In this document: positions 1 to 64,000 of the stretch, one piece after another | How the letters are laid out: each line of letters starts with the position of its first letter | How positions within the stretch are numbered: the stretch's first letter is position 1 | Source of the DNA: Spiroplasma sp. NBRC 100390 | GTDB taxonomy: Bacteria > Bacillota_I > Bacilli_A > Mycoplasmatales > Mycoplasmataceae | DNA length: 64,000 nucleotides | Reading direction: 5' to 3' | Assembly: GCF_001886495.1 (NCBI RefSeq) | Contig: NZ_CP018022.1 | Coordinates: forward strand, 868,001-932,000 | Program-made: the position numbers and the translations under genes | Notes under the pieces: generated by a model | The model's database searches: none | Told to the model about the DNA's origin: nothing | The model's input: only the letters and a program-made list of their open reading frames with translations

Positions 1-989
1 ATCAACATATCATTATGATATGTTCGTGAATCTGACCCATAAACATAATTCATTGCTGCATCTGCTTTAATCTCCGAAGTTAAAACCGCTTTAACTAATG
101 ATACATCAATATCAAAATCATCAAAAACAATGGGCATATAATTAAATATATTTTTAATTATATTATCTTCTATAAAATTATTTTTTAAATTCTTTAGAAT
201 AATAGTCTTATTTTGATCAAAAATAATATCATTATTGTGAATTTCTTTAACTAAATTTTTAGAGGAAAAATCAGTTTCTCTAAATGTGACACTAGGAATG
301 TACGGACTCATCATTAAAAATTTACGATAGTTTCCATTAAAAGTCTTAATTGCAGTAGTATTATTTAACATTTTTGCCAAATAATTTATTCGTTTTCTAT
401 CATCATTAATAAATTTTTTTTGATTAAACAAAATATAATTTTGGATATTCTTGCCTTTAATTTTGTATTGCCCAAAAGTTGAACCTTCATAAAATCTAAT
501 TATGCCAGTTTTAACATTAGCACTTAAATTATTGTTATCTAATAAATCTTGAAATGGAATATCTTCCAATTGTTTTAGATTATAACTTACATCATAATTA
601 AATGCTACCTTTTCATTCTTTTGAATAGCACTTTCTAATTGAGAACGGTCGCTAAAAGAAACAACAGCTGAAAAAGAAAAATCAGGATAATGTTTTATTA
701 AATCAGGAATATCCTTTAATAATTGTTGTAAGACCAAATCACTAATCAATTTATTAAAAAATGTTCAATACTTAGAATACATTGTTCTACTTCAACCTTG
801 AATTTTATCTGTTGGTTGCGAATAGTCAGTAATTCAGTCATCATCAAAACTGATTGTATTCTGTAATGATTTTTTAATTTGATCATGAATTGTTAATTCC
901 TTTTGTGCTGGTTCTACACAACTTATAACTGGTATTACACTTGATGCTGTTAACATTGTCATACCTAAAATAGATAAGAGTCTCTTCAT
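1..989 (-). CDS. Surface lipoprotein, C-terminus outside window
   Basis: The protein begins MKRLLSILGMTMLTASS and has a lipobox ending in VISC at about residue 24, so it should be a diacylated lipoprotein on the outer face of the membrane. About 329 residues are visible; the gene runs off the left edge. The start is fixed by AAAGGA about 10 nt upstream. The mature part is charged and rich in Asn, Lys and Asp, with several in-frame TGA codons read as Trp. I recognise no domain. Spiroplasmas carry many lineage-specific lipoproteins of this kind, usually of unknown function. The family assignment as lipoprotein is firm; the role is unknown. Confidence 0.85.
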
Positions 990-1268
990 TGATTAATATA
1001 TCCTTTCATATAATAATTTAATTGATATTATTTAACTTTATATTTTAAGACGTTCATCTTATACATAAAAATATTTTTGATACAGACTGATTGATTTTTT
1101 GATATATTATTTAAATTAATCCTTATTTTTTCTTATTTGCTAAAGATTACCTTTTAAATGTTATCAAAAGGGCCACAATAATCATAACATAATTTTAAAA
1201 ATTACAAATTAAAAAATATTTTATTATTAATGAAAATCATATTATCATTCATATAATAAAATATGTTT

Positions 1269-1742
1269 TTAATTTTTAGAAGCATTAAGATAATTTGAAT
1301 AATTAGCAATTGTTAAATTAACAGGAATATAATCGGTCATTCCAACAATGAAGTTATTTTCTTTACTAAATATTTTAATAAAGACAACAAAACTATTAAC
1401 ATTTAAATCATGATTTTTAAAAGCTTCGCCTGTTTTGTTTTTAAAAATTTGATAAGAATAATCATTGGTTGTAATATTAATATTAATTTTTTGAAACATT
1501 TTTAAAATTACTTCATCTATTTTTTCTCTAATGTCTCCAATACTGATTGTTGCATTTTTAGCTGTAATGGAAATCACTTTTTCATCAAGACCTGTTCATG
1601 TACTAATATTTATTTTTTGTTGACGATTAAAAGAACTTGGTTGTAAGCGAGTTGCTGGTGTTTTTGATTTTCACATTGAAACACCCATATATATAAATCA
1701 TACAATTGTTAGGATAGTACAAATTGTAACTCCTATTTCCAT
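1269..1742 (-). CDS. Single-pass membrane-anchored hypothetical protein
   Basis: 157 residues. Residues 1-21 form one transmembrane segment (VTICTILTIVWFIYMGVSMW), followed by a basic linker and a soluble domain of about 110 residues. The domain begins near VISITAKNATISIGDIREK and has alternating strands and one helix. The layout (short N-terminal anchor plus small alpha/beta domain) is loosely like the Asp23/AmaP alkaline-shock family, but I see no diagnostic motif and treat that as a guess. One TGA codon at the junction with the soluble part makes the gene look shorter under the standard code; the true start is at 1742, behind AGGAG. Function unknown. Confidence 0.7.
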
Positions 1743-2055
1743 TATAATGCTCCTTTTTGCAAAGTTTACTTGCTTATCTACATTATACTTGAAAAAAATA
1801 AAAAATATTATCTCCCGCTTTTTTAACAATTTGCTTGCAACAACTTCTAATTAATGCAAATTATTTGATATTCATATATTTTTATTTTCAAAGTAATATC
1901 GATAAAAGATAACGCTATAATATTAATTAAATATTTATTCACTAAAACAAAAAAATATGATGATTTTTTCTCTTAATAAAAATAAATAAAAATTTTTTTA
2001 AATCATTATTTAAATATTTATTAAAGAATCATCATATTTTTAAATTAAAAATTTT
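1743..2055. other. Intergenic region with a long inverted repeat
   Basis: About 310 bp of very AT-rich sequence with no gene. It holds a perfect 15-bp inverted repeat (AAAAATATGATGATT at 1951-1965 and its complement at 2027-2041), separated by about 60 nt that contain weaker complementary stretches. It lies just past the stop of the MATE gene, so a 3' end structure for that gene is possible, but it lacks a compact stem with a T-tract. The right-hand end next to 1742 would hold the start of the MATE terminator region only. Confidence 0.4.
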
Positions 2056-3621
2056 TTATTTTTGAACTTTAATTTTTAATACGTTAGGAATAAAGTTATC
2101 TGGATGGTCAATTAATTGCAAATGATATTTTTTTCAACTATAACATAAAAAGGGAATTAAACATAATGAAGAAACAAAATCAATTGCCCCCATAAAGATA
2201 AAGTAATAAATTGAATTATTAAATCAAATACTAACACCATACCCTAAACAAATCATTGGAATTGCAATAAAGATTGCTCGGAAACTAGTTGTCACACTTG
2301 CTAAAGTTGTTTTATTAATGCCTTGATAAAGCGTAAAACAAATAAAAGTTGTCGCACAAAATGGATATGAACAAACACAGAGCACTAATCATCATTTATA
2401 TTTTTCAACATACTGAATTGGAAAAGCAAACATTAACATCATTTCACGATTAAAGATTATTACTAATAAAAGCATTAAACAAAATCAAATAATTAGTAAA
2501 TAACTAGTAATTTTTAAAACTTGTCAAATTCGATGATACTTTTGCGCGCCATAATTATAAACAATGACCGTTCGTGCTCCTTGCGTCAAACCAATTCCGG
2601 CGGATAAAATTAATGTTATTCAAGGATTTAAAGCGCTTAATAATTCCTGTAAGACAGAAACACCATTGTACTGTTCTTGATTAGGTAATAACACAACAAG
2701 CACAGTTGATAAATAAGAACTAACAACTAAGGCAAAATTTGAAATAAAGTTAGATAAACCTGCTTTAAAAAAAGCAGTAATATTGGATCATTTAATTTTT
2801 ACAACATCTTGTCATTTAAATTGTGAATAACTACTTTTTGAACAAAAGACAATAATGAAACCAACAATAATTTGTCATAATCAGGCAACAACTGTTCCTA
2901 ACATTGCTCCTTCCATTTTTAAATGGCAAACCTTCATAAAGAAAATTCCAGCCCCCATATTAACGAAAACAGAAACTGTAATCAACAACAACACATAATT
3001 AGTTCGCCCTTCATTACGAAGTAAAGAAACAAAATAATAACTTAAAAACATTAAAGGTGTTGTTAACAACATTGGATATGAGTATTCTCATGCTAAATGA
3101 TTAGTAATATTGTTGTACATTCCTCCCATTTGACTTGTGATAAAAACAGCATGTCAAGGTGGAAAAATTAAACAAAACATTAATAACGAACTAACAATTG
3201 AAAATAAAATAGTACAAGAAAAACCATTTCCAGCAATTTCACGCATTTGCAAAAGATCTCGACGACCATAAGCTAATGAAAAATTAATAGCACAACCCAT
3301 CCCGGTAATTAGGGAAAACGATCACAACAAACTATAAATTTGTGTGGTGTATTGTGTTGCAACATTAATAAAAGCTTGCATATCTTTTAAGGGGATGCTT
3401 GTAACATTGTGCTTTGTAATTAAATTATATTGCTGAATATACCAAGGATCTTGACGCAAATCAAGGGCAGCAAATTGGAGGGCTAATTCTTTGTCAATAA
3501 TATTATAAAAACCTTGAATAAGCATTATTAAAACAGTTGGAATTGAAAAATAGGCAATTGCTAGTCATGGTTTAGCATACCGTAACTTTTGTTCACGAAT
3601 TGTTAAATCGACTGTCTTCAT
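2056..3621 (-). CDS. MATE-family multidrug/cation exporter
   Basis: 521 residues with about twelve hydrophobic segments in two similar halves, typical of MATE exporters, which expel drugs or cationic compounds in exchange for Na+ or H+. The MATE-like segments include GMGCAINFSLAYGRRD in the first half and the related GIGLTQGARTVIVYNYGAQK in the second. An extra loop of about 55 residues after the first membrane segment (from about residue 40 to 95) is longer than in most bacterial members. The start at 3621 follows AAAGGAGG. Monocistronic as far as can be seen. Family assignment is good; the substrate cannot be inferred. Confidence 0.85.
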
Positions 3622-3763
3622 CTTTTTTCCTCCTTTCCGTTTAAGTTAAAATAAAAGATAATAATAAAAACAATGAAACTTTATTATTACCTTTTAGTTT
3701 AAGATTTAAATTTGAAATAGATTTTTGGATTAAGATTATAAATATTCTAGTTGTTAGAAAGTT

Positions 3764-4303
3764 TTAACTATGGTAACTAAAAGGGTCAATTACCAATAAG
3801 GTATCTGGTTCTTCTCGCGTTCCTAATTTGGAATCCAAATCATAATAACTATTATTTGCCATTTTAATTCAATCAATAATATCTTTTATTTCTGCTAATT
3901 CTTCATAAAAATCAATAATAAATCAATCATAAAATTTATAAGTTACTAAATCATGTTGCTCTTTTGCATTATTTGCTAATTTAGTAGTTAGATTACTAAA
4001 ATACTGACGATATTTTTGGTAATGTTCCATTAGCATTAATAACGAATCACATTGTTTATTTTCATTATCTATTTTAATATTATTAATACAATAAGTCCCA
4101 TCACAATCAGCAATAAAATTAATAATTCGACGTTGATGTAAAATTTCATCTTGTGCTTGAACTTTAAAATAATGCGCAAAACCAGGAAAACCTAACCGAT
4201 TGGCTTCATCGCTTAAATTAAAACATTGTAATTGCATTTTAATATGTTCGGTTAAATATTCTTGTAAATCATTATTACTATTTTGGTTTAATAATTTGGT
4301 CAT
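3764..4303 (-). CDS. Ferritin-like protein with altered ferroxidase residues
   Basis: 179 residues, the usual length of a bacterial ferritin subunit (four-helix bundle that stores iron in a 24-mer shell). The second helix carries GFAHYFKVQAQDEILHQRR, which matches the family ExxH iron motif, and the fourth helix carries DWFIIDFYEELAEI. By eye against E. coli FtnA, the first-helix Glu ligand is Gln, the third-helix Glu in HEQ is Tyr (HYQ), and the Gln before the last Glu pair is Phe. So only part of the ferroxidase centre is kept. It may bind iron or haem without fast oxidation. The start follows AAGGAGGTG. The promoter carries a Fur-like box (see 4322). One TGA=Trp lies in the fourth helix. 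Confidence 0.85.
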
Positions 4304-4321
4304 TTCTTCACCTCCTTTTAT

Positions 4322-4357
4322 TTATAAATATTATAATTAAATAAAATTAAAAAGCAA
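4322..4357 (-). promoter_or_regulatory. Ferritin promoter with Fur/PerR-like box
   Basis: On the minus strand: -35 TTGCTT (4352-4357), 16-nt spacer, -10 TATAAT (4330-4335). The 15-mer TTATAATATTTATAA (4322-4336) covers the -10 and is one base from the 7-1-7 PerR consensus TTATAATnATTATAA. The identical layout occurs at 6177-6212 and 54422-54457. Confidence 0.55.
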
Positions 4358-4387
4358 GGTTATTTATACCAATTATAAATAATTATC

Positions 4388-6157
4388 TTAACACCGCTGT
4401 TGCTCATCAGTTAACCTTTCTTCATCATCGATGAAAAAGTCATGTTCTAACTGGGTTAAGATTTGTAACACCGTTTGATAATCTTTTGCATTATTTTTTT
4501 GATGATAATATTTTAGATAACGTAATAAAATCTGATAAATGTGTTCATAAACAAGTTTTGATTGACTAATTACTTGAAAATTTTGTTCAATTTTAGCTTG
4601 CTGTTCTGGAAAACATAATATGCGTTTACAATATTTCACGCGATAATAAGTAAAATACCAAATTGTAACAAAACTAATTGCTGTTCCAATAAAGATAAAC
4701 TCAATAAGACCAGAAATTAAAGCACTTTGATAAGTCGCTTTGGTTGCCGTTAAAATATTATTAATTAAAGTATAATAATGTCAAATTAAAACAAAAAACA
4801 AAATTAACATTGTAATTGGTACCACAATTCATTCTCATATTTTTAACTTCATTTGTTTTGTTATTCCTAATTTAATCGCAACAGCAAACATCATTGCATA
4901 AATAAAAATCGTGATTGCAGAAGAAGCTGCTATTAATGAGGCTCCAGTAAAGGGTTCATGATAAGTTAATGATTGTGCAATCGTACACATAAAACCATAT
5001 TCTCTTGTTAAGTTAATTCCCTTGATTAGATCTGGAATAATTAATCAAATAAATAAACTAAGAATTGTTAAACTCATATGTAATAAAGAAGCTTTCGTAG
5101 AAATATTATCATGATTTAATTTTTGAAACCGATCAGGAAGAAACCCCTCATAAGCTAATGGTTGCAACGAGGTTCCCCCATATAAACTATCTTGCATAAT
5201 TAAATTAATCTTTAATGTAATTACGAACATAATCATCATAATCGTGCCCCCATAAACAGCAAATTTATTATGAAAACTATTTCAAGTTCCCATATTCATA
5301 TTTTGCACAAAGTGATTAAAAGCAGCAAAGAAAATAATGGCAATAATTAAATGCGATAGAACATTAATAATTAAAACAATAATAACTCCGATCCCAATGT
5401 TTTTACGCGCTGACGCAATATTACGACCAGCAGTTGTAAAAACTTCAAAGCCCGTAAAAAAATAAAAACATGAATTAAAGGCTTTAACAAAACCATTTAA
5501 ATTTAAATGACTATTAGTACTTCAATATTTGAAATTATCATGGCCATTTTGAAAAGCTAAATAAAGTCCTGCCAAAATTAAAACACTTGCTGCAATTAAT
5601 TTTAAACTAGCTGTTAAATCATTTAAGCGTTTATATAATTTCATCCCGCCAAAAATAACAAAGGAAAAAAATAAATAAATAACAATTCCAATTAGATCCA
5701 TCCATAAATCACCAAAAGCACCAAAATTAAAAGCATATCAGGGAATGACAAGATGATGGTGTTGATCATAACCAGCGACCCATGGCGCACTAAAAGTTCC
5801 GCGTAATAACATCATAATTTGAAATGTAATTAAAAATGGTAATGTTATGTATTGCATAAAGGCAACAAAAATTCCTCAAAAACGTCCAAAACTAGTGCGC
5901 ACAAAAATATAAATACCACCATTATTATAACTATGATGAATTCATGCTAACCGCGAACAAATATGCGCACAAACCCCAACAATAAGTCCTTCTAAAACAA
6001 TGATTCATAAAACATTAATCCCAATTGCATTGGGAGCATCTAAATTTGATAATGTCGCAAAAGTTCCAACAAAAGTAATGCTGACAACATAGTTACAACC
6101 AAGTCAAATAAAATAAGATAAACCAAATTTATTATGCGTATTATTCTTCTTAAGCAT
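4388..6157 (-). CDS. APC-superfamily amino acid permease
   Basis: 589 residues, about twelve to fourteen membrane segments. The N-terminal part (GLSYFIWLGCNYVVSITF) and the segment FTGFEVFTTAGRNIASARKN are typical of APC amino acid transporters (Gly-rich helices 1 and 6 bind substrate). A hydrophilic C-terminal tail of about 90 residues extends beyond the last membrane segment. It is a paralogue of the permease at 22108-23850: both share the region around YGGTSLQPLAYEG / YSGAILEPFAVEG. RBS AAAGGAGG. Its promoter shares the Fur-like box of the adjacent ferritin gene, so it may be coregulated with metal status. Substrate unknown. Confidence 0.88.
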
Positions 6158-6176
6158 TTGACACCTCCTTTCTTAT

Positions 6177-6212
6177 TTATAAAGATTATAAATAGTTAAC
6201 AAAAAAAAGCAA
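6177..6212 (-). promoter_or_regulatory. Permease promoter with Fur/PerR-like box
   Basis: Minus strand: -35 TTGCTT (6207-6212), 16-nt spacer, -10 TATAAT (6185-6190), and box TTATAATCTTTATAA (6177-6191) over the -10, 19 nt before the start codon. Same geometry as the ferritin promoter. Confidence 0.55.
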
Positions 6213-6255
6213 CCATATTAAGCAAATAGTTGCAATAAAATTTAACATAGTAACT

Positions 6256-6294
6256 AAAAAATGATCTGAAAGAATTAATTATCAATTCAGATCA
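6256..6294 (-). terminator. Rho-independent terminator of the PLD-fold gene
   Basis: Stem TGATCTGAA (6262-6270) pairs with TTCAGATCA (6286-6294); on the minus strand it is followed by a run of six T. It lies about 70 bp past the stop at 6366. Confidence 0.75.
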
Positions 6295-6365
6295 AAACTT
6301 ATAATATCCTGTTTTTAAAGATTCATAATTATATCAAAAATAACAAAAATTCTTCTTAATTATAA

Positions 6366-7592
6366 TTAACGACAAAATTCTTGAATTCGTTGACTTGGTT
6401 TTGTTTTAAAAGCGCCAACAACTTTACAAATTAACTCGTCCTTCCAATTTAAATTTTTTAATGGCATTTCTAGTAAAATTTCGCGAAAAGACTGATTGTT
6501 TTTAACCCCATTTTCTGTAAAATTCGCACTACCTGACCAAAAAGCTAACAATTCATTTTGAGCATTATATCAAGCATATAGTTTGGTATGTGTTTTTGCT
6601 GTTGTGTTTTTAATAAGACCTTGATCATCTTCAATACTTCCTCGTGGATGTTCACGAATGATATTTAATCGATTACTATACTTTTCATCGGCAATCATTT
6701 GTTTTTCCAAAATTGGTTTAAAACCAACCGGGCTATTTCCAACAAAAACATCTAAATTAATATTGTCCGCTGCTGTTTGATCTAAATATTCTTTAATAAC
6801 TTCAGTTCCCCCATCACCAGATAAAATTAATAACCCCTTTGCCCCTTTTAACTTGGGATTCTGTTGATGCAGATTAACAATATCATTAAATTGTGATTTT
6901 ACTTTAATAGCATTTTGCCCAGATTGATAAGTTTCTTTTTTATCAATATCAAATCCGGCACAATTTGCTTGATAAATTTGACTAAGTCGGGTTGTCTTTG
7001 TCTGTTGTGTTGCATTAATTCCGCCACAAAAAAGATCACGGCCAATCCCTTCATAATTAGTAACATCATATAAAACTTCCTTATATGAAGGTGCATTTAA
7101 TAATGCGTTGTTAGAAAAATTACCACTCCCAGTTAATGCCCGAATCATTTCCTTCTTATCATTAAATCAAAAATATGATTTCATATGTGATAACTCCATC
7201 GCTTTATCAATAACATTCGCATATTTTGTTACATCCCCTTTTAAAAATTGCTGATTATACTTCGCAACTTTTTCCTCTTCATCAGGAGCGTGCCCAGTAC
7301 TTTTATAACTACGAATAATATCAACAGAAAACTTGCCCTTAACATTTTCCATTAAATATTTTTCAACAATTGAAGTTCCAACAAAACCATTAATAAAAAC
7401 AGCATGCGCCGTATCAGCTGGAGTTGCTGTAATCATATCCCATAATTTTGTTTTTTCCGCTGAAAAAGCAACATTATCATGGCCACTAACTCTTAACCCA
7501 AAAATCAGTCCTAAACTTAATCCTAATACTGCTAATAAACCGGCACTAATTCAACCAATAATTTTACCTTGTTTTTTTATATTTTTTCGCAT
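6366..7592 (-). CDS. Membrane-anchored phospholipase-D-fold protein (nuclease-like)
   Basis: 408 residues. A basic start and a hydrophobic segment at residues 12-34 make an N-terminal anchor or uncleaved signal; there is no lipobox Cys. Two HKD-type motifs follow: HMK at residue 136 with TGSGNFSNNAL about 18 residues later, and HTK at 335 with SGSANFTEN about 18 residues later. This repeated H-x-K ... G-S-x-N-F arrangement resembles PLD-superfamily nucleases of the NgoFVII/BfiI group. The Asp of classic HKD motifs is not evident, as is common in that group. If exported, it could act on extracellular nucleic acid or phosphodiesters; if inward facing, on foreign DNA. No methylase neighbour. Weak RBS. 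Substrate unproven. Confidence 0.7.
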
Positions 7593-8072
7593 CTTTTTCA
7601 CTACTTTCTTTTTAATAACCCTTACTTTAATTGCCAGAAATATTTACCCTTACTTTAATTTATTTAAATTATATCTTGTTATTATAATTTTTTACAAAAA
7701 GAAAAAAATAAAATAACAGCAACCTAAGATAAAAATTTTATTATTTTTTAATAAATTAAAAAAGGTAAGCGCCTAGATAATTCCGTGACCCATACCCTAC
7801 AAATATAAACATCAAGAAACAAAATACACAAATCCTCAATATTTATATAACAATTATTTAATACATAACTAAATATGTTTAAATTAATAAAATTATATTA
7901 CTTTTAGTATCATTTTTATTTTGCATATATTTTTAATATCAATAATATTTAAAATAACTAAAAAATATTTTTTTCCTTTTTTTCATTAAAATAATTTATC
8001 TTAAAAAAATTCCAAGATAAATTATATCTTGCAAATAATTTGATGTTTTTCTTAACCTCTAGTTTTATAGGT
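7593..8072. other. Gene-free spacer with an inverted repeat
   Basis: About 480 bp without a supportable gene. It contains the PLD gene's upstream region, a short patch of higher GC near 7760-7810, and a perfect 12-bp inverted repeat (ATAATTTATCTT at 7991-8002, complement at 8014-8025) with an 11-nt loop. The repeat lies about 50 bp before the -10 at 8073. Nothing else recognised. Confidence 0.4.
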
Positions 8073-8320
8073 TATAATAAATTATGTGTAAAAATTTACA
8101 CACTCTACACACAAAAACTTTTGAAAATAAGTTATCAAAGGCAACTGATAAATCTTATTTATAAATCAGCCAAGGTTTAAAAATAGAAATTACAAATAGG
8201 ACCGTAACCACTATTCTTAACGCAATTTAATCTTTACTTGAAAAAGAGATTACTACTTGGCAAAGATTTTGAGTAACAAAAGCACCCTTATTTAATCAAT
8301 AAAGGTGCTTTTGTTTTATT
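8073..8320 (+). other. Unexplained transcription unit: structured RNA or decayed HU-like gene
   Basis: A TATAAT at 8073-8078 is followed about 200 bp later by a strong terminator (8276-8314). Between them are stable hairpins: GTGTAAA/TTTACAC (8086-8101), and a larger stem (8115-8178) built from AAATAAG/CTTATTT plus TTATCA/TGATAA around an AAGGCAAC loop, closed by AAACTTTTG/CAAGGTTT. This would suit a small RNA of about 230 nt. Alternatively, one frame starting at 8084 reads 26 codons to a TAA, then ISQGLKIEITNRTVTTILNA, a second TAA, and SLLEKEITTWQRFWV, which faintly recalls an HU-family DNA-binding protein. I cannot decide between a non-coding RNA and a pseudogene. Confidence 0.4.
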
Positions 8321-8322
8321 TT
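8276..8322 (+). terminator. Terminator of the 8.1-kb unit
   Basis: ACAAAAGCACCCTTA (8276-8290) pairs with TAAAGGTGCTTTTGT (8300-8314) with one mismatch, followed on the plus strand by TTTATTTT. The T-tract favours plus-strand transcription. Confidence 0.75.
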
Positions 8323-8340
8323 AATTTTAAAGAATCTCCT

Positions 8341-9192
8341 TTACAATTGAGCACTATTATTTCGAGCAAGAATATTTGCTTTTCATAAATCAATTTTTAA
8401 AAATTTTGTTAAAACCTTTTTAACAACATTAACATATGGTCCAGAAATAAAAATAAAGGCCATTGTCCCAAAACTAAAATTAGTAAATAAAAAATTCCAC
8501 TTATCATCATTTAATGGTAGAAAAGCTCAGAAAATAAATCCCGGAATAACCATCATTACATCTAATAAAATTCGAGCAACAGGAAATTTTAATTTTGTTA
8601 ATTTAATAAATGCTTCACAAATATGATTATAAGGACCATATCAAGTCTTACTATAAATTCAAATTGCTAACCCAACACAATATAATGAAAAACCACCTAA
8701 AAATAATCATGCTGCAATTCCCCCAGAACTCTCCGCTCACTGTTGAATAGCATCCGCAGAAATAATATACTTTCAATTAAAATGAATTAACAATGGTAAC
8801 AACCACGCTAAAACTAAATCACCAAAAATCATAATTATAAATTTAACTCAAATTTGGCGATCTTTTGTGTTACGATATGCTTTTATGTTTACAATTAACA
8901 TAAAAATAATTGTAAAAAAAATTAATACCAAATAATACATCAATAAGACTAATGCATAATGTGCAGTTAAAACCGTGTCATTTAAATGACCCGCCGTATA
9001 ATTACCATACATTAATGCTAATAAAGCAAAAACCGTGAAATCAATTTGACTAGCACCCGTACTAGTTGGAGCATAAATTGCAATCCCTAATGATGTCAAA
9101 TAGATTCCAACAAAAAACAAAAAACCTTGTAATAAAAAGATATGTCATAACTGTTGTCACTGTCATTTAATTTTACTAAATCATTTTTTCAT
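8341..9192 (-). CDS. Polytopic membrane protein, YczE/YyaS/YitT-like
   Basis: 283 residues with about six membrane segments. Near the N-terminus the segment SLGIAIYAPTSTGASQIDF resembles the conserved small-residue loop of the YczE/YyaS/YitT membrane family, whose function is poorly known. Tryptophans are largely encoded by TGA. RBS AGGA precedes the start at 9192. It is followed by the plus-strand unit at 8.1-8.3 kb and preceded by the PAP2 gene, each with separate terminators, so it is probably transcribed alone. Family link is tentative. Confidence 0.65.
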
Positions 9193-9263
9193 AATATCCT
9201 CAATAGCTTTCTTTTTTTGGTACTTTAATTTTACTAAGCGGACAAAGAAATGCAAGGTTATTT

Positions 9264-9298
9264 AAAATAAAAAGGATAAAAATCTTATCCTTTTTATT
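9264..9298 (-). terminator. Terminator of the PAP2 gene
   Basis: AATAAAAAGGATAA (9266-9279) pairs with TTATCCTTTTTATT (9285-9298). It overlaps the stop codon region of the PAP2 gene and gives a T-rich tail on the minus strand. Confidence 0.7.
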
Positions 9299-10604
9299 CT
9301 TTATAAATAATATTATCTCGATGTCAATACTTATATTTTTTAGATTTATTAATGTTAGAAGTTCTAACTTTGGCCACAATTCATAAAACCCCATCAATAT
9401 TAATAAATAAAATTGTTTTCTTACCATTATTTAATTCAAACATATGATATGTTTTATTTTGTTTATTTCATATAAATGATAAAATTTTATAAATTACATG
9501 ATCAACCACATAAACTATGCCTTTAAAAAATGTTAGTAAAACTATTAAACTAAACATTAAATCTGTTAAGTAATGTGTTCTTGAAAGAATTTGCATAAAC
9601 CCCATCATTGCAATATTTGCTATAAAGAAACCAAATATTAATCATTTTCATCACGTAATATTTTGTTTTCGTTTTTCATTCATGAAATATAATAAGAAAC
9701 CATAAACGGGCATTGATGATGAATTCATATGACCAGAGGGAAATGCTTTATCACTTCAGTGATGAGTTCCTTCTCCCCCTTTACCTAATAAGAAATTTCA
9801 GTACTCAGCTTTAAAGCCTTGAATTTGTCATCAATCTAAATATTCGGCATTAACAATATTCGTTGGTTTGTTTGTTCAGTTATTTGGTAAGTGATCAATA
9901 ACATATTGATAATCAACATGGACTCAATACGGGCGACCAAAGAAAGTTTTTAAAAGCGGATCAAAAGTAACACCAAAAAGAGCAAACACCACAAATATTT
10001 TTAACGCATCAATTCAATAATTATTAGTTAATAGATCATCTCTTTTTGCAAATTTAATTCTTAAAAAGCAAGCAATTCCACACATTAAGATAACTTCAAT
10101 CCCAAGTTGAATCGTCATTACTACAATGGTATTTGTTCCATCAAGGCCAAATCAATAATCCCTTCCTCTACCACCAAAGGCTTCAAACGTTGATTGTTGA
10201 TAAATCATTCTACTAATAATTAATGTAAATAAAATGATAAAGAGAACATAAACTATCATAATGATAATTTTAAAAAATTTAAATTTGGATTTAAATTTTA
10301 TATTGATACTTTCTAATAATACCCCAACTCCGGCGAACATAAACGGTACTGTCATTGTATAAGCTAGTTTATCTCAAAATAAACTTAATCAACTTGCAAA
10401 TCCATTATCATTTAAATCACCAATCGCCTTTGCGATTTGACGATCTCAAATACTTCCTACTATAAAAAGCGTAATAACAATAGTTAACGCAACAATTTTC
10501 AATATTTTAAAAACAAATTTAGATTTATTATTTTTATTGATGAAGGCAGAACCATCAACATAGAATTTTTCATTTGTTTTTCCCATAAAATTTACCATTT
10601 TCAT
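9294..10604 (-). CDS. PAP2-family phosphatase, membrane bound
   Basis: 436 residues with about six membrane segments. The three catalytic motifs of the PAP2 (type 2 phosphatidic acid phosphatase) family are present in order: KTFFGRP, FPSGHMNSSS and SRTHYLTDL (the SRxxxxxHxxxD box). Such enzymes dephosphorylate lipid phosphates such as phosphatidate or undecaprenyl pyrophosphate on the outer leaflet. A soluble tail of about 60 residues follows the last membrane segment. Three in-frame ATGs occur at 10604, 10598 and 10586; none has a clear Shine-Dalgarno sequence, and the first sits where transcription should begin, so a leaderless mRNA is possible. Confidence 0.85.
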
Positions 10605-10610
10605 AAAAAT

Positions 10611-10619
10611 ATTATACCA
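10611..10619 (-). promoter_or_regulatory. Extended -10 promoter of the PAP2 gene
   Basis: Minus-strand TGGTATAAT, a TGn-extended -10, ends 6 nt before the first ATG of the PAP2 gene. No clear -35 is seen 17 nt upstream. The spacing would put the transcript start at or next to the ATG. Confidence 0.5.
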
Positions 10620-10706
10620 TAGTAAAAAAAGACCCCTCCATATTTCTTGAGATTTTATCTATTTTGTTATCCCAATAGATAACTTACAAAACGCTAAATA
10701 AAAACC

Positions 10707-12215
10707 TTAATCATTTGTTTCTTCAAAAATAGTTTGAATATTATTTAATAAATTTCCTTTAATATAAGTTAATTCATTATCTAATAAATGACAACTTGTT
10801 TTGACATCATATCATAAAACATGATCATTAATAGTGGTTTTTCTAAAGTTAATTTTATTAATATTTTCTTTTAATAATTCTAATAGTTTAGCACTTTCAA
10901 GATGATCAATAATTAAATTAATTGCTTGTTGATTTGAAGTGAATTTATATCCTTCAAAAAAATTAATAAAATTGATAGCATATTCTTCTTTTCATTTTGG
11001 GTTGGTTGAAAAAATATAATCTTTAAATTCAAATAAATGCATTTTTTGGTTAAATGTCCAATAAAAAGTTTTAATTTGATCAATAACATCAGGACTAATT
11101 TCCAATTTCTTTTCATTAACATTAAATGTTAACGTTAAAAATTGCATAAATAAATTAATAATAATATTTTCCGCTGCTTTTTTAACCTCTTTATGATATT
11201 TATTAAGATTTTTTTGAATTAACGGAATATCATAAAATAAATTATAATCAATTAAAAAAGCATATTTGATTCGATTCCGTAAATAATTATCATAAAAAGC
11301 GGCATAAATTTTCTTATTAGTAATTGCCATTTCATAATAATTCGTAATTAATTTATCATTAATTGGTAACGCTAATAAATAATCAATAAAAAACTTATTT
11401 AAACCTTGGTATTGAAATTGAGTAATTTGATGATACGATAAAAAATACTTTCGATATTGACTAATACTCATTTTTCGTCAAATTGCTTCCGAACTAGTGG
11501 GATTTGAAAGATCAAAAGCTATTTTTTCAGTTTTAACTGGCTCAGGAAATTCATTAGTTTCTTCCACCATCACTTCATCAGACTCATCTTTTAAAATAAT
11601 ATTTCGTTTTGTTGGGTCAATATAATTTTCATCATCATTCACTGTTACATTTTTTCAGCCTTCTTTAGCATATTTTTCTGAAGAATTAAGATTATTAAAA
11701 GCCAAATCAGGAATATCAGCTAAAGCAATTTTGGGTTTTTCTTTTTCATTTTTAATTGGATATAACACTTGCATAAAATTACGATAACGGTCAGGAAAAG
11801 ATAAACTACTAACATCAATTGTTTTTCGAGTCAATATTGTTTTTGGTTTTAATTCCATTTTTGGTTTTTCTTTTTGTTTGGCAGATGGTATCTTTTTTTG
11901 ACATGCTGCTGGTGGGTCAAGAACCTTTGCTTGTTCATTTTCTTCAGCATCTTGTTGACGACAACCAAATGATTCTAATGTTTCATTGCCAACATAACCA
12001 TAACCACGCAGAAAAACAACACGATTATCTTTTAATAATGTAATAAATTGATTTGCTTGCTCTGATGTTACAGTTGGAAAATATGTATGAATTAAATTTA
12101 ATAACTCAGCTTTAATAATTCGATTACCATTTTTTGGCAAATATGTTTTAAATAAATATATTTCTAAATCCTTTAGATTTTTCATTTTCTTAATTTTAGC
12201 TAAATCAAATTTCAT
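10707..12215 (-). CDS. Hypothetical partner of the helicase operon
   Basis: 502 residues, soluble, no signal peptide. The first 80 residues (from MKFDLAKIKKMKNLKDLEIY to about VFLRGYGYVGN) look like a small helical, possibly winged-helix, domain with a beta hairpin at the end. A low-complexity, Lys/Pro-rich linker follows (residues 85-130), then a region of acidic and aromatic stretches, and a C-terminal helical domain of about 220 residues. It starts 8 bp after the stop of the helicase gene, behind AGGAGG, so the two are surely cotranscribed and probably act together. I recognise no family. A DNA-recognition or adaptor role is inference only. Confidence 0.75.
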
Positions 12216-12223
12216 AAGGCCTC

Positions 12224-15200
12224 CTATTTACCAATAATCTTTTGTACAATGGTGTTAATAATATCTGCTTGCTGATTTTTTGCCATTCAATTACTAGATA
12301 AAATTGATTCAATCTTTCAACCGCGGTCAAACAAATACTTTTGACGATAAAAATCATATTCTTTTTGTTCAACCCCAATTGGATATGTTAAATCATCACA
12401 AATAATTCCTAAAACATAATGATCCTTATTTTGATCATAAATTGTAACATCAATTTGATAAGTTCCTTGTACGGTATGCGTTGCAATTTGATAACGATCA
12501 TATTTGCTTAATGCAGTTCTTAAAGCATCTGCCACTTCTGATACAAATTGTCGATTAAGTTTAGAACCTTGCTGTTCTTGATGATAACTTTTAGCTGTTG
12601 TTAACTTTTCTAATACTTTATGTTCTTGATCTTTGCCACGATTTAATTGCTCAACATATTCCAAATAATATTTAAAGTATCGTGGCCCAGGGTGTTTTGA
12701 ATCCTCTGAAATTAATGATGACGGAAATGATTTAACAATATAAATCTTTTCTTTTGCCCGGGTAACAGCAACATTTAAACGGTTTTCACCTCCTGCTTGT
12801 GATAACGGTCCAAAAAATTGCATAAATTTATTACTTTCATCACGAGCAAAACCAATTGAAAAAATAATAATATCACGTTCATCACCCTGAATATTTTCAA
12901 TATTTTTAACAAATAATCCCTCATTACGTCCATCATACACACGATGTAACTCTTGTTCTAGTTCGGGTGTTCTTTCAAATTCTTCAGTTAAATATTGTCA
13001 AATTAAATTTTTTTGAACTTCATTGAAGGTAACAACTCCAATTGTTTCTTGATGTTTTCGCGTTGTAATAATTTCTTTTATTAAAGCAACAACTCGCTTT
13101 GCTTCGGGAACATTACCCCGATTTTTTCAAACTCCATCGGGAACTTCAATTAGTTTTAATGGAAAATCTTTTTTTGTTTTATTGGAAATCATAATTAAAT
13201 TATTATCATAAAAAGCAGCATTTGAAAAATTAATTAATTCACTATATTTTGACCGGTAATGAAACCGCAACATACTAGAATTATATTGTTTGCTAGCAAA
13301 GTCAAGTAAACTTTTATCTGTTAAGTTTGTTTCAATTTCTAATAATTCCGCACTATTTTCCAATCCTTCATAATCAAACCGCGATGAAAAAAAGTTTGTT
13401 GGTCCTAATTGTTTTTTATCACCAGCCACTAAAATTCGATTAGCACGATAAATAATTGGAATTGCCCGTTCAATAAAAATTTGTGATGCTTCATCAAAAA
13501 TTAATTGATCAAACTCCTGGTGCTTTAATGGTAATAATTGCGAAGCAATATCAGGAGTTACCATAATTACTGGAAATAATGTTTTAATTAATTCATAGTT
13601 GTTTTTAAAAAAATAAGTAATTGATCTTTTTGTTTTCTTTTTACATTCTTCAATAATTTTTGGTAAGGTCTCAATGAAGTTTTCTTTAATAGAATCACGA
13701 ATTTGTTGATGATATAAATAAGTTAAATATTCTGTAGTATTAAGCATGGATTTATCACTTAAATTAGTTAGTTCTTTCCGTCAATTTAAAGTTCCAACTT
13801 TTAATAATGCATCATGTTTAAGTTCATATTGATGAACAAAATAATGTTGATAAAGCAACGGAATATCTTCTTCCCCGGTAATAATTGGTCCTAAATAAGC
13901 ATATAAATCATAGTTTTTATCTTCGCGTTGTAACTGGTCATTTTGATCAATTAAATCTAATCGATTAACAAAATAATCAATATTTTTAAATTCTGTTGTT
14001 AAAGCTGCAATTAATTCTTGTTTTTCAACTTTAAATAAGTTAAATTTATTGTCATCAACACTATTAACGGTGTAACTAACAAGATTATTATTTAATAAAT
14101 TAAAAATTAGAGCTAAAAATTTTTGTGGTTTTAATCCTTCCGCCCTTTTTAACATTTTTTTAAATTCTTTCGCACTAAACCGATGATAAATTGTACCAAA
14201 ATTTGGAAAATCATTAAATAACGCCAAAAACTTCTGAACAACCATTGTATTCTGATATATCCGATGACAATGTCGTAAATAATCATCATATTCCAATTCA
14301 AAAAAATAAGAGCGACTTAATAACTCAAAATCTAATGTCATTGGGTGCGTTTTAACATTATCTAAAAATTGACGGTAGTCTTGATACTCATTTTGACGCG
14401 CAAAAACCTTGTATCTTTTAATATCATCAAACAGAGTGTCCATTTTGTTTAAGAATGTTGCGCTTTCAACTGGTGGGTACAACTGATTAATATTATTAAT
14501 ACTATCTAAAATTTTTTGATAAAAACTTTCTTTTTCTTCTAAGTTCGTAATCATCAAAGCATAATTTTGAATTTTTTTCATATTATTATAAACAACCTTA
14601 ATTGCGTCCTGTTTTTCAGCACAAAAAAGAACTCGTTCACCACGATATAAATTATTAACAATTAAATTACTAATTGTTTGTGATTTTCCCGTTCCCGGTG
14701 GTCCTTGAATAATAGTATTTTTTTCTAAAGCTTTCTTAATCGCCACTTTTTGGGAAATATCATAATTATTAATCGCCATAACGGCACTTTCTGTTAATTC
14801 TTCTTGATATCGTAACTGATTTTCTTTTCAATCTTCTTCAACATTATATTCATTTTCAAAAATCCTATTAACAGAATCATCAGGCACTTTTTCTAAATCA
14901 CAATAATCACGATATAACGTTGTTGAAGAAATGTTATACATTCCAAGATAACCATCAAGAACTAAACCTAAATTATTATTTTGATAATTATTGTTTAAAT
15001 AACTATCTAAGTTGCCATCAAAATTAAAAAATAACTGTTCTTGTTGTTTATAATAATTCAAATTATATAAATGATTAATTTTATCTTCATTTTTAACCTT
15101 AAACCCTAATGTTTTTAAATCAGCAATTGCCTTCATAAAAATATCGTCCGTTAAAGTTAATGAATCAAAACTAAATTCTGCAACATTATAATTACCATCT

Positions 15201-15886
15201 TTAATTTGACTTAAACGAATAGCAGAATTTAATAAGATTTCATCGTGTTTTGTTGCAATAACAATTTCATTTTTAGTCCGACTAATTTCATTAATTGGTC
15301 ATAATAATAATGGTGCTCGAAAAACTTTTTGTGATTGTGTTAAACCTTCAATATATGGTCACCCAATATATAGGGGATTAATATTTTTTTCAAATAAATA
15401 TAATTTAGCATCTTGTAAAATTCGCGCAAATTTATTAAAAGTTTTTGTCGTTTCTTCAGTAATAATTTTTTCTAATTTTAATAAGCTTTCTTCACTGATT
15501 TTTTTCCCCTCTTTTTTTATAAACAACGTAAAAATAAACTCAAGAATTTTTGAATAATGCAGAATTGGATACTTACTAAAACCATGTTGTTTTAAATGCA
15601 AAGCAAATTCTTCATCGTTTTTACTTTTATTAATAATTCCACCAACATAACCACAAATTTCTTTAATTGTTTCTCCTGATAATTTTGTAATAATTAAATT
15701 TTCTTTTTTACTAATATTTTTTCAAACTTTTTCCGGGTTATGATTTGACAAAAATAACAAATCTAACAAATTAATAATATTTTTACTTTTTGTATTGATT
15801 TTTGTTAAAAAAATGTCTCCTACTGATTTATCATTTAATAGTCGTTTTTTATACTCACTCAAAATTGTTAAAATATTTTTTTTCAT
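12224..15886 (-). CDS. DUF4011-type SF1 helicase with REase-like C-terminus
   Basis: 1220 residues. Order of parts: a DUF4011-like N-terminal region (about 1-350, including APLLLWPI), Walker A GPPGTGKSQTIS at about 395, motif II DEASQ at about 798, GDKKQLGP, the HYRS motif, QGDERDIIIFSIG at about 1000, and NVAVTRAKEKIY (motif VI). The last 130 residues match the MTES_1575/Vsr-like endonuclease fold (GTYQIDVTIYD, LGIICDD, then YRQKYLFDRGW). The usual acidic residue before the CDG motif is Ile here, so nuclease activity is doubtful. Such multidomain helicases occur in defence islands and as chromosomal housekeeping copies. First gene of a two-gene operon. Many TGA=Trp codons break it under the standard code. 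Confidence 0.85.
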
Positions 15887-15975
15887 AGTTTTTCTCTTCC
15901 TATTAATCTTAATTATACTAGCACATTTGCTAAAAGTTGTAAAATATTAAAAAATATAGAAGCCTTTTTTAAAAC

Positions 15976-16013
15976 AAAAAGTAGTATTTTTGGTTTTAAA
16001 AATACTACTTTTT
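15976..16013. terminator. Bidirectional terminator
   Basis: Perfect 16-bp stem (AAAAAGTAGTATTTTT at 15976-15991, complement at 15998-16013) with a 6-nt loop and T-tracts on both strands. It separates the helicase operon from the secreted-protein operon to its right. Confidence 0.85.
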
Positions 16014-16070
16014 TCTAAATTAAAAGTTATTGAGGTATAAGTTATTATAAAAAATGATCCTATTATAAAG

Positions 16071-16796
16071 TTAATGGTGAAATAACCTTTGAACTTCACT
16101 GCGCAGTGAAGTTAATAATAATACTGGAAAAATAACACCATAAAGAAATGAAAGAGCTAAGAAATAAGAAACCATACTTACAAATAATTGCACTTTTTTA
16201 CTTTTTGAGTTAATGGCGACTAATCCTAATCAAAAAGAAATTAAACTTGCAATAAAAAGTATTACAATTGTTAAAAATGTTTCAAATGACATTTTTATTA
16301 CCGGTAAGTCCACCTTTCTTGTGATAAAAAAATTAAGCCCTGATGGTAATAAAATAACATAAAGTAACCATACCAACATTACTAAATTAAAAATTCAAAT
16401 CCCATGTTTTCCAACTTTGTTATATTTATCATTATAACTTTGTAAATCAAACGTATAACTTTCTTGACAACTAGGATCAAGATATAATAACACACTAGGA
16501 AAAAACATTATAATTGAAGGTAGCACACTAATTAAAATCAAGATTGGTCGAATAAATTTTGCTTTTTTAGTTTTAATACAAAAAATAACAATGTTACAAA
16601 TAAAACCAAAAAAAGTAAAACTAACCAAAATCATGCAATATGCCCACACTAACGAATAATTAAAATAATAACTTGTTATCTGACCACCGCTTGCTACTAC
16701 TTGATAAAATAAAAAGAATGGAAAAACTGCTAAAACACTAACTTGATAAAGCCCTATTATTCACATGCCTCATAAAAATAAATTATAATTTTTCAT
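16071..16796 (-). CDS. Integral membrane protein downstream of a secreted protein
   Basis: 241 residues with about six membrane segments and small loops; an external-looking loop (around PSCQESYTFDLQSYNDKYNK) carries acidic and aromatic residues. No recognised domain. It starts 18 bp after the stop of the secreted protein at 16815 and has no clear Shine-Dalgarno sequence, which suggests coupled translation. The pairing of a secreted small protein with a following polytopic membrane protein is what one expects of a toxin or bacteriocin and its immunity or export protein, but this is inference. The last codons contain a perfect 22-bp palindrome (16092-16113). Confidence 0.7.
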
Positions 16797-16814
16797 TATG
16801 ACAGTTTTTTACTA

Positions 16815-17477
16815 TTAACGATGTGAAAACCAAACTGGAGTCACCAAATAAAAATGAACTATCATTCCATCATCAGTGTTTCAATCATTACCAATTAAAC
16901 TTAATATTCCACTAGCAATTGCTATAATTGTACCATACGGTGTTTGTGATAACCCATCAGCAAAAATGCTACTAGCATTACCACCGTTTGTTAATAAATT
17001 ATAGACTTGGTCACATCTTCATTTTGCAATATGTAGTTTCCAATATCCAAACCAGTATCACTTTGTCTCTTGCATAAAACCATTATGCCAGCCATATGCA
17101 ATGTCATTAGCAAAAAATGGTCCATTAGCATTAAACTTAAGAATACCCAACTGGTCCATTACTTCTAAATAAGCAAGATACTCTTTACTTGTTAAAAGTT
17201 GATAAACGACAGTACTTCATAACCTTTGTTCCAATTGTTCAGGATCAATTTCAATTTTATTTTCTACTTTTCTAATTGCAGTTAATAAATTATTGTGTTG
17301 TTCAACACTAATTAAATTATCATCCTGCGCTATCTTTTGATCAGAAGTTATCTCACTTGTTGGTAGGCTCATCCGTTGTTTTGTTTTTGTTTCTTGTTTT
17401 TGTAAATTTTCATCTGTTATATTAATTGTTAGGGTTGTTAATGAAATGATACTAAAAATCATTAATAACTTTTTCAT
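16815..17477 (-). CDS. Secreted protein, bacteriocin-like C-terminal domain
   Basis: 220 residues with a cleavable-type signal (MKKLLMIFSIISLTTLTI) and no lipobox, so it is exported and released. A charged Gln/Lys region follows. The C-terminal 100 residues have WYWFGYWKLHIAK, then GGNASSIFADGL, a small-residue hydrophobic stretch TIIAIASGILSLIG and GMIVHFYLVTPVW. That order (aromatic WGY strand, Gly/Ala-rich hydrophobic helix, hydrophobic strand ending in P-x-W) resembles short secreted proteins of Firmicutes suspected to be bacteriocins. I recognise this only by pattern. The start at 17477 follows AGAAGGGAAG; an upstream in-frame ATG at 17531 has no RBS and no signal peptide logic. Confidence 0.7.
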
Positions 17478-17575
17478 TATTAAACTTCCCTTCTCTATAA
17501 GCTTAATATTATTTTTTAGGAACTTAAACAATTAATAAACAATTATCATAATTTCTTCTTGATTTTATTGTAGCA

Positions 17576-17615
17576 CAAAAAAATGATTCTTATTGGTTGC
17601 TCCAATAAGAATCAT
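17576..17615 (-). terminator. Terminator of the alpha/beta hydrolase
   Basis: A 14-bp perfect stem (ATGATTCTTATTGG at 17583-17596, complement 17602-17615) with a 5-nt loop, followed on the minus strand by seven T. Confidence 0.85.
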
Positions 17616-17624
17616 CATAATTTA

Positions 17625-18659
17625 TTAAATTATCAATTTTTTTTCTAAAAAATTTAAATCTCATTTTCTAGCAAACGCTAGTGTTTTTTGTTGATATGCC
17701 TTCTGATCAACCGCAAGTGCTCCAGAGTGTTCAGCCTTATTTACTAAAAAGATTTCACTCTTCTGGCTTTCCTGCTGTTGTAAATAATACATCACAACGG
17801 AATTATGATATTTTACGAAACTATCTTTTGTTCCATGAATAAATAAAATTGGTAAATCTTTTATCCGATCATTTTCTTTTAATAAATTCATATGCTTTAA
17901 ATCTGTTTTTGAATGCTTACGAAAATTACGATTAATCCCTAACGACATTAATCATCACGGTAACTTAACATATTTTCGTAAAAAAGCACGAATTTGCTGC
18001 ACTGGTTGTGAAAAAGGACAATCAACAATTAATCAATCAATTTTATTTTCATAATAAAACTGATGCGCAAATCATAATGCTGTTGAAGCACCCATACTAA
18101 TGCCAAAGACACCAATTACACTTGGGTTTTTATTTTGTTTTAATCATGTAATTAAAAAATTTAAAATAATTGAATTAGTAACACCTAAATCAGATTTATT
18201 ACCATAAGTATTTCCATGAGCATAAGCATCAAATGTTAAAATATTATATCCCGCTTGATAAAAATGATAAATATTTCGTAACCCAATATATTTATTTCGT
18301 TTAAAGCCGTGCAACCCTACAACTCATTTACTTGAAGTTGGATGTTCTAACATTAAGGTACTAATTTTATTATTATTGAACTCAATAAATGATTCTTGTA
18401 AATCACTTTCATTAATAACAAAATTTTTTAGTTTTTTTGCTTTAACATCTGCTTCTAATTGTTGCAATGTGTTTAATTCAACATTATTTTGATCAACGCC
18501 ACTCCGTTTATAATTAAAAAGATATGGAATAAATACTCTTGAACAAATAAAAGACAGTAATAAAACAATTGGGAAAAAGATAATTACTAATAAAATTTTA
18601 AGGAAAGTATAATTATATTGTCTTAGTTTTCGTAAGCTTTTTTTGTAATTTGCCTCCAT
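17625..18659 (-). CDS. Membrane-anchored alpha/beta hydrolase
   Basis: 344 residues. One membrane segment at about residues 20-42, then an alpha/beta hydrolase domain. The oxyanion strand is WVVGLHGFKRNKYIG, the nucleophile elbow GVFGISMGASTA (GxSxG), the acid lies in FIHGTKDSFV and the His in NKAEHSG. Members act on esters or lipids; the topology should place the catalytic part outside the cell. It is a paralogue of the protein at 30793-31854 (shared HG..xNKYxGLRxxxHFYQxGYNxLTFD region). It follows the nucleotidyltransferase gene on the same strand with 114 bp between. RBS present upstream of 18659. The substrate is unknown. Confidence 0.82.
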
Positions 18660-18773
18660 AGTTTCACCACCAATTTGCTATTTAATATATAATCATTAAT
18701 TATACAACAAAAGAAGAGAAAAATCTTAATTTAGTTAATATTTTTTGCATTATTTAAAATTATTTTTATTAAT

Positions 18774-19664
18774 TTATTTAGAATATTCTTGTTCTTTTTT
18801 GTTAAGATACTCTTCAATTTCAAGTGCTTTTTTATATTCTAACTTTTTATTACAAAGTTCATATCATTTTTGCGCATATTCATCTACATGGATTAAATAG
18901 GAAATATAATTCTTACACGTTTTTTTATTATCTGCACTATTTTTTAATTTAAAAGAAAAACCTTCTTTATTTTGATAAATCTTAGTATCTAAATTATACA
19001 TATCTCAAATTTTTTTTGATATGAGAAACAACATTTTATGAAATTGAGATATTTCTAATAAGTCATAAAAATCTTTTTCCTCTTCTAAGATATCTAACAT
19101 GATTGCTTGTAATGGCATATTTAAAATCTTTGCAATTTTATTAATAATGTTTCTAATTATATACACAAATTTAAAAAAATTTATATTATTATACTTACTA
19201 TTTATTTTATTGAATAACTTTTCATCATATGTTTCTTCTAAATTATCATAATCTTTAAAAATATAATCAGAATCCCCAACTGAAAATATCGGAACAATAT
19301 CAACTTTAAATTGGTTTTTCCCAATAATTTGCATTGACCTATTTTTATTTTCTACTTCCTCACCTTTTCGAATATTTTTTTTCAAAAAAATAAAAATATC
19401 TGCTTTTATTTTTTTAAATTTTTCAAGATTTAATTTATTTTCAAAATATTTTATTGAAATATCTAAATCGTTATCGTTTAACCTTCTTTTAAAGGTAACA
19501 GTTTTTGTTTTTACTGAACCCTTTAAGGCTATTTGATTTTTAGAAATAAAATTATTTTTAGTTAAAATAGATTCAATATCCTTAAATCTTTCTAACATTC
19601 TTTTATATTTAAAATTAAAATGACTGTTCTTTTTAAATTCTTTATATAACCATATATATGTCAT
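18774..19664 (-). CDS. CD-NTase-like nucleotidyltransferase, orphan
   Basis: About 296 residues. It carries the nucleotidyltransferase signature of the Pol-beta/OAS group: LKGSVKTKTVTF (GS motif, residues 49-50), NDNDLDISI (DxD, 66-68) and FKVDIVPIF (third acidic residue, D122). The VDIVP context is typical of CD-NTases and CCA/OAS-like enzymes that use two metal ions. Helices of the C-terminal half are lysine-rich and show no second domain. Start: 19664 has GGAG at 9 nt; an in-frame ATG at 19679 has only a distant AAGGG. Codons are even more A-rich than its neighbours, which suits recent acquisition. No classic CBASS effector is adjacent apart from an alpha/beta hydrolase downstream. Confidence 0.72.
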
Positions 19665-19867
19665 GAATTTATTCTCCATCTATTTTTAACATTTACCCTT
19701 AATATATATAAAATGTTCTTTAAATCAATGTAGAATTTTCATAGTCTTTAAAATAATATTATCATTTATTTATTTTTTAAATAAGATTTTTATCCTACTT
19801 ATTTTTAAAAATTATTATAATTGAGCTCAACAACCTTACCAAAAATTATCAAAAAATAATACTAAAT

Positions 19868-19912
19868 AACATATTTGTTAATAATTTTTAACACATTATT
19901 TGTAAATATGTT
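19868..19912 (+). promoter_or_regulatory. Possible operator upstream of the glycerophosphodiesterase
   Basis: An inverted repeat AACATATTT (19868-19876) / AAATATGTT (19904-19912) lies 33-77 bp before the start at 19945, in an AT-rich divergent region of 280 bp. A TATAAT occurs near 19816. Chance is possible at this base composition. Confidence 0.3.
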
Positions 19913-19944
19913 GTTTAATATTTATAAAAGGAAGGAATTTATTT

Positions 19945-20655
19945 ATGTTAATTGCGCATCGAGGTTTTCGTAGTCCCACCGGAGAAAATCGTATGGTTGA
20001 TTTTATTAATGCATTAAAAACTTGTCCTGGAGTTGAATTTGATATTAGGATGACGAAAGACCATCAAATCATTATTTTTCATGATCATAATTTTAAAAGA
20101 ATTGGAAATGTTAATGAAACTGTTCGTCATTTTACTTATCAAGAAATTAAGAATTTTGAATTCTTTAAAAAAAATCCCGAATTTTTACCACCTTTATTTA
20201 TTGATGATTTTATCAATAAAATTGCAGAACAATATCAAGTAATTAATGTTGAAATCAAACCAGATCGTTATAATGAACAAGAATTTACTTTAATCAAAAA
20301 AGCATTATTATTGTTACAAACAAAAACAAAAGCTGAGATTATTGTTTCTTCGTTTGGCCATGAAGCTTTAAAATTTATTAGTACTTTAAGTAGCCCTTTT
20401 AAAAAAGGTTATTTAATTGAGAGTTTAAAAGATATTGATCAAACTTTAATCACCAAGTTTGATTATTTACACCCGTCAATTGCAACAGTAAAACAAAAAA
20501 AGAATATTGCAATTATTAAAAACCTTAATCTACCATTAAATATTTGAACTTTTAAAAATGAAAAAGATCTTAAAATTATTAATAATTTATATCCCCAAGA
20601 TTTTATTCATAGTTATATTAGTGACATTGCAACTTTAAATCCCGCCTTAAAATAA
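19945..20655 (+). CDS. glpQ: Glycerophosphodiester phosphodiesterase
   Basis: 236 residues, cytoplasmic (no signal peptide). The GDPD catalytic order is clear: IAHRG at the N-terminus, VEFDIRMTKD, IFHDHNFKR and later NVEIKPD. The enzyme cleaves deacylated phospholipids such as glycerophosphocholine to glycerol-3-phosphate. In mollicutes this feeds glycerol oxidation and, where GlpO is present, hydrogen peroxide production. The next gene is an MFS transporter 25 bp downstream, so uptake and cleavage of glycerophosphodiesters are probably encoded together. RBS AAGGAAGG. Length is normal for the small bacterial cytosolic type. Confidence 0.9.
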
Positions 20656-20680
20656 TAGTTTTATTTTGAAAGGAAACAAA

Positions 20681-22051
20681 ATGGAAACATCAGAACAACA
20701 GAAAAAAATTAGTAGCAAAACAATATGAATTATTGCCCTTTTAGCACTAGCTGATGTCTTAGTAATGGCAGTACCATTCTACTTAAAAAACGTTATTTCT
20801 TCGGTAAAAATTTCAGAAGGATTAGGAATTAGCGCATCGCAGTTTTCCCAAGCCAATGCTATTTATGGATACGTAGCATTATTAAGTTATTTTCTTGGCG
20901 GTTATTTTGCTGATCGCTTTAATTTAAAAAAGTTAACCTTAATTGGCTTAGCAGGAATTGGAGTTGTTAGTATTTGATATGGCTTAATTCCTTTTATTAC
21001 TAGTGGAAAAATTATTCAAGTTTATGTTATTTTTTCCTTATGAAGTTTTATTACTTGTTTTATTTTTTGAAGTGCCCTATGAAAATTATTATCAGAACAA
21101 GGAACTCCCGCTGAAAACGGTAAACTAAATGGAATTCATGGAAGTTTAAATGGATTAATCGGAACGGTTTTAATTGCGATTGCTTATTTAGTATTTTGAT
21201 TATTTGAAAATGTTTGAACAGAATCATTAGGGCACTGAGCTTTTAGTGCCCTTGTATTTATTTTCTCGGGGTTGATTTTTATTAATTGTATTTTATTATG
21301 AAAATTTGTCCCTGATTTAAATCACAATTCAAATCAAAATAATAATTTTGATATTAGAGAATTAGGTAAAACATTAAAGAATTTTAAATTATGAATTGTT
21401 ACTTTATTGATTATGGGAGTTTATATGTACCAATCTGGTTTAAGTGTTTTTGTGACTTTTATGCAAGATGCTTTAAAGATTATTCCAATTATTGTCGTTG
21501 TTGTGGGAATTCTCCGAACATATTTCTTCCGGTTTTTATTTAGCGCTCCTGCTGGTAAATTAGCTGATCGTACCCAAAAATATATTTTATTTATTGTAAT
21601 TGGGTTAAGTTTAGCTTCTTTAATCACCATTGCTGCCATCAGTTTACCTGGTTATTATGAAACCTCATTTGAGGAACTGTCATCAACTTGAAAAATTGTT
21701 ATTCAAACCTTAATTATTATTCTATATTTGACATTAGGAATTATTTGTTGAGCATTAGTTACCAACCGTTGAGCAACAATTTATGAAATTAATATTAGTC
21801 AAAAAGAATATGCTGCTTCGGTTGGATTAATCTCCTTTATTGCCTTTTCACCTGATGCCTGGTTTTGACAAATTGATTCAATTCTGTTAAAAAATTATGG
21901 TACTGAAGCAGGCTATCTAACTAATAAATTAGCAAACCAAATTAGTTTAGCAATTATTACGGGGATTGGTCTTTTTGCCGCCCTCGCAGGAATGGTATTA
22001 TTGTTAGTTCTAAAAAAAGAAAAACAAGCAAAGCAACTTGCCACCCTTTAA
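20681..22051 (+). CDS. MFS transporter, likely for glycerophosphodiester or glycerol-3-phosphate
   Basis: 456 residues with twelve membrane segments. The loop 2-3 motif GGYFADRFNLKKL and its repeat after segment 8 (APAGKLADRTQKY) are hallmarks of the Major Facilitator Superfamily. It is cotranscribed with the glycerophosphodiesterase; substrate inference rests on that context. Some 15 Trp codons are TGA, so the standard code breaks it into many pieces. RBS GAAAGGAAA; ends just before a strong terminator. Confidence 0.85.
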
Positions 22052-22058
22052 TCTTAAA

Positions 22059-22093
22059 AATAAAAAGAACTGTAAACGACAGTTCTTTTTATT
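22059..22093. terminator. Bidirectional terminator
   Basis: A perfect 15-bp stem (AATAAAAAGAACTGT at 22059-22073, complement 22079-22093) with a 5-nt loop separates the convergent MFS and APC genes. Confidence 0.85.
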
Positions 22094-22107
22094 AAATAAC
22101 ATTTATT

Positions 22108-23850
22108 TTATTTTGTTTCAACTGGTTCTTGTAAATCTCCTTCGGATTGATACGCTTCCTGGCGAATATGTTTAGCATCCTGATAATTTGAATTATCTTG
22201 CGATTGATAAATTTTTTGATTTCGAACTAAATAACGATCTAATTCAGTTTGAATTTCTTTAACAACATAATTTCAATCATCAGTTACAGTAAAGGGAGCA
22301 TCCAATGCTTCTTGTAATTGTGGGTTTGTTTTTAACCGTGCCTGATATTTTTTTCAATAGTAGGTGTAATATCAAATAACAGCAAACATAATCACCCCAA
22401 CAATATAAGCAATTTCTAATGTATTAGAAACAATAGTTGCAATTGCTTTTGAAGAGTCAGTATTTAATTGATTAATCGCCGTGTGATATGAACGCCCTAA
22501 ATCAACAAAGAATTGGACAAATTGTCAAATTAAGAAAACTAACACTAATGATCAAGCAATCATTTCTCAAATTTTTACCCGCATTTTTTTCGTAAATCCT
22601 AACTTTAAAGCAACCATTATCACAAACGAATAAATAATAATCATAATTAATGATGCTTCCCCAGTAATTGCAGCATACGAGAATACAGCATTACCACCTG
22701 TTGCTCCTTGAATAATATCGGGAATAAATAACCAAATCATGGCAAAGATAAAAGTAATAATTAAATTTAAAAATGAAGCTTTAAAGGGAATCCCATCCTT
22801 ATTTAACTCTTGATATTTACTTGGCATTAAACCCTCCACTGCAAATGGTTCTAAAATGGCCCCCGAATATAAAGCATTTTGCATTCCAGCATTTGCTTTT
22901 AACGAAATGGTACAAATTAACATAATAATAACACCAGCATAATAAATTCACTGCCCAACATGATTACCTAATAAGCGAAAAATCTGTAAATTTGGATTAT
23001 TGGTAAACGCTCCAGCAATTGCCCCTAACATTAAAATGGTAACAATAACATAAAAGATAATTGCTAATGCCATTGTTCAAATAATACTACGGCCAATATT
23101 ACGTTCCGGATTACGAACATTTTTTCCAATTGTAGCATATGTCTCAAATCCTAAAAAGAAAAAGAAACACGAGGTAAAAGCAATTGAAAAATTAGTTGGA
23201 TTTAAGGTGGTGTACTTTGAACTAGCATTAACATCCCAGGCCGAAGTTCCATTAATAATAAATAAGGCAATTAATGCAATAATTAATAATCCCGTTGAAC
23301 CTCATTTAATATAACTAGAAGCATTTAAATAACGCTTTAATAATAATCGCATTCCTAAAAATAAGGTACATGATACTAACATGTAAACAGCAATTCCAAT
23401 TGCATCTCAAATTAAGTTTGCCCAATTACCTAACATATCTTTTGTATCAAGAAAGGTTCCTGAACCAACAAAGTTTAAACGAATCATTGACACAATTTGT
23501 GATGTAACAATAATTGGTAATGTCGTATATTGTAAAAATGAAATTAATCATCCTCAAAATTTTCCAAAGTTTGTTCGAACATAAATATAACTAGCCCCAT
23601 TTCCAGCGGGGTGCACTTGTGATAACTTATTAAATGCTCAAGCACAAGTTCCAGCTACTAGTCCTTCTACTAAAAAGATTCAAATCATATGCATTCCTAA
23701 AAATTGGCCTGTTTTATCAACTTCTGAAAACATCATTGTTGCATAAACCGAGGTAAAAGCAATTCCACAAGTATAATTAAACCCTAATCAAACTAATTCT
23801 GGCAAACTAAACTTCTTGCTCTGAGCAATCGCTTTCTTTTGTTCTTTCAT
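22108..23850 (-). CDS. APC-superfamily amino acid permease
   Basis: 580 residues, about twelve to fourteen membrane segments and a hydrophilic tail of about 85 residues. Typical APC features: LVWLGFNYTCGIAFTSVYAT in helix 1 and FLGFETYATIGKNVRNPERN around helix 6. Paralogue of the permease at 4388-6157, though its promoter lacks the Fur-like box. RBS GAGG before 23850. Likely imports amino acids or peptides needed by an organism with few biosynthetic routes; substrate unknown. Confidence 0.88.
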
Positions 23851-23891
23851 TTTTTGTGGCCTCTTTTCTAGTTTTTCCGAAATATAAAAGC

Positions 23892-23897
23892 ATTATA
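23892..23897 (-). promoter_or_regulatory. -10 element of the APC permease
   Basis: Minus-strand TATAAT about 40 nt upstream of the start at 23850, in a run of AT-rich sequence. The matching -35 is not clear. Confidence 0.4.
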
Positions 23898-24001
23898 TCG
23901 TTTTTTTAAATATTTTTTAATAAAATTAATAATTTTTTAATTATAACAAGTAAATTGTTAACAATTCCTTTACAACTAACAAATTATTTTCCAAATAAAA
24001 G

Positions 24002-25198
24002 TTATTTAGAAAACTTTTTCTGTGCTTTTCTTGTCTTTTTTAATTGCTGTAAATTATGCGCTTCAATTAACATAATGTCTGTTACTTTCTCATGACCATT
24101 AAAAATAATTAACGCTGTAATTAAACAGAAGACTGGCCCAACAATTCAAATTCATGTAAAGAACATCAATGCAATCATTAACAATGCTCCGGCAATTCGA
24201 GCACCAATTTTACCACGTAAAGCAAAAACAAAACAAGTAATAAATCCAATTAAAGCTAAAATAGAAATAAAAATAAAGGCAACCAAGACACGAGCATCAA
24301 TTTTGTATTGATTTATAATTTCAATCCCGTTAATTGATTCAATAATGCCTTCATTAATAGAAGCAGAAATAACATAAAGAATATTAATGCCAATATTAAA
24401 AGTTAATACAATAATACCAATAATAAAACCCGTAATTGTCACCTTATTAGTTCGCATCACATATTGAATTGGTACAATTTTCACATTCTTATTACGATAA
24501 TAACGGAAGTATAATAAATTATTAATAAAAATATAAAAGTATTGTAATGACACAGCAACAACACATATCACAACCAACGCGGTTGCAACCATAATATCGC
24601 CACCCGGCTGGAAGTAATTTAAGAAAAAGTACGGAAATAATGTGTTTGGATCTTTGCCATCTAAATGTCGATAAGTTCCGCGGAAAAGAATAATTGTTAA
24701 ATACAGCACCATATATAACATGATTAACCATAATCATTTTTTATGATGATCTTCATAATAGTAATAATGATCACCTGTTGTCAAAACATAACTAGTAATC
24801 ATTGTTACGGGCATAACTAAATGTAAAATAATTGTTGCAACCCAATGATAAGGACGATATTGATGGGCCTGGTCTTTTTGACCAACAATCCCAATTCAAA
24901 AGACCAACATTGTAATGGTAATATATGTTGTAACTGCTAATTGAATAATATAATGTGGTTTTGTATTTTTAAATTTTGATTCAAATAAATATAAGAAAAA
25001 GTACAAGGCAACAATATAATTTGTTTGTGTTGTAAAAAATGAATAATAATTTGAAACCCGCTCACCATAACCTAAATGCGCAAATTTTGGTTGTGGATAA
25101 TAAATTGCCATTATCAAATCAAATAATAAAAATAAACTCAATAAAATTAACGTTGCTAAACGTAAATAAAAATGTACCCGGGGATTTCACTTAAACAT
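24002..25198 (-). CDS. DUF1600-like mollicute membrane protein
   Basis: 398 residues, about ten membrane segments. The segment SFFTTQTNYIVALYFFLYLF followed by TTYITITMLVFW resembles the mollicute-specific DUF1600/MAGa3780 membrane family. A shorter relative lies at 56960-57763 (FFTTFTCLSNLG then CYITITFIIYN), which supports a two-copy family in this window. Function is unknown; no catalytic motif is visible. A Tyr/His-rich loop (DHYYYYEDHHKKW) lies mid-protein. RBS AAGGAG. The tail is basic. Confidence 0.7.
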
Positions 25199-25504
25199 GC
25201 CAAGACTCCTTCATAGTCAATAATAGTTATATTTTAGCCTTTTTTATCCTAAATCACAAGTAAATACAGGGAAAAATGTAAAGATGTTGCACATTTTAAA
25301 TTACTTAAATCTTTGAAATAAATTTCGAAAGATTTAAGTAATAATAAGTATTATTTTAGAAAATGAATTATATAAATTACATTATCAATTTAAAAAAATG
25401 GTGCATAATTATAAATATGCATTAGTTACTTTGCTTTGCATTAATTAGCAATATATTTTGTTCTTGTGATAAAATAAAAAAATGCAATGAACTCTTTTAA
25501 ATTA
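25199..25504. repeat. Gene-free region with a perfect 14-bp inverted repeat
   Basis: No gene is supported here. TTACTTAAATCTTT (25301-25314) and its exact complement (25328-25341) form a long hairpin around GAAATAAATTTCG, which can itself pair. There is no T-tract on either side. Further right, about 25395-25500, two overlapping frames read like a lipoprotein leader ending ISNIFCSCDK, perhaps a decayed lipoprotein gene; evidence is weak. Confidence 0.45.
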
Positions 25505-25545
25505 AAAATGATACTAGTTTATCATAAACTAGTATCATTTTTTTA
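25505..25545. terminator. Bidirectional terminator
   Basis: A 17-bp stem (25505-25521 with 25525-25541) around a TCA loop, core GATACTAGTTTA, flanked by A and T runs. It ends the secreted-protein gene at 25550. Confidence 0.85.
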
Positions 25546-25549
25546 ATCC

Positions 25550-26140
25550 TTATTTAATAAATTCTATTCCTTGTCCAATATTCATTCACATTCCTCCACC
25601 ACTAAATGAAGAATATGTTTCACCATACTGATAAATTAATACTTGCATATTCCAGTTAGATTCAGCATCTCAATAAAAAGTTAAACCTACATGTTGTTTT
25701 GAATTCATTTGAGCACTACCAGCGTAATCATATTTATGTAAAAGATGACTATTAGTATACCTATAAACATCATAGTTTCCTATTGCTTTAAAATTATAAA
25801 AGACATCTCTGACTTTAGTATTTTTAAATTTATCAGCAAATGAAGTCCCATAATATGCAACATTACCTCAACTTGTTTTTGTATACGATGCATCATTATT
25901 ATTAATTACTCTAATTTTAGAATAATCTAATGGCATTATTTTATCAAGTTTTACATTAATTATTTTGTAACTAGTGTTTTCATTCCCATATCCAACATAT
26001 GATTCATAACTTTGTTTATCATTCGAAAAATAAACTTTTGTTACTTTTTCAATATTTGAATTCATAAAATTTAACATTGTTGGTAAAGCGGCACTAGAAC
26101 TAATAGCCACAGTTGATAAAGTTATTAAAATTGCTTTCAT
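25550..26140 (-). CDS. Secreted protein of unknown function
   Basis: 196 residues. The N-terminus MKAILITLSTVAISSSAALP is a signal peptide without lipobox, so the product should be released. The mature part is rich in Tyr, Ser, Asn and Gly and probably beta-stranded; the end is marked by QYGETYSSFSGGGMWMNIG. I recognise no family. The start at 26140 follows AGAGGGA; an ATG upstream (26167) would spoil the signal peptide. Single gene with its own terminator and a divergent neighbour. It could be a host- or competitor-directed effector, but nothing proves this. Confidence 0.65.
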
Positions 26141-26468
26141 ACTTATCGTTTCCCTCTTTCTTGTCAATATAAAATTTTATAAATTTGCTATTATAGATTT
26201 TCATAGTAATTTCAAGACATAAGTTATCAAACTTACTTTTTTATTGTAACAACATAGTAAAAAAAGTAAACAAATATTGTTGTTTTTTTAAGAAATAAAA
26301 TTACCTTAAATAATTGATTTATTTGAATTGAGCAAAATAAATAAAAAAGACTTAATATAATTATATTTATTAACCAAAATATGTTAAATAATATTAAATC
26401 TTAATAAAAAAACTTTTTATGTTTATAAAAAGTGATAAAATTATATTCAATAAAGAGGAGGATTTAAA
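26141..26468. other. Divergent promoter region
   Basis: About 330 bp of AT-rich sequence between the secreted protein and the acetyltransferase, with the upstream signals of both. The plus gene has GAGGAGG at 26455-26461. No repeat or further gene seen. Confidence 0.4.
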
Positions 26469-27302
26469 ATGTTTAATTTTAACAATGAAAAATTAAACCA
26501 GTTAATTGTGAGTTATATAAATTACAACATTGACCCTAAGCATGATAACAATTTGCAAATAACAAAGTTTGATAACAGTAATTTATTTTACCAAATTGAT
26601 ACTCGTCAACTAAAAGATAGTATTAACGGCGTTGTTAGTTTTCATTTAACAACATCAGAGCAATTCGCAAAAGCAGGTGAAATTATTGATGAATTTTATT
26701 CAGAAAAAACACCGTTTATCTGATGTACCATTACAATTGATAATACCCAAGGTGAACGATCATTTTTTGAAAAAAGTGGATTAAGTCATTGGCGAACTGG
26801 GAATGGTATGTTGTTGGATCTAGCAAGTTTTACTACAACAGCAGATCTATCAGAAAGCGAAAAATTTATTACTGCAACAGATTTAAAAGCTCTAAAAGAA
26901 ATTAATGCTACCAAGCTTACCAGTGCTAATAATCTTAAAATTGTTAATGATAATGAATTACCGTTAAAAGATTTACCAGCACCAACAAGTACTTCTGCTT
27001 TGGACCAAACTTGCAACCTGTGTTATGTTGCAACATTAACAAAAGATGACATTCCCGTTGTAACTGGTATTATTTATTTTGAAACAGAACTTGCTGTAAT
27101 TGGTGAAATTGTAAGCTATGATAACGAACATCCTAATGATGAGAAAAAAATGTTAAACCATTTACTAACCCAAGCAAAAAAAGCAAAATATCAAAGTGTT
27201 GGGATTGTTGCACCGATTGATAAAGTGCCCCTATACCAAGAACTAGGTTTTAAACCCCAAGATTTATATTTCAACACTTACGTTATGCATTATTCAAAAT
27301 AA
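26469..27302 (+). CDS. GNAT-family acetyltransferase, probably two-domain
   Basis: 277 residues, cytoplasmic. The C-terminal third reads LTQAKKAKYQSVGIVAP ... LYQELGFKPQD, the classic end of a GNAT domain (helix, strand, then Y-x-x-x-G-F). The middle has a similar but degraded pattern, ERSFFEKSGLSHWR, so the protein may be a tandem of two GNAT folds with the first no longer active. Acetyl acceptor unknown. RBS GAGGAGG with 7 nt to the ATG. One TGA=Trp at residue 85. Followed by a palindromic terminator shared with the convergent MBL gene. Confidence 0.75.
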
Positions 27303-27344
27303 TGCATTTTTTATGGAAATAAAGAGATAAGGATGACAGAAAAG

Positions 27345-27380
27345 ATGAAAAGTAACCTCTAATTAGAGGTTACTTTTCAT
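27345..27380. terminator. Bidirectional terminator between convergent genes
   Basis: A perfect 36-bp palindrome centred on 27362/27363 (half-site ATGAAAAGTAACCTCTAA). It abuts the stop codon of the MBL gene at 27381. Confidence 0.75.
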
Positions 27381-28034
27381 TTAAAACTGATCTTCTGTTG
27401 GAATTAATTTTTGCTCAAGCGCATCACGCATTAAAAATGGTTTATTATGGCCAGGTAAAACCTGTCATGTTGGTTCTAAATTCGTAATCCGACGTAATTC
27501 TGTTACAAAGTAATTATCATTACACATTGCGCCAGTATACCCTGGACTTGTTTTATCAGGCATTAAACTTGCTCCTGTTGTCACTAAGTTCAATGCTTTA
27601 ATTCGTAACATTTGTGTCCCAGCAGTATGACCGGGAATATGAAAGATTTCAATTTGATAACCTATTTCTTCCACCACGGTATCACCACTTAACGGAACAA
27701 GGTTTGTTAATGGATAAACAATTCCTGGTCCTAGAATTTCACCAGTTGCATCATCAACTTTATGTTGTGATAATAATCGTAAATCGATTTTTTGAATATA
27801 AATTTTTAAATCTGGACATTGTTGTAAGACATCGTCAATCCCATCATAATGGTCAATGTGACCGTGAGTAATAAATAAGGCTTTTAAATTCAGATTGTTT
27901 TGTTTAATATATTCAATCGCATCTTTTGCCGCATTTGAAGCATCAATCATAATTGCTTCATTTTGATCATTAATGATTAAATAAACATTTTGATTATCAT
28001 AAGTTGCATCTACAAAATTTTTCATCTTTGCCAT
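27381..28034 (-). CDS. MBL-fold metallo-hydrolase
   Basis: 217 residues, cytoplasmic. The zinc motif THGHIDHYDG (HxHxDH) at about residue 56, PGHTAGTQ at about 134 and PGHNKPF near the end define a metallo-beta-lactamase fold of the glyoxalase II type. This group hydrolyses thioesters such as S-lactoylglutathione analogues; without glutathione the natural substrate here is uncertain. It begins 21 bp after the stop of the gene at 28056, so the two form an operon. RBS GGGAG. Confidence 0.85.
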
Positions 28035-28055
28035 TAGCTAATTCTCCCTCCTGTC

Positions 28056-28754
28056 TTATTCTTCGGTTTCTGTAAACTCTTCAATAAAGTAAGAGTTCGC
28101 TTCAATGTAATTCAACAAATCTTCAATTAAAAACAAAACATCATTAATATCATCATGATCTAGACCTTTGATTTTACTAATATTCATAACATATAACTTT
28201 TGTAATAATTCGTGACCGTCATCTTGATTTTCAAGGCGATATCCAAATCAACGAGCAATCCCTAATGCAGCACCACCTAATAAATGACTTAAGAAAGATT
28301 TAATATTAGGATTATTAATATGTTCATCGTAAAAAGTAGTACGGATATAATTAGTTTTAATTACTTCAGAAATAATTGTTAACAACAAATTAGCATAATC
28401 GGTAATCGCAATAATGTTTTCCCCATAGGTTTGAATTTCATCATCAATTTTAACAAAAACATTCATAACTCCTTTATACAATGCTTTAAAAGAAACAACT
28501 CCTTTTACTTCATCATTATTTGGAATCATATCATGATAACGATTAAAACCAATTTTTGTTCCTCACACTGCAGCAGAATAAATACTTTCAAAAACTTCCT
28601 GGGTTGGACGATATCATTTAAAACGTAAACTAATTTTTGGAGCAGCCACCCCTGTCTCTTTTGTCAAAGCTTCTTGCGTTAATGTCATTGCCTGCTTATA
28701 ATTTAATTTTGCATCTTTTTTTGCTAATACTTTTATTACGTATGTTTTCTCCAT
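28056..28754 (-). CDS. Conserved hypothetical protein, helical
   Basis: 232 residues, soluble, acidic end. Mostly helical; the N-terminal 60 residues contain two possible helices and a patch ISLRFKWYRPTQEVFESIY, the C-terminal half is regular helix with HLLGGAALGIARWFGYRLE and NDVLFLIEDLLNYIEAN. I do not recognise the family; a TetR-like ligand-binding bundle is conceivable but no helix-turn-helix is convincing. First gene of an operon with the MBL hydrolase. RBS AAGGAAG. Confidence 0.65.
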
Positions 28755-28821
28755 AAAACTTCCTTCATTCTCTTAATTCTATTCTTTTGATATTATACCA
28801 TTTTTTAAGTAAAAAGTCTTG

Positions 28822-28873
28822 TTCTAAAATAAAATAAAAACCCGCTAAAGCGGATTTTTATTTTATTTTAGAA
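28822..28873. terminator. Long bidirectional terminator
   Basis: A stem of about 23 bp with one mismatch: left arm from TTCTAAAATAAAATAAAAA through CCGC, right arm GCGG through TTTTTATTTTATTTTAGAA. It ends the OB-fold gene at 28884 and shields the gene at 28754. Confidence 0.85.
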
Positions 28874-28883
28874 AAAACAAGCA

Positions 28884-29207
28884 TTAATTAGTGAATGAAA
28901 ACTCACGTACACTATAACGCATTTTTCCAGTAAAATCATTAAGATTTTTTCGATAAGTAATGATCACTGATTTAAAATTATCTAAATCAAATTCAGCATT
29001 AAATCTTTCTGCTAAATCATTTCACACTACACATTGCACTTCTTCACCATTATCTAAAACTCAAAATTCACATAAATCTCTTGTTTGGCCGTCTTTACTA
29101 GTTACTGTTTTTAAAGTAGGTTGTTTATCTGCTAATAAAAACTTTTCATCATTAATAATATCATCAGATCTTTTGGCAAATTTTTGATTCGGTCTATTAT
29201 TATACAC
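28884..29207 (-). CDS. OB-fold, SSB-like single-domain protein with GTG start
   Basis: 107 residues. The start codon is GTG at 29207, placed 9 nt after AAAGGAGG; no in-frame ATG exists upstream. Residues 28-100 have the five-strand pattern of an OB fold: LKTVTSKDGQTRDLCEFWVL, then EEVQCVVWNDLAERF and SVIITYRKNL, close to the way single-strand DNA-binding proteins alternate. It lacks the acidic glycine-rich SSB tail, so it is not the replicative SSB; a nucleic-acid-binding accessory role is inferred. Both internal Trp are TGA. Monocistronic, ending in the terminator at 28822-28873. Confidence 0.7.
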
Positions 29208-29341
29208 TTTTACGGTCCTCCTTTCTCTTATTCAAATGAATACTTAAAATCATACCTTACATTTTAATTGAAAAAAAGAAAGATTTATTATATTGTCATA
29301 TGAACAAAACCATTATATCATTAAAATAATTTTAAAAAAAA

Positions 29342-30790
29342 TTATTTTGAAAAAGGTTCATCTTTTTCTATTAAATTATCCTTTATTCGCTGCTGTGAAC
29401 GCTCTTTTTTAGCATTTCACTTTGTTGCCAACCATTTTTTCAAATAATAGAGGGGATAACCACTAAGCATTATTCCAAACACAATAAAACAATTTCATAA
29501 TTCTCACATATTTGCAGTTACCGTTGCATAATAATACATCGCTAAAATTGAACCAATAAAAGTGATTGTACATGAACTTAATGCTAGAATAACTAAAATA
29601 ATGAAAACTGGTTTGGGATAAAGTGGTTGATAATTAACATCTTTCTGTCGTAAATATATCAAACTAATCATGGTAATAAACTTTAAGACACTAACAGCAA
29701 TAATAAAATAATTTGTTACATTGAGCAGTGATGTTCATAAAATATAAATAATTGCTAACCCTACTAAAAATAGGATTGCTAAATATGGCATATTAGTTCG
29801 CTTAGTTGTTCTTTGAAAAAATGCAAAAAAATCCTTTTCTTCACTCATTTTAAAAATTAATCGTGAATGATACACTAAAAATGAATTTAGTGATCCCACA
29901 AAAATAAAAATTGCTAAAACTGAAAATACATATTTTAAAAATGATGGAATGGTGCGATTATTACTAATCGCATAATATCATACATTATTAAACTTGCCAG
30001 TTGGTCCTAACCATTTTTGTGGTTCATTAATCGTTAAAAGTCCAATTGCTAAAATAATATATAGTAATACAATGGCAATTGTCGAAATAATCATTGCTCG
30101 TGGAATGTTTTTACGAGGATTAATGACTTCGCCACTAACATATGTAATCGCTTCCATCCCAGAATAAGCAAACATTGTCATTGCTGTTGCTGGTAATAAT
30201 AAAAATGATGAAAGATAAATTTGACTTAAATTTTTATTAATCGTATCATCTGTAAAACTAGCAGTATTACCATAAACCATTGCAATAACTAAGACCAAAA
30301 CAATTGGCAACCCTTTCAATAAAACAAAAACAATTTGTGAATAACCACTACTCTTTTTAAGAAAAATCTGCATAATAACTAATACCAATAAAATTATAAT
30401 CCCAAACAATTTACCATATCATTCGTTATCTAACTTTAGTAGTGTAATTAAAATATCACCTAGTGCTAAACAAGCAGTTGCAACAGCGGTGGCGCTAACA
30501 AATAATACCATAATTCACCCAAATCAAAATGAACAAGCATTTCATTTTGCACGTTTAATTCAATAATAACTTGTACCATTTTCGGGGTACGAAGTGGCTC
30601 CTTCGGACAGTAATAACATTTCTGGTAAAACCAATAAACCTCCTAAAATTCAAGCAATAATAATTAAGATGGGATTGAATTGTGCTTGAAAAGCAACTTG
30701 ACCAAACGACACTAAAATAGAAGAACCTAGTGTCGCTGAAATTGCTAACGCTAAAATCTGTCAAAACCCATATTTTTTCTGTAATTTCAT
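29342..30790 (-). CDS. APC-family amino acid permease
   Basis: 482 residues, twelve membrane segments. GFWQILALAISATLGSSILV in helix 1 and TMFAYSGMEAITYVSGEVIN (FAYSGxE) in helix 6 are APC substrate-site signatures. Distinct from the two longer permeases in this window. RBS AAAGGAAA. Its start lies 2 bp after the stop of the alpha/beta hydrolase at 30793, so they are cotranscribed, hydrolase first. This suggests a link between an extracellular esterase or peptidase-like activity and uptake of the product. Confidence 0.87.
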
Positions 30791-30792
30791 CC

Positions 30793-31854
30793 TTATTTCC
30801 TTTCTTGTTGTGCTAAAAATGCTTTAATAGCTGTAATATAGGTTTGATGTCCCTTTGAAATTGCTTCAACATGGTTAATATTTAATAATGATACTAATTG
30901 ACTTTGGCCACTTGGCTCAAACTTTGCTTTTTGAGCAAAAAATTCTTTACTCATAAAGTAAGGAACAAAATCATCATGATCACCATGAATAATTAACATT
31001 GGAAAATCTTTTAACCGGTTGGTATGCTTTAATAAATTGTATTTTCGTAAATTAATGCCAATTTCTTTGTTAAATTTCTTTGTTAACCCAAAACTAGTTA
31101 ACCATCATGGATGTTGATAACGATATTGCATTACATACCGAAATTGGACTAATAAATTACTAAAGCCACAATCACTAACTGCTCAATGCACTAGTGAATT
31201 TTGATAACCTTCATCAATTAAATATTTTGTCAAGCAAGCAGCTCCCATACTATTTCCAATTAATCCAATTTCTTCAACACAATAATTATCTTGAAGTCAT
31301 TGAATAACATCACTTAAATTTTGCGCATTTAAATAACCAATCCCAGTATAATCTCCAGCACTTAAACCGTGCGCAACACTATCAAAAGTTAAAACATTAT
31401 AACCTTGTTGGTAAAAATGAAATACTTGTCGTAACCCTAAATATTTATTTTCTGTTCAACCATGCAACCCAATTACTCATTTTTTTGCATTAGGGTGCTG
31501 TAAATAAAGGGCACTAATTGGAGCTTGATGGCGATTTAAAATCGTCATCGTTTGCATTGCTGCTTCTTCTTTTTCACTAAAAACAAAATTAAATTGATCT
31601 AATTTTTTTGCAATAACATCCTGACGATATACTTCAAAACTATTAAAATCAAAAGTTGTTGTTTCAATTGTCATTAACCCTTTTCGTTGATAAGTTTGGG
31701 TAAATGTAAAAAAATTTTTAACATATTTTTTTGATAAAAAATAAACTAACGGAAATAATACTATCACACATAAAATGCGTCATCAATTTCAACAAAATTT
31801 ATGATAACCATCATTTAATGTTTGCTTACTCGGCGTTTTTTCAATTACTTTCAT
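30793..31854 (-). CDS. Membrane-anchored alpha/beta hydrolase
   Basis: 353 residues, one membrane segment at about residues 24-42. Catalytic pattern: WVIGLHGWTENKYLG, GLIGNSMGAAC (Ser nucleophile), IIHGDHDDFV (acid) and NHVEA (His). Paralogue of the hydrolase at 17625-18659. Predicted to face outward. First gene of an operon with the permease at 29342. RBS AGGGAAAG. Substrate unknown; esters or lipids are likely. Confidence 0.82.
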
Positions 31855-31928
31855 TTTTTCTTTCCCTTTTTAATATTCTTACTTTAACAAAACTTTTGCT
31901 AAAAAACAATTTAAAATGCTATTTTTGT

Positions 31929-31966
31929 GTAAAAAAGTTAGCAAAATGAAATTTATTGCTAACTTT
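31929..31966 (-). terminator. Terminator of the HAD phosphatase
   Basis: AAAGTTAGCAA (31934-31944) pairs with TTGCTAACTTT (31956-31966), followed on the minus strand by six T. Confidence 0.8.
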
Positions 31967-31984
31967 AAGACTTTTTAATTATTA

Positions 31985-32824
31985 TTACTCAAAAACTACT
32001 GTTTCAATTACTTTTGCAATCCCATCATGGTCATTATCATCAGTTACTAAATTAGCAATTGCTTTGACATCATCGGGGGCATTCCCCATTGCCACCCCAA
32101 TTCCCGCTCACTGTAACATAGCAACATCATTATGTTCATTCCCAAAAGCCATGACATTCTTTGCTGTTAACCGATATTTTTGACAAATTTGTGCAATACC
32201 ACTTGCTTTATTAATATTACGACTAGTAATTTCTAACGCTGAACGATCACCACGGATTTCTTGCGAAATTTCAATTTTATCCTTTCATTTTGCAACAAAA
32301 CGATTAATATCGGAAGTATAACTACTAATATAGATTTTATTAACATTAACCTTAAAATTATTCGTATATAAACACGCTGTTACTTCATCTTGAACTTCAG
32401 TAAAAGATGATAAATAATGTTTGGTCATTTTATCTTCAAAACCCTTACAATGTAACAACATTTTATTAAACGAAGAATGATCAGCATCAAACATAATTAA
32501 GGTGTCTAAATCAAATGCCAAGACATCAGCATAAAGTTCTCGTAATAATTGTTGATCAAAATAATCACAAAATAAAATTTCTTCAGTGGCATTATTTGCC
32601 ACAACCGAGCCATTTAAACTAACAGTAAAATCATTCTTATCCGTTAATCCTAAATTTGTGACAATATGCTTTGTCTGATATAATGGCCGCCCAGTCGCAA
32701 TTACTAATTTAATATCCTTTGCCGCTAGTCCTTGCAAAACTTCTAACGTATGTGGTGACATTTCACCAGTTGAATTTAAAGCTGTTCCATCTAAATCAAC
32801 AGCAATTAACTTAATTTCTGTCAT
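31985..32824 (-). CDS. Cof-type HAD-IIB phosphatase
   Basis: 279 residues. HAD motif I AVDLDGTAL with nucleophile Asp, motif II VIATGR, and C-terminal FGNEHNDVAMLQ with GIGVAMGNAPDDVK match Cof-type sugar-phosphate or nucleotide phosphatases (family Cof/YbiV/YidA). Start set at the ATG at 32824, 10 nt after AGGAG. Terminates in its own hairpin. Substrate is not predictable; Spiroplasma genomes carry several such enzymes. Confidence 0.88.
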
Positions 32825-32988
32825 AATCAATATTCTCCTATATATAATAATTTTAATCTATTTTCTAGTACTTGTAAAAGATATTGCTAAAATTACAATA
32901 ATTATCGCTTAGTTTTAACCTTATTGATAGGAGTAAATAAAAAAGTAATCTTGAAACCCTTTCCGAGTTAAAATTTTTGGTTTATAAT

Positions 32989-33190
32989 TAAACCGTAAAG
33001 CATCACGCTTTCATTTGAATTAGCGGTAAACACTTAAAAATGTTTTGAAAAGGGAATTGAGTTAATATGCTCAAGCTGTCCCAGCAACTGTAATGATGAT
33101 GAACATTGTATTTACTCACTGAAAAAATTTTTTGGGAAGAGACAATTAGTAAAATGATTCTAAGCCAGTAGACCTGCCGTTAACTCTTGG
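32989..33190 (+). promoter_or_regulatory. Cobalamin riboswitch
   Basis: The conserved core of the cobalamin (B12) aptamer is present in order: AAAAGGGAA (about 33050), the B12 box GCTGTCCCAGCAACTGTAA (33075-33093) and AAGCCAGTAGACCTGCC (33162-33178). A TATAAT at 32983-32988 would start the transcript. It precedes a transcobalamin-like gene and an ECF S component. Downstream, GTGAGTAAATA (about 33221) can pair with TATTTACTCAC (about 33109), a candidate switching stem. No compact intrinsic terminator lies before the ATG, so control may be translational. Confidence 0.9.
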
Positions 33191-33333
33191 TAAAATAAAT
33201 ATCCCTGGGATTGTGATATTTGTGAGTAAATAATTTATTATCGTTAAATAATGATTTACCTCTCATAAATATAATAATTTTTTCCTCAAGAATGGGTTTT
33301 TATTACCACTATTTTTGAAAGGAATTATTAAAA

Positions 33334-33819
33334 ATGAAAAATTTTTCATGAAAAAAATATTTACGTTATCTTCCCTTAGCGTTAATTCTTTTAGTTGCCA
33401 TTGTTTTAAACCTTTATTATATTCCAAAATACTACCAAGAACGACACAAAAATAATTACCAAGGTACTTATACAGTAACTGTTCTTGGTCAAAAAGAAGA
33501 TTTTAGTCTTTATTTTACAAAAGGTTTAAATGTTCAACATGTTGCTAGCCTTGCTGATGTCTTAATAAACTACCCCAATGATTTTGGATTATCTCCTGGC
33601 ACAATTGGCACCTTTGTTAAACGAGTTGGTCAAATTGAATTAAATCCCAAAGTAAAGTATTTTGACATTCAAAGTGGTGATAATAATCAACCAAGTGCCG
33701 AACATATTCATAAGGATTGTCATGGCCCAAACAATTCTTGTAGTGTTGGGATTGACTTGCTGTGATTAACACCAAATACTGACAATGTCTTTCGTTTTGT
33801 TATTAGCAACGTAATTTAA
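33334..33819 (+). CDS. Membrane-anchored DUF4430/transcobalamin-like protein
   Basis: 161 residues. A membrane segment (LPLALILLVAIVLNLYYIP) at residues 14-32 anchors a domain exposed outside. That domain reads YTVTVLGQKEDFSLYF ... LADVLINYP ... SPGTIGTFVKRVGQIELN, close to DUF4430, the fold shared with the C-terminal half of intrinsic factor and transcobalamin. With the riboswitch upstream and an ECF S component next, a cobalamin-capturing surface protein is the natural inference. Two Cys in HKDCHGPNNSC may form a disulphide. RBS GAAAGGAA. First gene of the operon. Confidence 0.75.
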
Positions 33820-33841
33820 CCTTAGAAACGAGTGATGAAAT

Positions 33842-34492
33842 ATGAAAAAAATTAAGAAAGAAGATATTTGACCTTCAACTTTAAAAATAACCTTAAAAAT
33901 GACCGTCATTGCTCTTTTTAGTGGTTTAGCTTTAGGGCTAAAAATTGCTTTTGCTTTTTTACCAAACATTGAATTTGTTACCTTTATTTTAATGTTTAGT
34001 ATTATTTTCTTCAGAATTGAAGTTGGTTTTGGCATTATTAATGTCTTTTGTGCTTTAAATATGGTTTATTTTGGGGTCGCTGATTGGAGTATTATGTACT
34101 TTATTATTTTTAACTTATACGGTGTAATTATGTTTCTTTGTAAACCCCTTGTTTACTGAGGGTGATGAATGATAATTATTATTTGTGGTTTAATGGGCTA
34201 TTTGTTTGGAACATTATATGCCCTTCAAGTAACCATCCTATATGATCAAAGTGTTGGGTTAGCATACTGAATAAAGGGCCTTACCTTTGATGCAATTCAT
34301 GGTACCAGCAACATTGTTATTTGTGCCGTGTTCTATCCAATTGTTTACAAATTAATGCAAACATTATATCCAAAATGACCTTACTTATTTAATAAGAAAT
34401 TTATTAAATATCTTCAAAAAGATAAACCCCAAATAGAACCAGCAACAACCGTGCCACTTGATTCTAATAATAAAAAAATACCAGTTGAATAA
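33842..34492 (+). CDS. ECF transporter S component, probably cobalamin-specific
   Basis: 216 residues with about six membrane segments and a long first helix region (TLKMTVIALFSGLALGLKIAF), typical of S components that bind the vitamin and dock on a shared ECF A-A'-T module. That module is not in this window. The riboswitch and the transcobalamin-like partner point to cobalamin. Distinct in sequence from the ECF-like protein at 53477. 22 bp separate it from the upstream gene; RBS is weak (translation coupling likely). The final codons overlap the terminator stem. Confidence 0.75.
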
Positions 34493-34508
34493 CAACTGGT
34501 ATTTTTTT
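34472..34508 (+). terminator. Terminator of the B12-uptake operon
   Basis: Stem AAAAAATACCAGTTG with complement CAACTGGTATTTTTT around a 5-nt loop that includes the stop codon, with a T-tract on the plus strand. Confidence 0.85.
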
Positions 34509-34838
34509 GGTTGGTCAATAATCACAAATTTATTTTAAATTTAACTGGCTAATAATATCAATTTATTTTTACTCAAAATAATCAACAGGTAGTAAACATT
34601 ATTACATTAATATATAGTTTCATCATCTTTACTGATTAATAAATAGAGGTCTAATTAAAAAGGATATTCTATTAAAATATGCAGTTTATCCTTCTTTAAA
34701 ATAAATTTATAATTATTATATATATTATACTCTTTTTTCTTGGAAAATGAAATATTATTTTGTAAAAATAATATTTCATCTTTTATTTTTTAATTAATAA
34801 ATCCTAAATAATCACAATTAAATTTAAGCACAAATTTA
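34509..34838. other. Spacer between convergent operons with a second hairpin
   Basis: About 330 bp without genes. ATGAAATATTATTTT (34747-34761) and its complement (34765-34779) form a 15-bp hairpin followed by T-rich sequence on the plus strand, possibly a backup terminator. A 15-mer TTATAATTATTATAT near 34706 resembles a PerR box, but no gene starts there. Confidence 0.4.
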
Positions 34839-34864
34839 AAAAAAGCAATTATTATTGCTTTTTT
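34839..34864. terminator. Bidirectional terminator after nrdJ
   Basis: AAAAAAGCAAT (34839-34849) with ATTGCTTTTTT (34854-34864), T-tracts on both strands, 17 bp past the nrdJ stop. Confidence 0.8.
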
Positions 34865-34880
34865 AAAACTTTATTAAATA

Positions 34881-37415
34881 TTATAACCCACATTTTAACT
34901 GAACATTGCAGTTATTACATGTAACACAGCCACCAGCATCAATCATTGTTCCTTCTTTACAAATTGGACAAACATCACCAACTTCAGCACCAATGTTACG
35001 GTCTTGATTAATTCCACGTAATTTTCCAACTGTTTCAAGATTTTCCGTTACTTTTTTATTTGGACGATTATCAACTTCAACCCCCAAATCATCTAAGTTT
35101 AATTGTTCTAATGCTGGGTGGTTTTCATCGGTTGTTAATGATAATACTTGTGAATCACGTGAACCATCAACATAGACCGTTCCCCCTTTGGCACCACCTT
35201 TATATAAACGGGTATAAATTTTTTCAACATCTTTTACCGAATATCCTCGTGGAGCATTAACGGTTTTTGAAATTGAGGAATCAACTCAACGTTGAATAAT
35301 ACATTGGGTATCCGCATGATCTTCTGGGGCTAAATCCATTGCGGCAACAAAAATATCTGGTAATGTTTCTGCCGTATATTCCGGATTATATTTTAATCAT
35401 TCATCAACAATTTTAGCATTAACTTCAATGTTTTTTCCTAATCGTCCTGAACGGTAGAACTTAAAGCCAAAGTATGGTTCTAATCCAGTTGAAACTCCAA
35501 CCATTGTTCCAGTTGAACCAGTTGGTGCAATTGTTAATAAGTGTGAATTACGAATTCCATGTTTTAGAATTTCTTGACGAATATCTTCTGGCATTTTTTT
35601 CATATAACCAGTTTCAATGAATTTTTCACGAGATGATAAAAATGGAAATGACCCTTTTTCTTGAGCTAAAACAATTGATGCTCGATAAGCTTCCGTAGCA
35701 ATTAATTCAAATATCTTATCAACAATTTTATTTCCTGCTTTGCTTCCATAACGAACACCATGGAAAATTAACAAGTCATGTAATCCCATTACTCCTAATC
35801 CAACTCTTCGTTCACCTAGCGCTTGTTTTTGGTTAGCTTCTAAGAAATACGGTGTTGCATCAATTACATCATCTTGCATACGAACACAAGTTTCAACAGT
35901 TGTTTTTAGTTTATCATATAAGATTTCTTTTGTTGCTTTATTAACAAAATTAGCTAAGTTAATCGCTGCTAAGTTACATACCGAATAAGGCGCCAATGGT
36001 TGTTCTCCACAAGGGTTTGTGGCAACAACTTTCATCCCATAAGCTTTGGCATTTGTCATGTCATTTGCAGTATCCAAGAAGAAAATTCCTGGTTCTGCTG
36101 AGTAATTAGCACAGAAATTAATTAAGTCTCATAAATCACGAGCACGCATACGATAATATGTCTTAACTTTATATCCCATTGCTTGTCATTCATTAATATC
36201 ACCAATTTCAGCTCATTTTTCATCATAAAAAGCTTTTTCTGCTTTGGTATAGTTATCTAAGTCCGGAAATTGTAGTTCTCATTCAACATCATCTTCAACT
36301 GCTTTCATAAATTTATGCGTTAAAGTTACTGAAATATTTGCTCCCGATAAGAATGAAGGATTATTAACTTCCCAAGCACCACCTTCTTCTAACTTGATGC
36401 GAGCTTCATTAATAACACGATCATTACCAATTTCAGTTTCATTATTTAAAGCATATTCATAAAGATTACGATCTAATTCTGATAATGGCGCAAACTTAAT
36501 TTTTCGACTTGCTTCATCACGAATTAATTTGTCTTTTGAATTTTCTTTTAATCAACGTAAAATTTTTGGGTTTTGCATTTTAGAAATAATAAATTCAATC
36601 ACATCTGGATGCCAATCAGCCATCATAATCATTTGAGCACCACGACGTGATCCCCCTTGTTCCACTAAATGGGTTAATGTTGATAAGTCATTTAATCATG
36701 ATACGGCTCCCGATGAACGACCACCAACACTTTTAGCCACTGTTCCACGGGGACGTAATGTTGAACCATTTGTTCCAACGCCACCCCCATGTGACATAAT
36801 TTCCATCACTTCTTTTCGATGGATTGAAATTCCTTCCCGTGAATCTTTAATAAATGGCATTACGAAACAGTTAAAAAAAGTAACATCACTATTACTTCCA
36901 GCCCCATATAATACCCGTCCGGCAGGAATAATATTTAAATCTTTTAATTCATTAAAAAACTGGTCACGATAAACATTATGCTTTTGTTCATTTTTACTAA
37001 GGGCATTCCCCACCCTTCAGGCAATTTGTTCGTAAAAGATTTCTAATGGTTTTTCAACCATATGCAAGTTTTTTCGAATTATATTATTTGAATTATTAAT
37101 TAATAAATCGGGATCAATGCTATGAGCATAATCATCTTCAATTTGAATATCAACAGTATCGTTTTTACGATCAACAGCAACAACATTCCCAATTCCCCGC
37201 GTTGGAAATCAACCATCATCTTTAATTACAGTTAATACTAAATCATTTGCTTTTAATGTTTTTAGTTCATTATCTTTTTGAGCATAACGATCAAGCACGA
37301 CCATTCTTGAAACCCCAGCAAAAACCATATTATAATTCTCTTCGATTTCTTTTAAATGGGGAAAATGTTCTCTGATATCCTTATTTAAACTATTAATTAA
37401 TTCTTTTGAGTACAT
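34881..37415 (-). CDS. nrdJ: B12-dependent class II ribonucleoside-diphosphate reductase
   Basis: 844 residues, the size of NrdJ proteins. Key features: NCFVMPFIKD near residue 180 (first active-site Cys), the Gly/Asn segment SHGGGVGTNGSTLRPRG, NPCGEQPLAPYSVCNL with the radical Cys, APTGSTGTMVGVSTGLEP, and a C-terminal zinc-ribbon-like tail CPICKEG ... CVTCNNC ending LKCGL that supplies the reducing cysteines. This class needs adenosylcobalamin and works with or without oxygen. Most mollicutes use class Ib NrdEF instead. The neighbouring riboswitch-controlled B12 uptake operon fits the cofactor demand. RBS AAGGAGG; an extended -10 TGGTATACT lies near 37470. Confidence 0.92.
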
Positions 37416-37563
37416 CTTGTTCTTCCTCCTTACTCATTCCATTCCTATTGTCAAAGACATAAAATAAGTATACCAAACTTTACTAATAAATTAATATTTT
37501 TTCAAAACGTAATAATAATTTAAACATAATTTAAAAATAGTCACAAAATATATTTATTTTTTG

Positions 37564-37590
37564 GAAAAAAAAAGACGCCAACAATGTCTT
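37564..37590 (-). terminator. Weak terminator after mupG
   Basis: AAGAC (37572-37576) and GTCTT (37586-37590) form a short stem, followed on the minus strand by nine T. It is 18 bp past the mupG stop. Confidence 0.45.
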
Positions 37591-37608
37591 GTTTTGTCTC
37601 TTTCTATC

Positions 37609-38652
37609 TTAAATAAACTTAAGTGCTTTAGAAGGTTCTAATAAATCTATTAAAACTCCTTCCTTTTTCAAATTTATTATTAAATTTGTTTTTTCATTAA
37701 GTAACAGTTTTGTTTTTGTTAAATAAATCTCGCCATTATAACGCTGATACAAATAATTATCAATTAATAAACTATAACGTGGAACAACTAACTGATGATT
37801 ATTCCATGTGTTAATATTTGCATTATTGTTATGTAACCCACGGCTTTCCACAAATCGTAAAACTTGGCTATTAGCATCATTCCGAATATGATAAACCTTG
37901 TTTTTTAATAGTGCCGTAATTTGCTCTGGTAAATTATTATAGTCTAATCTAATGGTCAATTCTGGACTGTTATTAATTTCTACTAAGAACTTTAAGTCAG
38001 AATCATTAATCATTGTATCACTAATAATACAATTTTCAACCCCAAAATGACGATATCATTGTAATTGCACATATGGTGGAACTTGACGAAATTTTTCAAT
38101 TGTTGGTAACCCCTGAAATAAAGGACCACGGGGATATTCTAAAGTGGCAAGAAAAACAAAAATTGGAACATCATATTTCTGCAATATTTTTGTTCGAAAA
38201 ATAAACTCACTAATATCCATACCAGTATATGGTTTTGGATAAAAATTATAAGAAATTGCTAATCGTTTTGTCCCTCGTGCTTCAATAATTTCTGATAAAT
38301 CTCCTAACTGGTTATCACTGCCATTTAGTTGAATATCACATTGTAAATTATCAATCAGATTAATAATTTCTGATGTTGAAAACCCAAAATCTAATCGTAA
38401 TGCATCGGGAGCATAATTTTTAACTAAGTCATAGCTAAAATAAGGTTTACTAATATCTAAAATTGTATATAACCCCAATTTACGGGCATATTTAATTAGT
38501 TCCTTTAAATCAGTATCATTATGGTCTTTTTCAAAATAATGACCACTATAAAATACAGTTTTAAAACCAGCCTGGGATGCTTTTTGCAAATATTCCTTGT
38601 TCTTTTCGACTGTAATCCCTTGGTTTGTATAAATTGAAATCCCTAACATCAT
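37609..38652 (-). CDS. mupG: MupG-family 6-phospho-N-acetylmuramidase (DUF871)
   Basis: 347 residues, cytoplasmic. The N-terminus MLGISIYTNQG and the TIM-barrel body (YSGHYFEKDH, LRLDFGFS, LAISYNFYPKPYTGMD) match the MupG/DUF871 family, followed by a small C-terminal beta domain. In Staphylococcus and Bacillus MupG cleaves the peptidoglycan disaccharide MurNAc-6P-GlcNAc after PTS uptake, releasing MurNAc-6P for MurQ. The gene order here (regulator, PTS, murQ, mupG) gives the same pathway. Two adjacent ATGs: the second, at 38649, has better spacing to AGGAGG. One TGA=Trp near residue 200 splits it under the standard code. Confidence 0.88.
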
Positions 38653-38671
38653 ATCTCCTCCTCTTTAAAAA

Positions 38672-38700
38672 ATAAAAAACATCTTAAAAATTAAGATGTT
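38672..38700 (-). terminator. Intercistronic hairpin between murQ and mupG
   Basis: AACATCTTAA (38678-38687) pairs with TTAAGATGTT (38691-38700); the minus-strand transcript then has a T-rich stretch. It lies between murQ and mupG, so it may attenuate mupG rather than end the operon. Confidence 0.6.
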
Positions 38701-38712
38701 AAAGAATATTTG

Positions 38713-39618
38713 TTACTTATCATTAATTACCTTTGTTACTAAATTATCATATTCTGCTAATAATGTTTCACTTTCCGCATAAGAAACATTTTTTAAAATC
38801 ATAATAATCGCATTTTTACATGCATAGTTTGCTGCAGTTAATGCTTTAGCAACATCATCATCACTAGCGTTTGTTACTGCTTTGACAATTCGTGCTGTTC
38901 GCACTCTTAGTTTTTCATTTGTAGCAATTAAATCAACCATTAAGTTTTGATATACTTTTCCTCATTTAACCATTAGAGTTGTTGAAATCATATTACATAC
39001 TAATTTCGTTGCTGTTCCCGCTTTCATTCTTGTACTTCCAGTCACAACTTCCGCTCCTGTTTCAATTGCAATAACTTCATCAGCAACCGCTAACATTTCC
39101 GAATTTTTTGTCATACATAAACCAACCGCTAAAGCACCAATTGTTTTTGCGTATTCTAAACCAGCTAAAACATAAGGTGTTCGTCCTGACGCTCCAATCC
39201 CAACAACAGTATCTAATGGTTGCAAATTTAGCGCTTTTAAATCAGTAACACCTAACTGACGATCATCTTCAGCTCCTTCAGCTGGGGTTCTAATTGCATC
39301 ATCACCACCAGCAATGATGCCAATAATTTGATCAGATTTAAGACCATAAGTTGGTAACATTTCTGAAGCGTCAAGAATACCAAGTCGCCCTGATGTTCCA
39401 GCCCCCATATAAATTAATCTTCCGCCTTGATTAAAACGAGTAAAAATTAAATCAATTACTTTTGTAATTGTTGGCAATTGTGCTTGCACTGCCGCGGCAA
39501 TCTTAGCATCTTCATTATTAATGATTGTTAAAATGCCCATTGTATCAACTTGATCAAGTTCCATGCTATTTGTATTTCGTTGTTCCGTGTCTATTTTTGA
39601 CAAATCAATTTTTTGCAT
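38713..39618 (-). CDS. murQ: N-acetylmuramic acid 6-phosphate etherase
   Basis: 301 residues, normal length. The SIS fold with IYMGAGTSGRLGILDASE, GGDDAIRTPAEGAEDD, GIGASGRTPYV and TGSTRMKAGTATK matches MurQ throughout. The enzyme removes the lactyl ether from MurNAc-6P to give GlcNAc-6P and D-lactate. It sits between mupG and the PTS gene on one strand. RBS GGGAGA. The pathway feeds GlcNAc-6P to NagA/NagB (not in this window). One TGA=Trp near residue 219. The assignment is among the most certain in the window. Confidence 0.93.
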
Positions 39619-39643
39619 AATATCTCTCCCTTACATATTAATT

Positions 39644-41365
39644 TTATTCAACTTTAACATGGGCCATTTTACTACGTTCTTCTTTTGGTAATTGATAATA
39701 TGATACTGTTCAGTAAATAAAAATTCCAATAATAGTAATAAAAGCTAATGTTCATAAAATTTTTTGATATAGTTTATATTTTCCATCTTTGCGGTATAGT
39801 TCTTTCATATCTTTTCCGCCGGCTTTAACAATTCGGGAATAACCAAACATTGTAATAAGCCATCCAGCGGCAACGGAAATAACCGATCCCACCAAATAAA
39901 TTCCAACTGCTAATGGAATATTCCCAGTATCAGTTGTCATCATAAAGGTTGCTAAGATTCCTGATGGACCAAACATTGCATTTAATCCAAACGTAACGTG
40001 TCCTCACATATAAACAGCACCAATAAAGAATCCCCCAAAACCAGCTCCAATCGATGCTGTTACAAAAGGACGAATTCGTGGTAAAGTTACCCCGTAAATC
40101 ATTGGTTCACCAATTCCAAAGATTGCGGGGATTAAAGCCCCTTGAATTTGACGACGTAATAAACTTCCTTTTGTTGCCATAATTCATAAAGCAATTCCAG
40201 CTCCAACTTGGGCCATTCCCGCCATTCCTAAAATTGGGAATAAACCATTAACCCCAGTTTCTTTAATTAAAATTCCATAAATTGGAATAAACCCCTGATG
40301 AACACCAAAGGCAACCGCTATTAAGAATATCGCTGCTAAAACAAATGCTCCAAACGGATTAGTATATAGATGAGCAAAGAATCATGCTACAGCTTGATAT
40401 AAATATCCTGAAATTGGAATTAATAAGAAAATATTTAATAATAATAGACCAAATAATACCAAGGTTGGTGTTCCAATTGTATCTAAAACCCCTGGCATAA
40501 ACTTACGAACCCCGCGCTCCATTCATAACGCTGCAGTTGCTGTTAATAATGCCCCTAAAATATTTCCTGATGGATTACCAAACACTAATTTACCATTAAC
40601 TAGTTCGGGACGAAACCCAACTGTTAATCAGTTTGTTAATGGGTTACTAATGTTAATTCCTAAATAATTAACATGATTAGCATCACCAACAACTAGCATT
40701 GGAACAACGCTACTTACAAATACTGGTGAATAAATGGCAGCTGTCATCGCTCCCAAAACACCACTACCACCTCATACTTCACAAGTTCTTCAACCAACAA
40801 TGATAATAAAGGCGTTTTTTCAAATATTTAAAATTAAATTTAAAGCATTAAATCATGACACTGCAGCTGCTGGAGCGTGATTTGTGTCCATCACTCCCCC
40901 GTATACTGATTGCATAATCCCAGCAATCCCTGATAAAATCCCAGCACCAATAAACCCAATAATCATTGGTGAAAAGATTTTTGAAAATTTAGTAAAAAAA
41001 GTTTGTACTCAATTTTGCTTTGCTTTCATTTCACCTTTAACTGCTTGAGCTGCTTCTGCTGCTGTCACAAACTGGTCAGTACCATCATTTTCGTTATAAG
41101 CTGTTTTACCAGCATTAACTAGTTTCCCAAATGCTTGTGTAACATTTGCAACAAATCCTGGTCCTAAAACAATTTGTAATTCAGTTGGTGAAGGTGTTAA
41201 AATTCCCATTACATTAGGAGTTGTTTTTAGTTTTTCTAAATCAACATTTGCTCCTGGCTTTAAATTAAGCCGTAATCTTGTTAAACAATTTGTATATGAA
41301 ACAACATTATCCGGTTTGACAATATCAGCAATATCTTTGGCTGTCTTTTTCGGATCTTTTGCCAT
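39644..41365 (-). CDS. murP: PTS EIIBC for MurNAc-type sugar
   Basis: 573 residues. The EIIB domain (1-95) has the phosphorylated Cys in [11 protein letters not shown]; residues 95-125 are a linker; the EIIC domain follows with about ten membrane segments and the signatures [12 protein letters not shown] and [16 protein letters not shown]. There is no EIIA domain, so a general EIIA(Glc) must phosphorylate it in trans. The glucose-superfamily type and the position beside murQ and mupG support uptake of MurNAc or MurNAc-GlcNAc. RBS CGAGGAAAG. Gene symbol is by context. Confidence 0.85.
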
Positions 41366-41408
41366 ATTACTTTCCTCGCTTTCTCATTAAAAAATATCAT
41401 TATTTTTA

Positions 41409-41442
41409 ATACATATGTATATCATAAAAGAAAGCATTACAA
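41409..41442 (-). promoter_or_regulatory. Promoter and operator candidate of the MurNAc operon
   Basis: Minus strand: TTGTAA (41437-41442), then an extended -10 TGATATACA (41416-41424). A 12-bp palindrome ATACATATGTAT (41409-41420) covers the -10 and could bind the RpiR-type regulator encoded just upstream. Confidence 0.4.
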
Positions 41443-41492
41443 TTACAAGGCAAACCTTATCATCTGTAATTTAATCTCAAAATTTGTAAATT

Positions 41493-42329
41493 TTAAAATT
41501 TAGGCACCAATGTTTGTTCTAAAACATGACGATAATGTTCTAAATCAGTTGCTAACAACGCAAAATAAATCATATCTAACCCAAATAACAACGCAAAACG
41601 ACTTGTTGTTGAAATTAAACGTTCAATTGATTCATTACTACTAATTGTAATTTCATAATTAGCTAAATTAGATAACGTATTATTTGATTGACGACAAACA
41701 ACAACAATTGGAGTTTGATTTTGTTGACAAACTTTTGCTAATTTAATTAAATCTAATGTTTCACCAGAATATGAAACAAAAAAAGCTAAATCATCAGCAT
41801 TTAATTGCTGTGCTAAAAAATAACCATTATGAAAATCATTCACCGCAATAATATTAAATCCAACCCGAAGAAGTTTTTCCTGAAAATCCTTCGCCACATT
41901 GTAAGTTCCTCCAACGGCAAAAACAACAATCCGCTGTGCTGTCTTTAAATTAGTTATTACTTTATTAATGGTCTCTTTTTGTTTTAGTCCTAACCGAAAG
42001 GTTTCATGTAAACTACGAATAATATTATGATAAGTATTAAACATTAAAGCATTATTACTTTCCCCAGCCATAATACTTTCTTCTCCAGCAAGGTTATGAT
42101 TAAAATATTTAATAATATGAATTAATTCTTTATACCCGTCTAACTCTAAAAATTTAGTAAAGCGGTTAATTGTTGCAACTGACGTATAAGTATATTCAGC
42201 CATTTCTTTAATTGTAATATCTGGGACAATAATTAAATTTTGTAAAATATATTTTGCAATAAAAGAAAAGCGATGATCAGTATCAATACTAATTGCTTTA
42301 ATTTTACGAATTATTTCATTTTCGGTCAT
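41493..42329 (-). CDS. murR: MurR/RpiR-family regulator
   Basis: 278 residues. The N-terminal 75 residues are an RpiR helix-turn-helix (DITIKEMAEYTYTSVATINRFTKFL), then a SIS sugar-phosphate-binding domain (VVFAVGGTYNVAKDFQEKLL, FFVSYSGETLDLIKLAKVC). Such regulators sense sugar phosphates such as MurNAc-6P and repress or activate the adjacent PTS genes. It lies 127 bp upstream of the PTS gene on the same strand. The start follows GGAGAAAGATAAT. The gene symbol is by context, not by direct proof. Confidence 0.88.
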   Translation of the reverse strand: MTENEIIRKIKAISIDTDHRFSFIAKYILQNLIIVPDITIKEMAEYTYTSVATINRFTKFLELDGYKELIHIIKYFNHNLAGEESIMAGESNNALMFNTYHNIIRSLHETFRLGLKQKETINKVITNLKTAQRIVVFAVGGTYNVAKDFQEKLLRVGFNIIAVNDFHNGYFLAQQLNADDLAFFVSYSGETLDLIKLAKVCQQNQTPIVVVCRQSNNTLSNLANYEITISSNESIERLISTTSRFALLFGLDMIYFALLATDLEHYRHVLEQTLVPKF

Positions 42330-42331
42330 TA

Positions 42332-42547
42332 TTATCTTTCTCCTTGCCCTTTTTTCTTATTATATCTTTCAAATACAAATCAAACAATCATTAACACAAA
42401 AAAACCAATCCCAGCAATTGATAATAAAACAATGGCGGGAATTAATAATTTTAAAAAATAAAGCAATAAACCAAGCAATGCCACTAGTGTCAATCCTAAA
42501 AGGCCACCATTAATAATTCATTTTTGTTTTCTTGTAAAGTTAAACAT
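42332..42547 (-). CDS. Small two-segment membrane protein
   Basis: 71 residues: a basic start, two membrane segments (about 13-30 and 35-57) and a basic tail (ERYNKKKGQGER). It ends 2 bp before the regulator start, so it is the first gene of the MurNAc operon. RBS GAGGG. Two TGA=Trp codons hide it under the standard code. Function unknown; it might assist the PTS permease or be a leader protein. Confidence 0.7.
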
Positions 42548-42661
42548 TTCAAACCCTCATTAAAAGATAAATTATATTATTTAAAATAATATCTTCTTTT
42601 TTAACTATACCTTATTTCTTGTTTTTTGCAACGAATAAGAGTTTAATAAATAATGACAATC

Positions 42662-42693
42662 AAAAATAAAAACTATGCAAGCAGCATAGTTTT
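42662..42693 (-). terminator. Terminator of the FtsX-permease gene
   Basis: AAAACTATGC (42669-42678) pairs with GCATAGTTTT (42684-42693); the minus-strand transcript continues with TATTTTTG. Confidence 0.75.
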
Positions 42694-42703
42694 CCTAATT
42701 AAA

Positions 42704-45700
42704 TTAACTTTCCATTAACACAATTTCTTGAATATTTAATTTATTAATTTTTTTCATTGAAACAAAGTATGAGAAAACATATAAAATAATAATTCCTCCT
42801 AAAATAATTGGCAAGGTAATTAACCCCGTTCCAATCGGAACATAGAGGTTAAAGAACATTAGAACTTTTTGAGTAATTGTTCAGGCTAATCCTCATGTAA
42901 TGAAATAACCAATTAACCACCCAACAATTGCAAAGGGAATAAAAATTCCTAATGTTAAATTATTAATTTCTCACCGACTATAACCTTGTACTTTCATTGT
43001 GGCAATGATCTTAATAAACTTCTTAATAAACAGATCAATTGCAAAGTAAATTGTAATAACTGAAACCATAATGATAATAACAATAAAAATTAGGGCAACG
43101 GATAAAGCAATAACAATAACGCGATTCATCACTTGTGATTTAATCCCAACATAATCTGCCGACAAGACAGATGATGTATAAGAAGTTGTAAAGTTATTTA
43201 AGGATAAATCACCATTGGTCGATGATAAAGCATAACGATTAATTTGATCAGATGGTTGCAATTCAGTTGTATATTTTCCGTTATACCATTGCATTACATT
43301 AGCCTGACCATTTAATTTTGTTGTTGGGAATAAATTAATTTTATTTGCATTTTGCATACTAACAAATAAGCGGGGATTATCATAAGTAGCAATACTTTTT
43401 ACAATTTTAACTTTCACTGGCAGTGCTGTTAATGACGGTGCAACTTTAATAAAATTATTATCAACCGCTGCTTGATATCACGTTGTTGGAATACCATTTA
43501 CAAAGTCACCACTATATGAACTATCAAAGTTAAAATCATATGGTTTAATAACTCAATATTCCTGACTATTAACTGTCTCTTTTCGCACTATTTTATTAGT
43601 CCCTGTTGATACTTCCAATAATTTCCGTTGTTGACCATTATTCAACGTAATTACTTTATTCGTTCAAATTTGTTCCATTGCCAAATTAGATGGAATCCAT
43701 AATTCAACATTATTTAAATTATAATATTCACTCTTTCGATCTGTTGAAGCATAATACTTCGTATTAGCACTTGTATTATAAGTAAAATAACTTTTATCTA
43801 GAGAATATAGGCTTTGATAATTACTTGGATTTCATGAACCCGAATTACCACTAAGGTTATATTTCCAGCTTTGGTTAACTAAGGTGGTATTATTATTACT
43901 AAACTCTGTTCACTGATTTGGACCAACATTATATTGCAAGGTTGATAATTGTGGAGTTAAAGTAATCTCTTGTCCAACCCATAGATTTAGTCGTTGGAGT
44001 GCTGTCACATTTGCAATTGCGTTGATAACTTGGCTATTATTAGTTGTTAAAGCAGCGCGATCATCTGCTGATAATTTTAACATTTTTGTATTAGCATTAA
44101 TCCCGTAAACTGGTAAGTTTTTTTCATTATATGCTGCATCAAAACTCGTGAAAAGATCATCAGTTGCATTGTTATAACTCATTGTCCCAATTCCCAAGGC
44201 AAAGTGATTTGCTCGATCAGGATTTTTATTTCAATCTTCTTTGACCGAAGCAGGAATAATTCCATTTGTTGCTTTACTAAAACAAGTATTTCATAAAGCA
44301 ACATAATCACCTTTATCGGGAAACGGTGGATATGGAATCGCCCCAATTCCAAGCGCTTTTGGCAAAACAGTACATAAAATTTCAGAAATTAAAGCGCGAA
44401 CACTATCACCGGCTGGTGAATTTTTTACTAGTTCATTAAGATAATTAAAAATTCCTAATGACAGGTTAGTTCCTGATAAAGTAACAAAATTATATGACAA
44501 CATATCTTTTAAAATTCCAGCTACCGTTGGTTCTTGGCTTACTGCTTTTAATGGTTTAATTGTTTGACCGCCATTAATACTATAGTAATTTGCTAACGGT
44601 GTCATTCCCCCAATTGGATATAAATAAGAGTCAACTGGATCACCAGTGTTTGGAACATTATTAATTCCATTTCATGCATAAGTTTTATAATATGACAATG
44701 GACTATTACTAATGACATTACTATATTTAACCTCACTACCATACTTAATATTTTTATAATAGTTTGTATTAAAGTTTTTGACATAAACTGGTGCTAATAA
44801 TGATACCGTTAAAGTAAAGGTCACTAAAGTAAAGATTCCTAAATAAGTAAAGGCTTGTTTTAAGGAGGTTGATAAAACCACCATTCGGAAGCGACCAACA
44901 AAGGTTTTAAAGTGTAAACTACGAACAGAACGTGCTAACTTACTATCAACATTTAATTCACGCGTTGGATAAATTAAACTTAATACTTCTGTTTTACTAA
45001 TTGAAAAATAACAAGTAACAAATGTAATCAACGATAGAAAAGCAACAAAAAACACCAGTAAAAAGATTAGAATCATTCAGTTTCAAGTAAAGGTTCAATT
45101 AATAATAAAGAATAAATTAAATAACTTTACAACAAAGAGTTGGAGCGTGATACCGACTAACCAACCGGTCGGAACCGCAATTAAAACACTAACCATTAAA
45201 ATACTTCAATAAGATAAAGAAATTTCACGAAGATAATATCCACCCGCTTTTAACATTCCAATTTGTGATGATTCGCGTTTAATCATTTCTTTAATAATAA
45301 TATATGAAACAACAAATAATGTTATCGCAAAGATAATAATGAAAAATAACCCAATATAAATATAAACGTTAATTGTTTTTGCTAGTAAACTATAGCGCCA
45401 TGTTAATTGGTTTGTTTCATTTTTAGCTTCAAAAGTACCAATTGAAGGATCAGTTCCTTTTTGATTATTACTTATTTGTAATCCTTGCGCATAAACATCT
45501 AATTGATTAGGATTGTTAGCATAATATTTTTTAAAAAGAGCTAAATTACCTGCTGGTTGACCAGCTAAACTTTTTAAAAAAACACGTGAATTATCTTTTA
45601 AACTAATTAATCCTTTATTATTATCCTCTGATAATAACGACATACCATATGAAGACAAGTACACAACAGTATCTGTTTTAAAATTAGGAATAAAGTCTGT

Positions 45701-47062
45701 TTCATAAATTGTTGGATAAATATTTAACGTGTCTCCCCCTGTCGCACCAACTGTGAAAGTTTGCTGGCCAATCTTAATATCATCGCGTAACTTCTTCTTC
45801 TGAATTTTTAAATAATTTGGACTAACAACAGCATAAGAATTACTTAATATTGATTCATTAAGCGATGGTCCTTCTCACTCCCAAACTTTATCAAAGATCT
45901 TCAATTGATTATCTTTTATTAGATCATGTCAACCAATAACCTTATATTTTGAATTATTAACAATATCTCATGTTGTAACTTCTTGACGCATTGAAATCAC
46001 AAAATTACTAACAATTCCTAGCATCTTGTAATAATTTTGAACAAAATTAATAAACGAACTTCGTTCACTATAATTTCCAAAAAAAGGAACCTTATTAAAC
46101 AAATCACCAATAACCATTCGCCCTTCGTTAATTCCAGTTTGGTTTAATTTATCAATGTATTGATAAGGAGATTGGCCTAAATATTGAATTCGTTGTTCTA
46201 CATTACCAGCACTATCTGTTACAGTATAACGTGATGCAACACCAAAACTACCCCGTAAGCCTTCATCAAACAAAGTATTTGTGTTAACAACATCAATCGT
46301 TTTATTGTCTTTCCCTAACGTTACCATAACATCTGGCATATCAAAATGTTGAAAATCATTGTTTGTTGTTTTTAAGTTTCAATGTCAACGATTAATCGCT
46401 TTCAAATTTTGATCAGCTTGCCCATTAGTAAAAACAGCAATCGCATTTTGAATCTCAGCTGTTGTTGACGTTGGATGCTTTGATAAAAAATCTTTATTAA
46501 TATAATCAGTAATAATTCCTAAAAAGTTTTTATAAATTTGAGTTGTTTTAAAAGCGGCAAAATATTGGTCAGATAACGCATTCTGCCCCATTGCCCGTAA
46601 TTTTGCAATTAATGTATTTTGATAATTAGGTGCTGATAACCGAATTTTTAGAGCCAACCCTAAAGCAGTTATTTCTCCAGAAGGTAATTTATCAAACGTA
46701 ATGTCTTGTGGCGTTAAAGCATAAAAAACATCACTATTTGCGGCTCCAATTGTAATTTTTGGATATGTTAATTTATTATCATTGTTTTCTACAAGAACAT
46801 ATTCTGAATCAAATGCAAAACTCGGCGTAATTGTTTGCATATTTGAATTTTCAAATTCCATTGCTGAATAATGGAAAGAATAATTATAATCAAAACTGCC
46901 GTATCCCATTTGACGGTTCGCTGCTTGTAAACTAGTTACCGTTGTAAATAAACAAGAAGTGATAATTGAGCAAATAAAAATTAAAAGGAGCAATGAAATA
47001 AATTGTCCTTTTGCTTTAATTATTCCTAAAATTCCTTGCTTCATTAACAATGTCTTTTTCAT
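42704..47062 (-). CDS. Giant FtsX-like ABC permease
   Basis: 1452 residues. One membrane segment at about 20-40, a long extracellular region, a three-segment FtsX/MacB-type bundle (from NVYIYIGLFFIIIFAITLFV to about 745), a further large external domain and a second bundle near the C-terminus (NRVIVIALSVALIFIVIII; SRWEINNLTLGIFIPF). The cytoplasmic SQIGMLKAGGY and IIATMKVQGYSR loops are the usual FtsX coupling helices, one per half, so the protein is a tandem. It follows a lipoprotein gene by 21 bp. Such permeases need an ATPase; none is in this operon. No clear Shine-Dalgarno, so translation is probably coupled. Many TGA=Trp codons. Confidence 0.85.
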
Positions 47063-47083
47063 GCTTAATCTTATACCACTATC

Positions 47084-49285
47084 TTAATCATTTTGAACAA
47101 CATCATAATAACGTTTTCATTGTCCGCCATTATCTTTTGCAAATCATTGAATATTAGAAATTACTCAGTATTGATGACTATCATCACCAGGGTTAACATT
47201 TGTCCAAGTAATAGTATATTTATAATTAACTTTTTGATAATTATTTCCTAAACCATCATACTTTGCAAATCAGTCTAAATTATTATTTCCTAATGCTTTT
47301 AAATAAGCAGCATTTAAATCTTGGTATGTTTTAATGCCGTCTTTTGCCACATATCATTTTTCATGCAGATTTAAATTGGTTGCAACATCAGCATCTCCCA
47401 TTCCCTTATATTCAAGGTCATATTGCATATTATTTTCATTTAAGAACTTCCCATTATTAATAAATCAATTTTCACCTAATAATAATGTATTCGTATAATC
47501 ATATAATGCATTATTAATTGCCAATAAGTCCTTACGCGTTTCTGAATTAGGATCAAAATATAATTTATTTAATAATGAACGAACTGGTTTGGTTCCATCA
47601 TTAAACCACGTAAAGGCTGTGTCCATAAATGAACCAGGGGCTGGTTTGCTTGGATCCTCACTACCTGTTAATAATTTTGCAATTTCGGTTTGATTTTGTT
47701 CTTGATTGTTTGGATCAGATCATGAAATTTGACTAACTTTTGTTAATGCATCAGCACTATTTAAAATTCCTTGTGATAAGGCAATAACAAACTGATTCAT
47801 ATCATTAATTGTTAAGGTTCCTAAGCCCCCATTCGCTGGTATCATCATCATTTTGGCCATGGATTGTAAGACTACTTTAAATCCTGGTGTAACTTTTTGT
47901 GCTGCAATTGTTAAAAATGTTCCAACTGCATTATTTGCTATCCCTTGTCGTTCTGTTGTTGCCTTTGTATACCAATCATTAACTTCGTTTCCAAATTCAA
48001 CAAATAATTCAGCTAACGATTTTGAAGTACTATCCTTTTTAAATAATAAATCAGCAAGCTGTAATTTTGGGGTCTTACCATTTCACATTGCATCACGATT
48101 TTTATATTGATCTTCTGGTTTTGTTAAATCTAAATCATCTTGCATTGGTTTTGTTAATAATAAGTCAATAAAAACTTGTCCTTGTTCATCAAAAAACTTA
48201 TTAACTCTTGTTTCAATTTTTTGTTTTTCATTTCCTGTTGCACCCAAATTAGTTAACGCCAATGAAACACCTTTTTTTGCCAATTCATAATTTGGATTCT
48301 TTTCATTTGGATTATTTGGCATTGTTGGCGAACCAAAAATTTGAAAATAAATTGCTCCTAAAATACTTCCTAAAAAATTCCCATCCGCGTCTTTTGACAA
48401 TGGTAAAAATTTGTTTAACTGATTAATATATGTTTTTGATTGTGAACGGTCCGTAAACATATCAGCCATTAAAATTAACTGTAAAATTACCATTAATTTA
48501 TCTTGTTCTTCTGATTTTTGTGCAGTAATAAATGATTTACCGGTCGCAAATTTTTCGCCATTAATAACAAAGTTTTGATTTGTATCGGTGTCAAATTTAA
48601 TATCTTTTGTTGCTAACGGATTATAATTCATATTTAAATCGTAAAAGTAAGTTGTTCGTGGTAACTCAAACATTGCTTTATTATAAGCATCCTTAATTGT
48701 CTTATGTAACCGCGCATCGCCCTGCTGTGTTGGCAAAATTTCTTTAGCAATTGAATAATTTGATAATGGTCCACCATCATATCAGTAATTTAACATATTA
48801 CTATTTGCTGCTAAATTAGGCATTGATGGTAATAAATCATTTTCAGAATATCCTGGAATTTTTGGTTTTGCTTGATTTTCCGTATTATATAAGTCATTAC
48901 TTAAAATATTCATATAATCATAACTTGATGTCAAATTATTTAATGGCACTCCATCTTTTTGATTTAAATAACGACCACGATAATAATCAACGTCAACTAA
49001 ATTACCATCTTTATCCTTATATGAATCTGGTAATCGTGTTAACATCTGTAAAGTTGATGGTGTATATCCATTTAAATTTTCATGGCGATTAGCAATTGCC
49101 ATTTTAGAAAATAATGTTGTTTGTAAAATCTTTGATTTTAATGGTCCATTCGGCATTTTTTCAACTTCTGAATCTTTGTATTTATCACCAGTTTGTGATT
49201 TTCCCTTGTTTTTACAACTAACAACAGTAATAACTGGAGTTGTTGCTAAAACTGTAGCAGCTAAAATATTAAGTAACTTACGCAT
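47084..49285 (-). CDS. Large surface lipoprotein paired with FtsX permease
   Basis: 733 residues. Signal peptide MRKLLNILAATVLATTPVIT with lipobox VVSC at residues 21-24; acylated Cys24. The mature part is rich in Asn, Asp, Lys and Tyr, with no recognised domain; stretches such as AKMMMIPANGGLGTLTINDM are not characteristic. Cotranscribed with the giant FtsX permease, it is probably its extracellular partner, as in other mollicute lipoprotein-permease pairs. RBS GAGGGAG at proper spacing. Confidence 0.85.
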
Positions 49286-49374
49286 TCTTGCTCCCTCTTT
49301 CCTTTTTTATTGATAAGTTGTTTTTGTTAATAATTAGTTTTTAAATCATTGAATTAGTTAATTCAAACATTATT

Positions 49375-50283
49375 TTATTCTTGTAAAGACCCCATTCAGC
49401 CATTAATTTCATTTTTTAAAAATTTATTTGGTAAACTTTCTAATCCATTTTTTTGACTAATATTAAAAAAATGAAGGGCATTTAATAATAATGAAAGTTC
49501 AATTAGTTCAATTGTGTCATTATCAGTAATTTCTCATAAATTTTGCATTGTTTTTTTGACAGTTTTCATCAAAAAAAACAAATCTAACAAACATAGAACT
49601 TTAATTAATTTTAATAAAATTTTTAAAAATAACGAATGTTGTAAAACCTTTAAATCATTTGAGCGACTTTCAAAATTACTAATTGTTATTAAAAAAATTA
49701 GCAAATGAAAGGCAAATTCATGTAAAAATGTTGTTTTTAAATCAAATAAGTAAAAAAATGTAACAATAAAGCCGGTTAAAATACTTCATGTTAATCACAA
49801 GACTAAGATTTGACGATTATGAATTTTATCAAATCAAATCAATAATTGTTTTCCCATTAAAAATGAAAATAACAGTGAAATAAAAATCAACATTATTAGT
49901 TTAAAAAGATAATTTAAAAATTGCTTGTTCATTAAAATAATAATGCCCATCAGAAATTGAAAAACTAAAACTATTTCACCCGCAATATGAGCAGTAATAT
50001 CATTATTTAATGCATAAATTTTTATGAAAATCATTTGTAAAATTATTGCCATAATAAATTCACTAATAATTAATACGGCATTAAAAAAATATTTTGTTGC
50101 CAGTACTCCTAATTTTAATTTAATTGCATAAATTCTAAAAAAACAAGTAACAACTTTTAACATAATATAAAATAAAATAATACTTGCCAGAAAAAATATT
50201 GCAACACGTTCTAATGAGAAATTAAAGAAAAAATAAATTGAATTTGGGATATTAAAATTTGACAATCCATTTCATAAATTCAT
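49375..50283 (-). CDS. Polytopic membrane protein under a poly-T promoter
   Basis: 302 residues with about seven or eight membrane segments and very few charged loops; a soluble tail of about 90 residues has LLNALHFFNISQKNGLESL. No family recognised. RBS TGAGGAGA. Transcription probably starts from a promoter whose spacer is largely a 16-T tract (see 50331), so expression may be phase variable. Only a few TGA=Trp codons. Downstream of this gene lies the lipoprotein-FtsX operon on the same strand. Confidence 0.65.
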
Positions 50284-50330
50284 TTTTTTCTCCTCACAAA
50301 TTTTAAATAGTCCGTTGCTGCTTATTGAAT

Positions 50331-50359
50331 ATATTAAAGCAAAAAAAAAAAAAAAACAA
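50331..50359 (-). promoter_or_regulatory. Promoter with a 16-nt homopolymer spacer
   Basis: Minus strand: -35 TTGTTT (50354-50359), then 13 more T plus GCTT (exactly 17 nt), then -10 TAATAT (50331-50336). The homopolymer (16 T in total, 50341-50356) lies between the two elements, so slippage would change promoter spacing. Confidence 0.5.
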
Positions 50360-50376
50360 GTGGGTACACTTTGTTT
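50341..50376 (-). terminator. Terminator of the lysophospholipase gene
   Basis: AAACAAGTG (50354-50362) with CACTTTGTTT (50367-50376), one bulge, followed on the minus strand by the 16-T tract. The same tract serves as promoter spacer for the next gene. Confidence 0.7.
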
Positions 50377-50399
50377 TTTTGTAAAAATTAGACTTTTAA

Positions 50400-51335
50400 T
50401 TATCGAAAAAGACTTTTATTATAAAAATTTAAGATATCTTGATAAATTTCTTGTTTAATTGGTTCATTTAAAATCTCATGACGGGCATTTGGATATAATT
50501 TTACTTTAACTCTTTTCCCTGCTTTTTTATACAATTCAACCGTTTGTAATACTGTCTTCCCATATTTTCCAACCGGATCATCTTGTCCCGCAATAAACAA
50601 CAGTGGCAAAGTATTTGGTGTTAACTTAATATTTTTTTTATTGGTAATAAACAATAATCCCGTAAACATATCTTTAAAAGCACTTGTTGAAAAAACTTGG
50701 CCTGTTAACGGATCATTAGCAAATGCCTCTTGCACAGTTTTATCCGTTGCCAGTCATTCTGTCCCCAAGTTACCTTCATCTTTATAGCGAACATTTAATG
50801 GGGCATAAGAAAACTTATAAATAAAATTATCTTTTGATTTTGGTCCCTTAATTTTTTGACCAATTCTAGCCATTTTAATTGAGAATTTTAATAATCTTTT
50901 TGGATAATGCGCTGTTCCACAAATTACTAAAGCTGCAATATTTGTTCCATATTTAATAGCATAATGGCGAACCATAAATGACCCCATTGAGTGACCAAAC
51001 ATCACAATTGGTCTGTTCGGATAACAATGTTTAATATAAGTTGTTACTTCATATAAATCATCAATAATTTTTTCTCATCCTTCTTCTTCGGCAAAAAACC
51101 CCAAATTTTCAGAACAAGTCGCTGTTTTCCCATGTCCGCGATGATCCTCTGCAACAACAGCATAATTGTTTGCAACTAAAAACTTTGCAAAATCCTCATA
51201 ACGTAAAGAATGTTCAGCACTACCATGAACTAACTGCACCACTCCCCTAATGTCTTTGTCGTTTGCAGGTTTTCATTCATACATTTGTAATTCTGAACCA
51301 TCACGTAATTGTTGTTTTCACTCTTTGAATTTCAT
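50400..51335 (-). CDS. Lysophospholipase/monoacylglycerol-lipase-like hydrolase
   Basis: 311 residues, no signal peptide. VQLVHGSAEHSLRYEDFAKF (oxyanion and lid start), EDHRGHGKT, VMFGHSMGSFMVRHY (GHSMG nucleophile elbow), IAGQDDPVG (acid) and NARHEIL (His) match the serine aminopeptidase S33/lysophospholipase family. Length and motif order agree. It would release fatty acid from lysophospholipid or monoacylglycerol, useful to a lipid-scavenging mollicute. RBS AAAGGGTGG upstream of 51335. Its terminator is combined with the next promoter. Confidence 0.88.
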
Positions 51336-51436
51336 ATTTTTTACCACCCTTTCATTTAAAAACAAATTTGCTATATTTTACCATTTTCATATTGCTATTA
51401 AAAGCATCTTATTTAAAAATAGTAATTTCAACTAAA

Positions 51437-51472
51437 CAAAAAGAAAAAGTGTCATTTAACACTTCTCTTTTT
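51437..51472 (-). terminator. Terminator of the ABC exporter
   Basis: Imperfect stem of about 12 bp from AAAAAGaaaAAGTGT to ACACTTctcTTTTT around a short loop; T-rich tail on the minus strand. It touches the stop codon at 51471. Confidence 0.65.
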
Positions 51473-53378
51473 AACGGCCTTGATTTCCAGCACGATGAAG
51501 TTCACGGAACGGACCATCAATTGTAATTAATTCATCATATTTTCCACTTTGAATAATTCCTTGTCCTTTTCCCAAGACAAAAATTTTATCAACATTTTTA
51601 ATCGTACTCAATCGGTGGGCAATTGAAATTGTTGTTTTACCAACCATAATTTTTTCTAATTCAGCTTGAATTTCTTTTTCAACAATATTATCTAACGCAC
51701 TTGTTGCTTCATCTAAAATTAAAATTTGAGGATTTTTTAAAATCATCCGTGCAATAACTAATCGTTGTTTTTGCCCTCCAGACAACATAAATCCACGTTC
51801 ACCCAGAATAGTATTATAACCATCTTTTCAGCCCATAACTAAATCATGTAAATTAGCTTTTTTACAAGCTTCAATAACTTCTTCTTCGGTTGCATTAAAC
51901 ATTCCATAACGAACATTGTAAATAACATCACCAAATAAAATTTTTGGTTCTTGTTCAACATAACCAACATGTGTTAAATAACTTGCTAAATTTAAATCTT
52001 TTAAATTGGTATTGTTAACAATAACTTCTCCACTGGTTGGATCATAAAAACGTAACAATAATTTTGAAATGGTTGATTTTCCACTTCCAGTTTCGCCAAC
52101 AAAAGCATAACTTTTTCCTTTTTCAAATTTCACCGTTGTTTTTGGTAAAATAATGACTCCCGGTTTTTCTGGATATTCAAAAATAATATCTTTTAAAACA
52201 ATATCCCCCGTAATTTCATTAACATTAGATGCATCACGGTTTGGGTCAATTGTTGTATCAACACGAATTAGTTGAATAATTCTTTTTGTTGATGCTGTTG
52301 CCCGCGCTAATCCTGGCACTAATCCAGTTAATGTTCAAATTGGGAAGGCTAAAGTGTTAACCCCCGTAATAAAAGCTGGTAAAACTTTCATAATGTGGTT
52401 AGTACTTTCTGTCCCCTTATTACCATATAAAATAATACTTGATAAAACAACGATAACAGTTAAACTTAATGCACAAAGAATAATAATTGTTGTCATTCGC
52501 GCTTGAATGCGGTTTAAACGACGATTAATACGGTAGTATTCCTTATGAATTTGTTCAAAACGAACACGTTCATATTCTTCTGTTCCTGTTGCTTTGATTA
52601 AGGCAATTGAAGCAATGCGATCAGTTACATCCCCATTAACATCAGTAATTTTAGCACGAACATTTTCTGTTTCTGATGCTTGTGAACGGAATGTTACAGC
52701 AACTGCTGTCATAAATAAACTGGTTGCTCCTAAACAAATTAATGCTAATTTTCAATCAATATTCAACAACACTATTGCACTTCCAATAAAGATAATTGGA
52801 ATACTAATTAAGTTAGCTGGCGTTAATTGTGATTCATCTCCAATAATTTGCGTATCATTAATTAATTTTGTCATTGTTTCTCCAATTTTTTTATCAGAAT
52901 AATAACCAATGTTTAAATTAACTAAGTTATTTAAAACGGCATTTCGAACATCAATCTCAATATTCCGTCCCAACATTCCTCCAACCCGTTCACGAATGTT
53001 TGTTGTGACAACACCAATTACCAAGACAACACCAATGATGATTAATCAAATTCATCAGTCTAATCCAGTTGTTACTGCCCCCGGGTCATTTCCAAATTCA
53101 AATAAAATTTGGGTCATTAACTTATTTATTAAAAGGGTAATTGTTACAATTGATGTTGAACTTAAAACTAAAGTAAATAAAATTGTAAATGAACGTAATA
53201 AATATCGACGATAATAAATTGCAACTAACTTAAAAAAACCGATTCGCGGTGCTTTAATCTCCTTCATCATTTCTAATGGCGTTTGCTGCTTACGAGTCTG
53301 ATTTTTGTGGTCTAATTCGTTATACTCCAAGTTTTTTTCAATCTTATTAATATCAATTAACTCTTTAATTTTACCCAT
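51471..53378 (-). CDS. ABC exporter, fused membrane and ATPase domains
   Basis: 635 residues: cytoplasmic start with a basic helix, six membrane segments (about 60-370), then the nucleotide-binding domain. Walker A GETGSGKSTISK, signature LSGGQKQRL, Walker B ILILDEATSALD and the H-loop SIAHRLSTI are all present. Type IV (MsbA/BmrA-like) half-transporter that dimerises. Candidate substrates are drugs, lipids or peptides; nothing nearby resolves it. RBS GAGGTG upstream of 53378. Three TGA=Trp codons. Confidence 0.92.
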
Positions 53379-53440
53379 AAACTCACCTCTTATTCTAAAT
53401 AAGTTTTATCAATAAACTTTCTTATCTTTATATTATAACA

Positions 53441-53476
53441 AAAAATAAAACTTTTTTAATGTTTTAAAAAAGTTTT
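53441..53476 (-). terminator. Terminator of the His-rich ECF S-like gene
   Basis: AAAACTTTTTTAA (53447-53459) with TTAAAAAAGTTTT (53464-53476), then ATTTTTTG on the minus strand. Confidence 0.75.
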
Positions 53477-54403
53477 TTAGACATATATTCCATATCGATC
53501 AACCAACTGTCTTGTTCGTCGTTCTAATAATAAAAATAATGTAGCATTAACAATATATTTTGCGGTAAATATTCCAAAGAAAATTCCAATAAAAATTAAG
53601 GTGTGCTGTCATGATTCAAAAATGGAAGCCATTCCACTGTTGTCATGATCATGGTCATGACCAGCATGAGCAACACTAACACCATCTGATCAATTAATAA
53701 TTTCATTCGGTGTGCTAACTGTTGGTGCTAACATATTAATCCCATGTTTAATCATATGAACATGTTCTTCTTCTAAATGTGAATGACCAGTATTTACTAA
53801 AATTTTTGCAACAATTAGAAACGATAATGCTTCAACTAAAGCACATAATGGAATAATAATTACAAATGCTAAAATTTTTTTGGTTCAAGTAATACTAATA
53901 ATTTTATGATGGTGATCATGGGCTTTTTTAACATGATGATATTCATGAATTGCATGATCACCAACATCTTCAGGAACCTTTACTTTGTAATAAGCATTAA
54001 ACAAAATATAATAAATAAACCATGTAATAAAAATAACCAGGATGTTAGAAATCATAAAAAACGCCATTTCTATTCAGGTGTGGTGACCATCAATTAGATT
54101 ATGAATCCAAGGTAAAGCTATCCCCTCTAATAAGGCAAACCCTAATCCAACAATTGAAATTGAATAAATGATCACTAATGTATCAAAAAAGCGTAACCCA
54201 AAGGTTGCTCCTCAGGGGGTTGGAATATTAAAAATCTCTAATAAACTCAAACCAACAGCAACTGCTAAAAAAATTGCTGATACTGTAATTTTAAAAGTAA
54301 TCGACCTTTGATTATATAATTCTTTGTGAAATAATGATTTTTTAATCCGAACCCAAATCTTATCGTTCTTCACGGTTAAATCATTGTTACTATTTTTCTC
54401 CAT
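53477..54403 (-). CDS. ECF S-component-like membrane protein with His-rich loops
   Basis: 308 residues, about six membrane segments. The N-terminal half (TPWGATFGLRFFDTLVIIY, then GLGFALLEGIALPWIHNLIDG) follows the pattern of ECF S components in Mollicutes. Three histidine-rich loops are unusual: HEYHHVKKAHDHHH mid-protein, HSHLEEEHVHMIKHG and HAGHDHDHD. Such clusters bind Zn, Ni, Co or Cu, so I infer a metal or metal-chelate substrate, or metal sensing. Vitamin transport is also possible. Its promoter shares the Fur-like box of the ferritin gene, which agrees with a metal link. RBS GAAAGG. Confidence 0.7.
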
Positions 54404-54421
54404 ATCTTTTTCCTTTCTTAT

Positions 54422-54457
54422 TTATAAAAATTATAATTTATTTTTTTAAAAAGTCAA
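54422..54457 (-). promoter_or_regulatory. Promoter of His-rich ECF S gene with Fur/PerR-like box
   Basis: Minus strand: -35 TTGACT (54452-54457), 16-nt spacer, -10 TATAAT (54430-54435), box TTATAATTTTTATAA (54422-54436), 18 nt from the start codon. Same layout as at 4322 and 6177. Confidence 0.55.
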
Positions 54458-54504
54458 GCCCTTAATAAATTTTTAACAAAATAAATTAAAATCAATTTTA
54501 ATAA

Positions 54505-54540
54505 AGAAAAAAAATAAAAATAGAAGTCCTATTTTTATTT
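54505..54540 (-). terminator. Terminator of rnpB
   Basis: AAATAAAAATAG (54512-54523) pairs with CTATTTTTATTT (54529-54540), then T-rich sequence on the minus strand. Confidence 0.8.
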
Positions 54541-54549
54541 ACAAAGTCA

Positions 54550-54926
54550 TAACATCATAACCCACGTTCTGTTTTTTATTTAATAAAATAAAATACTAGT
54601 TATTTATCTATCAATTTGTTAAAATTGATCTTCTTATTTTCTTCTGCTTTGAAAAAAAGAAGTTCCCTTACCAAAATTTAGGTTTCTCGCTTGTGGGGTT
54701 TACCCGTTCCATTTTTTAAATTTCTTTAAAAACTCGTTTCTGTGGCACTTTTATAGAAAAAATTCCATATTAATAAATAACTTAGGATTTTTTTCAGCCG
54801 TCATAAGGATCCCTTATGCCTAATCTTATGAATTAAATTAGCACAAACACTACAATCATCGCAGATTGTGCGAGCGTGGAGTTTCCTCTATTAACTGTTG
54901 TTAATAGCAACTAGTTCTGTTATAAC
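54550..54926 (-). ncRNA. rnpB: RNase P RNA (type B)
   Basis: Read on the minus strand, the conserved segments of bacterial RNase P RNA appear in order: GAGGAAACTCC, GTGCCACAGAAACGA, ACGGGTAAACCCCACAAGCG, GGTAAGGGAA, and CAGAACGTGGGTTATG near the 3' end, which closes P1 with the 5' end (UAUAAC/GUUAUG). Ends are estimated from this pairing. A TATAAT lies just upstream (about 54935-54940) and a terminator just downstream. The RNA is the catalytic part of RNase P that matures tRNA 5' ends. The neighbour gpsB gene is also found beside rnpB in Bacillus. Confidence 0.93.
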
Positions 54927-54991
54927 TCATAATAATTATACTATATCTTAAGAATAAAATGCTAATTTTGCTAATAACTAGTTGTTAAAAT

Positions 54992-55318
54992 TTAGTCATT
55001 ATTTATCTTACCTTCTAAATTATGGATTCGTTTTATTAGATCAGCTTTTGAAAAACCTTCTTCTTCTAACCGTGCTTTTTGGGCTTTTGTTTCATCAAGT
55101 TGTGCTCTTAAAACATCATTTTTGTCTTGCAAATCATTTATTTGTTGACGCAAATATTTAATTTCTTTATTAAAATCATTCGTAATTCCTTCAAAAACTC
55201 GATAATCAGTGGCAATCATATCTAAAAACATATCAACTTCATTCGGATCATAACCTTGGTAATCAACTTGAAATTCCTTATTAATGACATCAACTGCTCG
55301 CAATTTAATTGTTTTCAT
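54992..55318 (-). CDS. DivIVA/GpsB-domain coiled-coil protein
   Basis: 108 residues. The N-terminal DivIVA domain reads RAVDVINKEFQVDYQGYDPN then EVDMFLDMI, followed by a coiled coil of about 50 residues (NDFNKEIKYLRQQINDLQDK...). GpsB/DivIVA proteins bind negatively curved membrane and organise division or wall synthesis in walled Firmicutes; in a wall-less cell the partner must differ. The position beside rnpB and recU is as for gpsB in Bacillus. RBS AAGAGG. Divergent from recU with 67 bp between. Confidence 0.85.
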   Translation of the reverse strand: MKTIKLRAVDVINKEFQVDYQGYDPNEVDMFLDMIATDYRVFEGITNDFNKEIKYLRQQINDLQDKNDVLRAQLDETKAQKARLEEEGFSKADLIKRIHNLEGKINND

Positions 55319-55385
55319 TTTAACACCTCTTTTACAAGGAACAAGTGTCCTTTTTTGTTAATTATATTATAAGGAGGAAACAATC

Positions 55386-55895
55386 ATGCACCTGCCCAAT
55401 AATCGTGGAATGTTTTTAGAAACTTTACTTAATTATACTATTCAAAAATATTTTGATCATAATATTGGTCTCTTTTTTAAACGAGTAGTCAATATTATTC
55501 CATTGGAAAAAAATCAGCATATAATCACAAAAAGTTATTTTAAAGAAAAAACTGGTTGTGATTATTATGGTCTTTATCAAGGCCATTATATCGAATTTGA
55601 AGCAAAAGAAACCAACCAGCAAAAATTCAACTTAAACAATATTAAAGCACATCAGTTAAAACAATTAGCTTTAGTTAAAAAACATCATGGCATTAGTTTT
55701 ATTATTATTTATTTTCATTACTATGATCGTTATTTCATCTTATCATATCAGAAATTAACAGAATGAATAAAACTAATACCAACAAAACAAATCCCAGTTT
55801 CTTTTTTTGAAGAAAATGGTTATGAACTTTTTCTGACCCTGCCTAATTTTCTTGACTTTAAACCAGTTCTTAATCAATTAATCAATTGTATTTAG
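55386..55895 (+). CDS. recU: Holliday junction resolvase RecU
   Basis: 169 residues, slightly short. The nuclease core TGCDYYGLYQGHYIEFEAKE carries the conserved Asp and E-x-K residues of RecU; NNRGMFLETLLNYT at the N-terminus is the helix of the family. It cuts Holliday junctions during recombination. RBS AAGGAGG with 8 nt to ATG. The 3' end overlaps the convergent dnaD gene by 26 bp. One TGA=Trp near residue 127 splits it under the standard code. Confidence 0.9.
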
Positions 55896-56430
55896 TTAAT
55901 GATTTTGGTTTATTTTTAAGATAATTATCAATAAACTTAATAAGTTCTTTAAACGTCATTTTTGTTTCTTGATGATTAGTAATAATTAGGGTTAATTGAA
56001 AATCAGAAATTTTATTCTCTAAGTAAGTATTTAAAGTAGCTTTATCGTGTTCATTTAAAGGTTCTTGCAAAATTTGATTGACTTGATCAAACAAAATCTT
56101 TTTTTCAACATTTAACTCTAAATTTTCGATTGCAATAATAATTTTGTTAAAAATTGGTGACAAATCCATTTCCAAAACATCTTTTTTCATCTTAATATCA
56201 ATAAAACCATCTTGTTTTAATTGGTCTAACATATTTTTTGCTTTTGTTTCAGTAAAATTGGAATGATTAGCAATTTCTAACGGAGTGATGAACCTTTTAT
56301 CAGAAGAAGAACAGTTCATAATCAACATGATTAACACTAACTGTTCTTCTGACAAATTTATTAATTTGTAATGGCTCAACAAAAATCGCCACTTATTAAT
56401 ACTGCCCTTGTTAAATAAATTATTTAACAT
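55870..56430 (-). CDS. dnaD: DnaD-like primosome protein
   Basis: 186 residues. The N-terminal domain (LLSHYKLINLSEEQLVLIML, then FITPLEIANHSNFTETKAKNMLDQL) is the winged-helix DnaD_N type; a helical C-terminal half ends in the DnaB-2-like stretch MTFKELIKFIDNYLKNK. DnaD loads the helicase at oriC and at restart sites with DnaB/DnaI in Firmicutes. A terminal TGA is Trp, so the frame runs on 3 residues to TAA at 55870 and overlaps recU. 27 bp separate it from hup. AAGG lies 10 nt before the start. Confidence 0.82.
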
Positions 56431-56457
56431 TACAGTTAAACCTTAACTAACTGCTGA

Positions 56458-56733
56458 TTAGTTTAATGCATCTTTTAATTGTTTAGCTGCTTTGAATTTA
56501 GCTGCTTTAGAAGCTGGAATTTTAATTGTTTCCCCAGTAGCTGGATTTCTTCCTTCTCTTGCTGCTCTTGCTGATACAGCAAATTTCCCAAATCCTGCAA
56601 TTGCGACTTCATTTCCTTTTACTAAAGTTTCTTTAATTTTATCAAAAGCAAAATCAACAATTTCTCCCGCTTGCGATTTTGATAAATTAAATTGGCCTGC
56701 AATTAACTCTGCTAGTTCTTTTTTTGACATCAT
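56458..56733 (-). CDS. hup: HU DNA-binding protein
   Basis: 91 residues, normal HU length. KKELAELIAGQFNLSKSQAG, IAGFGKFAVSARAAREGRNP and TGETIKIPASKAAKFKA carry the HU core, including the Arg arm and the intercalating Pro in GRNP. It bends and compacts DNA. Two adjacent ATGs follow AGAGGTG; either could be used. Downstream it may be cotranscribed with dnaD (27-bp gap). Confidence 0.95.
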   Translation of the reverse strand: MMSKKELAELIAGQFNLSKSQAGEIVDFAFDKIKETLVKGNEVAIAGFGKFAVSARAAREGRNPATGETIKIPASKAAKFKAAKQLKDALN

Positions 56734-56959
56734 TACACCTCTTCTAATTAAACCTTATAATTTAGGTTTATATTATCTTACCGAATTTTATTTAAAATGT
56801 ATACCTTTTTCAAAAAAAACATTAATTTTGCAAGACTCCTCTTATCTTAATTAATTTGTCCAGTTTTTAAACTAATCAATGCTACAATATTATAGTAGTA
56901 ATTGCAGAAATATTAGAATTACTACAAATCAACCAAGAATCAAGGAGAAATAGTTATAA

Positions 56960-57763
56960 ATGACTTTAAAAATAAAATTAATTTGAAAGCAGATTTATAA
57001 ACTATTTTTTGCAATAGTTGGAATTGCCATCTTAACATGAGCATTTGTCAATGGGATTCTCAATCAAAATGATATTATTAACCGTTACCATGGTGATTAC
57101 ACAGTATATACATTAGATTTTTTTACAACTTTTACTTGTTTATCAAACTTAGGAATCTTATTCTGATTCTTAATTAGTGGAATTCGCCATCATCAAGAAA
57201 ATAAAAATAAAATTCAATCATATCCAGTTGCGCTAGCCGCCGCTTGTTATATTACCATTACTTTTATTATATATAATTGCTTACTATTACCAACACAACC
57301 CTTGCCAGGAAGTGCCTTGGGATGAATTACAACTGTTATTGATCATATGACAAATCCAATTGCATTTGTCGTTTATGTCCTATTTTTTATGGAAAACAAG
57401 CAAGAAATTAAATTAAAACAATTTTTTCACACAAACTTTTGAAAATATGTCCTTGTTTTACTAGGATATTGTGCTTACGCAATGATTAGAGGTGAATTAC
57501 GTCGTCTTTCTGGTGATCATTTTACTTGACCTGGAAACACACCTGGCGTAACTGAAAATCGTTGATATCCATATTTCTTTTTAAATGTCCACGGGACCTT
57601 TTTTGGTTTGCCAGGATATGTGTGATTTATCATTGCTTTTATCGCAATTTTAGGAATTTTAATTGGTAGCATGTATTTATATAATTACTGTAATAATAAA
57701 ATCATTAAAACAAAATTTTACCAAACTTTGCAAAAAATAAGTACTACAAAAAAACCATCATAA
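56960..57763 (+). CDS. DUF1600-like mollicute membrane protein
   Basis: 267 residues, about six membrane segments. YTLDFFTTFTCLSNLGILFW and ACYITITFIIYNCLLL show the family pattern shared with the protein at 24002-25198; the mollicute MAGa3780/DUF1600 family fits by pattern. A loop has GDHFTWPGNTPGVTENRWYP. Function unknown. RBS AAGGAGAAA 12 nt upstream. Most Trp are TGA. Ends in an intrinsic terminator. Confidence 0.7.
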
Positions 57764-57780
57764 GATGGTTTTTATTTTTT
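57750..57780 (+). terminator. Terminator of the DUF1600-like gene
   Basis: AAAACCATC (57751-57759) and GATGGTTTT (57764-57772), then TTATTTTTT. The stop codon lies in the loop. Confidence 0.8.
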
Positions 57781-58019
57781 TAAAAATGAAAATAATTTCC
57801 TAAATTTAACCAATATAATTATTTGATAATTCCGAAACCCTTCAAAAAAGAAAATGATTTTTTACCTTTTTGCGAGATAATAAAAGTGGTGATCAGAACA
57901 TTATTATTTAAAATTAATTATAAAGAACTACTTACAAAACAAAACCGAATACATTCTTGTTACCTTTTGTTACTTTAAATATTAAATTTTAAATCCTAAA
58001 ATATTTATTAAATAATAAT

Positions 58020-58130
58020 GTGACACCAATTCATTCTAACGATGCTGCAAGAATGAAGAAAAAATGGTTAATACTTTATAATAAATATTATGCTGCTGAA
58101 TATTATAAAGTACTGTATCAAAAACAGTAG
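58020..58130 (+). pseudogene. Possible gene remnant
   Basis: In an otherwise gene-free 510-bp spacer, 37 codons from GTG at 58020 read VTPIHSNDAARMKKKWLILY and on to a TAG at 58128. The A+T content is lower than the flanks and the codon pattern is coding-like, but there is no RBS and nothing homologous that I recognise; an upstream TAA closes the frame. It may be the tail of a decayed gene. The rest of the spacer holds nothing I can name. Confidence 0.3.
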
Positions 58131-58250
58131 AAACCTTTTACAATAAAAATCTATTGACAATATTTTCCTACCTAATATTTTCTTTAGGCAACAGGCAATC
58201 CCCCTTGCTTGTTTATTGTAACCTTTAAAATAATATTCATTTAATTGATT

Positions 58251-58286
58251 AAAACCTCTTAATTTCTTAAGAGGTTTTATTTTTTT
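58251..58286 (+). terminator. Terminator, plus-strand oriented
   Basis: AAAACCTCTTAA (58251-58262) pairs with TTAAGAGGTTTT (58267-58278), followed on the plus strand by ATTTTTTT. It overlaps the stop codon of the aldose epimerase gene on the minus strand and could serve both strands. Confidence 0.7.
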
Positions 58287-59116
58287 AATTCAACTTGTAA
58301 TACATATTCTTTTGTGACGTGTGGTGCAAGATGATTAATTCATGGTTTTTGATCAAATGGTGTTGTAGCATAATTAATATCATCTTGATGTCCATCTCAT
58401 GGTTCAACACAAATATATTTTGCATCATTTTGACATTTTCAAATCAAGACATTAGGATATCCCTTTGTTGTTAAACGAACAACCCGTGTTGGATCAACAA
58501 TTAATACTTGTTCGGTTGTTTGATTTAACAAAGCATAACATTGTCCTGTTGTAAAATCATACTCATCTAATTCGATTTCATTTTTGATCTCCGTTGTCAT
58601 TGCTGTTCCTAAAAAAGATCCACCCGGAATATGGGTAACTGTTTGGGGTTGATCAAATATAATTTTTCCTAAATGATCATCACAAATGAACGCTGGATGC
58701 CATCCAAAATTATAAGGTAATGGTTCTGAATCAAGATTAGTAATTTTAACCTTATTAATTAATTCCGTTCCTACTAATTGGTATGTTACTTCTAATTTAA
58801 AAGTAAAAGGATATTGTTCATAAAAAGTTTTTGTTGCAACATATTTAACAACTAACATATCAGTTGTTTGTGTCACAACAACTCAATCAGTAATAGCACG
58901 AAAAAAACCATGTCCTGTCATGTGATATGTTTTATCAGCAAGTTGATATTGATCATTAATTAGTTTTCCTGTAATTGGAAAACAAATTGGTCATGATTTT
59001 TTTCAAGTACTATCTTGCTGATAAACATATTCCTTGCCACTTTTTTTTAACGAAATTAGTTCAAAAGGATTTTTACTGATTTGTGCCTCTAAATTATCAT
59101 TTTTTAATATGTACAT
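58277..59116 (-). CDS. Aldose 1-epimerase family protein, LacX-like
   Basis: 279 residues. FGWHPAFIC supplies the catalytic His and YICVEPWDGHQDD the catalytic Glu; GGSFLG and KSWPICFPITGKL are typical of the LacX branch. It interconverts alpha and beta anomers of sugars. It lies downstream of deoC and the Gfo/Idh oxidoreductase on the same strand, with a 31-bp gap to deoC, so the three act in one sugar pathway. RBS GGGGACGAAAG. Many TGA=Trp codons. Confidence 0.85.
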
Positions 59117-59147
59117 TCTTTCGTCCCCACTGTTCTATTTATTTTAA

Positions 59148-59810
59148 TTAATAACCTACTAAGTGTGTTTTATCTTGCATAATCGCAACACCACCACTAG
59201 TTCCAATTCGAGTTGCTCCTGCGGCAATCATTGCTAAAACATCGGCTTTGCTACGAACACCCCCAGCCGCTTTAACTTGTAAACGATCACCAACTGTTTC
59301 TTTCATTAATTTAACATTTGCCACTGTTGCTCCTGCTTTACTAAAACCAGTTGACGTTTTAACAAAATCAAGTCCTGCTTGTTCTGCTAATTGACATGCC
59401 TTAATAATTTCTGCTTCTGACAATAAACATGTTTCTAAAATAACTTTAACAACAGCTGTTCCCGCCGCTTTTTTACATGCCGCCATATCAGCTGCTACTA
59501 AATTATAATTGTTTGACTTAAACTGACTAATATTCATTACCATATCAATTTCATTCGCTCCCTCTTGCAAAGCATTAGTGATTTCTGTTACTTTTGTTGC
59601 TGTTGTATTTGCTCCTAATGGAAAGCCAACAACAACACAAACATTAACAGCACTATCTTGCAATAATTTATGAGCTAATGACACATATGTTGGATTAATA
59701 CAGACTGAAGCAAAATCATATTGTTTTGCTTCAAAACATAACTGCTTAATCTCACTAGTTGTAGTATCTGGTTTTAATAAAGTATGATCAATATATCTAT
59801 TTAATTTCAT
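59148..59810 (-). CDS. deoC: Deoxyribose-phosphate aldolase
   Basis: 220 residues. YIDHTLLKPDTTTSEIKQLC at the start, VVVGFPLGANTTATK, EIDMVMNI, the Schiff-base Lys in FVKTSTGFS, KAAGGVRSKADVLAMI and RIGTSGG are all DeoC. It splits deoxyribose-5-phosphate to acetaldehyde and glyceraldehyde-3-phosphate, letting the cell use DNA-derived sugar. Overlaps the upstream oxidoreductase by 14 bp, so they are translated together. No TGA codon here. Confidence 0.95.
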   Translation of the reverse strand: MKLNRYIDHTLLKPDTTTSEIKQLCFEAKQYDFASVCINPTYVSLAHKLLQDSAVNVCVVVGFPLGANTTATKVTEITNALQEGANEIDMVMNISQFKSNNYNLVAADMAACKKAAGTAVVKVILETCLLSEAEIIKACQLAEQAGLDFVKTSTGFSKAGATVANVKLMKETVGDRLQVKAAGGVRSKADVLAMIAAGATRIGTSGGVAIMQDKTHLVGY

Positions 59811-60792
59811 TTAATAGTTCTCCCTGTTGTTCTTCGTTAACTTGTACTGCTTCTAAAATGCGAATTGCTGCAATAGAATAATCTAATAACCGCTGCATTT
59901 CAGGATAATTCCCTGTATTTATTATATTCACAAAATGTTGTAATTCATAATACATTTTATTCTGATGTTCAGCTGCTAATGGAAGCATCATTGTCTTGTT
60001 TGTTAACCGGTTATATATCATAATTGTTTCTAATTTTGTTAAATTAGTAAAATTAATTGTTGCATCATAACTTAAAATTTCACTATCACTAATTCCGACC
60101 GCTGCTTTTGAACAAACAATATTTGTTAAAATATTATTGTGATGACGTAAAAGAACAACGTTATTAATATCAACACCATTTTTTAACTTGTGACTCATTG
60201 CTTTGACATCTTTAACTGGGCCAAATAAAGCAACTGCTAATTCTACCGGATAAATTAACATATCATACAATGAACCTTTCCCTAAGGTTTCATCAAAAAC
60301 AGAATTATAATCATCTAATAAAACTTCTTTCATTCGACTTGAATATTGGTTACAATGAAAAGTTGCTAAAAACGGATGTATTCTATTAACATTTTCTTGT
60401 AAAACTTGGTATGCTGGTAAATGAAGTGGCTTAAAAGCCTCCATTAAAAAAACATTATTAATAATTGCTACTTCTCTTAATTCAATTAACTCTTGGGCTA
60501 AAAAAGTTGCTGGTTTTTCAATTAAAACATGTTTTTGTTGTTGTAAAAAATACTTTGCTTGTTGATAATGTAACCCATTTGGTGATGCAATATAAATAAT
60601 ATCAATATGATCTAACATATCTTCAAAATTATCAACTATTCGTACTGATAAATTATTTTTTAACGCAAAAATTTTAGCTTTTTCTAAACTACGTGAGTAA
60701 AGACAACTAACTTCAACTCCCGATACTTCCCGACAAGCTTCAATAAATTCACTAACAATATTCCCAGTTCCAATTGTTCCAATCTTTAACAT
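59797..60792 (-). CDS. Gfo/Idh/MocA-family oxidoreductase
   Basis: 331 residues. The Rossmann motif IGTIGTGNIVSEFIEAC at the N-terminus, YIASPNGLHYQQAK and the catalytic-site LIEKPATF are canonical; FLMEAFKPLHLPAYQ follows. It oxidises or reduces a sugar or sugar acid with NAD(P). First gene of the sugar operon with deoC and the LacX-like epimerase. A pathway for an unusual pentose or deoxy sugar is possible. RBS GAGGTGC near 60800. Confidence 0.9.
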   Translation of the reverse strand: MLKIGTIGTGNIVSEFIEACREVSGVEVSCLYSRSLEKAKIFALKNNLSVRIVDNFEDMLDHIDIIYIASPNGLHYQQAKYFLQQQKHVLIEKPATFLAQELIELREVAIINNVFLMEAFKPLHLPAYQVLQENVNRIHPFLATFHCNQYSSRMKEVLLDDYNSVFDETLGKGSLYDMLIYPVELAVALFGPVKDVKAMSHKLKNGVDINNVVLLRHHNNILTNIVCSKAAVGISDSEILSYDATINFTNLTKLETIMIYNRLTNKTMMLPLAAEHQNKMYYELQHFVNIINTGNYPEMQRLLDYSIAAIRILEAVQVNEEQQGELLNEIK

Positions 60793-60844
60793 AAAAGCAC
60801 CTCACTATGTACCTTTCATTCTTGTTAAGTAGTTGGTAAAATTA

Positions 60845-61504
60845 TTAATTAATAACTGTATTAAAAACAAGATCACTAGTTGCAAAGAATTCACTTGTTG
60901 CACCATCGGCTGTAACAGTAAAAGTATTAGTGGCTTTATCATATGTTCCCCTTAAACCAAGTCCTGCTAAATCACTTTTACCTAGTGCATGTCCGCCTAA
61001 AGCGTTAAAAGCTGCTGTTTCTAATTCACCTTCTGCTTTAACTTTTAATGTTCTTTGTCCTTCTGGTTGTCAATCTTTTATGTTAGGACGAAGATCAACA
61101 TATGCTTTTGGTGTTGCTTCTAAGTTTCCCCACATTACTGAACCTTTAATTGATTTTGCCCCATCTTTTGCCTGCATTTTAAGATATACTTGTTTAAAAG
61201 TTGCTGGTGTTTTACCAATTGTAACTGTAACATCCACTTCATTTCAAGGCAAATAAATTGGGATAATATTTTGAATTCCTTTTGTTATCCCTGATTCTAA
61301 ATTAATTTGATCATTTACAATTACATTATCTTTTTTCAAACTAAATTTATTGTTTTGCATTTTATCAAAAGCAAATAAACTTAAATCTAATTTATCTCCA
61401 ATAGCATCGTTCCCATTTTTTGGTTGAGGTATACATGCAACAACATTGGTACTAACTACTGTTGCTAATGAAATGCTAGTTAGTAGAACTAAAAATTTCT
61501 TCAT
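60845..61504 (-). CDS. Surface lipoprotein
   Basis: 219 residues. Signal peptide MKKFLVLLTSISLATVVST and lipobox VVAC at residues 21-24. The mature protein is beta-rich with a WNEVDVTVTIGKTPATFKQ region, and is Gly/Ala-richer than the other lipoproteins here. It does not match spiralin by my memory of that sequence; no family recognised. RBS AAAGGAG. Monocistronic, next to the sugar operon but reading in the same direction. Confidence 0.8.
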
Positions 61505-61547
61505 TTTTTCATACTCCTTTATTAATTATCCTTTTACTAATTATAAA

Positions 61548-62123
61548 CTAATTACTATTATTATCATCATCAAAAAAAGGATTTTGTGTTTTTTTTGTAG
61601 AATCATCTTTTTCTAATGCTAAGTCAGCATTATCTTTTTGCTGTTCTTTTTCTCATAATTCAGAATCTTGTCAATTTTTCTTGACAATAAAAATTCGTTC
61701 TTCAACACGAACAATTGATTCTAAAACTGAGAAAACAATCGTTCCTACAAAAACAGTTGGAAACCAAACATATCAAAAAATACAAATTTGAGCTGGATTT
61801 AAAACTTTTGTATTAGCTAAAATTAAAAAAAACAAACTAATAGCAAAAATTAAATATTGTCCAATATAAAAAACTTGCATAAAAATAATATGTTTTCGTA
61901 ATAATTGAAATGGCGTTTTTTTCAGTTCATGAATTCGAACTAAATGGTAAATAATAAAAATAACAGTTGCAAAACCAATTAAGACATAACCAATTTTATA
62001 TCCCGTTACTGCCGCAATATTTCATTTTTGTAATCCTAGAATTAAAAAAATTAATACTAAACCGGTATATAATATTACATTTGCGACACTAACTAGTGCT
62101 TTAATCGATACTACTTTTGTCAT
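61548..62123 (-). CDS. Four-segment membrane protein with acidic tail
   Basis: 191 residues: four membrane segments in the first 145 residues, then a highly charged, acidic C-terminal tail (ELWEKEQQKDNADLALEKDD and FFDDDNNSN). No family recognised. It starts 12 bp past rsmE's stop (62136), so it is the last gene of the coaE-rsmE operon. RBS AGGAGAAGG. Function unknown. Confidence 0.7.
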
Positions 62124-62135
62124 CCTTACCTTCTC

Positions 62136-62855
62136 CTATAACTCTTTTTCATACATAATCATTGTTAAAATAGCCAATGGCGCTGTCTCTGCCCGTAAAA
62201 TTCGTTGCCCCAATGAAACTGAATGATAACCATACGTTGTTAAAACCGCAATTTCTTCTTCGCTAAACCCACCTTCTGGTCCAACTACAATCGTAATTGT
62301 TGTAAAATCTTGGTGTAAAAAGTTTTTTAATTGTGAATTTGGTGCAGCTTTTTCATAACAAACAAGATTTACATCACTTTGATATTTTTGTAAAACTTTT
62401 AAATCACTTTCAACATCTTTTATTAACGGAATCTGATTTCGATATGCTTGTTCACTAGCTTCTTTACAAATTTTTGTTCAACGTTCAATTTTTTTAACGT
62501 TATTTTCACCTTTTAATTGTACCACACAACGTTTAAACTGAAAGGGAATGATTTCATTAACCCCTAATTCAGTAGCTTTTTGCAGTAAATAATCTCATTT
62601 TGTATTTCGAATTAAACCAGCAATTAAACGAATCTTAATTGGACTTTCATGATTTTGTTTCAATTTTTTTGTTAATTTAAACAAATAATTCTGTGGCGAA
62701 ACAACTTTAATTGTTGTTAAATAATGTTCAGCATTATAAATACAAATAATTTGTTCATTATCTCTTAAACGTAAAACTTGTTTAATTTGTTTAACATCAT
62801 CAGCTGTTAAAACAAAATAATCATGGTCTAATGTAGTTGCAAAAAAACGATGCAT
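62136..62855 (-). CDS. rsmE: 16S rRNA m3U1498 methyltransferase RsmE
   Basis: 239 residues, normal length. The PUA-like N-terminus starts MHRFFATTLDHDYFVL; the SPOUT knot follows with VVGPEGGFSEEE and LGQRILRAETAPLAIL, both diagnostic of RsmE. It methylates U1498 of 16S rRNA. Its ATG overlaps the coaE stop by one base (TAATG). Internal TGA=Trp at about residues 87 and 114. Confidence 0.93.
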
Positions 62856-63430
62856 TATTGTTTATCTCCTAATATTTCTTTCATTATTTTATCTAATTGG
62901 TCATATAAAAATTGTAATGATTCAGTGGTTTCAATTTGATAATCTGGTTTAATATCTTTAAATAAATTCTTTTGAATTTTTAATAATTGTTTTGTTTGTC
63001 CTGCTGGTTGCTGATCACGAACCGCAATCCGTGCTAAAATGGTTTCCTCCCTAGCAGTAATTAAAATCTTAGCTTTAAAAGTTACAGGTAAAATATTAAT
63101 TCCCACCGCTTCAATTAAAAAATTTTGCAATGGATTATCATTAATTATTGTTAATATCTTGTCGCTTACTTTTGGCCACAAATAATTATTTAACTTAGTA
63201 TTAGCTGTTTGATTAGTAAAAATAATTGTTCGTAAATAAGAACGATCTAAAACCTCATTTTTAACAACTCCTGGAAAAGTTTTGTTTAAGAACATTAAAG
63301 TTGTTTTTTCTTGCATAATTTCTTTGGCGATTTGATCAGCATTTAAATATGTTAAATGATATTTATTTTGGAGATATTCACAAGCGCTAGTTTTTCCAGT
63401 TCCAATATAACCATAAATGCCAATAATCAT
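62855..63430 (-). CDS. coaE: Dephospho-CoA kinase
   Basis: 191 residues, P-loop GYIGTGKTSACEYL near the N-terminus, LNADQIAKEIM and a lid with ILARIAVRDQQP match CoaE. It carries out the last step of CoA synthesis, which is common in mollicutes even when earlier steps are lost. Overlaps rsmE by one base, 38 bp downstream of the GDSL gene. RBS GAAAGGAAT. Confidence 0.9.
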   Translation of the reverse strand: MIIGIYGYIGTGKTSACEYLQNKYHLTYLNADQIAKEIMQEKTTLMFLNKTFPGVVKNEVLDRSYLRTIIFTNQTANTKLNNYLWPKVSDKILTIINDNPLQNFLIEAVGINILPVTFKAKILITAREETILARIAVRDQQPAGQTKQLLKIQKNLFKDIKPDYQIETTESLQFLYDQLDKIMKEILGDKQ

Positions 63431-63468
63431 TCTTATTTATTCCTTTCAAAATGTTTGACAAATATAGA

Positions 63469-64000
63469 TTAATTTACTGCTAACAAATTGTCAGTAACAA
63501 TAATATCAAAAATGGCTTGTGCTACCGCTAAAGTTTCCGCTGGCGTATAATGAATCCCATCATATTTTGTTTGATCTTCTAAATGCGGATTAGCAGTTAA
63601 TTGTAAATTAACAATAGGAATCTTTAAATTAGCAAAATGTTCTTGATAAGCCCCTGGTAATGAAGTTAATAATTCACCATCATGCATCGTTAATGCTTTT
63701 GGTGGACAAACAACTAATACTTTATAATTAATTTCTTCATGATTATCATGATGAAAATTTTTCATTTGATTAATTAATTGTCCTAATGAACTAACAATCT
63801 TTTCTTCAATTGGATAGTCTGGTATTTCTTTTAATTTTGCATATGCATCATAACCAAAATAATCGTTTGTTCCTAAAAAAATAATAAACAAATCAAACGG
63901 ACTTGCTTTTTGATATAACGCTAATAAATTGTCCATCCCATTATCTTGTGGAAATCCAAAATCAATTAATGGTTTAATAATTGTTCGCCCTGGTTGGGCA
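63469..64000 (-). CDS. GDSL/SGNH hydrolase, N-terminus outside window
   Basis: About 177 residues visible. Block III IIFLGTNDYFG and block V DGIHYTPAE (Asp-x-x-His) are typical of SGNH esterases; the GDSL block with the nucleophile Ser lies beyond the right edge. Such enzymes cleave small esters or acyl groups. First visible gene of the coaE operon direction. The internal region has VLVVCPPKALTMHDGE. Three TGA codons were not seen in the visible part, but the full start is not known. Confidence 0.8.
   Translation of the reverse strand, partial: AQPGRTIIKPLIDFGFPQDNGMDNLLALYQKASPFDLFIIFLGTNDYFGYDAYAKLKEIPDYPIEEKIVSSLGQLINQMKNFHHDNHEEINYKVLVVCPPKALTMHDGELLTSLPGAYQEHFANLKIPIVNLQLTANPHLEDQTKYDGIHYTPAETLAVAQAIFDIIVTDNLLAVN

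Follow-up and report, generated by a model that had tools for sequence, protein, structure and literature searches.

Systems for vitamin B12 uptake of the BtuFCD and BtuG types likewise have a surface or periplasmic protein which captures the vitamin and feeds a membrane importer; their folds are unrelated to that of the protein described below, and BtuFCD is a classical ABC importer. In other descriptions of ECF transporters, the binding protein is the S component.

The role of the B12-specific S component CbrT was predicted by Rodionov et al. in 2009 (as cited in PMC5997447), and CbrT was characterised in 2018 (PMC5997447). ECF-CbrT imports cobalamin and cobinamide; CbrT by itself is given the role of binding the substrate, and in Lactobacillus delbrueckii B12 is transported as ECF-CbrT with no capture protein described (PMC5997447). 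Burroughs et al. (2007; PMC1796856) defined a transcobalamin-like clade of SLBB beta-grasp domains in low-GC Gram-positives, with surface signals and with operons containing CbiO/CbiQ-like genes, and proposed that its members scavenge B12 and that the animal B12 carriers were acquired from low-GC Gram-positives.

Here we describe a locus of a Spiroplasma-like Mollicute in which a gene for a transcobalamin beta-domain-like protein and a cbrT gene lie together behind a cobalamin riboswitch. The window, by which we mean the whole 64,000-nt stretch of DNA analysed, corresponds to positions 868001-932000 of the complete 1.2 Mb genome (G000), in which UGA is read as Trp. Genetic code, genome size and relatives point to a Spiroplasma-like Mollicute.

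Results

Organisation of the locus

The riboswitch is followed by gene 1, whose protein is labelled P0001, and gene 2, cbrT (Table 1). Reading both ORFs at full length requires UGA = Trp (code 4), with two UGA codons in gene 1 and six in gene 2. The genes are spaced by 22 nt and the terminator hairpin overlaps the 3' end of gene 2. Since a riboswitch and two close ORFs are followed by a strong terminator, we interpret the locus as a bicistronic riboswitch-led operon. The first-pass annotation had delimited the system at 32989-34492, of which the end was exact, while the start lies 18 nt 5' of the beginning of the aptamer model. nrdJ is a convergent neighbour outside the operon and is likely the consumer of the imported B12. 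The genes for a HAD hydrolase (31985-32830) and an alpha/beta hydrolase (30793-31854), which adjoin on the opposite strand, were left out of the system. Elsewhere in the window, both on the reverse strand, are a bacterial class B RNase P RNA (RF00011, 263 bits; 54553-54922) and a gene for a 1452-aa membrane protein (42704-47062) which by eye resembles a permease of the FtsX/MacB type whose extracellular regions are large.

Table 1 Features of the locus, in window coordinates.
Feature	Position	Strand	Evidence
Cobalamin riboswitch aptamer (RF00174)	33007..33195	+	cmscan 107 bits, E 8.1e-26, model 1-189 complete
Candidate expression platform	33207..33324	+	Two predicted hairpins, folding
Gene 1, putatively membrane-anchored DUF4430/transcobalamin beta-domain-like protein, 161 aa	33334..33819	+	Translation (code 4), AF2 model, structure and profile comparison
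Gene 2, CbrT-type ECF S component for vitamin B12, 216 aa	33842..34492	+	phmmer, profile, AF2 fold
Intrinsic terminator closing the two-gene operon	34471..34509	+	Fold -19.2 kcal/mol, z -6.8, U tract in 3' arm
nrdJ, class II (adenosylcobalamin-dependent) ribonucleotide reductase	34881..37460	-	NF005991 1320.8 bits, TIGR02504 559 bits, both over cut-off

Riboswitch and leader

A cobalamin riboswitch had been proposed at this position from the letters alone, and the Rfam covariance search bore this out, RF00174 scoring 107 bits where the gathering score is 31.5. When the whole genome was searched with the same model, the window site was recovered together with three further sites. No paper on cobalamin riboswitches in Spiroplasma was found in a literature search that covered few subscription papers.

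The leader between aptamer and gene 1 (33196-33340) has a minimum free energy of -30.5 kcal/mol (z -3.2). In the predicted fold a first hairpin (33207-33281) ends in a U run, and in a second (33282-33324) the GGAA of the ribosome-binding site is base-paired to UUCC. Positions 33109-33119 of the aptamer are perfectly complementary over 11 nt to 33222-33232, an arm of the first hairpin. This complement is kept in four genomes and was equalled in 12 of 500 shuffles, making it only moderately unlikely by chance, and the switch mechanism is therefore offered as a proposal: the 11-nt alternative pairing is suggestive only, and the assignment of the leader pairings to ON and OFF states, like the direction of switching, is inferred. 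A terminator scan returned no terminator in the leaders of the window and of two other loci (L026 and L027), yet folding shows a hairpin in the window leader, and the terminator at 34471-34509, likewise visible on folding, escaped the scan as well. By eye, the L026 and L027 leaders contain a GGGCC/GGUCC or GAACC/GGUUC hairpin with a U tract.

A transcobalamin-like domain in gene 1

The AF2 model of P0001 (pLDDT 74 overall, 56-86 in the domain) consists of a single membrane helix at about residues 13-37, as would be expected of the single-pass protein suggested earlier, and a beta-grasp domain at about 42-161 with a hairpin insert carrying Cys129 and Cys136. The helix of the beta-grasp (73-77) is followed by a hairpin of strands 84-88 and 93-98. 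Compared by VIA-align, the model matched the DUF4430 structure 3u7z with Z 11.9 over 96 residues and fourteen beta-domain entries of transcobalamin, intrinsic factor and haptocorrin with Z 9.8-10.8, the next, unrelated row being at 5.9; it should be noted that the alignment given to AF2 included clostridial DUF4430s, which may pull the model toward the DUF4430 fold.

Profile-profile comparison with an independent set of 36 clostridial DUF4430 proteins gave 98.6% and E 7e-16, no sequence being common to both sides, and a profile of P0001 with its clostridial relatives found human transcobalamin-1 (4kki, E 3.6e-6) and gastric intrinsic factor (E about 0.015) in the PDB. The Pfam DUF4430 model was matched by 7 of the 24 Mollicute family members (best 1e-8). 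P0001 itself had no match above cut-off to PF14478 (DUF4430), and was for this reason classed as a divergent relative and not as a Pfam DUF4430 member; a phmmer search of the PDB with P0001 also returned no match. The resemblance to DUF4430 and transcobalamin noted at first sight stands on relatives, profile-profile comparison and structure model, and nothing else was found at comparable Z. Neither of the two outcomes named beforehand as refuting the first-pass reading, a failed covariance search or a model unlike DUF4430/transcobalamin, was thus obtained. Sub-threshold matches of P0001 in Pfam/NCBIfam to Sigma_reg_N (0.079) and ComEA_MAG0490 (0.1) were judged to be noise from the membrane region, it being noted that ComEA does hold an SLBB domain.

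P0001 lacks the Trp conserved in most relatives, having KYFDI in place of YWxI. Its longer two-Cys hairpin before the G-I-D motif is found in many Mollicute members and in an Erysipelothrix protein (L095); clostridial DUF4430 proteins have short YVNG-type turns at this position. The domain would face outwards and would bind cobalamin, a ligand with which the isolated transcobalamin beta domain has been solved in complex (cyanocobalamin, PDB 5np4).

Gene 2 is a CbrT homologue

Gene 2 had been taken for an ECF S component, and both its homology and the fold of its model agree. The sole match in the PDB was 6fnp_A, the CbrT of L. delbrueckii ECF-CbrT, with a single sequence (phmmer E 3.7e-8) as well as with a profile (E 4.2e-26). 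The AF2 model has a pLDDT of 91, and ECF S components fill the first nine rows of its Foldseek comparison (probability 0.85-1.00, with weak E-values). We found one EcfT in the genome (PF02361, 147 bits) at 224132, as expected for a shared ECF module. From its sequence, gene 2 is predicted to transport cobalamin.

Pairing of DUF4430 and CbrT across genomes

A CbrT profile searched against 84,980 species genomes gave 62 other loci, almost all from Firmicutes and mostly from Clostridia. A DUF4430 gene directly adjoins cbrT in 60 of these 62, mostly within about 100 nt, and a cobalamin riboswitch lies directly upstream in 34 of the 62 (10 of 16, 9 of 12, 10 of 14, 4 of 11 and 1 of 9 loci). This adjacency backs the idea, put forward in the first-pass annotation, of a two-part system made of a capture protein and an S component, in which binding and hand-over would be the tasks of the first part. 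A paper linking DUF4430 to CbrT was not found in the literature search, which covered few subscription papers; the Mollicute member and the near-obligate DUF4430-CbrT pairing are new here.

CbrT and NrdJ also occur together: across 99 Mollicute genomes 21 had both, 69 had neither and 9 had only one (Fisher p 1.6e-13, with kinship ignored). BtuR was present in all 17 CbrT genomes within a set of 60 genomes for BtuR, and in three Mollicutes (G024, G031 and G036) nrdJ, cbrT, btuR and a DUF4430-like gene are consecutive as one cluster.

B12 demand and the wider riboswitch regulon

NrdJ is the only ribonucleotide reductase detected in the genome, in which neither a class I small subunit nor a class III reductase was found. 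An adenosyltransferase of the BtuR type is present; none of the PduO type was found in the 99 genomes.

The three further riboswitches precede different genes. Behind one (G000:C1:37819-37987; L004, L192) comes a secreted paralogue of gene 1, DUF4430-like and without an adjoining CbrT, and then a lipoprotein of 299 aa and an ABC-ATPase-like protein of 641 aa. Another (G000:C1:1116437-1116622; L002, L193) is followed by a 327-aa lipoprotein of no known family. What appears to be the same lipoprotein family was seen elsewhere (L158, L168, L176) in riboswitch operons with an ABC-2-like permease, and L158 also has a DUF4430 gene. Lipoprotein and permease are possibly a second, undescribed B12-linked transport system.

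The third (G000:C1:497526-497696; L003, L191) is followed by deoD, a deoxynucleoside kinase gene (dNK) and the transketolase gene tkt. With a B12-dependent enzyme as the one ribonucleotide reductase detected, the arrangement suggests that B12 governs deoxynucleoside salvage through a riboswitch; this apparent control is new here, and the literature search returned no account of it. In related Mollicutes, cobalamin riboswitches lie directly before class Ib nrdF-nrdI-nrdE (L162, L170, L175, L160, L190) or class III nrdD-nrdG (L164). A broken nrdD behind a riboswitch was seen in L187. The pattern in these sequences is that B12-independent deoxynucleotide routes, as predicted from their genes, sit under a B12 switch. 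The riboswitch before deoD is kept in G006 (L165), G003 (L171) and G001 (L197), genomes in which no NrdJ, NrdF or CbrT, and indeed no reductase, was detected; there it is apparently an orphan switch and a possible relic.

Discussion

We hold it to be probable that this is a B12-repressed B12-uptake operon feeding NrdJ in a Spiroplasma-like Mollicute, a reading for which computation supplies the riboswitch, the operon, the fold of gene 1, the homology of gene 2 to CbrT, the finding of EcfT, BtuR and NrdJ in the genome, and the conserved pairing. When cobalamin is scarce, the riboswitch would permit expression of the operon. Gene 1 would display its stand-alone transcobalamin beta domain, tethered by the N terminus, on the outside of the single membrane, capture cobalamin there and hand it to the CbrT S component, whose import would be energised by the shared ECF module. 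The BtuR-type enzyme would adenosylate the imported B12 for use by NrdJ; at high B12 the aptamer would fold and the leader would shut the operon. Most likely, then, the two genes jointly scavenge the B12 required by the only ribonucleotide reductase for DNA building blocks.

Some points tell against this part for gene 1. L. delbrueckii ECF-CbrT transports B12 without a described capture protein (PMC5997447), so that gene 1 may be accessory. The animal carriers, moreover, use an alpha toroid besides the beta domain, and gene 1 has none. In a rival reading, gene 1 binds no free cobalamin and is a structural or assembly partner, serving for example to hold the S component or a B12-protein complex at the surface, while CbrT alone captures B12. 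The account of CbrT as a binding subunit alone (PMC5997447) would suit this, as would the missing family Trp and the differing hairpin with two Cys in P0001. We nevertheless think it rather unlikely, given that gene 1 has the fold of the half with which the animal carriers contact B12, that the transcobalamin beta domain crystallised alone with cyanocobalamin (5np4) and that the secreted paralogue, which has no CbrT beside it, is also under a cobalamin riboswitch.

The cargo might also differ from complete B12. Cobinamide is also imported by ECF-CbrT (PMC5997447), and the pair might bring in such a corrinoid precursor or another cobamide; set against this, BtuR and NrdJ require only adenosylation of complete cobamides, and we regard this reading as quite unlikely. 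That the operon is a decaying, non-functional remnant being lost in the clade is a highly improbable reading, although losses are on record: in G002 (L194) an insertion sequence cuts the gene 1 orthologue after about 35 residues and cbrT is missing, with nrdJ and btuR kept; in G013 the orthologue is frameshifted; and none was found in G001, G003, G006 and G011. Against it, G000 has undamaged ORFs, aptamer and terminator as well as NrdJ, BtuR and EcfT, and the orthologues in G005, G012, G007 and G009 (44-86% identity) have intact frames.

Compared with the L. delbrueckii system (6fnp; PMC5997447), the present operon has an S component whose homology extends along almost the whole protein, a shared ECF module of group II and, in related genomes, the same neighbourhood of nrdJ and an adenosyltransferase; it differs in that a DUF4430 gene and a riboswitch precede cbrT and in that the host is wall-less. 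The L. delbrueckii cluster has a gene named cbrS, which could be the DUF4430 counterpart. With the transcobalamin-like SLBB clade (PMC1796856; 3u7z) gene 1 shares fold, link to ECF operons, a predicted surface location and a predicted part in B12 scavenging, whereas P0001 is a stand-alone, putatively anchored domain, falls below the Pfam cut-off and has a longer Cys hairpin, and its partner is an S component and not CbiQ/CbiO as in the 2007 operons. The likeness to animal transcobalamin, intrinsic factor and haptocorrin lies in the beta domain; at 161 aa P0001 has no N-terminal alpha/alpha toroid, is predicted to be membrane anchored and would serve an ECF transporter instead of a receptor.

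The concept of capture is not new, since surface B12 scavengers in ECF operons were already predicted in 2007 (PMC1796856). Calling the capture part little studied, as had been done for this locus, is fair, with the proviso that it was published as a prediction in that paper. The kind of system is already known but experimentally thin, and the Spiroplasma-like operon is an added member of it. We are evenly divided on a wider generalisation, namely that DUF4430, a separate capture protein amounting to half a transcobalamin, pairs obligately with CbrT outside the cell in this branch of ECF transport, and that Mollicute B12 riboswitches also toggle between synthesis by NrdJ and deoD-dNK-tkt salvage or other reductases.

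The bacterial transcobalamin-like domain has been labelled a 'domain of unknown function', and 3u7z a 'putative metal binding protein'. Its pairing with CbrT in 60 of 62 loci makes the 2007 prediction a directly testable two-protein system. Capturing B12 at the surface likely matters where gut and host-associated Gram-positives compete, and the system may bear on the origin of the animal B12 carriers, as these were proposed to have been acquired from low-GC Gram-positives (PMC1796856). For Spiroplasma-like bacteria, the locus and its regulon point to a B12-dependent synthesis of DNA precursors with a B12-sensing backup.
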